Source: Prochlorococcus sp. AG-402-G06
GTDB taxonomy: Bacteria; Cyanobacteriota; Cyanobacteriia; PCC-6307; Cyanobiaceae
Length of the DNA: 64,000 bases
NCBI GenBank assembly: GCA_003277985.1
Contig: QCHR01000002.1
Span: 62,001 to 126,000 of the forward strand
Direction: 5' to 3'
The position numbers and the translations under genes were made by a program. Positions 1 through 64,000 of this stretch are shown here, in pieces. The notes under the pieces are model-generated. The model was not told the origin of the DNA, did no database searches, and saw only the letters and a list, made by a program, of their open reading frames with translations. Within the stretch, counting starts at the first letter, position 1. Each line of letters begins with the position of its first letter.

Positions 1-177
1 AATAGCATATTAGAAGGTGCGTTTGCTTATAATGCAAAATTTGAAAATGTTATTATTAAAGGTGCCGATTTTACTGATGTATTGATTGCGAATGATGTAA
101 AAAAAAAGCTATGTGTTATCGCAGATGGGATAAACAGTGTCACTAATAAAAAAACAAGTGATTCGTTGGATTGTTAG
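1..177 (+). CDS. Pentapeptide-repeat protein, C-terminal end (5' truncated by window)
   Basis: Frame 1 is open from the first base to a TAG at 175-177. The visible 58 residues begin with A(D/N)LXX-like repeat units (LEGAFAYNAKFENVIIKGADF) and end in a non-repetitive tail with two cysteines. Pentapeptide-repeat proteins fold as a quadrilateral beta-helix; in cyanobacteria the short secreted or thylakoid-lumen forms are common, but their function is mostly unknown. The N-terminus is outside the window, so targeting cannot be judged. The following gene's first ATG lies 9 bases after this stop, so the two may be cotranscribed. Confidence 0.7.
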   Translation, partial: NSILEGAFAYNAKFENVIIKGADFTDVLIANDVKKKLCVIADGINSVTNKKTSDSLDC

Positions 178-185
178 TAAATAGT

Positions 186-2288
186 ATGAGTATACTTATT
201 AAGAAAAATATTAATCACTATAAATATATTTTTTGGACTTCAGTTATATTTATATGGATTATATCCACCTTTGCTGATCGGATTTGGTGGAATTTCTATA
301 GCAATACGCCTTCATGGGATCAGGCTGATTATCTCAATAGCGCTCTTGAGCATGCTAAAGCGCTCTCTTTTTTGGGGGGAGATGGAGCTTCAGACTTTGG
401 ATCTTTTCTTGATAAATCTCCAAAAATTCCTCCTTTTGCTTCAATAATCAATGGAGCCGTAATAGCCTTCGCTGGTAATGCTCCTCATGAAGCTGCCTGG
501 TCTTTAAGTATTTGGAATGGATTTTTTATCTTTAATATTGCTTCATGGGGACTTTATTTAAGAGGAAAAAAATTTTCGCTTATTTGTGTTCTTATTAGTG
601 CATTTTCCCCATTTTTATTTGATCTAAGAACAGATTATGTATTGGAGTTGCCTCTGATCGCCTCCATTACATTTTATTTGTTTCATTTAGGCAAGTGGAG
701 TGATAAATCAATTGGAGGCAAATGGATTCAATTGATAATAGCTTCTCTAGCATGTGCTTCTTCTTTGTTAATTAAGCAGAGTTCTTTATTAGTTATATTA
801 CCCTCTTTATTATTTATTTTTATACTTTCATTTAAAAGAGATAAAAAATTTAGATTACAATTTTTAGTCCTATTTCTTATAAATCTTTTAGCAATTTTCC
901 CTTGGTTTTATCACAATTGGATAATGATATTGAGTGGAACTTATAGAGCTATTTTTGAATCGGCGGCAATAGAAGGTGATCCCTATTTTTTGAGCTTCAA
1001 AAGTATTTTCTGGTACTTTCCTTATTTAAATAATCAGTTTGGAAGTGTTACTTTTTTTGTTGGATTGTCAGGGTTACTATTTGCCTTTTTAACATATGTA
1101 AGATCTTTTAAACCTCCAGTAAGATTAGTTGATACTTTAAATAAGAAGAATTATAAATGGACATGGATTTATTTTAATTTAATAGCATGCTGGACCTTTA
1201 CAACTTTCATACCTAACAAGGATGAAAGATATATTGCAAGTACGGTTCCGTTAATTATTTTACTGTTATCACTTGGACTCTCGAAATGGAGTGATTGGAT
1301 AGATACTTATTTTAAATTCAAATCTTATGGTTTATTATTAATTCCTTCTTTAAGTTTTCTATTTTCTAATTCTATTAACAAGTTTAACACTTTAGAAAAT
1401 ATTTCAAGTAAATATTATCCTGTTAAAGACATTATATCGATTGTCAAATCGGATCAGACTTTCGATGAAAAAGAAACAGTTATTATTGTTCCCAGCACTC
1501 CTGAAATTAATCAACATAATATAAGCTATTTTGGGAGAATAAATGGTGGAAATATTTTAGGCAGACAACTTGGGCAATCTCTTTTGCATATAGAACCTGT
1601 TCTTAAATACTCTAATTGGATTGTTTTGGCTGAGGGGGATCAAGGCTCAGTTTCAAGTAATTCGCTTGCTCTTGATAAATCGATTAGAGATAGTCCTTTT
1701 TTCAGAAAAGTTAAGGTATTCCCTAGAGAAAAAGAAGGAAGCTATTCTTTATGGAAGCGAAGATCAAGTTCGTTTAAGCAAAATGAATTCCATTATAGAT
1801 TTAATGAACTAGCAAAAGGAATGGAGACAGGTCCACTAGGCATTAAATTGATTTTTGATGAGATAGGAATCCAACATATGCTTGATGGGCATTTTAAATA
1901 TCAAAATATAGTTAGAGATAAGGCTTTAACCCAAATAAGTTCTAACCCTGAAAATGTTGAATCTTTATGGTCCTTATCGCTTCTGAAGATATTATCGAAT
2001 AGACCTTCTGAAGCAGATATTTATCTTAGAGATTTAGAAATTTTGTTGCCGAATAATCCATGGCCAAGTGCTTACAGAAGTATTGTTAACCTTGCCACTT
2101 GGAACCCCTGGAAGGCATCCTTAATAGCAGATAGAGCTTATAAGAGAACTCCAAATTATTTTCTAAAAGGTTTAGGGGATATTAGTTCACTTTTTAGAGG
2201 AGCCTTTTGGCGAGTGACATCTGCTTTCAAAAGTGTCCCTGATGCAATAAAAAATATTGATGAGGCTTTAAAAACACTGGAGAAATAA
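186..2288 (+). CDS. GT-C (GT39/ArnT-like) membrane glycosyltransferase-like protein with C-terminal TPR-like region
   Basis: About 700 residues. An N-terminal hydrophobic helix (residues ~15-35) is followed by a loop with the acidic motif WDQADYL, the position where polyprenol-phosphate-sugar-dependent glycosyltransferases carry catalytic acids. About ten more hydrophobic helices extend to residue ~390; then a soluble domain (~400-530) and a helical tail (~560-700) that reads like TPR repeats (for example NPENVESLWSLSLLKIL). This is the usual plan of inner-membrane enzymes that move a sugar from a lipid carrier onto protein or glycan; acceptor and sugar are unknown. I chose ATG 186; an upstream TTG at 171 would overlap the preceding gene by 7 bases. 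Family assignment is from architecture and is moderate; an O-antigen-ligase-like protein is the alternative. Confidence 0.6.
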   Translation: MSILIKKNINHYKYIFWTSVIFIWIISTFADRIWWNFYSNTPSWDQADYLNSALEHAKALSFLGGDGASDFGSFLDKSPKIPPFASIINGAVIAFAGNAPHEAAWSLSIWNGFFIFNIASWGLYLRGKKFSLICVLISAFSPFLFDLRTDYVLELPLIASITFYLFHLGKWSDKSIGGKWIQLIIASLACASSLLIKQSSLLVILPSLLFIFILSFKRDKKFRLQFLVLFLINLLAIFPWFYHNWIMILSGTYRAIFESAAIEGDPYFLSFKSIFWYFPYLNNQFGSVTFFVGLSGLLFAFLTYVRSFKPPVRLVDTLNKKNYKWTWIYFNLIACWTFTTFIPNKDERYIASTVPLIILLLSLGLSKWSDWIDTYFKFKSYGLLLIPSLSFLFSNSINKFNTLENISSKYYPVKDIISIVKSDQTFDEKETVIIVPSTPEINQHNISYFGRINGGNILGRQLGQSLLHIEPVLKYSNWIVLAEGDQGSVSSNSLALDKSIRDSPFFRKVKVFPREKEGSYSLWKRRSSSFKQNEFHYRFNELAKGMETGPLGIKLIFDEIGIQHMLDGHFKYQNIVRDKALTQISSNPENVESLWSLSLLKILSNRPSEADIYLRDLEILLPNNPWPSAYRSIVNLATWNPWKASLIADRAYKRTPNYFLKGLGDISSLFRGAFWRVTSAFKSVPDAIKNIDEALKTLEK

Positions 2289-2325
2289 AAGTTTAACAGA
2301 AAATATCAATTTAGATTTACAGGAT

Positions 2326-2496
2326 TCAGAGTTGGTCTCTTTCAAATGTTTTTGTGATTTCTTTTAGAAATTCAACTATTTGGATATTTGTATACCCAAG
2401 CTCAGTTCTAAGACCTTTGCATGACGAAGTGATTTCTTTCCAAATGTCAGCTCTTACAATAGCTTCTCTGTCTTTTAAGTAACGCTCTTCTTTCAT
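2326..2496 (-). CDS. Small hypothetical protein, 56 aa
   Basis: A complete minus-strand ORF starts with ATG at 2496 and ends with TGA at 2326. The product is charged and helical (starts MKEERYLKDREAIVRADIW) with no membrane segment or signal peptide. Codon use is ordinary and the reading frame is the only sizeable one here. It is convergent with the glycosyltransferase, 37 bases away. I do not recognise the family; its regular amphipathic pattern makes it more believable than a chance ORF. Confidence 0.55.
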   Translation of the reverse strand: MKEERYLKDREAIVRADIWKEITSSCKGLRTELGYTNIQIVEFLKEITKTFERDQL

Positions 2497-3117
2497 TTTG
2501 ATTTAATTAAGTAATTTATGGGTTTCCGAGCTTTTTAAGAAAAACAATCAAATAAATCTTCAAGATTTAATTTGTTGATTTGATTGGTATCAGATCAGTA
2601 TCTCAAAAATCAAAAAACACCTATTATCGGAGTACCTTAACGAAAAAACAAAAGAATCACGAGAATTATGGCATTCTTGTAGGTATTAAATATTTGATTT
2701 ACTTATCTTAGTTTGGCCTGAAAATAAATCATTTTTAAGATTTTTGAGTTGAGTAACGATTTGCTTGAATCTTTAAATTTTTTTTGGGGAACTGTATATT
2801 TTTATATCCAAAATATTTTCAAACCTTTAATCATTTATATCAACTCTCAATTGGATGAAGTGATGGAGAGGATTTACGAATCCATCAATCCCTGAGTAGG
2901 TTCCTTTCACAATGTTAGTTTTCAAGATTAGATATATTTGTTTGATATCAAATGTTTTAAGCAATCTTTTGATAGGGGAACCTAGAGTTCACTGAAAATA
3001 ACTGCAATTTTCCGCTAACCTTTTTTAATTTTTACTTAGTTCTCCTAATATTTAGCTAGTTTATCATATAGGAGGGGCAAGAGTATAATTAAATACCTCC
3101 AATCTCTCCTGAAAGAA
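2497..3117. other. Gene-poor stretch before tRNA-Ser
   Basis: No convincing gene in about 620 bases. A 43-codon plus-strand frame with a TTG start (2580-2711) is open, but I see no family or ribosome binding site and do not call it. The only recognisable element is the decayed tRNA-Ser copy listed separately at 2865-2933. The rest is AT-rich. Its position directly beside an intact tRNA gene suggests the worn edge of an integration site. Confidence 0.5.
2865..2933 (-). pseudogene. Decayed partial copy of tRNA-Ser
   Basis: Read beside the intact tRNA gene (3118-3204, same orientation), this stretch keeps the 3' acceptor end (plus-strand ggagag), a weak trace of the T arm, and most clearly the anticodon arm: plus strand 2913-2932 differs from the intact copy at only 2 of 20 positions, both C to T. 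Those two changes break two of the five anticodon-stem pairs, and nothing resembling the D arm or the 5' acceptor strand follows. It is therefore not a functional tRNA. An old tandem duplication or an integration scar (att-like duplicate) are the likely origins. Confidence 0.6.
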
Positions 3118-3204
3118 CGGAGAGTGGGGGATTCGAACCCCCGATGGAGTTGCCCCCATGCTAGTTTTCAAGACTAGAGCCATAAACCACTCGACCAACT
3201 CTCC
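3118..3204 (-). tRNA. trnS-UGA: tRNA-Ser (anticodon UGA)
   Basis: On the minus strand the acceptor stem starts GGAGAGT and is matched by ACTCTCC at the 3' end, followed by discriminator G (3118). The anticodon loop reads CTTGAAA on a CTAGT/ACTAG stem, giving UGA. The T arm is GGGGG-TTCGAAT-CCCCC, and the long variable arm marks a class II tRNA. CCA is not encoded. The neighbouring decayed copy upstream on the plus strand shares its 3' two thirds. Confidence 0.95.
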
Positions 3205-3403
3205 ACCTAAAATTTTACCTTATTAGCTTCTGAAATCTTAGAAAAATTTCTCAAACAACAATTTCATGTCTATTTGCTATTAAGTTAGTTTCAAGAAGGA
3301 CCTTCTAGACCTTTAAAAATTTCAGAACCTATAGATTCTCATTATGCATAAATCTCAATGAGATTATTTGTGCAATAATTTTAAACATTGGTAAATCACT
3401 TAC

Positions 3404-3598
3404 ATGGCAAGCAACAAGAGCCCACAATCTCGTTTCCTTGGAGACCTTCCTATGGAGGGTGGTATTAGTCAAAAAGAGAAATACCGTTATGTAGCTCACT
3501 TGATGTTTTTTATTGGATGCGCTTTATTTTCCTTTGGTATTTGGGCTCTCTCTGGCTTTACTGCTTCAAGCGGGTCAACAGGACCATTTCCGTTTTAA
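3404..3598 (+). CDS. Small single-helix membrane protein, 64 aa
   Basis: The hydrophilic N-terminus (~28 residues) is followed by one hydrophobic helix (residues ~31-51, YVAHLMFFIGCALFSFGIWA) and a short Ser/Gly/Pro tail. ATG 3404 is the only reasonable start. It resembles the 67-aa protein at 37499 in length, in the position of the helix and in the pattern A-x-L-M-F-I-x(3)-L-x(3)-G-x-W. That pairing suggests a small family of thylakoid or plasma-membrane proteins, as is common among picocyanobacterial photosystem accessory peptides, but I do not recognise a named subunit. It lacks the ExxNGR motif of high-light-inducible proteins. Confidence 0.75.
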   Translation: MASNKSPQSRFLGDLPMEGGISQKEKYRYVAHLMFFIGCALFSFGIWALSGFTASSGSTGPFPF

Positions 3599-3650
3599 AA
3601 TTAGATTCACATATGTTTGATTTTGGATAACTAGAACTAAATAAAAGAAA

Positions 3651-3914
3651 TTATTGAACTGACAAATTATTTATAGTATTTTCTCTATCTTCAATGAGTG
3701 TTAGGAGCCATTTTGATCCTAAAGCTCTAGAAATGCTTCTGTTTTTTAGTAGTTCACAAATCCTTTTATAAAGCTTGTCTGATTCAATATTGGAATTGAA
3801 CCATTTCTCGAATTTAAGAATTTCATCAGGACTTTTACAAGCTCTCAGTTGATCGATAAGTGCATCGTTAGTACTTGTGCCACATACCTCTAATGGTTTA
3901 TTAGTCGTAGTCAT
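3651..3914 (-). CDS. Hypothetical protein, 87 aa
   Basis: A soluble, mostly helical small protein with no signal peptide or membrane segment. Two cysteines lie in the N-terminal third (EVCGTS, LRACKS) and one more near the middle (RICELL). It follows nrdJ on the same strand after a gap of about 158 bases, so it has no close operon partner. I do not recognise the family. The frame is clean, starts with ATG, and no competing frame covers it. Confidence 0.65.
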   Translation of the reverse strand: MTTTNKPLEVCGTSTNDALIDQLRACKSPDEILKFEKWFNSNIESDKLYKRICELLKNRSISRALGSKWLLTLIEDRENTINNLSVQ

Positions 3915-4072
3915 TTAAATTTTAAGAAACACAATACTTATTTAATAACTAGCCAAATTTTCTAATTTGGACAATTATTTTTAAAATTTTTTTAAAGTAA
4001 TCTTATTTCATTATTTCATTTACTTCTTTAGGTTTATGTGAAACCCCCTCATTCAATGTTGAATATATGTTG

Positions 4073-6409
4073 CTAAGATGGTTTTGCAAGTGGAAGTAAG
4101 CATTTATCAGAATCGCAGCCTGCGGGGCCTGCTTCAGTAAGCTCCCCTTGATCATATCGACTAAGAGCATCAAAGAAATCACAATTTTCTCTTCTTTTTA
4201 TGACCTCTGATTGCAGTTTTGTATAGCATTCTTCGTCAATAGGTTCAAAAGGAAGTCTGGGGAAGGTTGCATTTGCATCAAACCTTGCCAGCAAGGCAGC
4301 TGAAATGTAGCCTTTATTTTCATTGATTGAGCTATGAAGAGCTTTAGCTAAACCCTCTATCTCATTCTCTCTGAATTCAATTGTGGCTGAGGTGTTGTGG
4401 TCTGTGTAGTTTGTTTGAACTTGCATATAAAAATCAAATTGTGCAAGAGCTGAGAAGTTATTTATATCAATTTCATCTGCACCAGGTATGTTTGCCCAAC
4501 TTACCTCAGTAGGTATTTCAACTAGCCATTCAGTGCATTTCGGATCAAATGGATTGTCTAGTAATTTCCCATTTTCATCTTTATCTGACTGAGAAGGAAC
4601 GATTGTATATCCATAATCCATACAAGCTAATGCTACTGGATCGTTCTTTCTAAAAGTAATTCTTCTAATAAAACGCTGAGCTTTTGGAGGATGCCAACCT
4701 GGTGAGGCTCCTGTTAGAAGACTTTTTGTCCCCGCTGGCTGAACTGTTGTACAACGACTTGGACGGCGGATATTGTGCCTATCACAATAATCATAAACTG
4801 TATCGTTGACGATCTTTCTCCATCGACTCAAAAAAGTAGCTTCTTTGAGTTTAAAATCCTTTCCTTCTTTTGTGTCAGGTCGTCCTGCTTCCCACCATCT
4901 CAACCATTGAGTTCCAAAGGCATGAACAAAGAAGTCAAAAAGACCTGTGAAACTAACCCCAACAATGGGATCCCACTCACGACTTTTCCTGTATCTCTCT
5001 ACTTCGAATCGGTGATTAAGAAGACATGCAACTGATAACGCTGCTGCTTTGAAAGCATCTTCTTGTTGATGTGTGTCTAATGGATCAATTTGATTAAGAT
5101 GTATCTCCGCAAGATTACAGTGAAAATCTGAACCTAGAATTTCTCCGCAAGGATTAAGACCATATCTACTGAGTCTGTGAAAAAGTTCTTCATCATCAAA
5201 TGGACCGTAATTTAATTGAATCCATTTTGAGGCTTCTTCTTTCCCTTGGTCACAATATACATCTATAAATTCATTCCTGAGTTCTACCGTTGAAAGTATG
5301 TCAGCATTTGAGCGAGCAATTGCCTCTGGTGCAAATTGAATAGCTCCCTCACCTGAATGAAATTGCTTAATAACGGCATCAACAATAACTTTTAATTCAG
5401 GTTTGGTGTGGTAAACACGTGTATGGTTTGCCATCCTTAACGCATCCTTCTCTGGGTCAATACTCCAATTACCATCAGAGTCTTGCTTCCATAAATTTTC
5501 TTTAGCACCAGCCGCTTCTAAATCTTGTGAAGAAAATTGTCGCATACCTGCACTTCTTCTAATATTTCCGGCAACAATTGTGACAGCTGCTTCGTCTATG
5601 AGTAGACAACATTCAATGGAAGTTAGTTTTCTTCCTATAGCTTTGTTTAAAAGATTTGCTACGCGAGGATATAAATCTTTGAGTTTTACAGGGTTCGCCA
5701 TGCCTCCAAAACCTTTGAGTGATTCGCCCGCGGGTCTTACGTCTTTTAAATCAATAGATACATTAACAACTTTAGAATTAAAACTATTGTCACTGCTTAA
5801 TTCAAGGATTTTTTGATAGCTATCAACCCATCCACGTCTACTATCTCCAACTTTTATGAGTACATGATTTCCTTGAACAGAGAATGTAGTCTTTTCATTT
5901 CTTTCTTCAGAAGGGGTTAATCCAATATCTGAAACATTTTCAATATTTATTGTATTTTTAACCTCTGGTAGTTGATCAATTAAGTGAGGTTCAATTATTG
6001 CACCCGTTCCGCAACCCATCATTGCTAAGTCCATCATGAGTCCAAAGGCTTGCCAATCAACAAGATTTGTTGATGTGCAATTGTAGGCTCCTGAAAAATT
6101 CTTCTCTTTCTCAATCCATTCTGTTCCGCCTATCCAAAGCCATCTACCTGAGGGAAGAGCTTTTTTCTCCTGTTGCATTCTTTGCATTAAATTTATTTCT
6201 GCTTCATTTAATCCACCAAGCTTCTTGAGACCATCAAGGTTTCTTGTATTTACTTGCTCCCAGCTTTCGCGACCTGTTGGAAGCTTCCTGCTATAAGTTC
6301 TGTAAAAGACAGGATTAGCTGCAGGTGCAGTTATGGGGAAATCAGTTGTAACATTTTTTTTACCCGAGGCTGAATTATTGGTTTCGGGCTGGCTTGTTGC
6401 GATTGTCAA
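4073..6409 (-). CDS. nrdJ: Class II (adenosylcobalamin-dependent) ribonucleoside-triphosphate reductase
   Basis: Reduces ribonucleoside triphosphates to deoxy forms using B12 instead of a di-iron radical cofactor; cytosolic. At 778 residues it fits the monomeric class II form. Visible marks: the substrate-site cysteine in GAYNCTSTNLVD (~residue 110), the loop MMGCGTGA, the radical-site motif NPCGEILGSDFHCNLAE (~residue 420), the phosphate-binding RFIRRITFR region, and a C-terminal CDSDKC cysteine pair that would shuttle electrons from thioredoxin. No intein or frameshift is visible. ATG 6409 gives a Ser/Thr-rich leader of ~25 residues before conserved sequence. It stands alone, divergent from the methyltransferase at 6523; an inverted repeat lies in between. 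Confidence 0.95.
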   Translation of the reverse strand: MTIATSQPETNNSASGKKNVTTDFPITAPAANPVFYRTYSRKLPTGRESWEQVNTRNLDGLKKLGGLNEAEINLMQRMQQEKKALPSGRWLWIGGTEWIEKEKNFSGAYNCTSTNLVDWQAFGLMMDLAMMGCGTGAIIEPHLIDQLPEVKNTINIENVSDIGLTPSEERNEKTTFSVQGNHVLIKVGDSRRGWVDSYQKILELSSDNSFNSKVVNVSIDLKDVRPAGESLKGFGGMANPVKLKDLYPRVANLLNKAIGRKLTSIECCLLIDEAAVTIVAGNIRRSAGMRQFSSQDLEAAGAKENLWKQDSDGNWSIDPEKDALRMANHTRVYHTKPELKVIVDAVIKQFHSGEGAIQFAPEAIARSNADILSTVELRNEFIDVYCDQGKEEASKWIQLNYGPFDDEELFHRLSRYGLNPCGEILGSDFHCNLAEIHLNQIDPLDTHQQEDAFKAAALSVACLLNHRFEVERYRKSREWDPIVGVSFTGLFDFFVHAFGTQWLRWWEAGRPDTKEGKDFKLKEATFLSRWRKIVNDTVYDYCDRHNIRRPSRCTTVQPAGTKSLLTGASPGWHPPKAQRFIRRITFRKNDPVALACMDYGYTIVPSQSDKDENGKLLDNPFDPKCTEWLVEIPTEVSWANIPGADEIDINNFSALAQFDFYMQVQTNYTDHNTSATIEFRENEIEGLAKALHSSINENKGYISAALLARFDANATFPRLPFEPIDEECYTKLQSEVIKRRENCDFFDALSRYDQGELTEAGPAGCDSDKCLLPLAKPS

Positions 6410-6440
6410 AATCTTTGTATCCCTTTGGTAAGTACTACGG

Positions 6441-6460
6441 TAACGCCATGTATAGCGTTA
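6441..6460. promoter_or_regulatory. Inverted repeat in the nrdJ promoter region
   Basis: TAACGC and GCGTTA form a perfect 6-base inverted repeat separated by 8 bases, about 32 bases before the nrdJ start. The spacer on the minus strand reads TATACATG and could hold a -10 element (TATACA), so the repeat would flank the promoter. It does not match the NrdR box. Operator function is inference. Confidence 0.35.
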
Positions 6461-6522
6461 GCAAGTTTTTTTAACACCATCTACAGGGCTCCAAAGAAAA
6501 AAACAAATTTTTTCTTTTACTA

Positions 6523-7206
6523 ATGAAGAGAACACCGGAAGCAGAACTTATGCAAATCCCTTCGCAGGTAAGGGCTTATGCGGATGCGAATTTCTCTAGG
6601 AGTGATTCTATGGTTGTTAAATCGCTAGAAAAATTTTTAAAAAAAATAGGAAGAACTCTTAATAAAAATGATTTAATTTTTGATATGGCATGTGGGCCAG
6701 GAAATATTGCAGAGAGAATTTCTAAGAATTGGCCCTTGGTCAATGTTGTAGGCATTGATGGCTCCAAGGAAATGTTGAATGAAGCAGAAAATAAACTTTC
6801 CGAAAATCTTACGAAGAATCTCTCTTATGAATTGATTAACATTAATTCGATAGCCACAGGTGAGATAAATTTTCCTTCTAAAGCTGATGTCCTTGTCAGC
6901 AATAGTGCCTTACATCATTTTCACGATCCTTATAGTTTTTGGGGGGCATTAAAAAAACTTGGTAAAACAGAGTGTATTCATATTCATCGTGATTTAATAA
7001 GGCCTACTTCTGAAGAAAAGGCATTTGAGATAAAAGAAAAACATCTTTCAAATTCTCCAGAAATTCTAAAAAATGATTTTTATGCATCTCTCAAGGCATC
7101 ATTTACAGTTGAGGAAGTATCTCAACAGCTATCTGATTCAGGGTTATCTCAATTAGAGGTATTTCAAGTTGATGATCTTTATTTTGAGATTATTGGATGT
7201 ATTTAA
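6523..7206 (+). CDS. Class I SAM-dependent methyltransferase
   Basis: 227 residues. SAM-binding motif I reads LIFDMACGPGNIAERI (~residues 47-62), the acidic end of strand 2 is VVGIDGSKEML, and motif IV is ADVLVSNSALHHFHDP (~125-140). This is the compact Rossmann fold of small-molecule methyltransferases; the substrate cannot be read from the sequence. ATG 6523 is used and is preceded by a T/A-rich leader without a clear ribosome binding site. prfC follows after 35 bases on the same strand, so the two may be cotranscribed. Confidence 0.85.
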   Translation: MKRTPEAELMQIPSQVRAYADANFSRSDSMVVKSLEKFLKKIGRTLNKNDLIFDMACGPGNIAERISKNWPLVNVVGIDGSKEMLNEAENKLSENLTKNLSYELININSIATGEINFPSKADVLVSNSALHHFHDPYSFWGALKKLGKTECIHIHRDLIRPTSEEKAFEIKEKHLSNSPEILKNDFYASLKASFTVEEVSQQLSDSGLSQLEVFQVDDLYFEIIGCI

Positions 7207-7241
7207 TCTTTTCCCTAAACAATTGAACAACCAAAACAATA

Positions 7242-8909
7242 ATGAAATTAACTCCCCAAGGCAACACTGATTTAGATCCAAATTTAGAAGAGGAATTAAC
7301 TGTTTCTTTATGTACGGAGGTTGGTAAAAGAAGAAATTTTGCGATTATTTCCCATCCTGATGCTGGTAAGACAACTTTAACAGAAAAACTATTACTTTAT
7401 GGCGGAGCTATTCAACAAGCAGGAGCAGTAAAAGCAAGGGGAGAACAGAGAAAAGTTACTTCTGATTGGATGGAGCTTGAAAAACAAAGAGGTATTTCAA
7501 TTACATCAACTGTTTTACAATTTGCATATAAAGACAAGACGATTAATTTATTAGATACCCCTGGTCACCAAGACTTCTCAGAAGATACTTATAGGACCCT
7601 AGCCGCTGCTGACAATGCTGTAATGCTTGAGGATGCAGCGAAAGGTCTTGAGCCTCAAACAAGAAAGCTTTTTGAGGTTTGCAGAATGCGTCAAATACCA
7701 ATTTTTACTTTTATCAACAAGATGGATAGACCAGGACAAGAACCGTTGGAATTATTAGATGAGATTGAGTCTGAATTAGGATTATCAACTTTTGCAGTTA
7801 ATTGGCCAATAGGAAGTGGTGAGCTTTTTAGAGGTGTTGTTGAGCGTGCAACCAAAGAGGTCGTTTTGTTTTCAAGGGCGGAACGAGGTAAGCAATCTAG
7901 TGAAATACGTTTAAAAATTAATGATCCGGAACTTAAAAACTTAGTAGAAGAGGAATTATTGACAAAAGCACTTGAAGAAATCGAGATCCTGGATGAGGCT
8001 GGTTGTGACTTAAATCAAGAATTAATATTATCTGGGGAATTAACTCCTGTGTTTTTTGGATCTGCAATGACCAACTTCGGGGTTAGGCCATTTTTAGATA
8101 ATTTTCTTGAGCTATCTCAGGGACCCGTTGCTCGAAATAGCTTTGATGGACCAATAGTTCCAACAAGAGAATCATTTAGTGGATTTGTATTTAAATTACA
8201 AGCAAATATGGATCCAAAACACAGAGATAGAGTTGCCTTCGTGCGGGTATGTAGTGGGAGGTTTAAAAAAGATATGACGGTTCAACACGCTAGGACGGGT
8301 AAACAAATCAGACTCTCAAGGCCCCAAAAGATTTTTGGTCAAGATAGGGCCGTTGTTGATGATGCTTACCCTGGGGATGTTATTGGTTTGAATAATCCAG
8401 GGATGTTTTCGATTGGAGACACATTATTTATTGGACCAAGAGTTGAATTTGAGGGAATTCCATGTTTTAGCCCCGAGATATTTAGCTGGTTAAGAAATCC
8501 AAATCCTTCAGCTTTTAAGAACTTTAGAAAAGGTGTCAATGAATTAAGAGAGGAGGGAGCAGTCCAAATTCTTTACGATAAAGATCAAAGTAAAAGAGAC
8601 CCTATTTTAGCCGCAGTTGGTCAGCTTCAGCTTGAGGTAGTACAACATCGACTCGCTAGTGAATATGGAGTGGAAACTAGGCTTGAACCAATGGGTTATC
8701 AAGTCGCACGATGGGTAAAAGGAGGATGGCCTGCTTTAGATGAGGTTGGGAGGATTTTTAATTGCAAGACGGTTCAGGATGCTTGGCTTAGACCAGTACT
8801 GCTTTTTAAAAATGAATGGAATTTAAATCAGTTAAAGGAAGATCATCCTGAAATGGAATTAAACTCAGTTGCTCCTGTTGTAAGTGGTGTTGATCCTGTT
8901 TCCCTCTAA
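7242..8909 (+). CDS. prfC: Peptide chain release factor 3 (RF3)
   Basis: A translational GTPase that recycles RF1/RF2 from the ribosome after termination. All G motifs are present: P-loop [20 protein letters not shown], switch [14 protein letters not shown]3 [16 protein letters not shown] and G4 NKMDR, followed by the RF3-specific beta-barrel and C-terminal domains. At 555 residues it is slightly longer than the E. coli protein because of a short N-terminal extension. The [20 protein letters not shown] stretch separates it from EF-G. Start ATG 7242. Confidence 0.96.
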
Positions 8910-8965
8910 AATAGATTAAAATTCAATTACTAAAGAGAATTCATAAATCTTTTTTTGAAAAATCT

Positions 8966-9655
8966 ATGGATCCTGGTACTAATTCACAATCAAATTCAAA
9001 CTCACAAGATCCATATTTGATACTTGGAATAAATGAGGGTGCAAGTTTTGATGCTATTCAAGAAGCAAGGGACAAAAAGTTACTTGAGTCTGGAGATAAC
9101 CAACTCAATAAAGCAAAAATAGAAGCTGCTTATGATTCATTGTTAATGGTAAGTCTTAAGTCAAGACAACTTGGTAATGCAAGCAACGAGGCAAAAACTG
9201 CATCAAAGAAAGAAAATGAATCAAAGAAAGTCGGCGACTTAGGACCTGGTTCTCTTCTCACTAGGTTGAAAAAATTAAATCTTCCTAAATACGAGGCATC
9301 AAAATCTAATTTTTTACCAAGCCTAGAATTGCCTTCCGGACAAGAATTAAATATAAGGATTTCTCTTGGATTATTAGCTTTTTTACTAGTTCTAATAGTG
9401 CCTTCTGAAAGTGTTGAATTAATACTTTCAATCTCAACAATAGGCTTATTCATAAGCCAGTCTCGTAGAGGTAGGCCTTTTTTTTCCTCTATCCTCTGGT
9501 GCATTCTTCTCCTTAGTATTGGGCTTCTATCTGGTGCATTACTTTTGGGTGGTGCTCAATCATTTATTGATAACACTGGGTCATTGTCTTCAGACAAGTT
9601 TGAGGCGATACCCGCAGTATTTTTGCTTTGGTTAGGTGTGATTTTCCTTGATTAA
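8966..9655 (+). CDS. CPP1-like J-domain-like membrane protein
   Basis: 229 residues. The N-terminus carries a degenerate J-like module (DPYLILGINEGASFDAIQEA, ~17-36) without the HPD tripeptide, then a charged linker and three to four hydrophobic helices between ~residue 128 and the end. This is the plan of cyanobacterial and plastid CPP1/CDF1 proteins, which help protochlorophyllide oxidoreductase and other thylakoid clients. I rely on architecture; membrane location is visible and the chaperone role is family knowledge. It is convergent with hslO, 4 bases away, with no room for a separate terminator. Confidence 0.7.
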   Translation: MDPGTNSQSNSNSQDPYLILGINEGASFDAIQEARDKKLLESGDNQLNKAKIEAAYDSLLMVSLKSRQLGNASNEAKTASKKENESKKVGDLGPGSLLTRLKKLNLPKYEASKSNFLPSLELPSGQELNIRISLGLLAFLLVLIVPSESVELILSISTIGLFISQSRRGRPFFSSILWCILLLSIGLLSGALLLGGAQSFIDNTGSLSSDKFEAIPAVFLLWLGVIFLD

Positions 9656-9659
9656 TCCT

Positions 9660-10559
9660 TTAATCGATTAAAGATATCAATTCGTCCTCTTTAACAAGAT
9701 AAATATTTTTGCAGAATTGACATGTCAGCTCTGCTTTCCCATCCTCTTTTATCATTTCCTGAAGCTCGTTTTTTCCCAATATCTTCAATGCTGATAGACT
9801 TCTTTCTCTTGAACATCTACATTTAAAACTAACTTTTTGAGATGTGCTAATAATATCTGAAGGCGATTGATCAAGATCAGGAAAAATTTCTTCGATAAGA
9901 GAAACAAGGTTATTCCCTTTTTTGTTTAATAACTCACTAAAAGAGTGAATCTCTTTACATCGATCTTCAAGTAAAGCTATCAAAGAATAGTCTCGTTCTG
10001 CTTTAGGTAGTATTTGTGCTAATAGTCCTCCGCTACAAACTATGCCATCTTGATTAATTCTCTCTCCAACAAAAACAGCTGAGGGCGTTTGCTCAGAGTG
10101 TAATAAATAGGAAGCAATGTCCTCACCTATACCTCCATTAATTAATTCAACTGTGCTGTTGTGTGGTTCACCTTTCCCTTCATCTCTAATAACGTGAAGA
10201 TAGCCAATACCTGTAGCTTTTTTAAAATCAAATGAATAGTGATTGTTTTTATTTTTAATTAGGTCTAATTCAAGACTTGGATCACCAACGTAACCTCTCA
10301 CACTTCCATCTCGACCCGCATCAATAGTTAATCCTTTTAGTGGTCCATTTGAACTTACCCTCAAAGTCACCCTTCCATGATTTACCTTCATTGAACTTGC
10401 AAGCAAGAGGCTTGCACTCATGGCCCTTCCAACAATTGCAGAAGTTAAATATGAAAGCGAATGTCTTTTTTTTGCCTCTTTTGTTGATTCAGTTGTTGAT
10501 ACGGCGACTAGCCTGATCCCTCCTTTAGCAGCAGTAGCCCTAACTAGTAGATCTGTCAT
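9660..10559 (-). CDS. hslO: Hsp33 redox-regulated chaperone
   Basis: A cytosolic holdase activated by oxidation. The N-terminal domain starts [20 protein letters not shown]. The C-terminal zinc-redox switch is intact: CRC (~residue 246) and CQFC (~281) supply four cysteines. Length (299) is normal. It follows the ECF-type ATPase gene by 18 bases on the same strand, so cotranscription is likely, though the two functions are not obviously linked. Confidence 0.93.
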
Positions 10560-10577
10560 TGATTTAGTTGAATTTTT

Positions 10578-11204
10578 TTATAGAGGGATAAGTCGACCAT
10601 TGTGCAATTCATAATTGTCGGTATTCAAATTTTTAAAAAGTTCTGGTTCATGAGTAACTATTAGAATAGTTTGCTTTTCTTTAAGTTTTGCGAGTAATTC
10701 TATGATTCCGTTTCTTACTGACCAGTCTAAACCTGCTGTTGGCTCGTCCAATAAAAGTACTTTTGGACTCCTTAATAGTTGAACAGCAATAGCTAATCGG
10801 CGTTGTTGTCCTCCACTAAGAGATTCTGGCGGCTTCTTTAAATCTAAGTTGAATAACCCCACTTCTGTGAGAGTTGAAATTTGTTCTTCAGTCGTTAACC
10901 TCTTGTGTCCAAGACGTAATTCTTGAGCTACCGATAATCCAAGAAAATATCTTTCTGGGAATTGGAAAACTAATCCACATAACCACCTTCTTTTACGTGC
11001 ATTTAGAGTTTTGTTGAACCATGTTATCTCTCCTTTCTGATATCCCGATAGACCGCTAATGATTTCTACTAATGTAGTTTTTCCACTTCCACTAGGTCCT
11101 CTAATTATTGTGATTTGTCCAGGATTAGATTTTAAACACAAATCTCTAAGGATTGGTTTCTCTGCTGTTGAGGGATGGTAATAAATATTCTTTAAACTAA
11201 GCAT
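10578..11204 (-). CDS. ABC transporter ATP-binding protein, ECF/CbiO-like
   Basis: 208 residues with Walker A GPSGSGKTT (~37-45), signature LSGGQQRR (~125), Walker B VLLLDEPTAGLD and the switch histidine in IVTHEPE. The Q-loop context VFQFPERYFLG resembles EcfA/CbiO ATPases of energy-coupling-factor vitamin transporters rather than other ABC classes. Shortened at the C-terminus relative to typical EcfA (~270 residues), as in plastid ABCI11-type proteins. No membrane partner is adjacent. The BioY protein at 55503 is a possible substrate-binding partner, but this is speculation. Confidence 0.8.
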   Translation of the reverse strand: MLSLKNIYYHPSTAEKPILRDLCLKSNPGQITIIRGPSGSGKTTLVEIISGLSGYQKGEITWFNKTLNARKRRWLCGLVFQFPERYFLGLSVAQELRLGHKRLTTEEQISTLTEVGLFNLDLKKPPESLSGGQQRRLAIAVQLLRSPKVLLLDEPTAGLDWSVRNGIIELLAKLKEKQTILIVTHEPELFKNLNTDNYELHNGRLIPL

Positions 11205-11319
11205 TCTTTTTTATTGAGGCTTTGATCAACTAAATAAAAATTTTTTAATTTTCTTTAATCAATTTACATTAGATTATGTTTGATATCTTTTAGTTTTTCT
11301 TTTTCAAGATCTATTGTTT

Positions 11320-11769
11320 ATGGAAGTTCGATTTCGTGAAGTTGATCCTTTCAATTGTTGGATATGGCTTAGATATTCTGATGTCCCAAGTAAGGGAGAA
11401 AAAGAATACGTCGATGGTATTTTTGATTCTTGGTATGTAATAGGCAGGCTTGGGGGATTTAATTCTGAAAATTTGCAAACGCATGAAATGGGTTCTGATG
11501 TCAGTTGGATGAGCTATGAAAATGAAGATACTTCCTCTAGTCTTCCATCATTAATGCATAATCTTGGAGAATTTGAATTTAATGAGTGTTGGGCTAGATG
11601 CTGGGTCGATTTAGGTACTTCTGACCTCATTGCAATTGATATTTTGATAAATGTACTAAAACAAATGGATGTTGATGTTGTGAAAATAGAGGAACTAATT
11701 ATCGGAGGAGTAAATCAAGATTGGCCAGTAGACGAACATCCTGATGCCATTTTTTCTTCAACAGATTAA
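11320..11769 (+). CDS. DUF3531 family protein
   Basis: 149 residues, soluble and acidic, rich in aromatic residues (CWIWLRYSDVP near the start, CWARCWVDLGTSD near ~90). This matches my memory of DUF3531, a family restricted to cyanobacteria and plastids and of unknown function. I take ATG 11320; a TTG two codons earlier is also possible. rsmE starts 6 bases after the stop, implying one transcript. Confidence 0.75.
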   Translation: MEVRFREVDPFNCWIWLRYSDVPSKGEKEYVDGIFDSWYVIGRLGGFNSENLQTHEMGSDVSWMSYENEDTSSSLPSLMHNLGEFEFNECWARCWVDLGTSDLIAIDILINVLKQMDVDVVKIEELIIGGVNQDWPVDEHPDAIFSSTD

Positions 11770-11775
11770 TTATCT

Positions 11776-12540
11776 ATGGCTGAGAGAAGAAGATTATTTA
11801 TAAATCCAAATCGATTAAGTGAGGAAATCGATTCAAATGGAGAGTTGATGTTGAACTCTAGCGAATCACATTATTTATCTAGGGTTATGAGAATGAGATC
11901 GGAAGACTTTTTAGAGGTTATTGACGGAAAAGGTCATCTTTTTAAAGCAAAGATTGTTGATAAAAAAACTATAAAACTCATCAATGGTTTTGATAAACCT
12001 CTTCAATTCGTTTCAAGAGAGAGACCATTAATAGGTATTGCTGTAGTTATTCCTAAAAAAGGTTTTGAGAACTTTTTGCAAATGAGTTCTGAGATAGGAG
12101 TTGACATTATTCAACCTTTAATTTCAAAACGCTCAGTAGTTAAAGAATGCAATAAAGAAAAAATGATTAGATTTCAAAAAATTGTTCATGAAGCAGTTGA
12201 GCAATCTGAAAGGCTCTGGAGTCCAGATGTAATGCAGGCATTGACATTTCCCAATTGGATAAAAGATTTGCCTTCTGAAGCTAAAATTGGATTTGCAACA
12301 ACACGCATACAAAATTTGCAAGATTGTGTCTATTGGTTAAAAGAAACACCACATGAGGTCAATCAAGTTTGGGTGGTAATTGGTCCAGAGGGAGGCTGGA
12401 ATAAAGATGAAGAGGTATTAGCTTTTGACTCTGGCTTCTCTGGGGTATCTATGGGAGAAACTATTTTGAGGACATCAACAGCGGCTGTCAGCGCCTGTCA
12501 GCTTATGACTTCATGGAGAAGACTTAAATCATCCCTTTAA
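11776..12540 (+). CDS. rsmE: 16S rRNA (uracil-1498-N3)-methyltransferase RsmE
   Basis: A SPOUT-class (trefoil-knot) methyltransferase acting on the small ribosomal subunit. The N-terminal PUA-like domain contains SESHYLSRVMRMR (~residues 30-42); the knot contains VVIGPEGGWNKDE (~196-208) and the C-terminal LRTSTAAVSACQLM. Length 254 is normal. The start ATG 11776 follows DUF3531 at 6 bases. Confidence 0.93.
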   Translation: MAERRRLFINPNRLSEEIDSNGELMLNSSESHYLSRVMRMRSEDFLEVIDGKGHLFKAKIVDKKTIKLINGFDKPLQFVSRERPLIGIAVVIPKKGFENFLQMSSEIGVDIIQPLISKRSVVKECNKEKMIRFQKIVHEAVEQSERLWSPDVMQALTFPNWIKDLPSEAKIGFATTRIQNLQDCVYWLKETPHEVNQVWVVIGPEGGWNKDEEVLAFDSGFSGVSMGETILRTSTAAVSACQLMTSWRRLKSSL

Positions 12541-12603
12541 GATTGAATATTTTTGATCATAAAAGCGTCTATTGTTTAGAAACAGGAATGCTGATTAGAA
12601 ACT

Positions 12604-13347
12604 ATGGCTAACTTCTCTTTTGTTAGCGGTATTTGGATTAATGCTTTTTTGATTAATTTCTTGTTGATATTTTTGGGACAAAGGCTTCCATTTTTAACTA
12701 AGAAAGGTTGGATTCATGCGGGAATACTTGGAACACTTTTGTTAGGCTCTATTGGTTGGAATGGTTGGATATCAGTTTGTGTATATCTATTGTTGGGAAC
12801 TTTAGTTACAAAAATTGGATACAAGGAAAAGGCTTCTAGAGGTATTGCTGAAGCAAGAGGAGGTCAACGTGGTCCTGAAAACGTATGGGGGTCTGCAGCA
12901 ACAGGTTGCTCACTCGCTTTATTAAGTTGTCTTTGGCCAAATTTTTTAAATTTGTTCATGGTAGGTTTTGCTTCTAGTTTCAGCGCAAAACTTTCCGATA
13001 CTTTTTCAAGTGAAATTGGCAAAAGATTTGGTAAAAGAACTTTTCTAATTACGACTTTAAAGCGAGTATCACCAGGGACAGAGGGGGCAATAAGCATCGA
13101 AGGTTCTTTGGCTGGTTTGTTAGGAAGTTTTATCATGACTGTGTTTATGCTTAATCTGTCGATCATTTCTGGACTATCTGTTGCTTTTATAGTCTTTTTA
13201 TCTGGTTATTTAGCAACATTTTTGGAAAGTTATATTGGAGCATTGGTGCAAAATCAGATTGATTGGATGACTAATGAATTAGTTAATTCTATACAGACAT
13301 CTTTAGCCGCTATTATTTCTATCATTTTATATTTGAATTTTGTTTGA
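12604..13347 (+). CDS. DUF92 integral membrane protein (VTE6-like phytyl-phosphate kinase candidate)
   Basis: 247 residues with about six hydrophobic helices. Conserved stretches include GWIHAGILGTLLLG, ASSFSAKLSDTFSSEIGKRFG (~120-140) and RVSPGTEGAISIEGSLAG (~157-174). The family (TIGR00297/DUF92) includes cyanobacterial and plant VTE6, which phosphorylates phytyl phosphate for tocopherol and phylloquinone synthesis; other members are uncharacterised. Convergent with the GDSL hydrolase, 5 bases apart. Confidence 0.8.
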   Translation: MANFSFVSGIWINAFLINFLLIFLGQRLPFLTKKGWIHAGILGTLLLGSIGWNGWISVCVYLLLGTLVTKIGYKEKASRGIAEARGGQRGPENVWGSAATGCSLALLSCLWPNFLNLFMVGFASSFSAKLSDTFSSEIGKRFGKRTFLITTLKRVSPGTEGAISIEGSLAGLLGSFIMTVFMLNLSIISGLSVAFIVFLSGYLATFLESYIGALVQNQIDWMTNELVNSIQTSLAAIISIILYLNFV

Positions 13348-13352
13348 AATAT

Positions 13353-14000
13353 TTATTGTAAATCAGCCCAATTCTTTAGAGCGGGCCATTCACTAACTTG
13401 GTCGTAAATCCATTTATGGCCTTCAGTATTCAGATGTATTCCATCTGATGAGAGTAATTCTTTAAATGATAATAAGTTGATCATTTTTTCATGGATAGAT
13501 AAAAACGGGACATTTAATTCTAAACAAGTTTCTTCAATTTTATTTTCATACTTAGAACAAGCTTGATTTGAATACCAAAGACATTCTGCAAAAGGCATTG
13601 AGTCTTCATTAACAGGTGTTAATCCAAGAACCATTATATTTACTTCATTCTTAATTTCGTTTACTAATTGCTTTAAACCAAATTTAAAAGCATCTTCGGA
13701 AAGTTGAGGCCTGCCATCTTTTCTTCCAATTTTAGCGGTATCATTTAATCCAATTGATAGCAAAATACCCTCAGGAACTTTTCTTCTTAACTCTCCCCTT
13801 GTTGCCCACTCATTCTTATATCTTATAGCAACTTTCTCTAATCCATCTCCTCTTACTCCAAGAGAATAAATGATAGGGGCACCATCTAAATTTAACCATT
13901 TTTGTCTTAATCTTTCAGACCATCCGCCTCCCTCTAAATCTCCCCATCCGTAAACACCACTATCTCCAATTATGATTAGTTTTTTCTGATATTTATTCAT
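13353..14000 (-). CDS. SGNH/GDSL-type lipase or esterase
   Basis: 215 residues. Block I nucleophile is in IIGDSGVYGWGD (residues ~10-21), the block III Asn in LSIGLNDT (~85), and the catalytic Asp/His pair in SSDGIHLNTEGHKW (~188-201). No signal peptide is seen, so it is probably cytosolic. It is the last gene of the minus-strand run aspC-phnD-phnC-phnE, 24 bases after phnE, so it may be expressed with the transporter; the substrate is unknown. Confidence 0.82.
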   Translation of the reverse strand: MNKYQKKLIIIGDSGVYGWGDLEGGGWSERLRQKWLNLDGAPIIYSLGVRGDGLEKVAIRYKNEWATRGELRRKVPEGILLSIGLNDTAKIGRKDGRPQLSEDAFKFGLKQLVNEIKNEVNIMVLGLTPVNEDSMPFAECLWYSNQACSKYENKIEETCLELNVPFLSIHEKMINLLSFKELLSSDGIHLNTEGHKWIYDQVSEWPALKNWADLQ

Positions 14001-14024
14001 AAGTAGATATGTTGAATAAAAGAA

Positions 14025-15575
14025 CTAACTAATGAAATTATTAGTTGAATTCTTTAACCAATAATTTTGAGAAGTGTTAAATAAAAATTCTCCTGATATT
14101 GTTAATAAGGAGAAAGTAGCAGTTACTATAATGACTTGTGCCCAATCGAATGAGCTCAGTGATTCCTGCAATTGCCACCCCAATCCTACTCCTCCGACTG
14201 CACCTATAATTGCTGTTTCCTTTAGGATTACGTCACTTCTGTATGCTCCATAAGCTAAGTAACTATTACTTTGGGGGGCTAATATTCCATAAAGCGTTGC
14301 TGATTGCTTACTTGAACCATTGCTTTTAATCGCTCGATAAATATTTTTTTCTTGATTTATTATGTTATCTGTAAGTAATCTTCCCATGACACCCATATGA
14401 GTAATCCCTAGTGATAATGCGGCTACAGATATGTTAGGATTTGTAAAAAGAAGAATAAGTATAGTTGTCAATGGAGGCGGGATTAATCTAAAGAAGATCC
14501 AAATAAGATTTTGAACTTTTAGTGAGAATTTGCCTGGGAATAATAGTAGTAAAAGGGGGGGAGTACCTATTGCAATCCCAGACGCAAAAAAAGTTATTAA
14601 AATTGTAGTAATAATTAGTTTAAGCAAAGGTAAGTCATTAAATCCATTTCTTATCTCTACGAATGAAGGTAAATTTAAATACGAAAAGCTTATTGAAGTA
14701 AATATCTCAAAATTTAGATTATAAAGCCAACTAATACCTAACAATAGAGATAATGAAAATATTGAGATTGAAATTATGAAAGAATTTTTTAAATTAATAT
14801 TAGTAAATGAATAATTTCTAATAAATCTTATAAACTTCTCTAATAAAATCATTACTAACCAAAGCATCCACAAACAAGTCCACATTTCATTGAACTCAAA
14901 GGATTTTAAAGTTAAATATAGTTCTGTTCCTATACCTCCTAAACCAAATATTCCAAGTAATGTTACACCTCTAATTGCACATTCAAATTTGTAACTTCCA
15001 TATGTCGATATGATGGGTATTAACTTGGGCAGTATGCTAGTTATTAATGAGCTCATGATATTAGATCCAGTTTGCTTAATTGCTATTAGGGGTTGTATGT
15101 CAAAACTATCTAGTTGCTCTGAGATTACTCTTGCTGATAAGGCTGAATAGGGAATGACTATAGATATAATTGCTACCCAAATATTCAAACCTAAAATTTG
15201 TATAAAGAGCAAGCCCCAAACTACTTCATGAATTGATCTTGGAACTGCTAATGAGTATTTTATTAATTTACCTAAATAAGCAAATTTAGGAATACTTTTC
15301 CAAAATAAATCTGAAGATAGTACACCTAAAAGGATTCCAATAAGAATACTTATGACCCAGCTAGTTAAAGCAATTGCAATTGTTATTTGAAGTCCTTCCC
15401 ATGCGCTTTTAATTACTTCTTGATTGAACGATGGTTTTATTGCTGAGCTTATGAAGAGAAATATGATATTTAGACCCCCAATATGAAATCCTTTGATGAC
15501 TTCTATTAGAATGGGGATGTAGGCTATTGATGGGATTAATGTTAATAAAGTTGATACTGGTTTTATTAATTTCAT
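14025..15575 (-). CDS. phnE: Phosphonate/phosphite-type ABC transporter permease, fused double PhnE
   Basis: 516 residues made of two similar permease halves (~1-255 and ~265-516), each with about six membrane helices and an EAA-like cytoplasmic loop (around residue 165, and GSSKQSATLYGILAP near ~420). Single PhnE proteins are about half this length, so this is a tandem fusion that supplies both membrane subunits in one chain. Located 6 bases after phnC. Substrate (phosphonate, phosphite or another P compound) cannot be decided from sequence; no C-P lyase or phosphite dehydrogenase gene is in the window. Confidence 0.85.
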   Translation of the reverse strand: MKLIKPVSTLLTLIPSIAYIPILIEVIKGFHIGGLNIIFLFISSAIKPSFNQEVIKSAWEGLQITIAIALTSWVISILIGILLGVLSSDLFWKSIPKFAYLGKLIKYSLAVPRSIHEVVWGLLFIQILGLNIWVAIISIVIPYSALSARVISEQLDSFDIQPLIAIKQTGSNIMSSLITSILPKLIPIISTYGSYKFECAIRGVTLLGIFGLGGIGTELYLTLKSFEFNEMWTCLWMLWLVMILLEKFIRFIRNYSFTNINLKNSFIISISIFSLSLLLGISWLYNLNFEIFTSISFSYLNLPSFVEIRNGFNDLPLLKLIITTILITFFASGIAIGTPPLLLLLFPGKFSLKVQNLIWIFFRLIPPPLTTILILLFTNPNISVAALSLGITHMGVMGRLLTDNIINQEKNIYRAIKSNGSSKQSATLYGILAPQSNSYLAYGAYRSDVILKETAIIGAVGGVGLGWQLQESLSSFDWAQVIIVTATFSLLTISGEFLFNTSQNYWLKNSTNNFIS

Positions 15576-15581
15576 TATGAA

Positions 15582-16316
15582 TTAAAATAGCCAATCAAGC
15601 TCTGATTGATTAATATTATGAATTTCTCTATCTATTACAATCTCTCCATCTTTTAACCCAATAACTCTATTGAAATTATTTATTAAATTTATTTGGTGAA
15701 GACTTATAAGTATAGTTTCAGGAATTTTAATTCTAAGATAATTTTTTTGATTAATAAGTAAATTTAAGATATTTTTTGATAATAAAGGGTCTAAATTTGA
15801 GAAAGGTTCGTCTCCAAGAACAATCTCAGGTTCTTGTCTTAAAAGACGTGCAATTGCTATTCTTTTTTTTTGCCCACCTGAAAGTTTATTTATATAGGAA
15901 TCAATAGTTTTTTTAGGTAGAGAGACTGCTTCCAGGCATTCTTGGCATAAACCTTTATCTAAGACTCCTAGGAGATTTTTTAAAGCCCATATAAAATTGT
16001 GTTTACCTAATGCACCGCAGTTTATATTCTGGCCAACATTTAGCTCTTCTATCAAAGATAAATCCTGCCATATAGTTCCTATTTTTGACGACTCAAAATT
16101 TGAGATATTGTTAATGTGAGAACCTTTCCATATTACATCTCCTTCGTTTGGGATTAGTGATCCATTCGCGATCGAGATTAATGTACTTTTGCCAGAGCCA
16201 CTCTTGCCAATAAGAGCTATCTTCTCACCTTGATTTATTGTTAAATTAATATCTTTTACTCTAATACTTTCTTTATTGTAATGGCTTATATTCTTTAGCT
16301 CTAGTAACTTAGTCAC
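15582..16316 (-). CDS. phnC: Phosphonate/phosphite-type ABC transporter ATP-binding protein
   Basis: 244 residues. Walker A GKSGSGKSTL (~37-46), Q-loop IWQDLSL, signature LSGGQKKR (~145), Walker B IVLGDEPFSNLD, and H-loop SLHQI. The GDEP form of Walker B is typical of PhnC. Its start ATG overlaps the phnD stop (ATGA), so translation of the two is coupled. It would pair with the fused PhnE downstream. Confidence 0.88.
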   Translation of the reverse strand: MTKLLELKNISHYNKESIRVKDINLTINQGEKIALIGKSGSGKSTLISIANGSLIPNEGDVIWKGSHINNISNFESSKIGTIWQDLSLIEELNVGQNINCGALGKHNFIWALKNLLGVLDKGLCQECLEAVSLPKKTIDSYINKLSGGQKKRIAIARLLRQEPEIVLGDEPFSNLDPLLSKNILNLLINQKNYLRIKIPETILISLHQINLINNFNRVIGLKDGEIVIDREIHNINQSELDWLF

Positions 16317-17224
16317 TTTATCTTTCCAATTGCTCTACCTATCTTTTCTATTTTATTATAATTCTCGTTTTTTGATATTATAAATTTCTTTGCACTAAAT
16401 AATTCGAGGATTTGTTTTTGTTTTTTTGACTTTTCATTGAAACGTAAAAATACATTTGTAAGCTCTTTAGTAAAACCTTTTTTGAACTTTTTATCTAGGT
16501 TTCCTTGAGCAAGCCAATGATAATTATGATAAGGAGGAGTCTTCCAAATCACAAAGACTTTTGAGGGGTCCACGCGTCCTCTCTCGAGATTGCTCTTCCA
16601 TACTTCTTCGCTAAGAGCACCTGCCTCATATGAACCACTTTGCACAAGAAATAATGTTGCATCGTGGCTACCACTAAATCCTGTGCTTGCGCCTTTGAAA
16701 TCTTTAAGTTGAATACCTGCTTTGTTTAAAAAATATTGTGGCATCAATCTTCCTGATGTTGAGCTTTCAGAGCCAAAAGTAAAACGCTTGTCTTTTAGTG
16801 TTTGCAATTCATTTATGTTATTTATTTTTTGGATAGAACTTTTCTTGTTCGCAATAAAAACACTATGGAATTTTTCATCAATATCTCTTTGTGCTATTAC
16901 CTTGGACCCTTTGTTTTGAATTCTTGCTTGTACACCTGTTAAAGCACCGAACCATACTAAATCTAAATCCCCTGTCCTAAAAGCTGTTACAGCTGCAGCA
17001 TAATTAGTAACTGGTTTATAATGGACTTGAATATTGAGCTGCTCGCTTAATTCAGAGGATAAAATCTTATATAAACGATTCAGGCGCTCTGGATTTTGAT
17101 CTGGTATTGCCCCAATATGAAGGATTTCTTCTGCTTTTAATGAACCAATATTAGAAAAATTAAACAGCGATAAAACCGTTATGGCTAATTTTGCCAAATG
17201 TATTCGTCTAAGCCTCTTACGCAT
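16313..17224 (-). CDS. phnD: Phosphonate/phosphite-type periplasmic binding protein
   Basis: 303 residues. A signal peptide is visible at residues ~9-30 (hydrophobic, ending near LKAEE). The PhnD pattern follows: IGAIPDQNPERL, YAAAVTAFRTGDLDLVWFGALTGVQA and FGSESSTSGRLMPQYFL, whose Ser/Thr cluster would hold the phosphonyl or phosphoryl group. It begins only 5 bases after aspC ends, so an own promoter is unlikely to lie between them. PhnD proteins of Prochlorococcus have been reported to bind phosphite and methylphosphonate; which applies here is unknown. Confidence 0.88.
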   Translation of the reverse strand: MRKRLRRIHLAKLAITVLSLFNFSNIGSLKAEEILHIGAIPDQNPERLNRLYKILSSELSEQLNIQVHYKPVTNYAAAVTAFRTGDLDLVWFGALTGVQARIQNKGSKVIAQRDIDEKFHSVFIANKKSSIQKINNINELQTLKDKRFTFGSESSTSGRLMPQYFLNKAGIQLKDFKGASTGFSGSHDATLFLVQSGSYEAGALSEEVWKSNLERGRVDPSKVFVIWKTPPYHNYHWLAQGNLDKKFKKGFTKELTNVFLRFNEKSKKQKQILELFSAKKFIISKNENYNKIEKIGRAIGKIK

Positions 17225-17229
17225 ACTTT

Positions 17230-18408
17230 TTACATATCATTTAATAAACTTTCTAGTCTACCAACTCCATCTTTGATCATTTCATTTGAAGCTGCGTATG
17301 AGATTCTTATGCATTTGTCGTCTCCGAAAGCAATCCCTGGAACTATTGCTAGACCAACTTTTTCTAGTGCCAATTTGCAGAAACTTATTGAATCAATATC
17401 CTCTAGATTAATTTCTGGGAAAACATAGAAAGCTCCATTGGGAGGGACAAAAGAAATATGTTTTATTTTTTTTAGTCTTTCTGTTATTAATAACCTCCTT
17501 TTATTATATATTTCTGCCATTTCGTGAACGCAATCTTTGGAGCCTAGAAGTGCTGCAATAGCTCCTTTTTGAGCAAAACTACATACATTGCTTGTACTTT
17601 GACTTTGTAAAGCAATGGCTTTCTTTATCACCTCTGCGTTTCCTGTTAAGTATCCAATCCTCCAACCAGTCATTGCCCACGCCTTGGCAAAACCATTGAC
17701 GGTGAAAATTCTATTTTTTAAGTCTGGTGAGATTTTCGCGAAACTGTGATGAACTTGATTTGGAGAAATGAGAAATTCATAAATTTCATCACTCATTAAT
17801 AAAATTCTTGGATGCCTTCTTAAAAAATCGGAAATAGTTTTCATCTCTTGCTCAGTTAAAACGCAGCCAGTTGGATTACTTGGAGAGTTAATAATTAATA
17901 ACCTTGTTTTTTCAGTTACGTTTTCTTCTAGAGAATTGATATCAATTTTAAAATTATCTTTAGTAGAAGATTTAATTTTAATTGGCTTTGCACCAGCTAA
18001 AAGAGTTATCTCTGGATAACTAAGCCAATAAGGTGAAGGGATTAGGACTTCATCTCCGGGGTTCAAAACTACTTGAAATAAATTGAATATTGCTTGTTTC
18101 CCTCCATTAGTTACTAAAACATTGTCTATTTTTGTTGGAACTTTATTTATATATGATTGTTTTTGCGCAATGGCTTCTCTTAATTCAGGATCTCCAGCTG
18201 CAGGGCCGTAACGAGTTTTCCCATCTTTTAATGCTTTTAAAGTTGCATCGATAATAAATTCAGGGGTATCGAAATCAGGTTCCCCTGCGCTTAAACTACA
18301 AATATTTTTACCTTCAGCTTTTAAAGCTTTAGCTTTTGCGCTGATCTCAAGAGTTAGAGAGGGTTTTATGGAGAGAGCTCTTATAGATATCTGTGATTTG
18401 TCAGTCAT
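17230..18408 (-). CDS. aspC: Aspartate aminotransferase (class I/II, PLP-dependent)
   Basis: 392 residues, the family's usual length. PLP marks: NGGKQAIFNLF (~105), NSPSNPTGCV (~175), SDEIYEFL (~205), and the Schiff-base lysine in VNGFAKAWAMTGWRIGYL (Lys ~240). It catalyses aspartate/2-oxoglutarate transamination; some cyanobacterial members also act on prephenate. First gene of the run with phnDCE. The divergent gap to the VOC gene contains a perfect 19-base palindrome. Confidence 0.92.
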   Translation of the reverse strand: MTDKSQISIRALSIKPSLTLEISAKAKALKAEGKNICSLSAGEPDFDTPEFIIDATLKALKDGKTRYGPAAGDPELREAIAQKQSYINKVPTKIDNVLVTNGGKQAIFNLFQVVLNPGDEVLIPSPYWLSYPEITLLAGAKPIKIKSSTKDNFKIDINSLEENVTEKTRLLIINSPSNPTGCVLTEQEMKTISDFLRRHPRILLMSDEIYEFLISPNQVHHSFAKISPDLKNRIFTVNGFAKAWAMTGWRIGYLTGNAEVIKKAIALQSQSTSNVCSFAQKGAIAALLGSKDCVHEMAEIYNKRRLLITERLKKIKHISFVPPNGAFYVFPEINLEDIDSISFCKLALEKVGLAIVPGIAFGDDKCIRISYAASNEMIKDGVGRLESLLNDM

Positions 18409-18441
18409 CTTCGAAGCATAACTTCAAAATGTATTTCTTAG

Positions 18442-18460
18442 ATTCACTTTTAAAGTGAAT
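18442..18460. promoter_or_regulatory. Perfect 19-base palindrome between aspC and a divergent gene
   Basis: Arms ATTCACTTT and AAAGTGAAT around a single central base, midway in the 91-base divergent gap. Its symmetry and position suit a dimeric regulator controlling aspC-phnDCE and/or the VOC gene. It does not resemble the cyanobacterial Pho box direct repeats or an NtcA site (GTA-N8-TAC). A short hairpin is the alternative, but no U-run follows on either strand. Confidence 0.45.
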
Positions 18461-18499
18461 TGATGTAATTACAAATTTACTACTTAATCAGATACCTGC

Positions 18500-18913
18500 A
18501 TGCCTTTGATGAACATAAATTTTGTAATTGCTTCTAAAAACCCTAAAGAATTGTCTGGATTTTATGCCAAGATCAACTCTGGCAAGGCAAGCAAAGGTTT
18601 TAATTCAACTCATTATTTTATTTCGTTAAGTAATCGATCCAAAATACATTTTTTTAAGCCTAATGAAAATCACGAATGGAAAAGGAAAGGAAACTCAACC
18701 TCATTGTGTTTTCAACGTGAACCTTGTATAGAACCATCAATAATCATCAAAAGCTGGACATCTGAGATAACGAAATTTGGTGGAAGTGCTATCGGGATTC
18801 CAAAAGTGGAAAATTTTGGATCTGAGCAATGGATGCTTGATCCAGAGGGCAATCAATTCTTAATTTTGGTACCTTATCTTTCCAACGCGTCTTCTATGGA
18901 ATCTTTGAAGTGA
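18500..18913 (+). CDS. Glyoxalase/VOC-superfamily protein
   Basis: 137 residues with the paired beta-alpha-beta pattern of the vicinal-oxygen-chelate fold: NFVIASKNPKELSGFYAKI at the start and WMLDPEGNQFLILVP near the end, the latter with a typical metal-ligand-like Glu. Whether it binds metal is unclear because the N-terminal ligand position is not obvious. Its stop overlaps the next gene's GTG by 4 bases. ATG 18500 is used; a second ATG lies two codons in. Confidence 0.75.
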   Translation: MPLMNINFVIASKNPKELSGFYAKINSGKASKGFNSTHYFISLSNRSKIHFFKPNENHEWKRKGNSTSLCFQREPCIEPSIIIKSWTSEITKFGGSAIGIPKVENFGSEQWMLDPEGNQFLILVPYLSNASSMESLK

Positions 18914-19476
18914 TAGAAGAAATTAGATCTGAAAAAGAATTTGGAGAAGTTTCTAATTCAATCAACTCTGTTAAAAAAATTGTTGTTAGTAGGGGAAATC
19001 CTGAAGCCCAAATAGTGATTGTTGGAGAAGCTCCAGGAGCAAAGGAAGAGGAGTTAGGAGAGCCATTTGTGGGAAGATCTGGAAAATTACTTGATCAATT
19101 TCTTGAAAATGCGGGTATTGACATCAACCAAGATGTTTACTTTTGCAACGTGGTCAAATGTAGACCTCCCAAAAATAGACGCCCAACAAAGACTGAAATT
19201 CAAGAAAATCTTCCTTGGTTGTATCAACAAATCAAACTTGTAAATCCAGAAATCATAGTTCTTGTTGGTGCTACAGCATTAGAAGCAGTTTTAAAAAATA
19301 AGTCCCCAATAAGCATTCTCAGGGGTAAATGGATTGATTGGAATGGAAGACTTGTTATGCCTATTTTTCATCCAGCTTATTTACTTAGAAATCAATCAAA
19401 AGCAGAAGGAACTCCAATGACTTTAACCAAATTAGATTTTTTAAAAATCAAAGAAAAAATTGATACTTTAAAATAG
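18910..19476 (+). CDS. Family-4-type uracil-DNA glycosylase lacking most Fe-S ligands
   Basis: 188 residues. Clear family marks: IVIVGEAPGAKEEELGEPFVG (motif A region, GEAPG-like), NVVKCRPPKNRRPT, and the C-terminal HPAYLLRN (motif B). Family-4 enzymes carry a 4Fe-4S cluster on four cysteines: an N-terminal CxxC, the Cys of VKC, and one ~16 residues later. Here only the VKC cysteine is present; the N-terminal pair and the fourth position are replaced. The fold and active-site motifs remain, so activity is possible, but the cluster is probably lost. Starts with GTG 18910, overlapping the VOC stop. Confidence 0.8.
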   Translation: MIEEIRSEKEFGEVSNSINSVKKIVVSRGNPEAQIVIVGEAPGAKEEELGEPFVGRSGKLLDQFLENAGIDINQDVYFCNVVKCRPPKNRRPTKTEIQENLPWLYQQIKLVNPEIIVLVGATALEAVLKNKSPISILRGKWIDWNGRLVMPIFHPAYLLRNQSKAEGTPMTLTKLDFLKIKEKIDTLK

Positions 19477-19525
19477 CCCTCGAATATGTCATTCTTGTTT
19501 ATTAAAGAGGCTCAATTGTTAACTC

Positions 19526-20749
19526 ATGATTGCGACCCTGGAAAAAGATAAGAAAGAAAATAATGTTTCACAGCGTTATAGCACCAGAATTATTCGCAGA
19601 GATACTAGACCAGTAATGGTTGGAGATATTGGTATTGGAGGGGATAATCCAGTTCGTGTTCAGTCAATGATTAATGAAGATACGATGGATATTGAGGGCT
19701 CTACAGCAGCGATAAGAAGATTGCATGAAATAGGATGTGAGATTGTTAGATTAACGGTTCCCACTCTTGCAAGTGCAAAAGCTGTTGGTGAAATAAAGAA
19801 ACTTCTAGCTAGTACCTATCAACCAGTTCCATTAGTAGCGGATGTTCATCACAATGGAATGAAAATAGCTTTAGAGGTTGCAAAGCATGTAGATAAAGTT
19901 CGTATAAACCCTGGATTATTTGTTTTTGAAAGACCTGATCCTAATAGAACTGAATTTACTGACGAAGAAATAAAAGCAATTAAAGATAAGATTATTCAAA
20001 AATTTGAACCAATTGTTAACACTTTAAAAGAGCAAAATAAGGCACTTAGAATAGGAGTTAATCATGGATCATTAGCAGAGAGAATGTTATTTGCATATGG
20101 AGATACACCTTTTGGGATGGTTGAATCGGCTATGGAATTTATTCGAATTTGTGATTCATTAGACTTTCACAATATTGTAGTTTCAATGAAGGCTTCTCGA
20201 CCTCCTGTGATGCTAGCGGCTTATAGAATGATGGCCGATACTATGGATAAAGAGGGATTTAATTATCCTTTGCATTTGGGTGTAACTGAAGCTGGTGACG
20301 GAGATTATGGAAGAATAAAAAGTACTGCTGGAATTGGAACATTATTATCAGAGGGAATAGGAGACACAATAAGAGTTTCCCTTACTGAGGCACCTGAGAA
20401 GGAAATACCGGTTGCTTATTCAATTTTGCAAGCAGTTGGATTGAGAAAAACTATGGTTGAATATATTAGTTGTCCTAGCTGCGGTAGAACATTATTTAAT
20501 TTAGAGGAAGTTGTGGCAAAAGTTAGAGCAGCTACCGTTCATTTGACAGGGCTAGATATAGCAGTTATGGGTTGTATTGTTAATGGACCTGGAGAGATGG
20601 CAGATGCTGACTATGGTTATGTTGGTAAAGGCGTAGGAACCATTGCTCTCTATAGAAATAGAGATGAAATCAAGAGGGTGCCGGAGGATGAAGGTGTTCA
20701 GGCTTTAGTTGATTTAATTAAAGAAGATGGTAAGTGGGTAGACCCTTAA
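19526..20749 (+). CDS. ispG: 4-hydroxy-3-methylbut-2-enyl diphosphate synthase (IspG/GcpE)
   Basis: Penultimate step of the MEP isoprenoid pathway, converting MEcPP to HMBPP with ferredoxin electrons. The TIM barrel begins [20 protein letters not shown] and contains [12 protein letters not shown]; the cluster domain keeps CPSCGRT (~310) and [19 protein letters not shown] (~350), giving the three 4Fe-4S cysteines. 407 residues, typical of cyanobacterial IspG. Start ATG 19526. The Ctp protease gene follows in the same direction. Confidence 0.96.
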
Positions 20750-20801
20750 AAAAAGAATATCCATTTTTATTGTTTTATAATTAGAAAAAAATTTGATAAT
20801 T

Positions 20802-22106
20802 ATGTTGAAGAGATTTTTAAAAATATGTTTATTAATAGCTGTTTTTCCTTCGCCATCTTTCACCTTCCAGGCTAATTCTTCAACTTTGATTACTAATAAT
20901 CCAAAGGAGATAATTGATCAGGCATGGCAAATTATATATCGTGACTTTTTGGACTATTCAGGGAGTTATAAGGCTGAGGATTGGATTCAATTGAGAAAGG
21001 AAATACTGTCAACTAAGTATTTTGATAATGATGATGCATACGTTGCTATAAAAGATATGTTGTCAGAATTAAATGATCCTTATACAAGATTTTTAGATCC
21101 TAAAGAATTCAATGAAATGAAAATAGATACAACGGGTGAATTGATGGGAGTAGGTATTCAAATCTCACTAGATGAAGCTTCTAAGCAAATTGTTGTTGTG
21201 TCACCAATAGAAGGGACTCCAGCCTTCCTCGCAGGAATTAAACCTAAGGATATAATTGTATCCATAGATGGTAAGCCTATAGAGGGTCTTAGTATAGATA
21301 GTACCGTTAAACTTATTCGAGGTAAAAAAGGAACAAAGGTTAAACTTGGTATAATTAGAAAAGATAAGTTATTAAATATCTCATTAATACGAGATAGAAT
21401 TGAAATTAATGTAGTTGATAGTCGAATAAATAATACAGTTTTAGGTGCGAAAATTGGTTATCTAAGGTTAAAACAATTCAATGCAAAATCTCCAAAAGAG
21501 ATGAGTTTATCGATCAATAAATTAGAAAAACAACAACCTTTTGGTTATATATTAGATCTTAGAGGTAATCCTGGTGGTTTGCTTGAGGCAAGCATTGAAA
21601 TAGCTAGGCAATGGATAAATACAGGAATTATCGTTAGTACTAAAACAAAAGACGGTATTACTGATATTAGGAAAGCAAAAAGTAGAGCTTTAACTAACAG
21701 ACCAGTTGTAGTTTTAATCGATGAAGGATCTGCGAGTGCTAGTGAGATTCTCTCTGGAGCAATTAAAGATAATAAAAGAGGGGTTTTGGTTGGTAAAAAG
21801 ACTTTTGGTAAAGGACTAGTTCAGTCCGTCAGGTCACTTTCTGATGGCTCAGGTCTAACAGTTACTGTCGCTAAATATTTAACACCAAGTGGTAAAGATA
21901 TTAACAAAAATGGAATAGAACCCGACATTAGAGCAGATCTTTTGTTGGATGATAAAAATAAATTAACAAGTTTAGATCTAGGGACTTTTAAAGATAGTCA
22001 ATATGTAGCTGCTGAAAATATATTACTGAAAAAGTATAGAGTTGAAAGTAATAATAATTCTTATGATCCCTTAAAATCTAATTTGGGCTTCGCCCTAAAA
22101 AAATAG
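20802..22106 (+). CDS. Carboxyl-terminal processing protease (S41, CtpA-like)
   Basis: 434 residues from ATG 20802 (a TTG three codons earlier is possible). The N-terminus has a signal peptide (~3-25, ending near QANSS), so it acts in the lumen or periplasm. PDZ domain at ~115-195 (MGVGIQISLDEA to VKLGIIR). Catalytic region: LDLRGNPGGLLEAS (~255), serine in IDEGSASASEILSGA (~312), lysine in KTFGKGLVQ (~337). CtpA of cyanobacteria matures the D1 protein of PSII; which Ctp paralogue this is cannot be decided here. Confidence 0.9.
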   Translation: MLKRFLKICLLIAVFPSPSFTFQANSSTLITNNPKEIIDQAWQIIYRDFLDYSGSYKAEDWIQLRKEILSTKYFDNDDAYVAIKDMLSELNDPYTRFLDPKEFNEMKIDTTGELMGVGIQISLDEASKQIVVVSPIEGTPAFLAGIKPKDIIVSIDGKPIEGLSIDSTVKLIRGKKGTKVKLGIIRKDKLLNISLIRDRIEINVVDSRINNTVLGAKIGYLRLKQFNAKSPKEMSLSINKLEKQQPFGYILDLRGNPGGLLEASIEIARQWINTGIIVSTKTKDGITDIRKAKSRALTNRPVVVLIDEGSASASEILSGAIKDNKRGVLVGKKTFGKGLVQSVRSLSDGSGLTVTVAKYLTPSGKDINKNGIEPDIRADLLLDDKNKLTSLDLGTFKDSQYVAAENILLKKYRVESNNNSYDPLKSNLGFALKK

Positions 22107-22661
22107 TTAAGACTTATCAATTCTCATATATCCAAACCAGTCAGGAAAAAGTTTTTCACTCCTTTCTTCAGGATCAGGTATTAGATTTATTTCCCAATTA
22201 TTTATTCTAATTGGATGCATATCCTCAACTTGCTCGAAATAATAAATACCTGAGCAGTCATCATTATGTTTATTTTTTAAATTTGTTTCCCAATTTCTTT
22301 TTGCTTTTTTCTTTGCCTCAATAGCTTTTTTTGCGACAATAAGATTGAATTCGTGTTCTTCATACATCTTCCTTGGATTGTAGGCGCCTAAATTAACAAA
22401 CCAAAGTTTTAAATCTTCTTTTTTTGGACTAATTAAACTACCTTTATCGGATTTAGATAGGACTATTTCATATCCATCAACATACTTAATACACTTATAA
22501 CTATCAATATGAAGTCCGCTTATCTTTCCTAACCATTGCTTTCTAAGCTCAGGAAATGTATCCTCTATTGATTCGCCTAAAACCCATCTTACATCGTGTA
22601 TTTCTATATTACTTTTTAAACTTCTTCCCCCTAGTACAACAATAAAAAGGGATAAATCCAT
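22107..22661 (-). CDS. DUF1543 family protein
   Basis: 184 residues, soluble. Starts MDLSLFIVVLGGRSLKSNIE-, followed by HDVRWVLGESIEDTFP, the signature I associate with DUF1543, with a second similar half (SLISPKKEDLKLWFVNLGAYN-). Function unknown. It lies 9 bases after nadA on the same strand and converges on the Ctp gene with no gap, so readthrough interference is possible. Confidence 0.7.
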   Translation of the reverse strand: MDLSLFIVVLGGRSLKSNIEIHDVRWVLGESIEDTFPELRKQWLGKISGLHIDSYKCIKYVDGYEIVLSKSDKGSLISPKKEDLKLWFVNLGAYNPRKMYEEHEFNLIVAKKAIEAKKKAKRNWETNLKNKHNDDCSGIYYFEQVEDMHPIRINNWEINLIPDPEERSEKLFPDWFGYMRIDKS

Positions 22662-22670
22662 AAGGTTGAT

Positions 22671-23642
22671 TTAGTTACTCATATCCAACATCTTTTTCAT
22701 TGGTTTATAGGCCATGGCTCTAATATGTTCGTCCATTTTTAATTCTGGGGTCATTTCTTTTAAACAATTATATACTTTTTCTAAGGTATTCATTCTCATA
22801 TATGGACATTCATTGCAACTACATCCATCCAATCCAGGGACTTCAATATATGTCTTAAGGGGGTCTTTTAATCTCATTTGGTGAATTATTCCTGGTTCAG
22901 TAAGTACTATGAATGTGTCTTTTTTACTTTCTTGAGAGTAATTCAGCAATTTGCTTGTTGAGCCAATGAAATCTGCCAAATCTAATAGATTTTGTTGACA
23001 CTCTGGGTGGGCAAGTACTTCGGCTGTTGGGTTCTTGATTTTTAACTTTAATAGAGATTCTTCGTTAAAAGTCTCATGTACGAGACATCTCCCAGGCCAC
23101 AAAGTTAATTTTCGACCGCTCTGACGTTCAACCCATCTACCAAGATTCCTGTCAGGAGAAAATAAAATTGGCAAATCCTTGGGTAATTTCTTTACAAGCT
23201 CAACCGCGTTACTACTTGTGCAAATCAGGTCACTTTTTGCCTTTACGGCGGCGCTGCAATTTATGTAACTGATAGCAAAATGATCTGGATGTTTATCTAA
23301 GAATCTTTGGAAGTCATCGGGTTGGCAGTCATCTGCGAGTGTGCACCCGGCATCAAAATCAGGAAGAAGAACAGTTTTATCTGGACATAGGATCTTTGCT
23401 GTCTCAGCCATGAAATGAACGCCACAAAAAACAATCACGTCAGCATTTGTCTCAGAGGCTTTTCTTGATAACTCAAGTGAGTCTCCAATAAAATCGGCAA
23501 TATCTTGTATTGCAGGCTCTTGATAGTAGTGAGCAAGAATTATTGCATTTCTTTTTTCACGCAAAAAATTTATCTCATCAGTGAGATTTTTGCTTTTATT
23601 TGAGACTGATGTATCAGTCTTGTAATAGGAAACAGTGGTAAT
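22671..23642 (-). CDS. nadA: Quinolinate synthase A, probable ATT start
   Basis: Condenses iminoaspartate with DHAP to quinolinate in NAD synthesis, using a 4Fe-4S cluster. Marks: NAIILAHYYQEPAIQDIADF, IGDSLELSRKA, FCGVHFMAETAKIL, the cluster cysteines in LICTSSNAV, AHPECQQ and CSCNECPYMRMN. The only usual start is TTG 23564 (297 residues), but this removes the helix (NLTDEINFLREKRN) that precedes the conserved core in NadA proteins. The frame is open upstream to a TAA with no ATG, GTG or TTG. ATT at 23642, preceded by GGA with a 5-base spacer, would give 323 residues beginning MTTVSYYK. I chose it as the best-supported start; this is inference. Confidence 0.88.
   Translation of the reverse strand: MTTVSYYKTDTSVSNKSKNLTDEINFLREKRNAIILAHYYQEPAIQDIADFIGDSLELSRKASETNADVIVFCGVHFMAETAKILCPDKTVLLPDFDAGCTLADDCQPDDFQRFLDKHPDHFAISYINCSAAVKAKSDLICTSSNAVELVKKLPKDLPILFSPDRNLGRWVERQSGRKLTLWPGRCLVHETFNEESLLKLKIKNPTAEVLAHPECQQNLLDLADFIGSTSKLLNYSQESKKDTFIVLTEPGIIHQMRLKDPLKTYIEVPGLDGCSCNECPYMRMNTLEKVYNCLKEMTPELKMDEHIRAMAYKPMKKMLDMSN
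23603..23620. promoter_or_regulatory. Perfect 18-base palindrome near nadA start
   Basis: AGACTGAT-GT-ATCAGTCT. It lies upstream of the TTG start of nadA, or inside the N-terminal codons if the ATT start is right, and about 75 bases before the divergent phosphoesterase. It could be an operator for one or both genes or an mRNA hairpin in the nadA leader. It has no U-run and is not a terminator. Confidence 0.4.
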
Positions 23643-23695
23643 TAGTTTCCAAATGAACGTGTTGGGGCAGTATAGAGGTTAATTTCCTAAATAAT

Positions 23696-24547
23696 CTGTC
23701 AGATATCCGAATTGCTATTGCTGGGGATTTGCATGGGTCCTGGAGTCAGGATGATTTGGATTTGCTTTTGGAACTAAATCCAGATGGGGTTTTATTTGTT
23801 GGTGACTTATCAGACGGTGATTTAAGAATTGTTCGGGCAATCAGTAAAATCTCGATTCCCACATCAGTAATACTTGGAAATCACGATAGAGGCAAAGACG
23901 GGTCAGGAGATATTTTAAAAGCCCAATTGGATTTGTTAGGCGAAAAGAATTGTTCTTGGGGTTTATCAAAATGGACTCTTAAAGAGCTTTCTGTTGTTGG
24001 AGCTAGACCTTGCAGTGGTGGGGGAGGATTTTTCTTGACACAAGAGGTTAAGTCGGTATTTGGGGAGGTAAGCCTTGATGAGTCTGTCCTTAGAATTGTC
24101 TCTGCGGCTAAATCAGCGCCCATAGATTTTCCTTTATTATTACTTGCTCATTCAGGCCCAGTTGGTCTTGGCTCAGAGTCCTCAAGTTTGTGCGGTAGAG
24201 ATTGGAAATTGCCCTCTATGGATTGGGGAGATAAAGATCTTGGTATCGCAATTGATCAAATTCGTAAATTTAGGATTCCTGAATTAGTTGTTTTTGGTCA
24301 CACTCATCATCAATTAAGAATTGGGGGAAATAGAACTAGAAAAACTTTTGCTCAAGATCTGTGGGGTACCTCTTATTTAAATGCAGCTTGCGTTCCTAGA
24401 AGAGGTGTTGATTCTGAAGGTGAGAATTTGTGTCATTTCTCTTGGGTTGAATTTTCGAAAGGCAAGTTGATCCATGCATCCCACAGATGGTTTAGGAATG
24501 ATGCGTCAATAGCTTATAAAGAGATATTATTAAACAAAGAAAATTAG
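23696..24547 (+). CDS. Cyanobacterial metallophosphoesterase (TIGR04168-like), start codon uncertain
   Basis: Calcineurin-like phosphoesterase with all motifs: AGDLHG, FVGDLSDGD, LGNHDRG, LLAHSGP, and GHTHHQL. The first motif supplies metal ligands and must be translated, but its Asp codon lies at 23726, just before the first TTG (23729). The frame is open back to a TGA at 23654 and contains no ATG, GTG or TTG; the natural N-terminus would be about SDIRIAIAGDLHG. I set the start at CTG 23696, which gives 283 residues, as the only near-cognate codon in the right place. Substrate unknown. The gene is divergent from nadA, which has the same problem. Confidence 0.8.
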   Translation: MSDIRIAIAGDLHGSWSQDDLDLLLELNPDGVLFVGDLSDGDLRIVRAISKISIPTSVILGNHDRGKDGSGDILKAQLDLLGEKNCSWGLSKWTLKELSVVGARPCSGGGGFFLTQEVKSVFGEVSLDESVLRIVSAAKSAPIDFPLLLLAHSGPVGLGSESSSLCGRDWKLPSMDWGDKDLGIAIDQIRKFRIPELVVFGHTHHQLRIGGNRTRKTFAQDLWGTSYLNAACVPRRGVDSEGENLCHFSWVEFSKGKLIHASHRWFRNDASIAYKEILLNKEN

Positions 24548-24586
24548 TTTTAAAGAAATTTTTATTGTCTTCAAAATCATATGCTC

Positions 24587-25390
24587 TTAATTTTGCTTAT
24601 TTAAATCAGGGTCCTTGAATTTTCTTTCTGCAATCAAATATGCCCCAATTGCAGAACCTATAAATCCCAAAATATTTCTCATTAAAGGTAAAATATCATT
24701 AGTTCTTGTTACCACAGGAGCAATGCCAAAAATTCCAAATAGCATTATCCAAAGAGGGGAGAGTAGCAAAACCCATCCGATTGAGAATGATTCATTCCCT
24801 TTCCTTGGGGAGGCTGCAAAACCTGCAATAATTCCTCCTAACAAAGAAGTTAATAATGTCCATTGCCATTGTTCCTGAGGCAATCCAGGTACTACTTCGC
24901 AGCCTCCGCGGTCTAAACAAGTTTCTACTGCTTTAATTGAAGCTAAAATCGCACCATCTTCTCCGTTATCCCTTACATAAAATTGGTTCCCAAATCTTGT
25001 TTGTAATTCCACCCAAAAGATTCTTGGCATGAGGGCAAAATAAGCATCTCCAACATTAAAACTAAGTAAATTCCCTCCTCTGGGGTCAGCAATTATGAGT
25101 AAACTTGTCTCATCAAGATCCCAATAGTCTTTGACAGCTAAGCCAGGGGTTTTCTCGTATTGTGACAATACCCTTATTTTCCATCCAGTTTCTTGTTCAT
25201 AAGAATTAAGTGAGGTTTCTAAATCTAATCTTTGTTTCTCACTTAAAGCTTTTGCAAGATCGATTATTGGTGTTTGTTCTTTTGGCAACAGATCAGGATT
25301 ATCGTAAGCAAATGTGCGCACTCCCATCGATAACATTATCACTAGTCCCAGGCAGAGAATTATGACGTTCTTAAATGATTTTTTCAGCAT
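24587..25390 (-). CDS. TPM-domain thylakoid/membrane protein (Psb32/TLP18.3-like)
   Basis: 267 residues. A signal peptide or anchor at ~8-29 is followed by a TPM domain (~35-155) with IIDLAKALSEKQRLDLETSL and LIIADPRGGNLLSFNVGDAY. Two hydrophobic helices follow (~180-225), with a third near 240-255. Cyanobacterial Psb32 and plant TLP18.3 act in PSII repair; the C-terminal membrane part fits that group. Divergent from the MidA-like gene, 32 bases apart. Confidence 0.8.
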   Translation of the reverse strand: MLKKSFKNVIILCLGLVIMLSMGVRTFAYDNPDLLPKEQTPIIDLAKALSEKQRLDLETSLNSYEQETGWKIRVLSQYEKTPGLAVKDYWDLDETSLLIIADPRGGNLLSFNVGDAYFALMPRIFWVELQTRFGNQFYVRDNGEDGAILASIKAVETCLDRGGCEVVPGLPQEQWQWTLLTSLLGGIIAGFAASPRKGNESFSIGWVLLLSPLWIMLFGIFGIAPVVTRTNDILPLMRNILGFIGSAIGAYLIAERKFKDPDLNKQN

Positions 25391-25422
25391 TTGCTTGATT
25401 TCCTTTAAACGTATTCTCCATC

Positions 25423-26625
25423 ATGATTGACCCGACTGCGAGATGTCCAAAATGGTTGATCGACCGCATGATTGGTTGTGGCGGCACAATAAGCTTCTAC
25501 AAATATATGGATTTAGTATTAAATGACCCTGAAAATGGTTTTTACTCTACTGGAAGACTAAAAATTGGGAAGGATGGAGATTTTTGCACCTCACCATCTT
25601 TGGGTAGTGATTTTGCACGTTTATTAGCTGTTCAAGTTGTTGATTGGCTTCAAGATCTAGAAAAGGCAGGAATTGAATCCGAATTGTTTTCTCTTGTTGA
25701 GATTGGGCCAGGAGAAGGCACTTTATCAAGAGATTTGATAGTGGCTATTACTGAAATTTCACCTGAAATAATCAGTAAAATTGAGCTTATTTTAGTCGAA
25801 TTAAATGTAGGGATGAGAGAACGACAAGAAAATGTAGTTAATAACTTAGAGGGTGTTAATTATCGTTGGAGTAATATCGAAGATCTTATTTCAAGCCCAG
25901 TAACTGGTGTAGTTATTGCTAACGAGGTTTTAGATGCTTTTCCAGTAGAGAGGTTGGTTTTTAATGAAAATAAGGTTTTTAGACAAGGAGTTTCCTTGAG
26001 AATAATAAATGATGAAAATTTTTTGGAGTTTGTTGATCTCAGGCCTACTTCAGCGATTATCAAATTTTTGCAAGATTCGAAAAGTCTTTTAAATATTGAG
26101 TTACCTCCAAAGGATATTAGTCATAGATGGGTCACCGAATGGCATTGTGATGTGCCGGCTTGGTTTGGGAAATTGTCTAAGGTTTTGATCAATGGCTCAT
26201 TATTAGTTGTCGACTATGCGATGGAATCGAAGCGTTACTACAACGCAATGAGAAAAGACGGAACTCTTATTTCTTATAGAAATCAAGAGGCAAATTCTAA
26301 TGTTTTACAAGATGCTGGTTTGTGCGATTTGACAGCACATATATGCATCGAATCAACAATTAATTATGCCCTTTCTAATGGATGGAAGTTTATGGGTGAA
26401 ACTAGGCAGGGACAAGCTCTCTTGGCGTTAGGACTTTCAAATTTTCTTTATTCTCTTCAAAATACATGTAGTAATGATCTATCGGCTGCGTTAAATCGAA
26501 GAGAGTCATTATTGAGACTAGTTGACCCAATGGGACTAGGGGACTTTAGGTGGTTGGCTTTTCAGAAGGACAATAGTAGTGATCTGATTTTAGGAAAACG
26601 TTTTCTTGATGAGCCAATTAGCTAA
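25423..26625 (+). CDS. SAM-dependent methyltransferase, MidA/NDUFAF7-like (DUF185)
   Basis: 400 residues. N-terminal [26 protein letters not shown] and [14 protein letters not shown] are hallmarks of the family; SAM motif [14 protein letters not shown] (~90) and [17 protein letters not shown] (~160) follow. The mitochondrial homologue methylates an arginine of the complex I subunit NDUFS2; in cyanobacteria the target might be NDH-1, but this is not shown. Its last 8 bases overlap aroB on the other strand. Confidence 0.88.
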
Positions 26626-27724
26626 TTTTTTGTAAGCATTCGTGTATTTCTTCATTAGAGATATTATTAAATAATTTTACATCACCAATTTTTGTAGGCA
26701 TAACGAAACTTATCTTGCCGTCTTTAACTTTCTTGTCTCCTTGAAGAGATGTTAGAACACTATCTATTTCAAGCTTTGGCCACTTAGAGGGTAAACCTGC
26801 TTTCTCTATTAATTGTTTCTGTCTTTCTGTGTCAATCGCTTTCCATACGCCCCTTTGTACCGCCAATTGACCGACTGCAACCATCCCCATTGCTACTGCT
26901 TCACCATGAAGCCATTTTCCATAACCACAAAGATTTTCTATTACGTGACCAAATGTATGCCCATAATTTAAAAATGCTCTTACTCCACTTTCTTTCTCAT
27001 CTTTTACAACAATCTCTGCTTTTGATGTGGCAGAACGCTTAATTATTTCTATTAGTAGTTTTTCTTTTATGTTTGAAAAATTAGAAATATTATCCTCTCT
27101 CTCTAGAAGTTCGAATAGTTCAAGGTCTGATATTACTCCATACTTTATTATTTCAGCCATACCTGCTTTGAACTCTCGTGATGGGAGAGTAAATAATGTT
27201 TTAGGGTCTATTAACACCAATTTAGGTTGATGAAAAGCACCTATAAGATTTTTACCTTTCGAATGATTGATGCCCGTTTTGCCCCCAATGGAAGCATCAA
27301 CCATGGCAAGTAATGTTGTAGGGATTTGGACTACATGAATTCCACGCAACCAAGTAGCAGCTGCAAAACCAGTCATGTCTCCAATCACGCCACCACCAAG
27401 GGCAATCATTAATGATCCTCTTTCTAATCTGGCTTCATATGCCGCATCGTGGATTAAATCTATGGAAGATTGATTCTTTTGATCTTCGCCTGCTTTTATT
27501 ATTAAAAGTTTTGGATTAAATTTACTTTTAATTAGACTTTTAATTATGCAATCACCATAGTGATCAAAGACTTCCTGATTAGAGACGACTAAAACTTTTA
27601 GTCCTTCCTTAAAACCAATATTACATAGCTCATCTCCTATATATTCAAGACTACCTTTTCCAATAACTATTTCGTAAGGGTTGCTAGTTAGAGAGACTTT
27701 AATATGGTGGTTGTCTTTATTCAC
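26618..27724 (-). CDS. aroB: 3-dehydroquinate synthase
   Basis: Second step of the shikimate pathway; NAD and metal dependent, cytosolic. Visible: KAGEDQKN (~78), [43 protein letters not shown] (~130-151), [12 protein letters not shown] with metal-binding His, and [10 protein letters not shown]. Length 368 is normal. The last two codons and stop overlap the end of the MidA-like gene. Confidence 0.96.
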
Positions 27725-28010
27725 AGTTGTGAGGATATAAGATTTTTGATGGTTTATTACGTTAAAGCATCAAAATATAGAACTGATTATATGGTTGACG
27801 AACACATTTCATAAGCAAATGATATGTATTCGTATACGTTCAGTATTTATTCTGGGATCAAAATAATCACATAGTGGAATATTCTTTGGGTTGTGAATTA
27901 AGGATGTTTTTATTAAGATCACAATTCAAACAGTATTTTTATTTGTTTGTTCGCGATTTTTTTATTTGCCTACAAGTGAGCGAAACTTTAAAAATGAGGT
28001 CTCTAAATAA
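27725..28010. other. Divergent intergenic region aroB/purK
   Basis: 286 bases without a believable ORF. It must hold promoters for both genes. A short palindrome CGTATACG occurs at 27832-27839 (within attCGTATACGttc), too short to name. No tRNA-like or terminator-like structure was seen. Confidence 0.4.
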
Positions 28011-29156
28011 ATGATTGGGGTCGTGGGTGGAGGACAACTGGCAATGCTTCTGGTTGAGGCTGGAATGAAGAGAGCTGTTGATGTCGTTGTTCAGACGTCA
28101 GCCAAAACTGATCCTGCGGCTAAAAAGACAAATCAAGTCATTTTGCACGATCCTACAAATCCACAGGGGACAAAACTTCTTGCTGAAAAATCCCGCTTGA
28201 TTACTTTTGAGAATGAATGGGTTGATATTTCAAGTTTGCTTTCTCTTGAAAATAATGGAGTTTCTTTTGTCCCAAGACTTCAATCAATAAGGCCTTTAAT
28301 TAATAAAATTACCCAAAGAGAGCTATTAAACAGTCTTGATATTCCTTGCCCTGATTGGTTAGCAATACCGTTAAAAAAATCATCAGGCCTTGAGCTACCT
28401 GCAGATTGGGGATTTCCATTGATGGCAAAAGCTGCCAAAGGTGGATATGACGGTAAAGGAACTAAAATTATTAAAAATCTAAAGCAACTTCAAGAATTTC
28501 TAGTAGTTGAAAAAGAAGAGCAGTGGATGTTGGAGAAGTGGGTCTCTTTTGATAAGGAGTTATCCATTGTTTCTAGTAGGGATTCAAAAGGCATTGTACG
28601 TAGTTTGCCGATTGTAGAGACCTACCAATCTAAACAAGTATGCGACTGGGTCCTCGCTCCCGCTGATATCAATCATGACGTTGAACTTATGGTGAGAAAT
28701 GTCGTTTCTTCATTGCTTGCGGAGTTGGACTATGTTGGAGTTATTGCTATTGAATTTTTCTACGGATCCGAAGGTTTACTAGTAAATGAGATAGCTCCAA
28801 GGACACATAACTCAGGTCATTTCTCTATAGATGCTTGTACTAGCAGTCAATTTGATCAACAAATATGTATAACATCTGGTATTAATGTGCCCATGCCTGA
28901 AATGCTAGTTAATGGCGCTTTAATGGCCAACTTGCTTGGTTTATCAAGTAACTTTTCAAAAACAATTAGCCAGAGGTTGGAAGACTTAAGGAATATACCT
29001 GGGTTGAATGTTCATTGGTATGAAAAAGAAGAAGAAAAAAGGGGAAGGAAGCTTGGACACGTCACTTATCTCTTGAACAACAAAGACGCTTTGTCTAGGA
29101 AAAAAGAAGCATTGGATATTTTAAAAACTATAAGGTCAATTTGGCCTACCTCATGA
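28011..29156 (+). CDS. purK: N5-carboxyaminoimidazole ribonucleotide synthase
   Basis: ATP-grasp enzyme of purine synthesis. Starts MIGVVGGGQLAMLLVEAGMK; ATP-grasp features include FPLMAKAAKGGYDGKGT (~140), EKWVSFDKELSIVSSRD (~177), VNEIAPRTHNSGHFSIDAC (~258). Length 381 is typical. The 6S RNA gene starts 22 bases after the stop, an arrangement known from cyanobacteria. Confidence 0.95.
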   Translation: MIGVVGGGQLAMLLVEAGMKRAVDVVVQTSAKTDPAAKKTNQVILHDPTNPQGTKLLAEKSRLITFENEWVDISSLLSLENNGVSFVPRLQSIRPLINKITQRELLNSLDIPCPDWLAIPLKKSSGLELPADWGFPLMAKAAKGGYDGKGTKIIKNLKQLQEFLVVEKEEQWMLEKWVSFDKELSIVSSRDSKGIVRSLPIVETYQSKQVCDWVLAPADINHDVELMVRNVVSSLLAELDYVGVIAIEFFYGSEGLLVNEIAPRTHNSGHFSIDACTSSQFDQQICITSGINVPMPEMLVNGALMANLLGLSSNFSKTISQRLEDLRNIPGLNVHWYEKEEEKRGRKLGHVTYLLNNKDALSRKKEALDILKTIRSIWPTS

Positions 29157-29168
29157 TGATATTTTGTT

Positions 29169-29174
29169 TAGATT
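29169..29174 (+). promoter_or_regulatory. Probable -10 element of the 6S RNA gene
   Basis: TAGATT fits the picocyanobacterial -10 pattern TAnnnT and lies 5-7 bases before the start of the predicted 6S closing stem. No -35 is obvious, which is common in Prochlorococcus promoters. It supports the plus orientation of the RNA. Confidence 0.4.
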
Positions 29175-29178
29175 GTTC

Positions 29179-29357
29179 TAGTACTGCTTTGTTGGTATTG
29201 GCCTTCTCAAGTGCTCTGATCTGACTCTCTTTCGATATGGGGAGACTGTCGTGAAAGTAACGTATACCAGCTAGTTCTGGAAACGAAGCTTCACTTTGAA
29301 TCCCCCTCTGGTTCTTCCAGGTCGATGCTTCTTGGGCCTTACGGCAAAGTGGTACTA
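29179..29357 (+). ncRNA. ssrS: 6S RNA
   Basis: The two ends form a long closing stem: 29179-29203 (TAGTACTGCTTTG, then TTGGTATTGGCC) pairs with 29334-29357 (GGGCCTTACGG, then CAAAGTGGTACTA) with few mismatches and several G-U pairs. Between them lies an internal loop and an upper stem region, giving a rod of about 180 nt, the size and shape of 6S RNA, which binds RNA polymerase holoenzyme as an open-promoter mimic. G+C is higher than in flanking DNA and no ORF fits. Position directly after purK agrees with cyanobacterial 6S genes. Exact ends are estimated from the stem. Confidence 0.78.
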
Positions 29358-29441
29358 CTCTAAAATTAATTGAATCATGGATTGTTTTTGATTATTTAAT
29401 TTTGAAGTCGATTGATTTTTTAACTTTATTAATAACTTATA

Positions 29442-29792
29442 TCAAGAGGTTAATCCTCTGGACTTGCGGACCTTTCTCAGTAGGTCATGATCATCTCTTG
29501 CTCTTTTATCAAGAATAGCTATGTCCTCTCTAGCTTTCTGATCAACTTTTTGAATATCCTCCCTTGCTCTTTGGTCTAGAAATGCCACATCTTTTCTTGC
29601 CCTTTGGTCGATGTTCTCAAGGTCTGCTCTAGCTCGTTGATCAACATTTTCTAAATCGCTTTTAGCTCTCTCCACCATGCTCCTCATTGAATCGACCATC
29701 ATTGACAAGGCTGCGGGAACTTGTTCCCCTGAAGCTGAAAAAGGGGACTCTTCACTTAGGCTAATACCACTTTTTGCTTGATTCGAAGCCAT
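29442..29792 (-). CDS. Repeat protein with five 11-residue units
   Basis: 116 residues. After a Ser-rich N-terminus and a short helix (~28-42) come five near-identical 11-residue units starting at ~residue 44: pattern xDLENVDQRAR, with variants KDVAFLDQRAR, EDIQKVDQKAR and EDIAILDKRAR. An 11-residue (hendecad) period with hydrophobic residues at fixed positions indicates a long straight helix or right-handed coiled coil about 60 residues long. No signal peptide. Function unknown; structural or DNA/membrane-associated roles are possible. Encoded convergent to the 6S RNA. Confidence 0.8.
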   Translation of the reverse strand: MASNQAKSGISLSEESPFSASGEQVPAALSMMVDSMRSMVERAKSDLENVDQRARADLENIDQRARKDVAFLDQRAREDIQKVDQKAREDIAILDKRARDDHDLLRKVRKSRGLTS

Positions 29793-30107
29793 AGGTTTAA
29801 TTAAAATAGGCTTGGATTAAAGAAAGCCATTTATTTCCTTTTTCCATTATCTCTTTTTATTTGCACAAAAAATAAAAAACCCTCGAAGAAAAACGAGATG
29901 TAATAGAAATTTGATCTGTTTTCTTAGAAATCGCGTTTGCCTTTGCTCAATCTCTTATTTCTTTAATATATGATACGGATTTTAAGACGAATAAGATGGC
30001 ACGGAGACAATAACTATTGATGCTCGTTTAGATTAAAGAATATTTATTTATATTTCGAGAATACATTATTTCGTCTTTAAATGTAATTTTTCATGTTGAA
30101 AATATCT
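29793..30107. other. Intergenic, no gene seen
   Basis: About 315 bases with stops in all frames beyond ~16 codons. A TATGAT-like -10 is present near 29969 (ttaaTATATGATac), but no transcript end or hairpin can be assigned. Confidence 0.4.
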
Positions 30108-30320
30108 TTACTTTGGATAAAGTCTCGCTATCCTTTTTTTTTGGTTTTCTTTTTCTAGTAGTTTTCTTTTGCTATCCTTGTATGAATCGTCACCTTCATT
30201 AAGCCTAAAAAAGACAAAATAGAACATAATGCCTGTGAATATTAACCCTATAAATAGTACCCAAAAACCTATTAACCCAGTAGGAGAAAAGTATTCAAGG
30301 TTAAAAGAACTATCGCTCAT
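30108..30320 (-). CDS. Small single-helix membrane protein, 70 aa
   Basis: One hydrophobic helix (~residues 13-38, LIGFWVLFIGLIFTGIMFYF core) with a charged cytoplasmic tail (EGDDSYKDSKRKLLEKENQKKR). The positive-inside rule places the C-terminus in the cytosol. Not recognised. ATG start at 30320, clean frame. Confidence 0.65.
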   Translation of the reverse strand: MSDSSFNLEYFSPTGLIGFWVLFIGLIFTGIMFYFVFFRLNEGDDSYKDSKRKLLEKENQKKRIARLYPK

Positions 30321-30520
30321 TTTTATTAAATGAAAAGCGTTGCTTCAATACTATCTACAAAAAATAGAAAATTAGCAATATCATGGCTGTGGGTAAAATT
30401 ACTTTTATTCTTTTTCCCAAAGGGTTTTTGTCATGAATGAAAATTTTTACTATGAATGAGAATTTTTACGCATTAACACATAAAACGTTTTAATTATAAT
30501 AAAAAAAATTGTTTTTTTTA

Positions 30521-30655
30521 ATGGAAGAAACCCATAACTATGCTTTGAACCTTGTCGTTCCACTGATGGGAATTGCTCCTCTACTAATGCTTTTTATATT
30601 GAAAGGAGAGAAGAAAACAAAGACTACAAAAAGTTGGACTAGATCGACTAACTAG
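30521..30655 (+). CDS. Microprotein, 44 aa, single helix
   Basis: ATG 30521 to TAG 30653. The product has one hydrophobic helix (NLVVPLMGIAPLLMLFILKG, ~9-28) and a Lys/Thr-rich tail. This is the plan of small photosynthetic or respiratory membrane subunits, but I do not recognise one. An AT-rich stretch precedes it with no clear ribosome binding site. Confidence 0.55.
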   Translation: MEETHNYALNLVVPLMGIAPLLMLFILKGEKKTKTTKSWTRSTN

Positions 30656-30889
30656 TATTAAAAACAATAAATATTGATATAGTTTGAGATCAATTTATAT
30701 CCATATTACAATAAATCTTACACAAATACATGAAATTAATTTTATACAATAGTGTATGTTTTATGGATAGTTTCTGTTGATATAAAAAGATATTATTACT
30801 AACAAACAATTTTAAGTATAAACTTTTAAAATTTTCTTTTGAAATATTTACCTATCAACTATCAATCCTTAAAAGAAGGATGCTAAAAA
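30656..30889. other. Short intergenic region
   Basis: AT-rich leader region before the microprotein pair. An AGAAGGA ribosome-binding-site-like stretch lies at 30874-30880. Nothing else recognised. Confidence 0.3.
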
Positions 30890-31000
30890 TTGAATCAAAG
30901 CTTTAAACCATTTTTGTTCGGTTTTTACGCGCGGTATTCTTTCCTTTTCGCTATATTGTCAAATAATGTTTATTTATTGATTCTTTTAGTTCTAGATTGA
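30890..31000 (+). CDS. Candidate microprotein, 36 aa, hydrophobic, TTG start
   Basis: TTG 30890 is preceded by AGAAGGA at a 9-base spacing, the clearest ribosome binding site in this block. The peptide (MNQSFKPFLFGFYARYSFLF then a second hydrophobic half) could form a membrane hairpin. Its TGA ends one base before the ATG of the next ORF (TGATATG), suggesting translational coupling. Unrecognised; short length means a chance ORF remains possible. Confidence 0.4.
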   Translation: MNQSFKPFLFGFYARYSFLFAILSNNVYLLILLVLD

Positions 31001-31001
31001 T

Positions 31002-31142
31002 ATGGGTTATTCAACAAAATTGCAGACACACAAAACTCAACAGTTTGCAAAGTTTTTTCTGAAGGATCTTAAAACCAAGTCACCTAAAAATGATAGCTAC
31101 AAATCTGATATGGAAGATTTGAACTTTTCTCCAGTAAATTAG
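31002..31142 (+). CDS. Microprotein, 46 aa, soluble
   Basis: ATG 31002 to TAG 31140. A Lys/Gln-rich peptide (MGYSTKLQTHKTQQFAKFFL and a Ser/Asp-containing tail) with no membrane segment. Probably translated with the hydrophobic ORF just before it. Not recognised. Confidence 0.5.
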   Translation: MGYSTKLQTHKTQQFAKFFLKDLKTKSPKNDSYKSDMEDLNFSPVN

Positions 31143-31384
31143 TAAAATTTTTTAGTTTTTATTAATACTTATCAAATAATATCCATGCACTCATGACTTA
31201 TTTCAAAACCTAAATCTTTTTGAATGTAGTGAGTAAAGTTTATTTGATTTAGTTTTTATATCTTGTTTATCATATTGTTTTAAAGTCATACTTTTTATTC
31301 TTAGTAAAAATAAAATTAATATAAAATTTTCTTTATTTTTATTTATTCATGCTAAATGTACCATAGTTTTATTGGAGGGAAAGC

Positions 31385-31564
31385 ATGAAACCCATTCAAA
31401 GAAAAACTACTCTTAAATGGAGTTCCGATGGCGAATTGTCTTCAATTGATATGGCTAGGATTCTTGATCTTCTTGCAAATAAGGAATTAACTCAATGTGT
31501 ATTAGCCTGTGATGCAAATAAGAGATCTTCAGAGATACTTTTTCATTTGAAAGATCGAAAATAA
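31385..31564 (+). CDS. Small soluble protein, 59 aa
   Basis: ATG 31385 is preceded by GGAGG at about 7 bases, a strong ribosome binding site. The product is helical with two cysteines (LTQCVLACDANKRSSE); the middle part SSIDMARILDLLANKEL resembles a small helical DNA- or protein-binding unit, but I do not recognise a family. Confidence 0.65.
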   Translation: MKPIQRKTTLKWSSDGELSSIDMARILDLLANKELTQCVLACDANKRSSEILFHLKDRK

Positions 31565-31649
31565 GTGAATTTACCTAAAAAAGATTTGTTAATTTATCCA
31601 AAAAACCTATCTTTAAAACAGTATGTTTAGTTACTACTGATTCAAAAAT

Positions 31650-31796
31650 ATGAAAACGGCTCAAGACAGATATTTTGAATGTTTAGAAGTTTGTATTGAA
31701 GACGAGCAGGGAAAATCTTGTAGACAAGTATGCGCACCTATATTAAATGATGATCCCTATGACCATCCTGCAGTTCCAATAATAAATAATAAGTAA
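31650..31796 (+). CDS. Small Cys-containing protein, 48 aa
   Basis: ATG 31650 to TAA 31794. Four cysteines (YFECLEVCIEDEQGKSCRQV, then CAP) in 48 residues suggest a metal or redox site. Downstream of the 59-aa gene by 85 bases, same strand. Resembles other short acidic Cys proteins of Prochlorococcus in style, but no family is named. Confidence 0.6.
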   Translation: MKTAQDRYFECLEVCIEDEQGKSCRQVCAPILNDDPYDHPAVPIINNK

Positions 31797-31970
31797 ATAT
31801 TTATTTTTATATTAATAACTTTTATTCTAAATTCATTTTATTAGAAAATCTAGTATCACTAAGAATCTTTTTTTAAAGGTACTTTGAAAATGTTAATGGT
31901 CACTTTTTAGATTGGATGTTTTTATTGATAAATTAAATTAGCTAATATGTAATCAATCTATTTACCAATC

Positions 31971-32129
31971 ATGGATACCCCAATCACCCATATTAATTTA
32001 TTCAACGCTATTCTTGCTCTTTATGTTATTGGTTATCAAATATCAATATGTTGTGATTGGAGTTGGATTCCAATGAATAGAGAGGATTATCAGCTTCCTT
32101 ACCAAGACAAATGGAGTCGTACCAGCTAA
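31971..32129 (+). CDS. Small membrane protein, 52 aa
   Basis: ATG 31971 to TAA 32127. One hydrophobic helix (INLFNAILALYVIGYQISIC, ~8-27) followed by a polar, Trp- and Tyr-containing tail (CDWSWIPMNREDYQLPYQDK). Unrecognised. Frame is clean and codon use normal. Confidence 0.6.
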   Translation: MDTPITHINLFNAILALYVIGYQISICCDWSWIPMNREDYQLPYQDKWSRTS

Positions 32130-32307
32130 TAATTATTCAATTTCATTATTAATATGTCAAATAGCAATTTACGAATTTATTAAACCTAAATTTAGTTATT
32201 CAAGTATATAGTAATAATTTATTTTAAAAGGTATGTATTGTTTAATTAATATCTCAACTAATAATTCAACTAATATAAGTATTTATTGAAAGGTGTTTAT
32301 AAATAAC

Positions 32308-32484
32308 CTAGATACTCTGAACAACATGAAATAAACCAAATGAGTATCCTCCTATGAGTATCCAACCAAGTATTGCTGAAATTATAGTTGACCTTCGGTT
32401 GTGCCTTCTTATTGCATTCTCTATCATTTCATTTACGTCTTCTCTATTTATTAGATTTGTAGATTTGGGATTGGTAGAAGTCAT
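32308..32484 (-). CDS. Small single-helix membrane protein, 58 aa
   Basis: ATG at 32484, TAG at 32308. An N-terminal amphipathic part (LINREDVNEMIENAIRRHNR) precedes one hydrophobic helix (TIISAILGWILIGGYSFGLF). The basic RRHNRR before the helix predicts an N-in orientation. Not recognised. Confidence 0.6.
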   Translation of the reverse strand: MTSTNPKSTNLINREDVNEMIENAIRRHNRRSTIISAILGWILIGGYSFGLFHVVQSI

Positions 32485-32875
32485 TTGTTTAATTTAAATT
32501 AGAAGCTTTGAGACTTTTAAATGAATCTTTAGTTGACAAATTCAATTTTTAGGTGAATTTGCTTGAGAAAGCTGTTGTAACTTGCTCTATTAGTGAGCTT
32601 TTATAGGTTCTAATAGAAGAAGGCAAGGTAAAAAGTTCATATGTAAACAATTGTTAAGACTATAAAGGATTTTTTTCGAACTTGTGTAGGTAAAATCACT
32701 TTATTCCGATTTGCATCATAGCGATGATTTATTTTGCTTCGGCTTTGACTTTTATTTTTTCAATTTATTCGACTTGTAAAGACCTATTCCTTTGATTTAT
32801 TTCTCATTTAATCAATACCCAGCTAATGTCTTAATCCTTTATTGTTTGACTGTTTAGTATTTATATTCCAAATTA
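32485..32875. other. Intergenic, no secure gene
   Basis: About 390 AT-rich bases. A 23-codon hydrophobic plus-strand ORF (32724-32795, starting MIYFASALTF) is the only candidate; it is too short to call without comparison. No RNA-like structure seen. Confidence 0.35.
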
Positions 32876-33325
32876 TTAATTCTCGTTATTGTCTCTTTCA
32901 TTCTTTTCTAAATGTCTTCTTGTTAGAAAAGAATATGAAGCTTGATGTTTTTGCTTCCACTCTTTGTGTTCTTTTATCTGGGTTTTTAATTTTTCAAGGC
33001 TTTCTTTTTCTTCTGGATAGACTCTCTCTAAATACTCAGGACTTAAATTTATATTACCTTCATATTCATAAACCATCTCCTCAAATGACTCGCATATTCC
33101 AAGTATATCTGCCATGAAATCCTCAAACTCATCTATTCTGATTTCCTGAAGAACTTTTCTTAATTTACTTTGGCTTGATTCTTCCGGCTCCCATTCTTTT
33201 TTTAATACATGAAGTAGATTCAGTTGACCAATTCTGTCTAAAAGATCCCACTTGGAGGCATCATCAGCTGAGTAAAAATAGGAGCCATCTCCTGATTGAT
33301 AGAATTTGCCTCTTTCTTTATCCAT
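32876..33325 (-). CDS. Hypothetical soluble protein, 149 aa
   Basis: Strongly charged and helical. N-terminal GDGSYFYSADDASKWDLLDR, an acidic middle (IRIDEFEDFMADILGICESF) and a Glu/Lys-rich coiled C-terminus (~100-149). No membrane segment. The opposite-strand frame over the same DNA is low-complexity and is taken as a shadow. Function unknown. Confidence 0.65.
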   Translation of the reverse strand: MDKERGKFYQSGDGSYFYSADDASKWDLLDRIGQLNLLHVLKKEWEPEESSQSKLRKVLQEIRIDEFEDFMADILGICESFEEMVYEYEGNINLSPEYLERVYPEEKESLEKLKTQIKEHKEWKQKHQASYSFLTRRHLEKNERDNNEN

Positions 33326-33551
33326 TAATATTCAATGGTGAATGTATTAAATCTTCAATAGTAACTTTATAAAGGTAAAACAATTTGTCACCTTACAGAT
33401 CACTAAAGTTGATTTTTAGTACTGTATTAAAATTTTGAATTATTTTTCATTAATAGATTAGCATTGCTGTTGATATCATTCTATCTTTTTGATGATTCTT
33501 AGATTTATTTATTCGAAATATAAATCTTACCTTAGTTATTAATTATAATTT

Positions 33552-33953
33552 TTAATCAAAGAAATCTAAAGGAAAGGGACCAATAGTTTTCGAGTTCAAT
33601 GAATTTTCGTAATTTTGGCAGCTAATTAAAATTCCTTCTCCTAAGCCAAATTCAACCCGAGCGCAAATTTCACCTGTTTTTTGATTTGCTTTTAAGAATA
33701 TTGGTCCATCAGAGCTAGGTAAATTAGTACATTCCATTTTTTTGAACTCAAACTTGGCTTCTATTTTTCTAACTGCATTTAATGCTTTATCTACTGTTGG
33801 AGACATAATTCCTATCGTTAACCAATCTGATTTATTAATCACATGTCTAGCTTCATTAAATAGTATTTTCGCCTGTTCATTGTTTAGTTTAGGAGCAGAT
33901 CTCAATTTATCCAGATCTTCTAATCTGAGAATTTCATTATTTTTTTCTGACAT
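33552..33953 (-). CDS. DUF1824 family protein
   Basis: 133 residues. RLEDLDKLRSAPKLNNEQAK and SDWLTIGIMSPTVDKALNAV match my memory of DUF1824, a cyanobacterial and plastid family of unknown function; the second half (VEFGLGEGILISCQNYE) fits as well. Soluble, no targeting signal. Stands alone with AT-rich flanks. Confidence 0.75.
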   Translation of the reverse strand: MSEKNNEILRLEDLDKLRSAPKLNNEQAKILFNEARHVINKSDWLTIGIMSPTVDKALNAVRKIEAKFEFKKMECTNLPSSDGPIFLKANQKTGEICARVEFGLGEGILISCQNYENSLNSKTIGPFPLDFFD

Positions 33954-34168
33954 TTAAGTGATTTTTTATCTGTTTTATCAATACTAGCAATTTTTTATAA
34001 TTGGTATTAAGTATTAAAATTCTTTTTATTTACATTTTATAGATGAAATTCCTCTTTAACCTGTTAAAAATATTGAAAACTAAATGTAGACAATTTAATA
34101 TTAATACTACTTTCAAATATGATTTTATCTTATAAATTATATTCTATTTTTTTATGCGTGGTCTATAT

Positions 34169-34360
34169 TCAATTAAGATTGTTCGACTCTTTTATTCTTC
34201 TGGAATCATGTAGCTTTTCTAATTCGTTATAGACATCACGCAATGTGCTTTGTATGTGCTCTGAATTCTCTATTACGCCAAGAGAATTCATTGCTTTAAG
34301 AAGGCACTCCTTTGCTTCTATCAACCCTCGACATTGTGTGCTTCCAGCTTCTGAGGACAT
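34169..34360 (-). CDS. Hypothetical helical protein, 63 aa
   Basis: ATG start, mostly helical (RGLIEAKECLLKAMNSLGVI; TLRDVYNELEKLHD). The C-terminal pattern is loosely like the two paralogous 67-71 aa proteins at 39527 and 42688, but not enough to group them. No membrane segment. Confidence 0.6.
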   Translation of the reverse strand: MSSEAGSTQCRGLIEAKECLLKAMNSLGVIENSEHIQSTLRDVYNELEKLHDSRRIKESNNLN

Positions 34361-34755
34361 TTTACGTGATTTGTTTCTAAAAAGTATTATATCTTTTCTT
34401 CTAATTGATTAATTTTCTTTCATCTTTTTTAAATAATTATTTTAAAGACTGGAAGTTTAAACCTTTGTTTTCGATTCTATACGGGGATTAATTACGTTAA
34501 ACTCCTATTCAGAATATTTGACTTAAGTAATATTTAGTTATTTTAATTACATATTTTGATACTAGATGGCAATCATTTGGCTAAATACAGAAGAGTGATC
34601 TTAAAAAAATTAAAATTTTTATATAGGTTTTTTTTGTTTATAGCTTTCTTCTATTCGATTTTAATTATTATCATTTCTTTAACTTCACTTTAGATTCTTA
34701 GGCTTGACGAAGACTGTTTTTTTAATTAAAAACAAAAATAAGACTTACTTTCTTG
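34361..34755. other. Intergenic with one weak hydrophobic ORF
   Basis: About 395 bases. A plus-strand frame (34577-34693, TTG start, 38 codons) encodes a basic N-terminus followed by a hydrophobic helix (FFLFIAFFYSILIIIISL). AT-rich DNA produces such frames by chance, so I do not call it. Nothing else seen. Confidence 0.35.
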
Positions 34756-35025
34756 ATGGCAAAAGTAGAAAATTTTGATAGCCCTTTAGGTTGGCTGATA
34801 GATCCTCACAATAAATGGGCTATTCATTTTGACTTTAAAAAGGTTTCTAATGATGAAATTCCTACAGATTTCACTATTGATATGTGGGGGGTAATTCCAA
34901 ACGGTAAACCTATGATATTTAAAAGTAGAAGAAAGGTTACAAAACAAGATTCGCTTAAGACCTGGAAACAATTGATTGACTCAAAATGGGTTAAATTCGA
35001 TTTTGAGAAACATATGACTGCTTGA
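34756..35025 (+). CDS. DUF1651 family protein
   Basis: 89 residues from ATG 34756 (a TTG one codon earlier is possible). GWLIDPHNKWAIHFDF near the N-terminus, PNGKPMIFKSRRKVTKQDSL in the middle and a Trp-containing end (WKQLIDSKWVKFDF) match DUF1651, a family I know from marine Synechococcus and Prochlorococcus. Function unknown; often in multiple copies. Confidence 0.72.
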   Translation: MAKVENFDSPLGWLIDPHNKWAIHFDFKKVSNDEIPTDFTIDMWGVIPNGKPMIFKSRRKVTKQDSLKTWKQLIDSKWVKFDFEKHMTA

Positions 35026-35100
35026 AAATGACATTTAGCTTTATTTTTGATTTACATTTTTTAAAGTTATAATGTATTTTCTTATTTTAAATTTTACAAA

Positions 35101-35379
35101 TTGTTAAATAATTTGTATAAACTTTTCAAGTTAATTCTTATATTCTCTTCTGTAATTACGGGATGGACGTCTATTCTTTTGTTTTCTAATACTTCATATA
35201 AAATAGAGATTAAAGAATTAATAAATAAAATTTATATAAATCAAAAGAATTTTGTCATTAATGTAAAGGATTTATCTATTTTGTTGTTAAAAGATTCTAA
35301 TGAACGTTTTTCTAGTAAACCTCAAGAGATATCTCATATAAATAAAGATAATAAATTGATTAACAAGATTGATCCTTAA
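35101..35379 (+). CDS. Hypothetical membrane-anchored protein, 92 aa
   Basis: Starts with TTG 35101. One N-terminal hydrophobic segment (~8-29, LFKLILIFSSVITGWTSILL) could be an anchor or uncleaved signal, followed by a polar Lys/Asn-rich tail. Low-complexity composition and the TTG start lower confidence. Confidence 0.45.
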   Translation: MLNNLYKLFKLILIFSSVITGWTSILLFSNTSYKIEIKELINKIYINQKNFVINVKDLSILLLKDSNERFSSKPQEISHINKDNKLINKIDP

Positions 35380-35451
35380 TACTTTATTAATCAATTTATT
35401 GCTAAAGTTATTAAATTAGATTTCATATGATCAATTTGGAGAATATAAAAA

Positions 35452-35916
35452 TTGTCAAATAAAACTCTTTACCTGGCCTCTCCATATGGTTTCTCTGAGC
35501 ATTGGAGATTGAAACTTTTACCTGAATTTATCAATAAACTTGAATGTATGGGAGCAAATGTTTGGGAGCCTTTTGCTCGCAATAGTAATATTGATTTCTC
35601 AACCCCAGGTTGGGCTAATAAAGTCGCTTGTTCAAACTTAGACGATTTAAGGAGGTCTGATGGTTTATTTGCAATAGTAAATGGCACTCCGCCTGATGAG
35701 GGGGTGATGGTTGAGCTTGGGGTGGCTATTGCTTTAGGTAAACCAACATTTTTATTTAGAGATGATTTCCGAAAATGTACTGATTCTGAAGAATATCCTC
35801 TCAATTTAATGATTTTTTTGGGTATTCCTTATGATTCATGGAATGATTACTATTACCGATCAACGGCTGAGATTGAAAGTAAAGAGAAAGCCATTTATAA
35901 ATGGTTAAGTAGTTAA
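35452..35916 (+). CDS. Nucleoside 2-deoxyribosyltransferase-like protein
   Basis: 154 residues. N-terminal YLASPYGFSEHW and the catalytic-site stretch GTPPDEGVMVELGVAIALGK (Glu as nucleophile, ~85-104) are the family signature; FLFRDDFRKC follows. These enzymes exchange bases on deoxynucleosides or hydrolyse deoxynucleotides, and are linked to nucleotide salvage or sanitation and often phage-related. The start is TTG 35452; no ATG upstream in frame is close. Adjacent genes give no pathway context. Confidence 0.8.
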   Translation: MSNKTLYLASPYGFSEHWRLKLLPEFINKLECMGANVWEPFARNSNIDFSTPGWANKVACSNLDDLRRSDGLFAIVNGTPPDEGVMVELGVAIALGKPTFLFRDDFRKCTDSEEYPLNLMIFLGIPYDSWNDYYYRSTAEIESKEKAIYKWLSS

Positions 35917-36035
35917 ATTTATTTCACTTTAATTTAATTTTTTTAGGTATTACTTTTACGACTTTATCTTGCATTAATTTATATTCATAAAATTTGTTAT
36001 GATTTATTTTATTAACTATACCTATTATATCGTAA

Positions 36036-36881
36036 ATGAGTGAAATATTATTTAACTTAAATAATATAAGGCTAGAAATTTCTTTCAAGTCATTGGATGA
36101 ACTTCGGTCTATCCTATCTTTTTACAATAGAAATAATCTTCAAAAAATAAATATACCTTGCAAAAATAGCCTAAAAAAGGATTTTTTATTGAATTCTATA
36201 AAAATTTCAAGGGAAGAATTCCCCTCTATAGATATTATTCCTCATTTTAGTATTCTTCACGAATTCAAAAGAAATAGGATTAATACTAAGGATTCATTTA
36301 TTAGATTTCTTGAGTTTGTAAAATATTTAGGATGTAAAGAAGTACTTCTTGTCTCAGGTTCTCAAAAAAGATCAACATACGACTCTATTCAAGCCTTGAG
36401 TTCTATTAAAGAGAATTCTTTATTTTTAGATACCGATTTTTCTATTGGAGTAGCCTTTAATCCTTATCTACCGTTTCCTTTATTTGATCAAGAGGTAATA
36501 AGATTAGAAAAGAAACTTCAATCAGGTTTAGTAAGATCTATTTGGTTTCAATTTGGGACTGATTATAAACTCCTAAAAAATCGAATTGATATAGTTAAAA
36601 ATATAATATCCTCTACTAAGAAAAATTATCCTAATATTTCAAATATTATTCTTTTTGGTAGTATTTTAATACCTACTAAGCAATTTTTGACTAGATTCAA
36701 ATATAGACCTTGGAAAGGGGTTTATTGTTCTAACGAATTTTTAAATTCAGTTGACTTTGCGGATCATCTAATTAAAAAATTACTTATAACTTACAAAGAT
36801 TATAATGTTTTACCTATAATTGAAACTAGTATAACTTCCGAAAATCATTTGGAGAAATTACAAAATATACTAATTTTGTAA
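36036..36881 (+). CDS. Divergent methylenetetrahydrofolate reductase (MetF)-like protein
   Basis: 281 residues. The order of conserved blocks follows the MTHFR TIM barrel: IPHFSILHEFKRNRINTKD (PH..nr), GCKEVLLVSGSQKRS (where MetF has nilxLxGD), FSIGVAFNP, then LEKKLQSGLVRSIWFQFGTD (lkrKvdaGadfxxTQ-like) and ILFGSILIP. The N-terminal EFFPPK motif with the catalytic Glu is absent or changed (LEISFKSLDELRS), and the GD of the FAD site is replaced by GS. It is therefore a paralogue that may not perform the MetF reaction. Cytosolic, no partner adjacent. Confidence 0.6.
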   Translation: MSEILFNLNNIRLEISFKSLDELRSILSFYNRNNLQKINIPCKNSLKKDFLLNSIKISREEFPSIDIIPHFSILHEFKRNRINTKDSFIRFLEFVKYLGCKEVLLVSGSQKRSTYDSIQALSSIKENSLFLDTDFSIGVAFNPYLPFPLFDQEVIRLEKKLQSGLVRSIWFQFGTDYKLLKNRIDIVKNIISSTKKNYPNISNIILFGSILIPTKQFLTRFKYRPWKGVYCSNEFLNSVDFADHLIKKLLITYKDYNVLPIIETSITSENHLEKLQNILIL

Positions 36882-36966
36882 AATTATCTATTTGTTCAAT
36901 CAGGTAAATAGTTATATTAATTAAGTTTTATTTATCAAAATAAAACAATACTTTATAAACCAAAGC

Positions 36967-37092
36967 TTAAAGAGTTGTTTTAATTGAGGTGTTTCTTAAA
37001 CTCAATATGTTCGATAATATTTTAGGATAAATAATTAGTTCATAAACTTCCTCACAAAATTGAATTAATGGTTTAAAAGGATTCATTTCCAT
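36967..37092 (-). CDS. Candidate microprotein, 41 aa
   Basis: ATG 37092 to TAA 36967. The peptide MEMNPFKPLIQFCEEVYELI and following IYPKILSNILSLRN has good helical amphipathicity and non-repetitive composition, which is unusual for chance ORFs in AT-rich DNA. No ribosome binding site is clear. Unrecognised. Confidence 0.42.
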   Translation of the reverse strand: MEMNPFKPLIQFCEEVYELIIYPKILSNILSLRNTSIKTTL

Positions 37093-37293
37093 TTTTTATA
37101 TTAGAAATTGGTGCGTTATGAGGTACAAATTATTTTCTAAGGGATTAATTTGATCGCTAGATCAGGAGTTAGCCCTTAGCAAGAGATGTAACTATTAAGT
37201 ACTGTAAAGGAACTATTAATTTTTGTAAACCCCTTTCGATTTTTCTCCCTTTCTCGTGTTTTCTTTAGCGGCCATCAAAAAAACAACTTTTCT

Positions 37294-37471
37294 TTAATGC
37301 CAGTCGATGTCAAGATAGTAAGTATTATGATAACTATAGGAATAGAAGTTGAGCTCTTTTTGTGTGTAAGTTTTAGCTAATTTTTCATCGTTTGGTGTCA
37401 CACTTCCTTCTGATAAGTTTTTGACTTCCTCTAGTGTTTGTAGATAATTCGCGGTCGATGGAATTTTCCAT
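37294..37471 (-). pseudogene. Small gene with probable +1 frameshift after second codon
   Basis: A minus frame of 56 codons from ATT 37464 to TAA 37294 encodes a plausible soluble protein (IPSTANYLQTLEEVKNLSEG, then a tail rich in Tyr ending LDIDWH) but has no ATG, GTG or TTG near its start. Seven bases upstream ATG GAA occurs one base out of frame, at an A-run of four. Removing one A joins it as M-E-I-P-S-T. This suggests a one-base insertion in the A-run, a real frameshift or a sequencing error; an ATT start is the alternative. Confidence 0.45.
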
Positions 37472-37498
37472 TAATTTATTTATAGACGAATAGAAAAA

Positions 37499-37702
37499 AT
37501 GTTTTCATCTAGAAAAAAGCCAGTTCAAAAGACCATACCCCAAACAAATTCTTTTGCCGCAGAAACCTTTTTGCTAAGAAGAGGTTCTGAGGCTACTAGA
37601 TATAAGATTGCCGCTCTGATGATGTTTATAGCTGGCTTTGGCTTACTTACTTTGGGCACTTGGGTACTCAACGATTTTAATTTTCTTACTTTTACAAATT
37701 AA
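37499..37702 (+). CDS. Small single-helix membrane protein, 67 aa
   Basis: Basic N-terminus (FSSRKKPVQKTIP), then ATRYKIAALMMFIAGFGLLT and LGTWVLNDF forming one hydrophobic helix (~38-57). Similar in size and helix pattern to the 64-aa protein at 3404 (L-M-F-I-x-x-x-x-L-x-x-x-G-x-W). Start ATG 37499. No name can be assigned; thylakoid localisation is plausible. Confidence 0.72.
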   Translation: MFSSRKKPVQKTIPQTNSFAAETFLLRRGSEATRYKIAALMMFIAGFGLLTLGTWVLNDFNFLTFTN

Positions 37703-37845
37703 ATACGTAGATTTACATATTTAATTTTTAAATACAAAGCTGCTGATCTAAAAATACACACTTTAAAAAATACTTATTTTTATTTATACAGTCTTTCTTG
37801 AAAAGGCCTATATTTAGGTTCTAACGTAGAATATTAGAAATTTAA

Positions 37846-38181
37846 ATGTCAAACTCTTGGGATAGATATTTTGCTCATTATTCCGACTGGGATGAAGCGC
37901 ATTGTTTTAACGTTAGATTGGAGCTTAAGTTTGAGGAGCAAATTAAAAATTTAGGTTATATAGAATTCACTGATCCCAGTGACTTATTTCAAATAGATAA
38001 TAATATTTCTAATAAAACTCTTCCAAAAAGCAAAACTTACATAAAGTCCAAAAATGAAATCTCTTTATCTTTTGAGGTCCCTTATGATTGGTCTATTGAT
38101 ACGGATTGGGAAGACAAGGCTCTAGTTCTTCTTGGGTTAAGTGATGAGTGGGTTATAGACTCTTCTGTTGAAGATAAATGA
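37846..38181 (+). CDS. Hypothetical acidic protein, 111 aa
   Basis: Acidic and rich in Trp/Tyr/Asp (MSNSWDRYFAHYSDWDEAHC; SFEVPYDWSIDTDWEDKALV). No signal peptide or membrane segment. Not recognised. Clean ATG start and no competing frame. Confidence 0.68.
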   Translation: MSNSWDRYFAHYSDWDEAHCFNVRLELKFEEQIKNLGYIEFTDPSDLFQIDNNISNKTLPKSKTYIKSKNEISLSFEVPYDWSIDTDWEDKALVLLGLSDEWVIDSSVEDK

Positions 38182-38237
38182 ATTTACATCAGCTATATTT
38201 TTTAATTTGAATTTTTTAATTTCTTTTTAAATATATT

Positions 38238-38504
38238 CTAAGAATAGAAAATAAGTGCAAGGCCTTTTTGGGTTAGATGAAATTCTTTCTCTTCACGGCT
38301 TAAATCCATTGATAATTCCTCACCTTCTTTAATTGCTTGGTCATAAGGTGGTTTCGCAGGCGAATTACCTTTGTAAATAGCTGCAATACCTAATGGTGTT
38401 GCGTTCCAAGCGAAATTAGCAGTTTCTCCAATAGGAGGCTGATTTAAGGCTTCTTCAAGAAGACTTGGAGGCGTTGATTTTGGTCGAGTAGTTGTTGATG
38501 TCAT
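38238..38504 (-). CDS. Hypothetical protein, 88 aa
   Basis: The N-terminus is Thr/Ser/Pro-rich (MTSTTTRPKSTPPSLLEEAL) followed by PPIGETANFAWNATPLGIAA and a charged C-terminal helix. Soluble. I do not recognise it, though the style suggests a conserved cyanobacterial small protein. Confidence 0.65.
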   Translation of the reverse strand: MTSTTTRPKSTPPSLLEEALNQPPIGETANFAWNATPLGIAAIYKGNSPAKPPYDQAIKEGEELSMDLSREEKEFHLTQKGLALIFYS

Positions 38505-38699
38505 GTCTATATTTAAAATTTCTTATAAAAAAAACTTGTTGAGTGATCCTTAGAAGAACTAATACTTTCACTTTCTAGTACATTAGTTAGTTTTATGCGT
38601 GAATTTTGTTGATCTCTGCATTCTTTCGAAAGCTTATCCAATTAAATTTATACTTTAAACGTAGATAAAATCTTTAATTTTTTTTGAAAAATATTTTTG

Positions 38700-39104
38700 T
38701 TATTTATCTTGTATCATTTTTTGAAACAGAATAAATTGCTTAAACTGTTCAAATAGTTCTTCATTGTATTTTTCACTTGATTCGGATGAATCAGTCACTA
38801 ATGAGTGGGTGTATTCTTTTCTATTGTAGATTATACCCTTATCTGAAATCAATTCATCAAGATCATTGTCTTGGAAAGATGAATTAACCATATTATTTGT
38901 TTTGCCATAAAGCTTCTTACTTCCCAAATCACTTGTTTTTTTTATATTAAACTCACCTCTCGCCGTAAGTGCTTCTTCAACTAATTTTCCTACGACTTTT
39001 GATTGGCTTAAATTTTCCTTGTTTGAAATTTTGGTTATCAGCTCTTGTGCATTAACTGAGGGAAGATAGCCAATCCTTTTTCTTATGGAGGGCATACATA
39101 TCAA
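38700..39104 (-). CDS. Possible ribbon-helix-helix-type protein, 134 aa
   Basis: The first 45 residues (MPSIRKRIGYLPSVNAQELI, then TKISNKENLSQSKVVGKLVEEAL) resemble an RHH/CopG unit: a short basic strand followed by two helices with an S-x-x-V-x-x-L-V-E-E-A-L second helix. The remaining ~90 residues are charged and low in pattern. ATG at 39104 or at 39095 (MPS...). DNA binding is inference; no partner toxin is adjacent. Confidence 0.55.
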   Translation of the reverse strand: MICMPSIRKRIGYLPSVNAQELITKISNKENLSQSKVVGKLVEEALTARGEFNIKKTSDLGSKKLYGKTNNMVNSSFQDNDLDELISDKGIIYNRKEYTHSLVTDSSESSEKYNEELFEQFKQFILFQKMIQDK

Positions 39105-39180
39105 TTGATATAGAAATTTAATTTACTTTATCTTTTGATAGATTTCCAAATAATTTATTTATTTCTTGACTTTAGATTTC

Positions 39181-39357
39181 CTAAAAAATCCATTCTTCTA
39201 AAATTATTTGAGCTTTCTTCCATTCATTATTAGCTTTAAGTTCATTTATTTTCTTTAGAGCTGAATATGCCATTTCCCCTTTTTCCCAAAAAAGAATGTG
39301 ATTTATTGGGTTTAGAAGATTAGATTCACCACTTGAATTTGTATGTTTTTTAGGCAT
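39181..39357 (-). CDS. Small soluble protein, 58 aa
   Basis: ATG 39357 to TAG 39181. Polar N-terminus, then a helical segment (HILFWEKGEMAYSALKKINE) and WKKAQIILEEWIF at the end. Trp-rich and amphipathic, so probably real, but not recognised. Confidence 0.55.
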   Translation of the reverse strand: MPKKHTNSSGESNLLNPINHILFWEKGEMAYSALKKINELKANNEWKKAQIILEEWIF

Positions 39358-39526
39358 TAGTTCACCAAAAATAGGTATTTCTTGATTAAAATTGGATGGC
39401 TAGTCATAATTTATACAATAGACTATTAACTATCTCTTTAAAAAAAATAATACAGTTAAATAAATTCTCTATACAATTAGTATTGCTCTCACTTGATTTT
39501 TAATATGTTATTTTGATCGATTTGTA

Positions 39527-39742
39527 TTAATTTTTTTTGTCTTCAGGAAACTCGGGTTTCTCTTTTTTCTTTCTCCGGCCATCTGAAAGCTCTAGTAAAG
39601 TTGAAAGCTGTTCATATACTGATCTAAGTGAAGATAATTCTGGTAATAAGCCATCATTTCTTAGATCTTCATCCATGTACCTAAGCTCTTGTCTCACGTA
39701 AGAGAGAATTGATTTTGCTTCATCTCTTTTTGGGCCAGCCAT
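39527..39742 (-). CDS. Small helical protein, 71 aa, paralogue of 42688
   Basis: ATG 39742. Two helices around a conserved G-L-L-P-E-L turn (YVRQELRYMDEDLRNDGLLP, then ELSSLRSVYEQLSTLLEL) and a basic tail ending in KPEFPEDKKN. It shares the plan R-x-E-x(5)-Y-x-R-Q-E-L-R-x-(M/L)-D, the GLLPEL turn, and K-x-K-P-E-F with the 67-aa protein at 42688. Function unknown. Confidence 0.75.
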   Translation of the reverse strand: MAGPKRDEAKSILSYVRQELRYMDEDLRNDGLLPELSSLRSVYEQLSTLLELSDGRRKKKEKPEFPEDKKN

Positions 39743-39877
39743 ATTTTTTTTATTTTCTGAAAAGATACAACAAAAAAGAACTGAATTAAGATTTCAACTG
39801 CGTATCAAGACAATCTGTTTCAAGATAAAATCTTTATTATTTTATTAAAATATAAACTATGGGAATTTTATTTTTTG

Positions 39878-41095
39878 ATGATTTCAGATCTTGTAATTAT
39901 TGGTGGAGGTGCGTCTGGTTTTATGGGGGCAATCACAGCTATAAATAGTGGACTTAGATCTGTAGTAATACTTGAAGGAACTTCAAAAGTGCTTGAAAAA
40001 GTTAGAATTAGCGGTGGTGGTCGATGTAATTTAACTAACGCATGTTGGGATATCTCTGATTTAGTAAATAATTATCCTAGAGGAGAAAAACAACTAATAG
40101 GCTTGTTTAATAGATTTTCCACGACAGAAGCTTTCAAGTGGTTTCAAGAGAAAGGACTTAATCTTAAAGTAGAGAAAGATGGACGAATATTTCCTTGCTC
40201 TGATTCTTCTGAAGATGTTATTAAATGTTTGACGGATCTTGCAAAAAAATCTGGTGTAAAAGTAGTTACTAATTCTCATGTGAAGAATATAAGCATAACT
40301 AATAGGGGCTTCAATTTATTAGTTAAAGGCAAGGAACATTTTGAAGCAAAAAATATTTTGATTTGCACTGGAGGCCATCCTAGTGGTCGCAGATTGGCAA
40401 AGAGTCTGGGTCATTCAATTATTCATCCTGTACCCTCTCTTTTTTCTTTTTCTACTTCTCAGAAATCATTAAATTCTTGTTCAGGTATAACGTTAGATGT
40501 TCAAATTAAACTTATCGTTAACAATAAAAAATATGTTGGCACTGGACCGATATTGATAACTCATAAAGGTTTTAGTGGACCAGTTATACTTAGACTTTCT
40601 GCATTTAGTGCTAGAAGTCTGTATTCCAATAAATATAATGGTCAATTAATAATTAACTGGCTTTGTCTTGGGGAGAATGAAGTCAGATCAAAACTAGATT
40701 TATTTAAAAAAGAAAATGGTAAGAAGTTTTTATTTAATAATAAACCTTTTAGAACGTTACCTCGAAGCCTATGGAATGCCCTTCTTTTAAGTGTGAAAAT
40801 TGACAGTAATTTAAAATGGGCTGATTTAACTAAACGTGATAAGGAGATCATACTGAAATGCTTAACAAACAACAGCTATTTAATTAATAGTCGAGGACCT
40901 TTTGGTGAAGAATTTGTTACTGCAGGCGGAGTATCACTTAAGGAAATTAATTTCAAAACTATGGAAAGTAGGATATGTAAAGGTCTATTTTTCGCAGGAG
41001 AGGTTTTAGATATAGATGGCATCACAGGTGGATTTAATTTCCAACATTGCTGGACAAGTGGTTGGGTCGCAGGCAATTCAGTGGTTTTAAAATAA
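39878..41095 (+). CDS. FAD-dependent oxidoreductase, HI0933/YhiN family
   Basis: 405 residues from ATG 39878 (a TTG one codon earlier opens the frame). Rossmann FAD motif LVIIGGGASGFMGAITA (~5-21), the family signature KVRISGGGRCNLTNACW (~45-61), NILICTGGHPSGR in the middle, and the C-terminal GLFFAGEVLDIDGITGGFNF with second FAD contacts. The reaction is unknown; the family is widespread and sometimes called aminoacetone oxidase-like. Flanked by accessory small genes. Confidence 0.9.
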   Translation: MISDLVIIGGGASGFMGAITAINSGLRSVVILEGTSKVLEKVRISGGGRCNLTNACWDISDLVNNYPRGEKQLIGLFNRFSTTEAFKWFQEKGLNLKVEKDGRIFPCSDSSEDVIKCLTDLAKKSGVKVVTNSHVKNISITNRGFNLLVKGKEHFEAKNILICTGGHPSGRRLAKSLGHSIIHPVPSLFSFSTSQKSLNSCSGITLDVQIKLIVNNKKYVGTGPILITHKGFSGPVILRLSAFSARSLYSNKYNGQLIINWLCLGENEVRSKLDLFKKENGKKFLFNNKPFRTLPRSLWNALLLSVKIDSNLKWADLTKRDKEIILKCLTNNSYLINSRGPFGEEFVTAGGVSLKEINFKTMESRICKGLFFAGEVLDIDGITGGFNFQHCWTSGWVAGNSVVLK

Positions 41096-41156
41096 TCATC
41101 TGCTCGATTTATTCTTTTAAACTTCAAAGAATTATGGATAAATTTAATTTAAACTT

Positions 41157-41240
41157 CTAACTAAGAGATGCAAGTAGTGCTGGTATTGCGACTGCTATTA
41201 GTCCTACCGCTGCTGTTGCAGTAAGTAATGATGTGCTCAC
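41157..41240 (-). CDS. Candidate 27-aa hydrophobic microprotein, GTG start
   Basis: GTG 41240 to TAG 41157. The peptide (MSTSLLTATAAVGLIAVAIP, then ALLASLS) is a single hydrophobic helix. G+C is higher than in the surrounding DNA and codon choice is varied, which favours a coding stretch. It resembles tiny photosystem or cytochrome b6f subunits in form, but I cannot name it. Confidence 0.42.
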   Translation of the reverse strand: MSTSLLTATAAVGLIAVAIPALLASLS

Positions 41241-41397
41241 TTTTTATCAAAGATTTTTTATATTTTACATATTAAATTCGGATATTATTGTGAGTATTAA
41301 TACTATTTAGGTTGATTTATTTACCTTACTTCTGTAGATGAATAAAAATAACCAACTTTTCTAAGTCGGTACATTCAAAAGCTCTGGTAATTTTCAA

Positions 41398-41538
41398 TTA
41401 CCACACCTCGGCAATTACTCCTAAGGCGATAAATGTAGACCACGTAGCCTGGGTATTAATACTTATCCTTATGGGACTGCACTTTTGTTTCCACGCTTTA
41501 CCTCTTGTATATCTAAAGTCTACTGAAAATATTATGAG
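41398..41538 (-). other. Start-less ORF, possible microprotein or RNA, ending in a hairpin
   Basis: A minus frame is open for 46 codons from 41538 to TAA 41398 without ATG, GTG or TTG. It encodes a basic stretch (RYTRGKAWKQKCSPIR) followed by a hydrophobic end (ATWSTFIALGVIAEVW). An AAGGA lies 5 bases before an in-frame ATT (41460), which would give a 20-residue peptide starting MNTQATW. The stop overlaps a perfect hairpin GGTAATT-GAA-AATTACC. The stretch is richer in G+C than its surroundings, so it is conserved-looking; a small RNA is the alternative. Confidence 0.35.
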
Positions 41539-41543
41539 TTAAA

Positions 41544-42101
41544 TTGCTTAGTTCGATCTTCTATAAATCTATATTTAAGGATTTTGCTTTTCTTTTTTTG
41601 AGAGTATTCACAGGAGCACTCTTAATTCATCATGGCTTTGAAAAATTGAACGATATCAATAATTTTGCTGATGCTTTTGTTCGTCCTCTTCACTTGCCAT
41701 TTCCTGTCACCCTATCTTACTTGGCTGCAGCGTCCGAAATTGGCGGTAGTTGGTTGTTGATAATTGGGCTTGCTACAAGATTGGGAGCGACTGCAATACT
41801 TGGCACCATGAGCGTAGCAATTTATCATGCAATTGTTACTTCAGGTTTCAACATATATTTACTTGAACTTTTAGCTCTTTATTTTGCTTCAGCTTTTTCA
41901 ATTGTTTTGTTAGGACCAGGTATGTTCTCTGCTGATTATCTAATTAAAGAAATTTTCAAATCAAAGCCGGATATTGCTATTTCTTTATACAGACAGCAAT
42001 CTTCAAAAAGTTCTACACCTTTCTCAAATATTCAACAGCCTGTATCTAATAAGCGAAAAAAATCATTTGATTTCCCTTTCTCTAGTTTCTTGTCTTCTTA
42101 G
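41544..42101 (+). CDS. DoxX family membrane protein
   Basis: 185 residues. FLRVFTGALLIHHGFEKLND at ~16-35 is the DoxX signature; four hydrophobic helices follow to ~residue 130 with SYLAAASEIGGSWLLIIGLA. A polar, Ser/Lys-rich tail of ~45 residues is an unusual extension. The family includes quinone-linked oxidoreductase subunits; the role here is unknown. The start is TTG 41544, the only usual start near the N-terminus. Confidence 0.82.
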   Translation: MLSSIFYKSIFKDFAFLFLRVFTGALLIHHGFEKLNDINNFADAFVRPLHLPFPVTLSYLAAASEIGGSWLLIIGLATRLGATAILGTMSVAIYHAIVTSGFNIYLLELLALYFASAFSIVLLGPGMFSADYLIKEIFKSKPDIAISLYRQQSSKSSTPFSNIQQPVSNKRKKSFDFPFSSFLSS

Positions 42102-42116
42102 CATCCATTAGTCTGG

Positions 42117-42422
42117 TTAGCCTACTTTTTTCTTAGTTGATAAGTAAAACCACATCCAAGTAGGTAATGTAATAAAAAAACCTATTAAAATAATATAACT
42201 TTTTGTTGTATCCCAGGCAGCCTCATCACACTGCTCTTTGATTTTATTTGAATAATTTACTTTACTGCTAAGGGTTCTACAAATATTTAGACCATGAATA
42301 CTAAGTGTTCCATAAGTTATTGCTGTAGGGACAGTAGCAAGGAATATTGCGAGTATTAAATTGCCTAGCCTCAGATTGAGGTCTTTTCTTTTTTGTTGAT
42401 CCATATTTATATTTTTATCCAT
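42117..42422 (-). CDS. Hypothetical two-helix membrane protein, 101 aa
   Basis: Hydrophilic N-terminus, first helix ~22-42 (LGNLILAIFLATVPTAITYG), a loop with two cysteines (LNICRTL, KEQCDEA) and a second helix ~74-93 (YIILIGFFITLPTWMWFYL), then KKK. The two loop cysteines face the same side and could form a disulfide outside the cytosol. Not recognised. Confidence 0.68.
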   Translation of the reverse strand: MDKNINMDQQKRKDLNLRLGNLILAIFLATVPTAITYGTLSIHGLNICRTLSSKVNYSNKIKEQCDEAAWDTTKSYIILIGFFITLPTWMWFYLSTKKKVG

Positions 42423-42687
42423 ATCTATGATATGGGACAGTATATTTCTTATTTTTTTACAAAGGAGTATGTTTTATTCGGAATACCTCCTGAATTATTT
42501 GCTCTGCATTTTTAAAGTTAAAAGATCTTTGTTCTTTTATGATTTATAACTATATATATTTTATGTAATTAACTAGCTTTAAGTTTGGTAATAAATTTTG
42601 AGTTTATGAACTTTTAAAATTTGAAGATGCTTAAAATACTTATCTTAGGTTAAAGTTACTTTCTAGAAGCAATCAAACTATTTTATA

Positions 42688-42891
42688 ATGTCTACCAGCA
42701 AGAGAGAGGAAGTTAGTTCTCATTTGCGATACATAAGGCAAGAACTTCGAGACTTGGATCAAATGTTAGGCCAATATGGCTTGTTGCCGGAGTTGTCTGA
42801 GCTGAAAGAGGTCTATAATTCTTTAGATGCTCTCCATCAATTACTTTCAGGTAAAGTAAAAAAGAAACCGAAGCCTGAATTTGATGATTGA
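42688..42891 (+). CDS. Small helical protein, 67 aa, paralogue of 39527
   Basis: ATG 42688. RYIRQELRDLDQMLGQYGLL and PELSELKEVYNSLDALHQLL form two helices around the GLLPEL turn, then a basic tail KVKKKPKPEFDD. The same plan and spacing occur in the 71-aa protein at 39527, so the two are paralogues. Function unknown. Confidence 0.78.
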   Translation: MSTSKREEVSSHLRYIRQELRDLDQMLGQYGLLPELSELKEVYNSLDALHQLLSGKVKKKPKPEFDD

Positions 42892-43032
42892 GGCATTAAA
42901 TTCTTTCTGAATAAATAGTTGAACACTTTAGGATTATTTAATTTTAATATTTATCATTGAAAAATATTTATTAGGGCTTGCAAAAAATAGAAACTACTAA
43001 CAATATATACCTAGGTAAAATTAATTGAACAA

Positions 43033-43236
43033 ATGAGTGAAGAAACTTGGAAAATTCAGTATAAGAAATGGAAAAATTTAAAACCTTATCAAATAAAATT
43101 GATTGATGATGGAGCTAAAAGTCAGTCTCAAGCTTGGCTCCTGAATTCTATGTGGTGTGAATGGCTAGTTTTGAAAAAAATAAACATTTCAGATATTTCT
43201 GAAAATGATATTTCTAATAATCCTTGGGAATCCTAA
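43033..43236 (+). CDS. Hypothetical protein, 67 aa
   Basis: Trp-rich small protein (ETWKIQYKKWKNLKPYQIKL; AWLLNSMWCEWLVLKKINIS) with no membrane helix. It ends 18 bases before the convergent transporter gene. Not recognised. Confidence 0.6.
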   Translation: MSEETWKIQYKKWKNLKPYQIKLIDDGAKSQSQAWLLNSMWCEWLVLKKINISDISENDISNNPWES

Positions 43237-43253
43237 TACTTATTTCGTCTTTT

Positions 43254-44330
43254 TTACTTTTGACTATAAAAATAATTTTTTTCTAAAATGTCATGAACAA
43301 TTATTTCTTTAACAAACACTTGAATTACTACAGCCATTGGAATTGCTAACAATAAACCAAGTGGCCCAAAGAGAATAGTGAATATAAATTGTGCAGTAAT
43401 TGTTAATCCTGGTAGCAATTTAACTTGCTTTTGCATTATAGAAGGAGTTATTACATAGCTCTCAATATTTTGAATTACTATGTACAACGCCAGTACAGCA
43501 AGAGATTTCCATGGTGTATCTAAAAGTGCTACAGAAAGTGGAAAAATAGTGCTTATTGTGGGGCCTACATTTGGTATGACATTTAAAACACCTGCTATTA
43601 AAGCATTCGCTATCACTAATTTTATTCCCAATAAATATAACCCAACAGAAGCAAGTATTGCCACACATATTGAGCTGAGTAGAACACCGGCCATCCAACT
43701 ACTTATTGCATTCCCGCATCTTAATAAAATAGATCTTGCACGTCTTCTATAAAATGATGGCACTAGTAATATAGCAACCTCTCTATATGCGTTTGGCTGA
43801 AAGGTTATCATTAGACCAACAGAGATTATAAAAATTAATTGAAGAATTCCTATCCCTACATTACTAACTAAACTGATCAACTTGGTGATACTATCTGTTA
43901 CCCCACTAGCTAAAGTAGCTCCATCTGGAATAATGCTAAGCTTATTTGTTAATATATTTTCATCTGCTAGGTTGGGGAAATTATCTTTATATATAACCTC
44001 TGCAAAACCATAAAATGTGTTTATTAAGAGTTCTCTCAGTTTGCTTACTGCCGATGGTATTTGATTGATTAATTCTTGGAATTCACTGGTAAACTGCGGA
44101 ATTATTATGACTATTGAAATACTTGAGATAAGTATTATAGATATTAATGTTATGCCTAATGATATCCACCTAGGTATTTTAAAAAAATCTCGGATTTTAC
44201 CAGTAATAGTACAAAGAGCCATGGCTAAAACTATTGAAGCAAAAAATAATATTATTATTTCTTTTAAGCCCCATAAAATTAATATAGAAATTATTAAGGC
44301 TGTAATTGATAGAAAGTTAGAAGGTTTCAA
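43254..44330 (-). CDS. AI-2E (PerM) family transporter
   Basis: 358 residues with about eight hydrophobic helices: two to three N-terminal, a large loop (~75-150), then the conserved LIAGVLNVIPNVGPTISTIFP block (~238-258) and ILFGPLGLLLAIPMAVVIQVF near the end. Family members export small molecules or ions; the AI-2 role is species-specific and cannot be assumed here. Downstream of psb28 by 16 bases, same strand. Confidence 0.85.
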   Translation of the reverse strand: MKPSNFLSITALIISILILWGLKEIIILFFASIVLAMALCTITGKIRDFFKIPRWISLGITLISIILISSISIVIIIPQFTSEFQELINQIPSAVSKLRELLINTFYGFAEVIYKDNFPNLADENILTNKLSIIPDGATLASGVTDSITKLISLVSNVGIGILQLIFIISVGLMITFQPNAYREVAILLVPSFYRRRARSILLRCGNAISSWMAGVLLSSICVAILASVGLYLLGIKLVIANALIAGVLNVIPNVGPTISTIFPLSVALLDTPWKSLAVLALYIVIQNIESYVITPSIMQKQVKLLPGLTITAQFIFTILFGPLGLLLAIPMAVVIQVFVKEIIVHDILEKNYFYSQK

Positions 44331-44346
44331 TTTAAATAAGTAATTA

Positions 44347-44682
44347 TTAATTTAGGGAATTTTCATACCTTTCAGCAAAACGCATAAATCTTTCAAATTC
44401 TTTTTCTGAACTCCAATGATAAGTAGACTTTACTTCGTTAATATGACTTTCTGAAATTGATAAATCTATTTTTCTAGTTGAGAGTTCACCTTCTTCATCA
44501 ATTAGATACATTTTTTGTATTGATTTATAGTTGTCTAGATTTATTGTTGTTGGCTTATAGAATTTATACACCGCTTTACCTTTCTTTCCATCAATATTTC
44601 TAAATAAACGTATTTCGGGATGATTTATTTCGTTTTTCCCTTTAACGAATTGAATAGCTACATTTTCATTGATGTCTGTCAT
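44347..44682 (-). CDS. psb28: Photosystem II assembly factor Psb28
   Basis: 111 residues. IQFVKGKNEINHPEIRLFRN and YKFYKPTTINLDN, then MYLIDEEGELSTRKID and AERYENSLN, follow the Psb28 pattern closely. Psb28 binds the RC47 intermediate on the cytosolic side during PSII assembly and repair. Same strand as mnmH, 37 bases behind it. Confidence 0.92.
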   Translation of the reverse strand: MTDINENVAIQFVKGKNEINHPEIRLFRNIDGKKGKAVYKFYKPTTINLDNYKSIQKMYLIDEEGELSTRKIDLSISESHINEVKSTYHWSSEKEFERFMRFAERYENSLN

Positions 44683-44719
44683 CTCTTCCTTATTTTATAA
44701 ATTGATATCTTTATAGAAA

Positions 44720-45772
44720 CTATACGGGATTAAGGTTCTCATTAAAGATTTTAATTAAAGCCGATTTATTGTTTAAACCACTAAGGTCAATAGAATTTAT
44801 AGTGTTTGCTTTTTTAAGCTCGTATTCATAACATCTATCATAATAATCCAACATGGCTTCACAGGCTTTGAACCATTCTTTTTTGTCGATGGCAGATAAT
44901 GCTTCTTTTGTTCTTTGTGGTCCTAATCTTTTGCTTATTCTATTTACTGCATCTTTTAACTCGTTTTGAGGATTTTGACTATAAACATTGACTAAATTCT
45001 CAATACGCTCATTCTTTGTTTTAATTATTTCTAGGATCGGCGCTTTTTTCATTTTTGTATACAAACTATTTGGTATGCGACACTTTCCTAGATTAGAACT
45101 TTCAGCTTCTAGCCAAATCTCCATAGCGTTGCTTTGGCGAAACTCATCAAGAGATTCTGCGAGAATATTTTCAAATTGTTGTGTTGAAGGTTGCTTATCC
45201 ATGCCTAGTGAGCCAAAACTACTTCCTCTATGATTTGCTAATCCCTCTAGATCAATTACATATATATTTTTTCTATTTATGTAATTGAGTAGATCTGTTT
45301 TCCCTGTTCCTGTTTTACCTCCAACAAGTCTTATGGGTAAATCAGCTTCAAATTGATGTAAAACCCATTTTCTATAGCTTTTATATCCACCTTTTAATAA
45401 AAAAGTCTTAATACCAATTGTTCTTGCAAGCCAGGCAAAAGTACTAGATCTCATTCCACCTCTCCAGCAATATATTCGTAATGATTTAAATCCATCTTTA
45501 TTTTCTCTGGATGTTTTTAGTATTTTTTCTAATAATTTCGTAGTGTTTGGAAGTGTTATTTTTAATCCAATCAATATTGCTTTTAGGCGACTTTCTTTCT
45601 TATAGAATTTACCTATTGTCTCTCTTTCCATATCAGAGAACAAAGGGATATTAATAGCCCCTGGGAAATGACCTAGGCAAAATTCGCTGGGACTTCTTAC
45701 ATCAATAATTGGACTGGATAAATTCCGAAAATCCGTTACGGGGTAACCCGAATTGGTAGCTTTCTCTGACAT
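44720..45772 (-). CDS. mnmH: tRNA 2-selenouridine synthase (MnmH/YbbB)
   Basis: 350 residues. An N-terminal rhodanese domain (PIIDVRSPSEFCLGHFPGAI; catalytic cysteine in YCWRGGMRSS, ~100) is joined to a P-loop domain (VGGKTGTGKTDLLNYI, ~150-165). The enzyme modifies wobble uridine of some tRNAs, exchanging S for Se via a geranylated intermediate. No selD is in this window, so selenium supply is not shown. Divergent from gun4, 39 bases apart. Confidence 0.9.
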   Translation of the reverse strand: MSEKATNSGYPVTDFRNLSSPIIDVRSPSEFCLGHFPGAINIPLFSDMERETIGKFYKKESRLKAILIGLKITLPNTTKLLEKILKTSRENKDGFKSLRIYCWRGGMRSSTFAWLARTIGIKTFLLKGGYKSYRKWVLHQFEADLPIRLVGGKTGTGKTDLLNYINRKNIYVIDLEGLANHRGSSFGSLGMDKQPSTQQFENILAESLDEFRQSNAMEIWLEAESSNLGKCRIPNSLYTKMKKAPILEIIKTKNERIENLVNVYSQNPQNELKDAVNRISKRLGPQRTKEALSAIDKKEWFKACEAMLDYYDRCYEYELKKANTINSIDLSGLNNKSALIKIFNENLNPV

Positions 45773-45811
45773 AGTATTAGTGCTTAGGTCATTTCAGGCC
45801 TGCAGTAGATC

Positions 45812-46528
45812 ATGACTGAAGAAAAATCACATCCAAATAAAGAAAGCATAGAAGATTCTTTGGAGTCTTTTAGGAAAGCTTCAGAAAGGAAACGACTTAG
45901 TTTATTGAATGCTTTAGAGGAACGAGTAGAGGAGCTTCTTGGTATGGGTCCGTCTTTAATGTGTGGATTTGATCCTGGAATTTGCGACTGGTCTCCAGGT
46001 TTTATTTTGCAACTTATTCATAAAACCGATGAAAATTTCATAAAAAATAATCTCAACTGTAATGATCTCTCTTGGTTTAATGCTCCATCGCAGGTTGGTA
46101 TTGATTATTCACCTCTTCAGCGATATTTATTGGATGAAAGTTTTGAGGATGCTGACCGTTTTACAAGCTCAAAACTTAGAGAGCTCGCTGGAGAAAAAGC
46201 TGTAAGTAGGGGATATGTTTATTTTTCTGAGGTTGAAAAAATACCTTCTGTTGATTTGTCAACTTTGAATAAACTATGGATTGTTTACTCCAGAGGTAAA
46301 TTTGGCTTCACAGTTCAAGCAAAAATATTAGATTCATTAGGTGGAAGATATGACAAGCTTTGGCCTCGAATAGGTTGGAAAAAAGATGGAATATGGACTA
46401 GATATCCTAAAGCATTTAATTGGTCAATTGAAGCTCCAAATGGTCATATGCCATTGGTTAATCAATTAAGAGGTGTTCGATTGATGGATGCCTTGCTAAA
46501 TCATCATGGATTAAGAGACGAAAGCTAA
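45812..46528 (+). CDS. gun4: Gun4-type porphyrin-binding protein
   Basis: 238 residues. The C-terminal Gun4 core is clear: PLQRYLLDESFEDADRFTSS, FSEVEKIPSVDLSTLNKLWI, YDKLWPRIGWKKDGIWTRYP and FNWSIEAPNGHMPLVNQLRG. An N-terminal helical region (~1-80) matches the four-helix domain. Gun4 binds protoporphyrin IX and Mg-protoporphyrin and activates Mg-chelatase ChlH. Start ATG 45812. Confidence 0.9.
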   Translation: MTEEKSHPNKESIEDSLESFRKASERKRLSLLNALEERVEELLGMGPSLMCGFDPGICDWSPGFILQLIHKTDENFIKNNLNCNDLSWFNAPSQVGIDYSPLQRYLLDESFEDADRFTSSKLRELAGEKAVSRGYVYFSEVEKIPSVDLSTLNKLWIVYSRGKFGFTVQAKILDSLGGRYDKLWPRIGWKKDGIWTRYPKAFNWSIEAPNGHMPLVNQLRGVRLMDALLNHHGLRDES

Positions 46529-46657
46529 CTATTTAATTATTAATGTTGAATTTTTTCTCAATGGATACTATTTATGACTTAAGTTTAAAATATGTTTTTA
46601 ATTCCTAGATTAATTTTTCGATTAAAAGATTAATTTAAAAGAATTTTTTAATTAATT

Positions 46658-47050
46658 GTGGAGCCTTCTAAAAATTGGGCTGTCTTTATTCATCCCTCTA
46701 CTTTAAAACTAGCATCATTTGTAGAAACTCTTTTAGAGCCTGTCATATGTAAAGAAACAGCAAAAAGGATCGAATTGGGATTACATGAGGCTCTTGTTAA
46801 CGCAGTAGTCCATGGCAACTTGTCTAATCCTAATAAAGTTATTCGTGTTAGAAGAATTCTTACTCCAAACTGGTTTATTTGGCAAATTCAAGATGAAGGA
46901 ATAGGCATAATTAAAAATAAAAGGGTAAGTTCTTTACCTTTGAAAATTGATGAAAATAGTGGAAGAGGAATATATTTAATTCATAAGTGTTTTGATGATG
47001 TTAGATGGAGTAGAAAAGGGAATAGACTTCAGCTATCACTAAAGAAATAA
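46658..47050 (+). CDS. Anti-sigma-factor-like ATPase (RsbW-type HATPase)
   Basis: 130 residues. GHKL ATP-binding motifs are complete: N-box GLHEALVNAVVHGN (~43-56), G1 QDEGIGI (~82), G2 ENSGRGIYLIHKCFDD (~106). Such proteins phosphorylate anti-anti-sigma partners or bind sigma factors. No STAS-domain partner is adjacent. Starts with GTG 46658. It converges on the DUF6439-like gene. Confidence 0.85.
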   Translation: MEPSKNWAVFIHPSTLKLASFVETLLEPVICKETAKRIELGLHEALVNAVVHGNLSNPNKVIRVRRILTPNWFIWQIQDEGIGIIKNKRVSSLPLKIDENSGRGIYLIHKCFDDVRWSRKGNRLQLSLKK

Positions 47051-47054
47051 GTCT

Positions 47055-47312
47055 CTAGTGCCCTTTACATCCATTATCCTTTATTTCTTCTTTTATCCAT
47101 AATATTGCTTGATTAAGTAAGTCTTCTATCTCTGCTTCATCGCCATCATTAATTAATTGTGAAATTGCGGAAATAATTAATTCAGCGCTTCTTCTATGTT
47201 TGTTTCCCCTATATCTATGCCAGTTATAATTATCTAGACTAATTTCTTTATGGAGCTCTTTTGTAAGTAGATGTACTTTTTCCGGCCAATTGTATTTATT
47301 AGTTTGTATCAT
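47055..47312 (-). CDS. DUF6439-like small protein, 85 aa
   Basis: Helical, soluble. NYNWHRYRGNKHRRSAELII and DLLNQAILWIKEEIKDNGCK fit a conserved small cyanobacterial family that I know as DUF6439; the name is from memory and less certain than the conservation. Follows the methyltransferase on the same strand by 50 bases. Function unknown. Confidence 0.65.
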   Translation of the reverse strand: MIQTNKYNWPEKVHLLTKELHKEISLDNYNWHRYRGNKHRRSAELIISAISQLINDGDEAEIEDLLNQAILWIKEEIKDNGCKGH

Positions 47313-47362
47313 AATTATTTTTTTTGAGAGATTTTTTTGTCATGATTATTACTAAAATAAAG

Positions 47363-48424
47363 TTAAATTGGCTTGTTTGCTTTCCATACTTTAGTCATGA
47401 AATGAGATTCAGAAGTTATTGAAGAAAATCCACTCTCTTCTAATCTTAAGTTTATGTTGTCTACTATGTAGTCTCTATAAAAAGGTTCGTGAAATATTTT
47501 ATGAAAGTTTTCCATTATTGGAGTAAATTTTGGAGAATCTTCAATTTGAATCGAGTCGGCAAGAACAAGAGTTCCTCCAGGTTCTAATAATCTAAAGCAT
47601 TCGTTCAGAACATTCTGGCGAGCATCTCTTGGTAGTTCGTGAAAAAGAAAAACACAAGTTAATGCTTGAAAACTTGCTGATGAATAGGGCATTTGTTCTG
47701 CATTCCCTTTGGTTAGTTGAACAAGATCACCGCTTCTGGAACTTAGATATTTACTTGCCTGCTTAAGGTATGAACCTGATAAATCTAAACCATAAAGTTC
47801 TACTTCAGGCAATGCACTTTGTATTTGCTGGAGTGTTCTCCCAGTTCCAGTCGCGATATCTAAAACTTTTACTTTCTTTAAGTCTTCAGATAAATATTTT
47901 TTTAGCCCTCTCTTCAATGGAGATAAAACTCTTCTTCTCATAGAATCTGCTGTTCCATTAAAAAGAATTTCAACTTGTAAATCATAAATTTCAGCAGAAT
48001 GATCGCTTAAGTAACCATCAGTTTGGTGGTGAAAATTTTGCAAATAATAATCAGGGTAATCTTCCTCATTTACATCTCTAGGGATTTCTCTGGTTTTATT
48101 TTTTTTACGCCTCTGCCAAGTTTGGGGCATATCTAGCCAAACTAAAGGATATTTCTTTGCCCATTCCAACCAAGGAGCTTCGAATAGTTGTGATTTTGGG
48201 TAAATGCCTGCCTCTGCTTCTTGCCAATCAATAGCTTCTAGATTTTCCATTGAGCGTCTAATTTCTTTTATTAGATCTTGATTGATTGGAAATTTTCCTG
48301 GAGCTGCTTCAGGTGCAAACACTTCCATTAACTTTGTACTTAACTCTTTGTGAGCTAACCCAGCAAGTGTTTTTCCCTGTTGAAGAGTATGGTATGCAAT
48401 TTTTTTAAGGCTTGGCGTCGCCAT
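47363..48424 (-). CDS. SAM-dependent methyltransferase with long N-terminal extension
   Basis: 353 residues. The class I core occupies ~185-320: motif I VKVLDIATGTGRTLQQI, acidic strand LYGLDLSGSYLKQAS, motif IV CVFLFHELPR, and post-motif RLLEPGGTLVLADSI. Residues 1-180 are a helical extension with DYYLQNFHHQTDGYLSDHSA, which occurs in this cyanobacterial group and may help bind substrate. The core resembles UbiE/MPBQ-type enzymes, so a quinone or lipid substrate is possible. Downstream of glnA, separated by its terminator. Confidence 0.82.
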   Translation of the reverse strand: MATPSLKKIAYHTLQQGKTLAGLAHKELSTKLMEVFAPEAAPGKFPINQDLIKEIRRSMENLEAIDWQEAEAGIYPKSQLFEAPWLEWAKKYPLVWLDMPQTWQRRKKNKTREIPRDVNEEDYPDYYLQNFHHQTDGYLSDHSAEIYDLQVEILFNGTADSMRRRVLSPLKRGLKKYLSEDLKKVKVLDIATGTGRTLQQIQSALPEVELYGLDLSGSYLKQASKYLSSRSGDLVQLTKGNAEQMPYSSASFQALTCVFLFHELPRDARQNVLNECFRLLEPGGTLVLADSIQIEDSPKFTPIMENFHKIFHEPFYRDYIVDNINLRLEESGFSSITSESHFMTKVWKANKPI

Positions 48425-48497
48425 AAACCGTTCAATATTTTATGTATTATCTAACAGATTTGATTGATTAGTGACGAATCAACTAATAAAAAATTAA

Positions 48498-48523
48498 GGT
48501 CTATGCACATTTGTGTATAGACC
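48498..48523 (-). terminator. Rho-independent terminator of glnA
   Basis: Arms GGTCTATACACA and TGTGCATAGACC (minus strand) pair over 12 bases with one G-U pair, and on the minus strand are followed by TTAATTTTTTATT. Placed 37 bases after the glnA stop and 74 bases before the next gene. Confidence 0.75.
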
Positions 48524-48560
48524 TAGTGGTTATTCTAAGAATTAATCTATGAAACTTTGA

Positions 48561-49982
48561 TCAAGCGTCATAGTACATAGTAAATTCATGTGGATGAGGT
48601 CTTTGTCTGAGCTGTTGAACTTCTTCGTATTTTAGATCTATCCAGTTATCAATAAAATCGGTAGTAAATACTCCCCCTTCAATTAAATATTTGTTGTCGT
48701 TTTTTAATGCCTCCAAAGCATCATTCAATGAGGAAGGAACAGTATCTATTTTTGATAATTCATCTGATGGGAGTTCAAAAAGGTCAACATCAACTCCATC
48801 TCCCGGATCAATTTGATTCTTGATTCCATCGATACCTGCCATCATCATTGCTGAAAAAGCAATGTAAGGGTTAGCTAAGGCATCACCCGAGCGGAATTCA
48901 AGTCTTTTGGCTTTTGGACTTGGTCCGGTTAAAGGAATTCTCACGGCAGCCGATCGATTACCTTGTGAATAAACTAAATTTACGGGTGCTTCGAAACCAG
49001 GAACTAATCTTTTGTAGCTATTCGTGGTTGGATTTGTAAATGCTAGAAAAGAAGGCGCATGCTTTAGGATTCCACCTATGTACCATTTAGCTGTTTGAGA
49101 TAAATTGGCGTAAGTACCCTCTCCATAAAATAAGGGTTGACCGCCTTTCCACAAACTTTGGTGAACATGCATTCCTGTCCCATTGTCATTGAAGACTGGT
49201 TTAGGCATAAAAGTTGCAGTCTTTCCATATTTTTTAGCAACATTCCTGACGATGTATTTGTAAATCATTACATTGTCAGCGGCGTTAATTAGAGGAGCAA
49301 ATTTCATTCCCAATTCATGTTGCCCAGCTCCTGCTACTTCATGGTGATGTTTCTCAATTGGTATTCCCAATTCGCCCATCAGTAGAAGCATCTCAGATCT
49401 CATGTCTTGAGCAGTGTCATTAGGAGAGACTGGGAAGTATCCTTCTTTTAGTTGAATTTTGTATCCAAGGTTTCCACCTTCCTCTACCCTCCCTGTATTC
49501 CATGGGGCTTCTATGGTATCTACGCTATAAAAACTTCCACCTTCCCCTGAGTTATATCGGACATCATCAAAAATAAAGAATTCTGGTTCAGGGCCGAAGA
49601 ATGCAGCATCTGCAACACTTGTACTTCCTAAATAATCCAATGCTTTTTGTGCCAATGCTCTTGGACATCTGGCATAGGGCTCTCCGCTTCTTGGCTCTTG
49701 AATTGAGCAAATCAAGCTGAGAGTTTTATGATGGTAAAAAGGGTCTATCCAGCTTGTTGAAGGATCTGGAACCATCGCCATATCTGATTCGTTTATGGCT
49801 TTCCAACCGCGAATGGAAGACCCATCAAAAGCGAGTCCTTCTGTAAAAGAGCTTTCTTCAATGAGATCTGAAGCTACGGTTAAATGTTGCCACTTCCCAT
49901 GTAAGTCAGTGAATTTTAAATCTATTAGCTCAATGCCCTCATCCTTAATTTGACGAAGAACATCTTGAGAGGTCTTGCTCAT
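48561..49982 (-). CDS. glnA: Glutamine synthetase type I
   Basis: 473 residues from ATG 49982, the standard GSI length; an upstream TTG (50000) would add six residues. Marks: [20 protein letters not shown] near the start, [48 protein letters not shown], and the loop [20 protein letters not shown]. Central enzyme of ammonium assimilation, dodecameric. A candidate NtcA site lies upstream and a strong terminator downstream, so it is monocistronic. Confidence 0.97.
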
Positions 49983-50046
49983 GATGAATTTGATTTGCAA
50001 CAGAGATACTTAATTATGAACGTAATAAGCGATTGAATCTCTTTTT

Positions 50047-50060
50047 GTATTAAGAAGCAC
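50047..50060 (-). promoter_or_regulatory. Candidate NtcA-binding site upstream of glnA
   Basis: On the minus strand GTG-N8-TAC, one base off the NtcA consensus GTA-N8-TAC. A -10-like TATTAC starts 20 bases downstream, close to the 22-23-base spacing of NtcA-activated promoters; a CATAAT follows. glnA is a classic NtcA target in cyanobacteria. Confidence 0.5.
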
Positions 50061-50207
50061 TTTTTTTAGACTTTTAACAGAAAACTTTGATTAATTTTTG
50101 TCTTCTAACGCAAATCTAACAAATTCCTATTGCAATACCTAAAAAAAACACCCCGACTTTGCCTATCGCCTTTTAGGCTCAGAAGATATATAAAGCAATC
50201 TGTTTTC

Positions 50208-51368
50208 TTGGCCACTCAAATTCTTCCTTCTGTTGATAATCAACATCGTAAAGATTTTGGTCCAACTGTATCTCCTGAAAGGTTATTGCTTGGGCCAGGT
50301 CCATCAAATGCAGATCCTGCTGTTTTGAAAGCGCTCTCTCAGCCTCCCATTGGTCATTTGGACCCTTTTTATGTGGACTTGATGAGTGAGGTTCAAGAGT
50401 TGCTTAGATATGCTTGGCAAACTAGCAATCGATTAACACTTCCAATGAGTGGTACTGGAAGTGCCGCAATGGAAGCAACATTGGCGAATGTTGTTGAGCC
50501 CGAAGATACGGTTTTAGTTGCAATTAAAGGATATTTCGGACATCGACTTGCTGATATGGCAAGTCGATATAAGGCAAATGTAGAAACCATTCAGAAAGAT
50601 TGGGGTAATGCATTTTCACTTGAGGAAATAGAAGTTGCACTGAAAAAACATACCCCAGCTGTTTTGGCGATTGTTCATGCAGAAACTTCAACTGGTGTTT
50701 GTCAACCTATGGATGGAATTGGTGATTTATGTAGAAAATATAATTGTTTATTACTTGTCGATACAGTAACTTCTTTGGGAGGCGTTCCTCTTTATTTGGA
50801 TGAGTGGAAAATTGATTTGGCTTACAGTTGCAGTCAAAAAGGATTAAGTTGCCCTCCAGGATTAGGTCCTTTTTCTATGAATGAGAGAGCTGAAAATAAA
50901 ATGAGTAATAGAAAAGATAAAGTTCCTAACTGGTATCTAGACGTATCTTTACTAAATAAATATTGGGGAAGTGATCGAGTATATCATCATACTGCTCCCG
51001 TAAATATGAATTTTGGCATTCGAGAAGCGCTTAGATTGTTGGCTGAAGAAGGATTGGAAGTTTCATGGGATAGACATAGAAAAAATGCCAAATCTCTCTG
51101 GAATTCTTTAGAAAATATTGGTTTGGAATTACACGTTAAAGAAGAATTGAGGTTACCTACGCTAACAACAGTCAAAATACCTGAAGGTATTGATGGCAAA
51201 GCTTTTACTAAACATTTACTAAATAATTTTGGAGTTGAGATAGGTGGTGGTCTTGGTGATCTGGCTGGAAAAGTATGGAGAATTGGTTTGATGGGATACA
51301 ATTCGACTTCTACTAATGTAGATAAAATAATAAATATTTTTGAAACGGAATTACCTAAGTTTAGATAA
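50208..51368 (+). CDS. Class V aminotransferase (alanine/serine-glyoxylate type)
   Basis: 386 residues from TTG 50208 (MATQILPS-like start); the frame is open to 50130. Marks: RLLLGPGPSNADPAVLKALS, SGTGSAAMEATLANVVEP, VHAETSTGVCQPMDGI, VDTVTSLGG, and the PLP lysine in YSCSQKGLSCPPGLGP. Such enzymes convert glyoxylate to glycine in photorespiration, using serine or alanine. Its end overlaps tadA (opposite strand) by 18 bases. Confidence 0.88.
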   Translation: MATQILPSVDNQHRKDFGPTVSPERLLLGPGPSNADPAVLKALSQPPIGHLDPFYVDLMSEVQELLRYAWQTSNRLTLPMSGTGSAAMEATLANVVEPEDTVLVAIKGYFGHRLADMASRYKANVETIQKDWGNAFSLEEIEVALKKHTPAVLAIVHAETSTGVCQPMDGIGDLCRKYNCLLLVDTVTSLGGVPLYLDEWKIDLAYSCSQKGLSCPPGLGPFSMNERAENKMSNRKDKVPNWYLDVSLLNKYWGSDRVYHHTAPVNMNFGIREALRLLAEEGLEVSWDRHRKNAKSLWNSLENIGLELHVKEELRLPTLTTVKIPEGIDGKAFTKHLLNNFGVEIGGGLGDLAGKVWRIGLMGYNSTSTNVDKIINIFETELPKFR

Positions 51369-51818
51369 TAAATTTTCTCTAGATAAAACTCTTTTGTCTT
51401 TAAACCAATCCACGATTATCTTTCTAGATTCCTCTTCCATTATTCCTCTTTCAATCAACATGTTGTGATGGGCACTTTTATGCTCTGCAAGATTAATTGT
51501 TCCACCTAATGCCCCTCTCTTTGGGTCTTCAGATCCATAGATAATCCTACCCATTCTCGCTTGTATTAAAGCGCCTGCGCACATTGGACATGGCTCCAGA
51601 TTTACTATCAATGTACAATCATTAAATCTCCAATCATTATTTATCCAAGAAGCTTGTCTGAGCGCTACTAACTCAGCATGACCTAAAGGATCTTTCATTG
51701 CCTCTCTCCTATTCCCTCCATATCCGATACATCTACCTCTTTTGTCAAGAATAACTGCAGCAATAGGAACTTCTCCTCTCTCGCCAACAAGTTTTGCTTT
51801 GATTAGCAATCTTGACAT
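51351..51818 (-). CDS. tadA: tRNA-specific adenosine deaminase
   Basis: 155 residues. Zinc-deaminase motifs GHAELVALRQA (catalytic Glu) and LNLEPCPMCAGALIQARMGR; also GALGGTINLAEH typical of TadA. It makes inosine at the wobble position of tRNA-Arg. I chose ATG 51818 (MSRLLIKAKLVGERGEVPIA), which matches the family's start; the frame extends to a TTG at 51890 that would add 24 residues. Confidence 0.9.
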   Translation of the reverse strand: MSRLLIKAKLVGERGEVPIAAVILDKRGRCIGYGGNRREAMKDPLGHAELVALRQASWINNDWRFNDCTLIVNLEPCPMCAGALIQARMGRIIYGSEDPKRGALGGTINLAEHKSAHHNMLIERGIMEEESRKIIVDWFKDKRVLSRENLLSKLR

Positions 51819-51970
51819 CCACTTTATTTTTTCTTTTTGACTCAGTGCGATTGGGTTTGACAATTTTTTACGTGTTTGGAGAATTATCAAATAAAATGGT
51901 TATCTAGAGATTAATCATTTCTTTGGTTTGAACTGGATCATCAAATACTACAAATAGAGACTTATTTTCT

Positions 51971-53341
51971 TTGGACCCTTTCGCATCAGCTCACAATTTA
52001 GATAGAGAACTTCATTCTTTACTTGTTCAAGCCTCAAGTAATCTTTGTGATTGGTTTGCCGAATCAGGTAGTCAAGCTCCTATGCCTGATTCATTTAACA
52101 TGCCAGATGTCCATCCAGCGAAACAAGGTGTTTCTAACAAAGTATTATTGAGCGAACTTCGATTATTGATGAATGGCTCCTACCGACCATCTCATCCAGG
52201 ATCACTTGCTCATTTAGATCCACCTCCTCTATCAGCTTCAATCGTAGGAGAGCTGATTTGTGCAGGCTTAAATAATAATCTTCTGGCTGAAGAATTATCC
52301 ACTAGCTTGTCATCTTTGGAAAGAAATCTTTGTAAATGGTTTTGTCAGAATTTGGGTCTTGGGGATTTGTCAGGAGGTGTTGCTGCTAGCGGAGGAAGTT
52401 TAAGTAATTTAATGGCTTTAGTAATGGCAAGAAATATAGCTGGTCTAGAAAGTGATCCTAGTGCTGTCTTTTTTGCAAGTGATGATTGTCATGTCTCCTT
52501 TGCAAAGGCTCTTAGGATTATGGGCCTGAGAGAGGAATCTCTAATAAAAATTCCTACAAACGAAAAGGGTGAATTAGAAATTTCTAGTTTGCGTTCAAGT
52601 TTAAAAAAAATTAAATCTGAGGGGAAGAAATGTTTCGCAGTCGTAGCCACAGCAGGAACCACTGTAAGAGGAGCTATTGATCCACTCTTAGATATTGCTA
52701 AATTTTGCCAAAAAGAAAAAGTTTGGCTTCATGTTGATGGCGCAATTGGTGGGATGTATGGTTTATCAACAATTGCTTCAGAAATTCTTCAAGGCTTAGG
52801 TTCCGCAGACTCCATAACGGTTAATCCACAGAAATTATTAGGTATCCCAAAAACTTCTTCTTTACTACTTGTAGCTAATAAAAACCATCTTTCTTCTACT
52901 TTTTCAACAGGATTACCTTACGCCGAACCAATTACAGGGAATGACTTTCATGGAGGAGAACTTGGAATTCAGGGAACTAGATCAGCCGAGGCATTGAAAT
53001 TGTGGATTGGTTTAAGACATTTGGGTGAAGAGGGGATTGAAAAAATACTTTTGGATTCTATTAAAAGAAGATGTTATTTAGAATCAATAATTGACTCATC
53101 AAAATTTAAAATCATATCAGGACCACTTCATCTTTTGGCTTTAACACCTATCAATTATACTTCCTCTCAAACGACAGATTGGTCTATAAAAACAAGAAGC
53201 TCTTTGTTAGCCAATAAATTTATGCTCTCAAGACCAATGTATGGAGATAGATATTATTTAAAAGCTGTTATGGGAAACCCTAATACTAAATTTGATGATT
53301 TAAAACTTTTAGCTAATCTTATAAATCATTCAATTATTTGA
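51971..53341 (+). CDS. Group II PLP-dependent decarboxylase
   Basis: 456 residues. SGGVAASGGSLSNLMALVMA (~135-154), DDCHVSFAKALRIMG, VVATAGTTVRGAIDPL, LHVDGAIGGMYG, and the PLP lysine in TVNPQKLLGIPKTSS identify a member of the glutamate/diaminobutyrate/tyrosine decarboxylase group. The substrate is not clear; aspartate or 2,4-diaminobutyrate are options. The start is TTG 51971; a TAG stop at 51956 excludes an upstream start. Confidence 0.85.
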   Translation: MDPFASAHNLDRELHSLLVQASSNLCDWFAESGSQAPMPDSFNMPDVHPAKQGVSNKVLLSELRLLMNGSYRPSHPGSLAHLDPPPLSASIVGELICAGLNNNLLAEELSTSLSSLERNLCKWFCQNLGLGDLSGGVAASGGSLSNLMALVMARNIAGLESDPSAVFFASDDCHVSFAKALRIMGLREESLIKIPTNEKGELEISSLRSSLKKIKSEGKKCFAVVATAGTTVRGAIDPLLDIAKFCQKEKVWLHVDGAIGGMYGLSTIASEILQGLGSADSITVNPQKLLGIPKTSSLLLVANKNHLSSTFSTGLPYAEPITGNDFHGGELGIQGTRSAEALKLWIGLRHLGEEGIEKILLDSIKRRCYLESIIDSSKFKIISGPLHLLALTPINYTSSQTTDWSIKTRSSLLANKFMLSRPMYGDRYYLKAVMGNPNTKFDDLKLLANLINHSII

Positions 53342-53348
53342 TTTTTAA

Positions 53349-53540
53349 ATGAATAAGGATTTTTTTAATAAAAAGAATATACTGGCTTTAATAACAGCTT
53401 TAATATCAATTATTATTGGCCTAATTTATTTAGGATTAGTTTTTCTTTTAGATTTAAGAGGACCTATGAGTCCGCCTCCTTCGGAGGCCTTGATCTCGGT
53501 GGTAACTTCTTCTGACTTTTTTCAACCATCGGATCGATAA
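53349..53540 (+). CDS. Small single-helix membrane protein, 63 aa, overlapping a convergent gene
   Basis: ATG 53349, 7 bases after the decarboxylase stop. One hydrophobic helix (~10-34, ILALITALISIIIGLIYLGL) followed by LDLRGPMSPPPSEAL. Its last 77 bases lie over the 3' end of the GTPase gene on the other strand. The hydrophobic part is clearly not a shadow because it lies outside the overlap. Unnamed; I believe it is conserved in picocyanobacteria. Confidence 0.6.
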   Translation: MNKDFFNKKNILALITALISIIIGLIYLGLVFLLDLRGPMSPPPSEALISVVTSSDFFQPSDR

Positions 53541-55008
53541 CTCTTTCATATGCTCTTCTAATAAAACTTTTAAAATACTCGTCTCTTTTGTTTAGGTTGT
53601 AGTGATATTCAACAACTTCTTGTATTCCTCCATCTCCCCAGTTTTGGTCTTGTTGGAAATAAGTTATAAAACTTGCTCCAGCAATTCTAGTAAGCCAAGA
53701 TACACTTACACCTTGAATTACTTTGCTAACAACTAATGTTGGCAGCGATAAACTTAGAGTTGAGCTTATTAGTGAAACTCCACCTTTAACTAATCCCATA
53801 GTTGCAAGTATTTTTCCTACCGAAAGCGCTAAACTTTTTGCCTTTTTATTTGTAATTTTAACACCATATATGTTTGCTATTTCTATTACCATTTGTGCAT
53901 TTACAGCCGCTGCAGCGATCATATCTAGAACCGGTAGTGGAGTTAGTATTAAAATCCCGCTGCTTAGCCATCCATACTTGTCTATACATTTTTTAGCAGA
54001 TTGACTTCTTTGCTTAATTAATAACTTTTTTCCTTCTTTACCTAGATTGCTGCATTGAAGTAGAATATTATCTGCGATTAACTCTTCACCTTCTTCATGC
54101 AAAATATTTGCTAACCTTCTAATCAAACTATTGATTTCAGGCTCTGGTTGATAGGGATTTTTCCCAGGGATTGCAATTGACTGAGGCGACGCGGCTGTAC
54201 AAATAATATCTTTTGGCTCAATAAAATCGCTACATCTATTCCTTAAAATTTCAATTAATCTTTTTTCTTCATTTTCACCTCTTAAATCTATTTTATTCAG
54301 AACAAGTAAAAGTCTCTTGCCTAATTTAGATAAACTCCTAATTGTTTTTGTCTCCTCAAAACGTAAATCACCTTCGATTACTACTAACATTAGATCAGAT
54401 TTACGTGCTTCTATTAAGGCATTTTTCTCCCTCTCTCTTCCTTCTTTCCCTGCTTCTAATATTCCTGGGGTATCAATAATTTTTATTCCTCTTGGAAGAC
54501 CTTTAAGCTTTAGCCGGAAGGTTTCTTTTTCTATTGTTGATCCCATCTCAGGACCAACTTTACCTACTATTCTTTTTAATAGAGCTCTGATCAATGAAGT
54601 TTTACCGCTAGAGCCTATTCCAAAAACCACTAAAATAATATCTCCTCTATCTAACTCTAATGAAACTCTATCCTTCTCATCCTTTAGTGCCTTGGCCTTA
54701 ACTTTATCATTAATTAATTTGATTAACTGATCAATACTTTTTAATGATTTTCCGGCAGCTTGTTTTTTGCTTTTTAATGATAAATCTATTATTTTTTTAT
54801 CGCTCTTAATTTTTAATATCGATTTTAGACTGTTTTGCACCCAATCTATTTTCTTTGAATAAAATAAACCGCTTATTATTAAAATTGTAATTAATATGGC
54901 GGGTATATTTATTAATCGTATTATTGCTCCTACCAATCCAACAAGTATTAAGCTAATTAGAAGTATAAATATATAAAATATTATTTTTTTTGAATTATTT
55001 ATTTTCAT
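53464..55008 (-). CDS. Membrane GTPase with DUF697 domain
   Basis: 514 residues. Two N-terminal hydrophobic helices (~8-48), then an Era/TrmE-like G domain: P-loop FGIGSSGKTSLIRALL (~130-145), DTPGILEAGKEGRERE (~185), NKIDLRGE (~240). The C-terminal DUF697 part (~335-470) includes LTPLPVLDMIAAAAVNAQMV and further hydrophobic helices. Members occur in cyanobacteria and plastids; the role is unknown, with membrane remodelling proposed for relatives. lspA follows upstream in the genome on the same strand, 18 bases away. Confidence 0.85.
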   Translation of the reverse strand: MKINNSKKIIFYIFILLISLILVGLVGAIIRLINIPAILITILIISGLFYSKKIDWVQNSLKSILKIKSDKKIIDLSLKSKKQAAGKSLKSIDQLIKLINDKVKAKALKDEKDRVSLELDRGDIILVVFGIGSSGKTSLIRALLKRIVGKVGPEMGSTIEKETFRLKLKGLPRGIKIIDTPGILEAGKEGREREKNALIEARKSDLMLVVIEGDLRFEETKTIRSLSKLGKRLLLVLNKIDLRGENEEKRLIEILRNRCSDFIEPKDIICTAASPQSIAIPGKNPYQPEPEINSLIRRLANILHEEGEELIADNILLQCSNLGKEGKKLLIKQRSQSAKKCIDKYGWLSSGILILTPLPVLDMIAAAAVNAQMVIEIANIYGVKITNKKAKSLALSVGKILATMGLVKGGVSLISSTLSLSLPTLVVSKVIQGVSVSWLTRIAGASFITYFQQDQNWGDGGIQEVVEYHYNLNKRDEYFKSFIRRAYERVIDPMVEKSQKKLPPRSRPPKEADS

Positions 55009-55026
55009 GTAATAGATACCATTTGG

Positions 55027-55506
55027 TTAATTTATTCTTGAGTTATCTTTGTGTTTAAATATATCAACCAAAAAACATATGATAGCAATATTTATTGATA
55101 TGTCTGCAACATTAAAAATAGGAAAATTAATGGGAACTAGTTCTAAAAAATCTAATACATAACCTTTGATTAGTCTATCAATTCCATTACCTACTGTCCC
55201 ACCTAAAAGATACGCAAGCCCAGTAAGATTCCAAAAAGATTTTGGTGGGTATTTTAATATAATCATAGTTATTAATATTGAGGTTAGAATACTTATAATA
55301 GTAAGAATATTTGTAGAATTGCTGAAAAGACTAAATGCGGCTCCTTTATTCTTTACAAGGGTGAAATTTAATAAATTAGGAATAATATTTACAGATTTTT
55401 CAAATCCTAATGTGCTTAATATTAGAAACTTACTAACTTGATCTAATAAAATAATGTAAAAAGAATATGTTATTGTTTTCATACTTCTATTCTTAAATGA
55501 ATTCAT
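55027..55506 (-). CDS. lspA: Lipoprotein signal peptidase (signal peptidase II)
   Basis: 159 residues from ATG 55506, which overlaps the bioY stop as ATGA; the frame itself is open to 55560. Four membrane helices. Catalytic aspartates in GGTVGNGIDRLIKGYVLDFL and FPIFNVADISINI; VKNKGAAFSLF is the family's other signature. Cleaves prolipoproteins in the plasma membrane; the adaptor at 59919 carries a lipobox and would be a client. Confidence 0.93.
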   Translation of the reverse strand: MNSFKNRSMKTITYSFYIILLDQVSKFLILSTLGFEKSVNIIPNLLNFTLVKNKGAAFSLFSNSTNILTIISILTSILITMIILKYPPKSFWNLTGLAYLLGGTVGNGIDRLIKGYVLDFLELVPINFPIFNVADISINIAIICFLVDIFKHKDNSRIN

Positions 55507-56075
55507 TTTATTATTAATATACGTTTTAATAATATTGATAAAAGACTTATTGATATGCATAGTAATAATTGATTTGGGAAAGGTTTAAAAGTATTTATCA
55601 ATATGAGATCAGGTAAACTATCTAACCAATTTCCAAAGATTTTGCCAAAAACTAGATAGATAATACCTGTAATATGCAAAATGCATAATGATATAACTGT
55701 GTAAAATGAGTAATTAATTAGATTGGCTTTTGAATTTTGTTTCGCTAAAAAACCACATGTCCAAGCAGCAGGAATGAATCCTAATAAGTACCCAAATTCA
55801 TGAGTTAAGATATAACCAACACTACCACCTCCATGAAAAACAGGTAAATAGAATAAACCTATAATCAGATAAGAAATTGCTGAAATTGTTCCTATATTGG
55901 GGCCGCATAGCAATGAAGTTAAAAGAAGCCCCTGAATTTGCCAAGTGCTATGAAGTGGGATAATTGAGATAGATATGTCCTCTTGAGGAGAAATTACAAA
56001 TGCTGGTATCATTGCGCATATTATGATTAACATTACGCCTGTTATCGCTTTTGCCCCGCAACTAAATATGTTCAA
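55503..56075 (-). CDS. bioY: BioY family biotin-uptake S component
   Basis: 190 residues, six hydrophobic helices. IPLHSTWQIQGLLLTSLLCG and the GGGSVGYILTHEFGYLLGFI stretch are typical of BioY. It can work alone or with an ECF module; no EcfT is in the window, but the ECF-type ATPase at 10578 is a possible partner. Starts with TTG 56075. Translation of lspA is coupled to its end by ATGA. Confidence 0.88.
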   Translation of the reverse strand: MNIFSCGAKAITGVMLIIICAMIPAFVISPQEDISISIIPLHSTWQIQGLLLTSLLCGPNIGTISAISYLIIGLFYLPVFHGGGSVGYILTHEFGYLLGFIPAAWTCGFLAKQNSKANLINYSFYTVISLCILHITGIIYLVFGKIFGNWLDSLPDLILINTFKPFPNQLLLCISISLLSILLKRILIIK

Positions 56076-56159
56076 TGAATTTAATTAGTCGATCTTATAC
56101 ATCATTATTTACAAATTGATTGATATGTCAATATCATCATATATAGCGGTTTAGTCATA

Positions 56160-56381
56160 GTGAAATTTTCAGTTGGAGAAAAAGTATCCTTACAAGTTCC
56201 TTTGCCATATCTGAAGACTGCAGATTCCATATCAATGCTAAGACCTCCTGATCTGGTATCTCTCGATGAGGTTGGAGTAATTATTGGAATAAGACCAAAT
56301 GATTTACTAGAAGTGAAATTTAGAAGGGGTAATTTCCTGATTCCGTCTGAAAGACTTAAGATTTTGGGTGAAGACAACTGA
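56160..56381 (+). CDS. sipA: SipA-like regulatory protein (DUF3148)
   Basis: 73 residues, beta-rich. MKFSVGEKVSLQVPLPYLKT, DSISMLRPPDLV and the end NFLIPSERLKIL match SipA, the small SH3-like partner of the histidine kinase NblS (Hik33) in cyanobacteria. Starts with GTG 56160. The opposite-strand ORF over the same DNA is a shadow. Confidence 0.85.
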   Translation: MKFSVGEKVSLQVPLPYLKTADSISMLRPPDLVSLDEVGVIIGIRPNDLLEVKFRRGNFLIPSERLKILGEDN

Positions 56382-56398
56382 CTATTAAGGCTACTTGA

Positions 56399-57637
56399 TT
56401 AATTTAACCAGTCTTTGCTGATTTTTCTGATAACTTCTTCGTTGCTACAAACGCTTAGTAATGGGTTCTTTAAATATTTATTAGCAGCATCCTTGATTTC
56501 TTTACTAGTAATACTTTCGAGTCTTAATAGGATTTCTTTGTCGTGATTGTCTCCTAGACCAATTCCTAAAAGATGAGCTTTATGCTCGGCCCTTTGACTA
56601 ATACTCTGCAAAGAATGTGCAATTTGTCCACGATATTTGATCTTTACAAGATTCAATTCTTCAGGAGATATTTCACTATTAATAATTTTATCCCAGCAAT
56701 CTTTTAGTAATTTATAAGTAAGGATTGCTTTGTCTTCAGTTGTAGAAGCGTGCATTATAAATGGTGTTTGATTCTCTCTGATAGGATGATAAACCCCTGC
56801 TTCATAAACTACTCCATACTTTTCTCTGAGAACCTTGAATAATAAGCTTGACATTCCGTAACCTAAGTAACACGATAATAACCTAAGCAAAATGTCTGAT
56901 TTATTATCATGTCTGATTGTTGCTTTACCTAGGAGAAGAATGACTTGTTTTGTGTTTAATGATCGTGTGCAAATACTTGTTTTTTGTTTATATTCAATTT
57001 CCGTTTTATTATTACTTGCATATACTTTATTTTGATTTATTTTAATCTCCTTAAATGCTTCTAATTTTTCTATATAACTTTCTATACCGATTGGAAAATT
57101 TCCTGAAATAACTAAATTCTTCTCTCTATGAATTAATGTGCTCGCTACGCCCAATATATGTTCTTTTTTGATTTTATTTATATCATCTATCAAGCCCAAT
57201 GGATCATGGCCATATGGTCCATCACCGTATACCATCTTTCTCCAGCCATCAAAGGCTAATTGATATGTACTCTCTTTTTGTCTTTTAATGGCTTTTATCG
57301 TTAGATCTTTTTCTAAATCAATTTGATCTATTTGGAGTAAAGGTTTTGTAATCATCCAGCCTATTAAAGGAAGAAGTTTATGAGCATAATTTTCAACACA
57401 TTTAAGACTTATTAGAAGACCATCTTCATATGTTTCACAGTTTAAATTCGCTCCAGAACTTTCTACAATTTCAGCAATTTGGAAATTATTGTATGGCCCA
57501 CAACCTCTAAGCATTGTTGAGCTTAATAGTTGATGAATCCCTTTTTTATCTTTTGGATCAATTCTACTACCATCTTTTATCCATAGTTTAGCGGACATTA
57601 TATTTTTGCTATTAATTTTGTCTAAAATTATTTTCAT
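56399..57637 (-). CDS. M16 peptidase-like subunit without catalytic motif
   Basis: 412 residues with the M16 two-domain fold, but the HxxEH zinc site is replaced by GIHQLLSSTMLRG (~36-48). The C-terminal half keeps the substrate-binding pattern (GVVYEAGVYHPIRENQTPFI). Lies 2 bases after the active subunit, so the two form a pair like the processing-peptidase heterodimers, where the non-catalytic chain binds substrate. Cytosolic, no signal peptide seen. Confidence 0.85.
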   Translation of the reverse strand: MKIILDKINSKNIMSAKLWIKDGSRIDPKDKKGIHQLLSSTMLRGCGPYNNFQIAEIVESSGANLNCETYEDGLLISLKCVENYAHKLLPLIGWMITKPLLQIDQIDLEKDLTIKAIKRQKESTYQLAFDGWRKMVYGDGPYGHDPLGLIDDINKIKKEHILGVASTLIHREKNLVISGNFPIGIESYIEKLEAFKEIKINQNKVYASNNKTEIEYKQKTSICTRSLNTKQVILLLGKATIRHDNKSDILLRLLSCYLGYGMSSLLFKVLREKYGVVYEAGVYHPIRENQTPFIMHASTTEDKAILTYKLLKDCWDKIINSEISPEELNLVKIKYRGQIAHSLQSISQRAEHKAHLLGIGLGDNHDKEILLRLESITSKEIKDAANKYLKNPLLSVCSNEEVIRKISKDWLN

Positions 57638-57639
57638 AT

Positions 57640-58872
57640 TTATTCCTCAGGTTCAGCAATTAATGTGAATGCATTTTCTGGATTAAATAATGGAAAAATC
57701 AATTCATTTATGCCTGATATTGTCCAAGATGAAATATCATCTATTGATTGTAATATTGATTGGTGTCTACCCCATAGAGCTTGATTCCCTAATGTTGAGG
57801 CGATTTGAGTGCTTAACTCTAGACCAAAATAAATATTATTTATAACTAAACTTTTTGCACGTTCCAAATCTTTATTGGTAAGTATTCCTTTTGCTAATTC
57901 TTTAAGAATGCTATTTATTTCCCTTTCAGCAAATTTTAGATTTTCCTCCTGGCAACATACGTCTAGAAGTATTAATCCACCTTCTTCAAGGATTTGTAAA
58001 TCTATATCTATTGATTCAATAATTCGTTTTTCTTCTCTTAATTCCTTAACAATAAGACTACTTCTACCTTCGCATAACATTGTTGCAGCAATCTCTGCTC
58101 CTAATATTATGTTTTGCTCTTTTGCTGGAGGAAGTTTCCAGGCTTTCAATATTCTTCCTCCCTCAAGCCTAGGAATAGTTTCTTTTTTATAACCTTTATT
58201 AAAGGAAGTTTTAGTCCTTATATTTGTTTCCTCTGCGATTGCTTTTAGTTCCGAAAGTTTACTATTGTTAATTATCGAATAAATGTCTTTTGGCAATTCT
58301 CCAGCAATACATAATGTACAATTTTTACCTACGTAATGATTCTTATGGAATAGTTTCATTTGTTTAGGATTTATATTTTTTACGCTCTTTTCATTACCTA
58401 GTATTGGTTTAGAATATCTATGAGGTTTTAAACATTCCTTTAATAATTTCATATAAATAATTTCATCTGGTTGCTCAATATTTTGTGCGATTTCCTCTAA
58501 GACTACTTCTTTCTCCATTTCAAAAGCGTTTTTTTCAATTTTAGGAAATAATAATAACTCTAATATCAGTTTTAGGCCTTCCTCTATCTTTTCAGGTGGC
58601 ACTAGAACGTGATAGTGAACATCGTCTAACCCAGTCGCAGCATTACTACTTCCACCCAAGGCTTCAATTTTTAAATCGAATTCACCTTCTTTAAGGTTCT
58701 TGCTTCCTTTAAATATCATATGTTCTAAGAAATGTGCCATACCTTCTTCACTTTTCGTTTCATAAAGACTTCCTCCTTTGCACCAAAAGTCAATACAAGT
58801 TAATGTTGATTCTTCTATATCAGCTAGAACACATGTAGTACCATTTTGCAATGACCAATGATTTACTTTCAT
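57640..58872 (-). CDS. M16 zinc metallopeptidase, catalytic subunit
   Basis: 410 residues. Inverted zinc motif HFLEH at residues 47-51, with the distal Glu in EMEKEVVLEEI, and the GGSSNAATGLDDVHYHVLVP block. Processing-peptidase-like family; likely degrades or matures small peptides, possibly cleaved signal or transit-like peptides. Cotranscribed with the non-catalytic partner. Confidence 0.9.
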   Translation of the reverse strand: MKVNHWSLQNGTTCVLADIEESTLTCIDFWCKGGSLYETKSEEGMAHFLEHMIFKGSKNLKEGEFDLKIEALGGSSNAATGLDDVHYHVLVPPEKIEEGLKLILELLLFPKIEKNAFEMEKEVVLEEIAQNIEQPDEIIYMKLLKECLKPHRYSKPILGNEKSVKNINPKQMKLFHKNHYVGKNCTLCIAGELPKDIYSIINNSKLSELKAIAEETNIRTKTSFNKGYKKETIPRLEGGRILKAWKLPPAKEQNIILGAEIAATMLCEGRSSLIVKELREEKRIIESIDIDLQILEEGGLILLDVCCQEENLKFAEREINSILKELAKGILTNKDLERAKSLVINNIYFGLELSTQIASTLGNQALWGRHQSILQSIDDISSWTISGINELIFPLFNPENAFTLIAEPEE

Positions 58873-59190
58873 TCTAGATATCTTAAAGGACCTTTAATAT
58901 TTATATTATATGAATCTATGCTAATAACATTTATAATTTTCAAATCCTATGCTTTTAATTGATTAAACTTTAAAACATTAATTTAACATAGATTCTCTTT
59001 GTTATTAGTTTCTTATTCTTTTTCTAATTACAACTTTTGAATTCTAGCTGATTATTTAATGCTCGTTGCATGAAAATCTCTTTTTAGTTCTTTTTAACCC
59101 TAAATAATCTTATAATAGTTTGTATGCATATTTATAAATAAACAGTTTCTATGAATTTCATCCAAACCCTTTTAGCTTGAGTGTTTAGTT
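58873..59190. other. Divergent intergenic region before pcyA
   Basis: About 318 bases. TATAAT at 59111-59116 (within CTTATAATAG) is a consensus -10 for a plus-strand promoter; transcripts would start near 59123 and carry a ~68-base leader. In the leader a 9-codon ORF (ATG 59151 to TGA 59180) ends 10 bases before the pcyA start. The distal part is featureless AT-rich DNA. Confidence 0.45.
59111..59116 (+). promoter_or_regulatory. Consensus -10 element upstream of pcyA
   Basis: Exact TATAAT in an AT-rich context, 75 bases before the pcyA start. No clear -35 TTGACA at the usual spacing. Likely drives the pcyA-devBCA run. Confidence 0.45.
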
Positions 59191-59916
59191 TTGAAGTCAG
59201 TTTTTTGCAATGAAAGTAAGTTGAACCCTCTTTTGCTTGAGGCTTTCGAACTCATCAATAATAGAATCAAATCGTTGTCTGATGTTGAACCTCTAAGCAT
59301 TGATTCTAAGTTGAGCAAGATTTACCGCAACCTAAATAAGGAGGAATTATTTATCTTTAACGAGTTTTATCAAGCAAAGGGATTTAGAAAAATTCATTTG
59401 GAAGTTGCAATGCTTGGAAAATCATTGCAAATACTCCATTGTGTCTTTTTCCCTGACCCATGCTATGAACTTCCCATATTTGGCGCTGATTTGGTAGTTA
59501 ATTCAAATAATATTTCTGCCGCCATTGTTGATTTGTCACCTGTTGGGAAACATTTGCCAGATTCATTGATTTCTCAAATGAGATCATTACAATTCCCTAA
59601 ATTCAATGAGCCTGGGAAGCTGCCAGAATGGGGAATGATCTTTTCTCCGTATGTATGCTTTATTCGTCCAGTTGATTTTCTCGAAGAAAAATCATTTTTA
59701 AAACTCATTGATCAATATTTGTCACTACTGCTTTCCTTATTAGTTAGGGTAAAGGCAGACGAAATTAATTCGTTCGATACTATGGACAGACTTAATTATC
59801 AAAAACGATATTGCTCAAATCAAAAACTTAATGAAAAGACCAGAGCTATTTTAACAAAATTTTTTGGTTCATCTTGGGCCGATGAATACATCAATAAAAT
59901 CCTTTTTGATTGCTAG
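59191..59916 (+). CDS. pcyA: Phycocyanobilin:ferredoxin oxidoreductase
   Basis: 241 residues. Reduces biliverdin to phycocyanobilin with ferredoxin. The catalytic pair of the family is kept: His in LHCVFFPDP (residue 83) and Asp in IFGADLVV (residue 100); LEVAMLGKSLQILHC and WGMIFSPYVCFIRP also match. Start TTG 59191; a nearby GTG (59181) is out of frame. The adaptor ATG lies 2 bases after the stop. Confidence 0.92.
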   Translation: MKSVFCNESKLNPLLLEAFELINNRIKSLSDVEPLSIDSKLSKIYRNLNKEELFIFNEFYQAKGFRKIHLEVAMLGKSLQILHCVFFPDPCYELPIFGADLVVNSNNISAAIVDLSPVGKHLPDSLISQMRSLQFPKFNEPGKLPEWGMIFSPYVCFIRPVDFLEEKSFLKLIDQYLSLLLSLLVRVKADEINSFDTMDRLNYQKRYCSNQKLNEKTRAILTKFFGSSWADEYINKILFDC

Positions 59917-59918
59917 TA

Positions 59919-60827
59919 ATGTCTAAATATTTGTCTTTTAAATTCCTATTCTTTTTTTGCATCACACCCATAAGTATGCTTTTAATTAGTGGATGTAATA
60001 ATAGACCTTTAGAGGTAAATCAAAATCTCAAGAATACTGAAGTTGTAGATAGAATTGAATCTGTAGCAGCGTTAGGCCAATTAAATCCTCTTGGCGAAGT
60101 AAGAAAATTAGCAGCTCCAACTAGTGGAAAGGGTGGTACTCCAAGATTGTCTGAATTATTAGTTCAAGAAGGCGAATCTATCTATAAGGATCAAGTTTTA
60201 GCTGTTTTTGATAACCGTCCTAAACTTGAAGCTAATCTGAAATCTGCCGAAGCTAATTTAAATATTTTAATGAGTGAAATCATGATAAAAGAAAGGGAAA
60301 TTAATAGATATCAAACTCTTGTTGATAAAGGTGCAGTGGCGCAAATCGTTTTAGACAATATGAAAGATGATTTGCTTATTTCTCAGACCAGGATTTTAAA
60401 GCTCAACTCTGCCATCGATGCAATTAAAGTTGATTTAGAACAAACACAATTAAAAAGTCCAATTGATGGGATTGTGTTGCAAATCTTAGTTCGTGAGGGA
60501 GAGAGACCAAATTCGTCAGGTGTAATTAATGTCGGTGCTAACAAACTAATGGAAGCGCTTATTGAAGTATATGAATCCGACATAGACAGAGTTCAAATAG
60601 GTCAAGCTGTTAATTTGATTAGTGAAAACGGAGGATTTAATGGCTCTTTAAGAGGTCAAGTGAGTTTGATTAGCCCACAAGTCAGGCAAAGAAGAGTACT
60701 TTCAACCGATCCAACTGGCGACGCTGATTCAAGAGTTGTCGAGGTTAGAGTCAAACTTGATAATTCATCAGCCAAAAAGGTTTCTCATCTAACTGGAATG
60801 AAAGTCATTGCTCGTTTTCAGCCATAG
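59919..60827 (+). CDS. devB: ABC exporter adaptor (HlyD/DevB-like lipoprotein)
   Basis: 302 residues from ATG 59919. The signal peptide ends in a lipobox (LLISGCNN), so it is probably lipid-anchored. Membrane-fusion plan: first barrel half (PLGEVRKLAAPTSGKGGTPR), coiled-coil hairpin (~75-160), second barrel half (LKSPIDGIVLQILVREGERP). Spans the periplasm between DevC and an outer-membrane channel. The next gene overlaps its stop by one base. Confidence 0.87.
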   Translation: MSKYLSFKFLFFFCITPISMLLISGCNNRPLEVNQNLKNTEVVDRIESVAALGQLNPLGEVRKLAAPTSGKGGTPRLSELLVQEGESIYKDQVLAVFDNRPKLEANLKSAEANLNILMSEIMIKEREINRYQTLVDKGAVAQIVLDNMKDDLLISQTRILKLNSAIDAIKVDLEQTQLKSPIDGIVLQILVREGERPNSSGVINVGANKLMEALIEVYESDIDRVQIGQAVNLISENGGFNGSLRGQVSLISPQVRQRRVLSTDPTGDADSRVVEVRVKLDNSSAKKVSHLTGMKVIARFQP

Positions 60828-62002
60828 TGGAATTAAATAATTTTTTAAAAAAACGAAAAATACCTCTGGCTTGGCTATTGCTGACAAGACAACCCTTGAG
60901 AATATTGGTAGCTATCGCAGGAATAGCATTCGCTGGGATTTTGATGTTTATGCAATTAGGTTTTAGAGATGGCTTGTTTGACGCAAGTGTTACTGTTCAT
61001 AAGTTATTTGATGCAGATTTGGTCTTAATTAGTCCTCGCTCAAAAAGTTCAATAAGTATGAGTGGGTTTCCTCGTAGAAGATTAATTCAAGCAATGGCTC
61101 ATAGGGATGTTGTGGGTACAACGGCTGTTAATTGGAATTTTCTGCTTTGGCGAAACCCTGAAAACTTATCAACAAGATCTATTCTTGCTTTAGGCTTTGA
61201 GCCAAGTAAGCCCTTGTTGATTGATTCGGATTTTGAGAGAAAGGCTAAAACCCTAAAAAATAAAGGAAGGGTTTTGTTTGATGATCTTTCTAGAGATGAA
61301 TTTGGCCCTATATCTTCATGGTTTAAATCAGGTCGTTTAGTTGAAACTGAAGTCTCTGGTAAAAGAGTAAGAGTCTCAGGAATAGTTAGTTTAGGTCCTT
61401 CCTTCGGCGCGGATGGTAATTTAATAACTAGCAGTGAGACATACTTAGAATTATCTCCTGGTAATCCTAAAGGAAGTATTGAAATTGGTTTGGTAAGGTT
61501 GAAGAACGGATCTGATACTGAAAAAGTTGTTCGCTCTTTGAATTTAAGTTTACCTGGTGACGTTAAGGTTATGTCTTTGAAATCGTTTATAGATTTTGAA
61601 AAGAATTATTGGAAAAGTAGCACATCGATTGGATTTATTTTTACATTGGGAGCTGCAATGGGATTTATTGTTGGTTGTGTAATTGTTTATCAGATTTTAT
61701 ATAGTGATGTTAGTGATCATTTGCCTGAATATGCAACCCTAATGGCTATGGGTTATAACTTAAGAAGCCTTTTAGGAGTAGTGGCTAGAGAAGGTTTGAT
61801 TTTATCAATTATGGGATATATTCCGGCTTATATTTCTGGACAAGCTTTATATGCTTTGGTTAGATCATCAACTAAATTACCAGTTGAAATGAGTTTTAGT
61901 AGAGCTTCTGTCATATTTTTATTGATACTTTTTATGTGTATGGGATCAGCATTAGCAGCTATGAAAAAATTGGCAGATGCGGATCCCGCTGAGATATTTT
62001 GA
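60827..62002 (+). CDS. devC: ABC exporter permease, DevC-like
   Basis: 391 residues. N-terminal cytosolic stretch and first helix (PLRILVAIAGIAFAGILMFM), GFRDGLFDASVTVHKLFDADL typical of DevC, a periplasmic domain (~50-255) and three C-terminal helices (~263-385) ending KKLADADPAEIF. A MacB-like (type VII) fold. Starts GTG 60827, overlapping devB by one base. Confidence 0.9.
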   Translation: MELNNFLKKRKIPLAWLLLTRQPLRILVAIAGIAFAGILMFMQLGFRDGLFDASVTVHKLFDADLVLISPRSKSSISMSGFPRRRLIQAMAHRDVVGTTAVNWNFLLWRNPENLSTRSILALGFEPSKPLLIDSDFERKAKTLKNKGRVLFDDLSRDEFGPISSWFKSGRLVETEVSGKRVRVSGIVSLGPSFGADGNLITSSETYLELSPGNPKGSIEIGLVRLKNGSDTEKVVRSLNLSLPGDVKVMSLKSFIDFEKNYWKSSTSIGFIFTLGAAMGFIVGCVIVYQILYSDVSDHLPEYATLMAMGYNLRSLLGVVAREGLILSIMGYIPAYISGQALYALVRSSTKLPVEMSFSRASVIFLLILFMCMGSALAAMKKLADADPAEIF

Positions 62003-62036
62003 TGAATAAATCTAGTTTTTTATTTCTAAATAATTT

Positions 62037-62729
62037 ATGAAAAATAAGGAAATTAATACTTTAAATATTGTTTCTTTGAATCACTGGTATGGGCAGGGAG
62101 AAATGAGAAGGCATGTTCTTCAGTCTATCTCAATGGAAATTTCTCCTGGCGAGGTTGTTCTCCTGACTGGACCATCGGGATGTGGCAAAACTACTCTTTT
62201 AACTTTGATTGGAGCTCTTCGTAAAGTTCAAGATGGTGACATGAAAGTCTTAGGTAAACAACTTTTTGGAGCGAATAGAAAAACCAGACAGAATCTTAGA
62301 AAAAATATTGGAATGATTTTTCAGGGGCATAATCTTTTGAGATGTCTTACTGCTGAGCAAAATGTCCAAATGGGTGCTGATCTTTTAAATGGATTTTCAT
62401 ACAAGGCTAGAAGGGCTCAGTCTAGAGAATGGCTTAGAGCTGTTGGCTTGGAAGATCATCTATCAAAGCTTCCGCATGATTTGTCAGGTGGTCAAAAACA
62501 GCGAGTTGCCATAGCCAGAGCTCTTGCCGCTAGACCAAAATTGCTATTAGCGGATGAACCAACATCTGCATTAGATAGTTCAACTGGTAGAGAAATTGTT
62601 GATTTGTTAAAAAAACTAGCTTTAGAACAATCCTGCTCAGTGTTGATGGTTACTCATGATCCGAGAATATTGGATGTGGCAGATCGTCTCTTGCGAATGG
62701 AAGATGGCCAAATATTGCCCTCTGTTTAG
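62037..62729 (+). CDS. devA: ABC exporter ATPase, DevA-like
   Basis: 230 residues. Walker A TGPSGCGKTTLL (~43-54), Q-loop MIFQGHNLL, signature DLSGGQKQR (~150), Walker B LLLADEPTSALD, H-loop VTHDPRI. Follows devC by 34 bases. With DevB and DevC it forms a glycolipid- or peptide-type exporter; the substrate in unicellular cyanobacteria is unknown. Confidence 0.92.
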   Translation: MKNKEINTLNIVSLNHWYGQGEMRRHVLQSISMEISPGEVVLLTGPSGCGKTTLLTLIGALRKVQDGDMKVLGKQLFGANRKTRQNLRKNIGMIFQGHNLLRCLTAEQNVQMGADLLNGFSYKARRAQSREWLRAVGLEDHLSKLPHDLSGGQKQRVAIARALAARPKLLLADEPTSALDSSTGREIVDLLKKLALEQSCSVLMVTHDPRILDVADRLLRMEDGQILPSV

Positions 62730-62765
62730 TAAATTAGTTAGATATAAAATTTGTAGGAACTTAGT

Positions 62766-62921
62766 ATGTCCAAAAGACGAAATCTTAAGAAAGAGAAGCA
62801 AGAGAGAAACAGAGCTTATGCCAGGAAATTTAAGAAACGTAAGCTTCGCAATGATGGTAGGGGAGAAGGAGCTGGTAACGGTGTTACAGGCACTGCAAAT
62901 AATGGTGGGGCTGCTGATTAA
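62766..62921 (+). CDS. Small basic protein, 51 aa, conserved in picocyanobacteria
   Basis: ATG 62766 to TAA 62919. Strongly basic first half (MSKRRNLKKEKQERNRAYAR, then KFKKRKLRND) and a Gly/Asn/Ala-rich tail. The two longer frames over this DNA are poor in composition and overlap the ABC gene, so this one is the real gene. The composition suggests RNA or ribosome contact, which is inference. I believe near-identical proteins occur in marine Synechococcus and Prochlorococcus. Confidence 0.78.
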   Translation: MSKRRNLKKEKQERNRAYARKFKKRKLRNDGRGEGAGNGVTGTANNGGAAD

Positions 62922-63014
62922 TAAATCGATATTCAAATCAAAAAATATTCTTTTTAAATCTTTTAATTTAAAGTGTTTGAACAAAAAAACTTTGATTTTA
63001 TTTTTTAATTAAGG

Positions 63015-63947
63015 ATGTTAATTAGCGTTGTCATACCAACTTACAACAGACTTCCCATACTAAGAAAGTGTCTTGATGCTTTAGAAAATCAAATTTTGAA
63101 TGATGGAATTCAAGATTTTGAAATTGTATTAGTCGATGACGGATCAACAGATGGGACAGTTGATTGGCTAAGAAATAATCTTGAGAATTATCCTCATTTA
63201 AAACTTTTTGAACAATCCCATGGAGGTCCTGCTCTTGGAAGGAATCTAGGAGTAGAAAAGTCAAATGGTGACTTAATTGTTTTTATAGATAGTGATTTAG
63301 TTGTTGATAGATATTTTCTTAGGAACCATCTTGATTCCTTGTTAAAAGCTTGGAAAAAACTTGGGAATAGAAAATGTTTTACCTATGGATCTGTTATCAA
63401 TACTTCTAATTTTAATAATCCAAATTCTGAACCTTTTAAACTTCAGGACTTGTCTTGGGCATACTTCGCTACCGGAAATGTTGCTATTGATAAAAATGTT
63501 CTAGAAAGATCAGGCCTTTTTGATACATCTTTCCGGCTATATGGATGGGAAGATTTGGAATTAGGAGAAAGACTAAGAAATATGGGAGTTAGACTTATAA
63601 AATGTCCAAGAGCTATTGGATATCATTGGCATCCAGCATTATCGCTTGATCAAATTCCTCAGTTGATTCGGATTGAAAAAGAGAGAGCAAAGATGGGATT
63701 AGTCTTCTATCGTAAACACCCGTCTTCCAGAGTAAAATTTATAATTCAATACACTTTTTTTCATCGTTGTCTTTGGGAATTTTTAACTATAGGTGGACTA
63801 ATCAATACAAAGACACTTAGACCTATATTAGGTTTTCTAATCAAGAAAGGTAAATCTGGCCTGGCTATGGAATTATTAAGACTTCCTCTTAATTTGATTG
63901 GAGTGAGACAAATTTTTAGAGAAGCATCATCAATTGGACTTCGGTGA
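63015..63947 (+). CDS. GT2 family glycosyltransferase
   Basis: 310 residues. GT-A fold: SVVIPTYNRLPILRKCLDAL at the start, FEIVLVDDGSTDGTVDWL, GPALGRNLGVEKSNGDLIVF with the metal motif FIDSDLV (DSD), and the acceptor-side GWEDLELGERLRNMG (ED) near ~180. Transfers sugar from a nucleotide donor; acceptor unknown. No membrane segment. Start ATG 63015. Confidence 0.88.
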   Translation: MLISVVIPTYNRLPILRKCLDALENQILNDGIQDFEIVLVDDGSTDGTVDWLRNNLENYPHLKLFEQSHGGPALGRNLGVEKSNGDLIVFIDSDLVVDRYFLRNHLDSLLKAWKKLGNRKCFTYGSVINTSNFNNPNSEPFKLQDLSWAYFATGNVAIDKNVLERSGLFDTSFRLYGWEDLELGERLRNMGVRLIKCPRAIGYHWHPALSLDQIPQLIRIEKERAKMGLVFYRKHPSSRVKFIIQYTFFHRCLWEFLTIGGLINTKTLRPILGFLIKKGKSGLAMELLRLPLNLIGVRQIFREASSIGLR

Positions 63948-64000
63948 GCCACAGTTTGTTAGATTAGGAAGGTAATTTAAAATCCGCACACCTGACTGTT

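Follow-up and report, generated by a model that had tools for sequence, protein, structure and literature searches.

Beside its intact tRNA-Ser gene, the genome of Prochlorococcus sp. AG-402-G06 contains a second, damaged stretch resembling the same tRNA. This locus raises the question of whether that stretch is the scar of an integrated mobile element or a duplicate of the gene that has decayed in place. We analyzed a window of 64,000 nucleotides (contig QCHR01000002.1, positions 62,001 to 126,000), in which all coordinates below are counted, together with the same locus in related genomes.

The decayed tRNA-Ser copy in the window

The intact tRNA-Ser(UGA) gene lies on the minus strand at 3117-3205 (anticodon TGA); it is the sole intact tRNA-Ser called by ARAGORN and scores 54.2 bits against the Rfam tRNA model. 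When the whole tRNA was compared by local alignment with the intergenic region at 2289-3116, a match with a score of 40 was obtained at 2865-2931, in the same orientation as the intact gene (minus strand). This score was reached by none of 2000 dinucleotide shuffles (maximum 36), and the best alignment elsewhere in the window scored 33. The alignment begins with the acceptor end at 2865, where traces of it had already been noticed, takes in the T arm, the variable region, and the anticodon arm, and extends no further, a 5' half being absent. Thus, the decayed copy reported by the first-pass annotation is real, and 2865-2931 is confirmed as a decayed copy of the 3' half of tRNA-Ser(UGA) only.

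The anticodon arm of the intact tRNA (3158-3177, minus strand, exact match) is repeated in the half-copy at 2912-2931 (minus strand), and the two copies are the presumed recombination core. The earlier count of 18 matching bases out of 20 stands, with the coordinates moved by one from 2913-2932. Inspection of the alignment by eye likewise bore out that both differences lie in the anticodon stem and that each breaks a pair. With up to three mismatches, the 20-base arm occurs at two places in the window, where 0.01 would be expected by chance.

A covariance-model search, suggested as a check of 2850-3000, reported no tRNA at the half-copy (Rfam, cmscan, E ≤ 1), because the copy is too decayed. 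That the fragment falls under any tRNA covariance-model threshold and that its alignment has many gaps would suit a chance resemblance, or a functional RNA that is merely tRNA-like. We consider such an explanation hardly credible in view of the shuffling result, of the position of the fragment near the offset at which four relatives (G023, G005, G011, and G035) have a clearer 3' half, and of the large differences between this fragment and those in the other scars described below, as decay predicts.

Occupied, scarred, and empty sites in related genomes

Searching related genomes gave matches in 59 of 60, some of them solely to other tRNA genes; no locus was obtained from G019, G024, and G036. 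Loci L045-L048 (G008 twice, G013, and G027), with a best tRNA match of 76-83%, were dropped before counting, and L158 (G013) likewise. The first set comprised 31 same-genus loci, with both flanks read as far as the contigs reach. Four genomes added later, two occupied (G201 and G386) and two empty (G288 and G349), brought the same-genus loci to 35, and six second-genus loci (L173-L178) were inspected and enter no count.

A 3' half to the left of the intact tRNA that beat all 200 shuffles was found in 7 of the 31 loci, namely in the genome of the window itself (G000) and in G023 (61 of 61 bases), G005, G011, G035, G010, and G003; in G001, a weak half at an equal offset scored 21 against a shuffle maximum of 22. 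Five of the 31 (G023, G005, G011, G035, and G029) have an insert of 1.6-4.3 kb to the right of the intact tRNA; at the far end of the insert is a displaced 5' half, beyond which the normal right flank resumes. Of these five, all but G029 have retained a clear 3' half at the place of the decayed one in the window. The layout of an occupied site therein is 3' half, segment E, intact tRNA, insert, and 5' half, segment E being the DNA between the readable 3' half and the intact tRNA. Almost nothing of the 3' half remains in G029, though E is present.

Rather than the same decayed copy with the same neighbors in all relatives, alignment of the locus revealed at this place, as the first-pass annotation had anticipated, variable DNA bounded by tRNA-Ser fragments in 7 of the 35 same-genus loci and, in the same arrangement, in three loci of a second genus (G190, G231, and G206). 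Both displaced halves surround the intact tRNA in 8 of these 10 occupied loci, from two genera. The exceptions are G029 and G386, the latter having a right insert with an intact integrase but neither E nor a displaced 3' half. Loci with extra DNA to the right of the tRNA and no recognizable 5' half (G004, G014, G028, and G032) were excluded from the occupied count. Four genomes (G000, G001, G003, and G010) represent scars, and at the window's locus there is neither cargo nor a displaced 5' half. The mobile DNA of the relatives lies to the right of the intact tRNA, up to the small ORF equivalent to that at 3404-3598 of the window (plus strand), a conserved marker of the right chromosomal flank; in relatives, its neighbor is either a displaced 5' half or the tRNA itself, at its 5' end.

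The first-pass annotation had also put forward the left-hand DNA as possible island cargo. We rejected this assignment: the gene of a glycosyltransferase-like membrane protein (171-2288, plus strand; PMT_2 match below cut-off) is the left neighbor in 25 of the 31 loci, the pentapeptide gene is found in 29 of 31, the remaining two (G003 and G006) ending at a contig edge, and the mobile DNA of the relatives lies on the opposite side. Since the gene at 171-2288 adjoins in so many loci, the left genes are mostly ordinary neighbors, though the slot varies. In G010, G012, G028, and G029 (loci L064, L067, L036, and L041), a different three-gene cassette replaces the glycosyltransferase to the left of the tRNA; in G014 (L068), the glycosyltransferase lies to the right of the tRNA, and in G006, the contig ends.

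Displaced 3' halves end at about tRNA bases 57-61 in the plus-strand count (63 in the second genus, with the last bases partly matching) and displaced 5' halves start at tRNA bases 42-49; the two overlap only in the anticodon arm. Segment E spans 189-215 bases in eight occupied loci, and the same spacing from 3' half to tRNA is 184-191 bases in the four scars. A profile of E was built from five occupied genomes and searched against the left flanks of the 31 loci. Beyond its own five, it matched G010 (1.6e-6), G000 (0.0092), G001 (0.01), and G003 (0.24), each at the expected place, with one chance-level second match, in G010 (5.9), and no match in the left flanks of the empty genomes. The match in the window, at 2932-3036 (no strand assigned), points to a remnant of the left end of the element; it is weak when the window is taken alone, as is the match in G003. 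In the reverse comparison, a profile of the four scars matched all five occupied genomes (8.5e-6 to 0.39); this profile also matches empty genomes because its right-hand part resembles the ordinary tRNA flank of type F, described further below.

Right ends of the inserts are conserved in five occupied genomes as well. An arm-type repeat motif, GACCNARRGTTGACC, was found with up to two mismatches at 15 places in the ten occupied spans (about 39 kb) versus 7 in 207,725 background bases, an enrichment that is suggestive only, because the motif was picked after inspecting the ends. It is absent from G201 and, among the four scars, occurs once, in G010 only.

A tree was constructed from five neighboring proteins; it is a quick tree, and regional recombination could add to the conflict. 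On it, the three states require at least 10 changes over 38 rows, and occupied-or-scar versus empty requires 8 changes over the 35 same-genus rows. Placing the seven occupied same-genus genomes in one clade was rejected (p-AU 6.2e-9), and the occupied G386 and the empty G012 are sisters. The closeness of the two copies and their shared orientation would be explained by an ancient tandem duplication of the tRNA gene without mobility, one copy of which has been decaying. However, the similarity does not reach past the anticodon arm, the adjoining DNA is related to the left end of the relatives' element and not to the tRNA 5' half or the right flank, and the states are scattered on the tree, all of which makes a duplication very improbable. 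Integrase-driven insertion at tRNA-Ser, as first proposed, accounts best for the fragment, with relatives showing variable DNA between tRNA-Ser halves at the corresponding site, and the half-copy in the window is very probably an integration scar, the remnant of a small tycheposon-like element present in an ancestor.

The recombinase and the proposed route of insertion

At the right end of its insert, G386 encodes a 405-residue tyrosine recombinase (PF00589, 3.2e-4, below cut-off; PHROG 1, integrase, 3.2e-7). An intact recombinase, 67% identical to it, occupies the same right-end place in G231 of the second genus, and N-terminal remnants are found in G190 and G206. Arg267, Arg356, His379, and Tyr388, which we take to be the catalytic residues, are invariant in six aligned recombinases. 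Relatives of the G386 protein at E ≤ 1e-20 were detected in 32 of 400 genomes of the family. Among 30 loci of this recombinase family, tRNA-Ser(TGA) lies beside 19 and tRNA-Arg(CCT) beside 4, while 7 have no tRNA in the stretch; the seven include G386 and G231, in which tRNA-Ser is more distant. As a control, 58 other PF00589 loci with similar flanks showed tRNA-Ser(TGA) in 0 cases and any tRNA in 4. The arrangement is not uniform, as relatives in other genera are found on either side of the intact tRNA-Ser. The members adjoining tRNA-Arg(CCT) instead of tRNA-Ser(TGA) are those at L182, L184, L188, and L197.

No integrase was found in the window's own genome (assembly 86% complete), where PF00589 gave 0 matches and the G386 integrase had no counterpart at E ≤ 1e-20. 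Likewise, P0001 had no match among phage records, and the single record retrieved by a scan of genome contigs was that of G386 (Prochlorococcus sp. AG-363-G03). In viral contigs, no occurrence of the 5'-half pattern was detected. Two viral contigs with the E pattern were dismissed as chance, only about 20 bases matching E and no tRNA being found. An alignment search did locate a distant relative of the recombinase (29% identity) beside tRNA-Ser(TGA) in a viral contig (L210:2649-3880).

The 8.7-kb insert of G231 (L171:4953-13787) encodes a primase-polymerase, a Cox-like regulator, the recombinase, and a second recombinase piece, a gene set that is presumably phage-satellite-like. When nine G231 proteins were scanned for phage structural genes, the only match was a weak one, between an HTH protein and a terminase small subunit. 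The inserts (G231 proteins and part of the others scanned) yielded no satellite-specific packaging gene, and no recombinase was recognized among the scanned part of the ORFs of the small inserts. Five small inserts (L039, L040, L035, L041, and L150) have in common an unannotated protein of 115-116 residues near the right end, one copy of which was scanned against Pfam and gave no match.

Taken as a series of events, the preferred reading would begin in an ancestor with the entry of a tycheposon-like integrative element into the tRNA-Ser(UGA) gene, through a tyrosine recombinase presumably acting in the anticodon arm, where the exact crossover point would lie. In the window's own lineage, too, insertion would have split the chromosomal tRNA gene, leaving its 3' half on the left and its 5' half on the right. 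The element probably carried its own complete tRNA-Ser, and tRNA function would therefore have been kept. The cargo and the displaced 5' half would have disappeared later; the simplest means is recombination across the 48 bases that this half shares with the intact tRNA. The product would be the 3' half, the left end of the element, the intact tRNA, and the old right flank.

Another route is a classical 3'-type integration, in which an element bringing no more of the tRNA than a 3' half made the gene whole again, and the chromosomal 3' half, displaced to the element's far end, became the decayed copy. The roughly 185 bases in between would then be all that is left of the element, and the right-side inserts of the relatives would be separate events. 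Such a route needs no element-borne complete tRNA, and 3' fragments mark far more islands than 5' fragments do (3760 versus 159 in Islander, according to the accessible part of PMC4383910). Some relatives of the integrase also flank a complete tRNA-Ser on its 3' side (for example, L183 and L187), and the right insert of G386 occurs without E. Against it, E and the displaced 3' half co-occur with a right insert and a 5' half in 8 of the 10 occupied loci, from two genera, and independent events would not be expected to hold the E spacing at 189-215 bp. We therefore regard the classical route as unlikely and favor entry of an element with a complete tRNA-Ser.

Known elements and the possible layered history of the site

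Prochlorococcus tycheposons were reportedly described by Hackl et al. (2023, Cell). What the present elements share with them is integration at a tRNA gene in Prochlorococcus, a tyrosine recombinase (intact in the relatives G386 and G231), and cargo of variable size; in contrast, the window holds a scar only, with no integrase in its genome. A complete tRNA is a further feature of tycheposons, and the present element probably carried one as well. With VEIME-type satellites, the G231 insert presumably shares a primase-polymerase, a Cox-like regulator, and recombinases, whereas most inserts here are small, with no recombinase recognized in the scanned ORFs.

In the accessible part of PMC10872708, tycheposons are described as Prochlorococcus elements at seven tRNA genes, and marine phage satellites such as VEIMEs are named in the parts of PMC11389934 and PMC10187409 available to us. 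The available text of the Islander study (PMC4383910) gives anticodon-centered attachment sites as a known crossover class (2083 islands). As in those islands, the boundaries here consist of an intact tRNA and a tRNA fragment; unlike them, the occupied relatives mostly have 3' and 5' fragments flanking a complete tRNA. The accessible part of PMC2784084 reports that Synechococcus RS9917 has a relic prophage with tRNA-Ser at its boundary. The Prochlorococcus case in the same text resembles ours in that partial tRNA copies beside an intact tRNA are relics of mobile DNA, but it concerns a different tRNA and a host site with transposase relics. In the available portions of the literature on tycheposons and on tRNA-Ser islands and recombinases, we found no description of a tRNA-Ser(UGA) site in Prochlorococcus; the kind of element is thus known, while the site is newer. 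The newer part is this site together with its proposed layered history. The tRNA-Ser(UGA) gene is a repeatedly used integration site in Prochlorococcus, tied to a recombinase family that mostly adjoins tRNA-Ser(UGA), and the series from occupied through scar and partly deleted to empty shows island gain and loss in streamlined genomes. It also points to the possible replacement of an essential tRNA gene by the copy that a mobile element carries.

Such layering is suggested by the flanks. In the window, the 3' flank of the intact tRNA at 3037-3115 (no strand assigned) is of type F (profile match 4.2e-18) and was probably brought by an element. The stretch at 2743-2864 (no strand assigned) appears to be the old chromosomal tRNA flank, of a second type, F2, and decayed: the distance of about 122 bases from the left landmark to the half-copy resembles that of F2-type relatives, and the F2 profile match is weak (0.76). 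This profile was derived from six relatives with different DNA between the left landmark and the tRNA. It had a strong match in G010, on the left side of the scar (4.9e-11), whereas the matches in G017, G201, G003, G000, and G001 were weak (0.05 to 3). F adjoins the intact tRNA, to the right of the scar, in G000, G003, G010, and G001 (3e-18 to 3e-13), and it lies to the left of the displaced 3' half in G023, G005, G011, and G035.

From the left landmark to the tRNA, the distance over the 35 same-genus loci is 350-392 bases in 10, 87-160 in 21, and other in four (259 in G029 and 176 in G018, with G014 and G006 unplaced by the landmark). The group at 350-392 comprises five occupied genomes, all four scars, and also G017, where no tRNA half was seen. 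The tRNA-proximal 75 bases or so are of F type in the scars versus E type in the recently occupied genomes; the old element thus differed in some respect from those now present.

The simplest reading of these flanks, a tentative one given a single strong F2 match and several weak ones, is that insertions came in two or more rounds: an older one would have entered an F2 site and introduced F, the window being its relic, and newer ones would have entered F sites. More generally, the site may be a palimpsest in which elements with a whole tRNA-Ser replaced the 3' flank of the tRNA more than once, a view to which we give somewhat less than an even chance. If it is true, most "empty" sites of this genus, with an F flank, would descend from an occupied state like the window's, the displaced half and F2 having since been deleted; the essential tRNA-Ser gene now in use would be element-derived, and the window would preserve an intermediate.

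In some F2-type relatives (L067 and L157), the tRNA end is repeated in inverted orientation (CCCCACTCTCC ... GGAGAGTGGGG) just to the left of the tRNA, possibly as a terminator. After the tRNA 3' end in F-type flanks, this inverted repeat has decayed (3100-3130 in the window).
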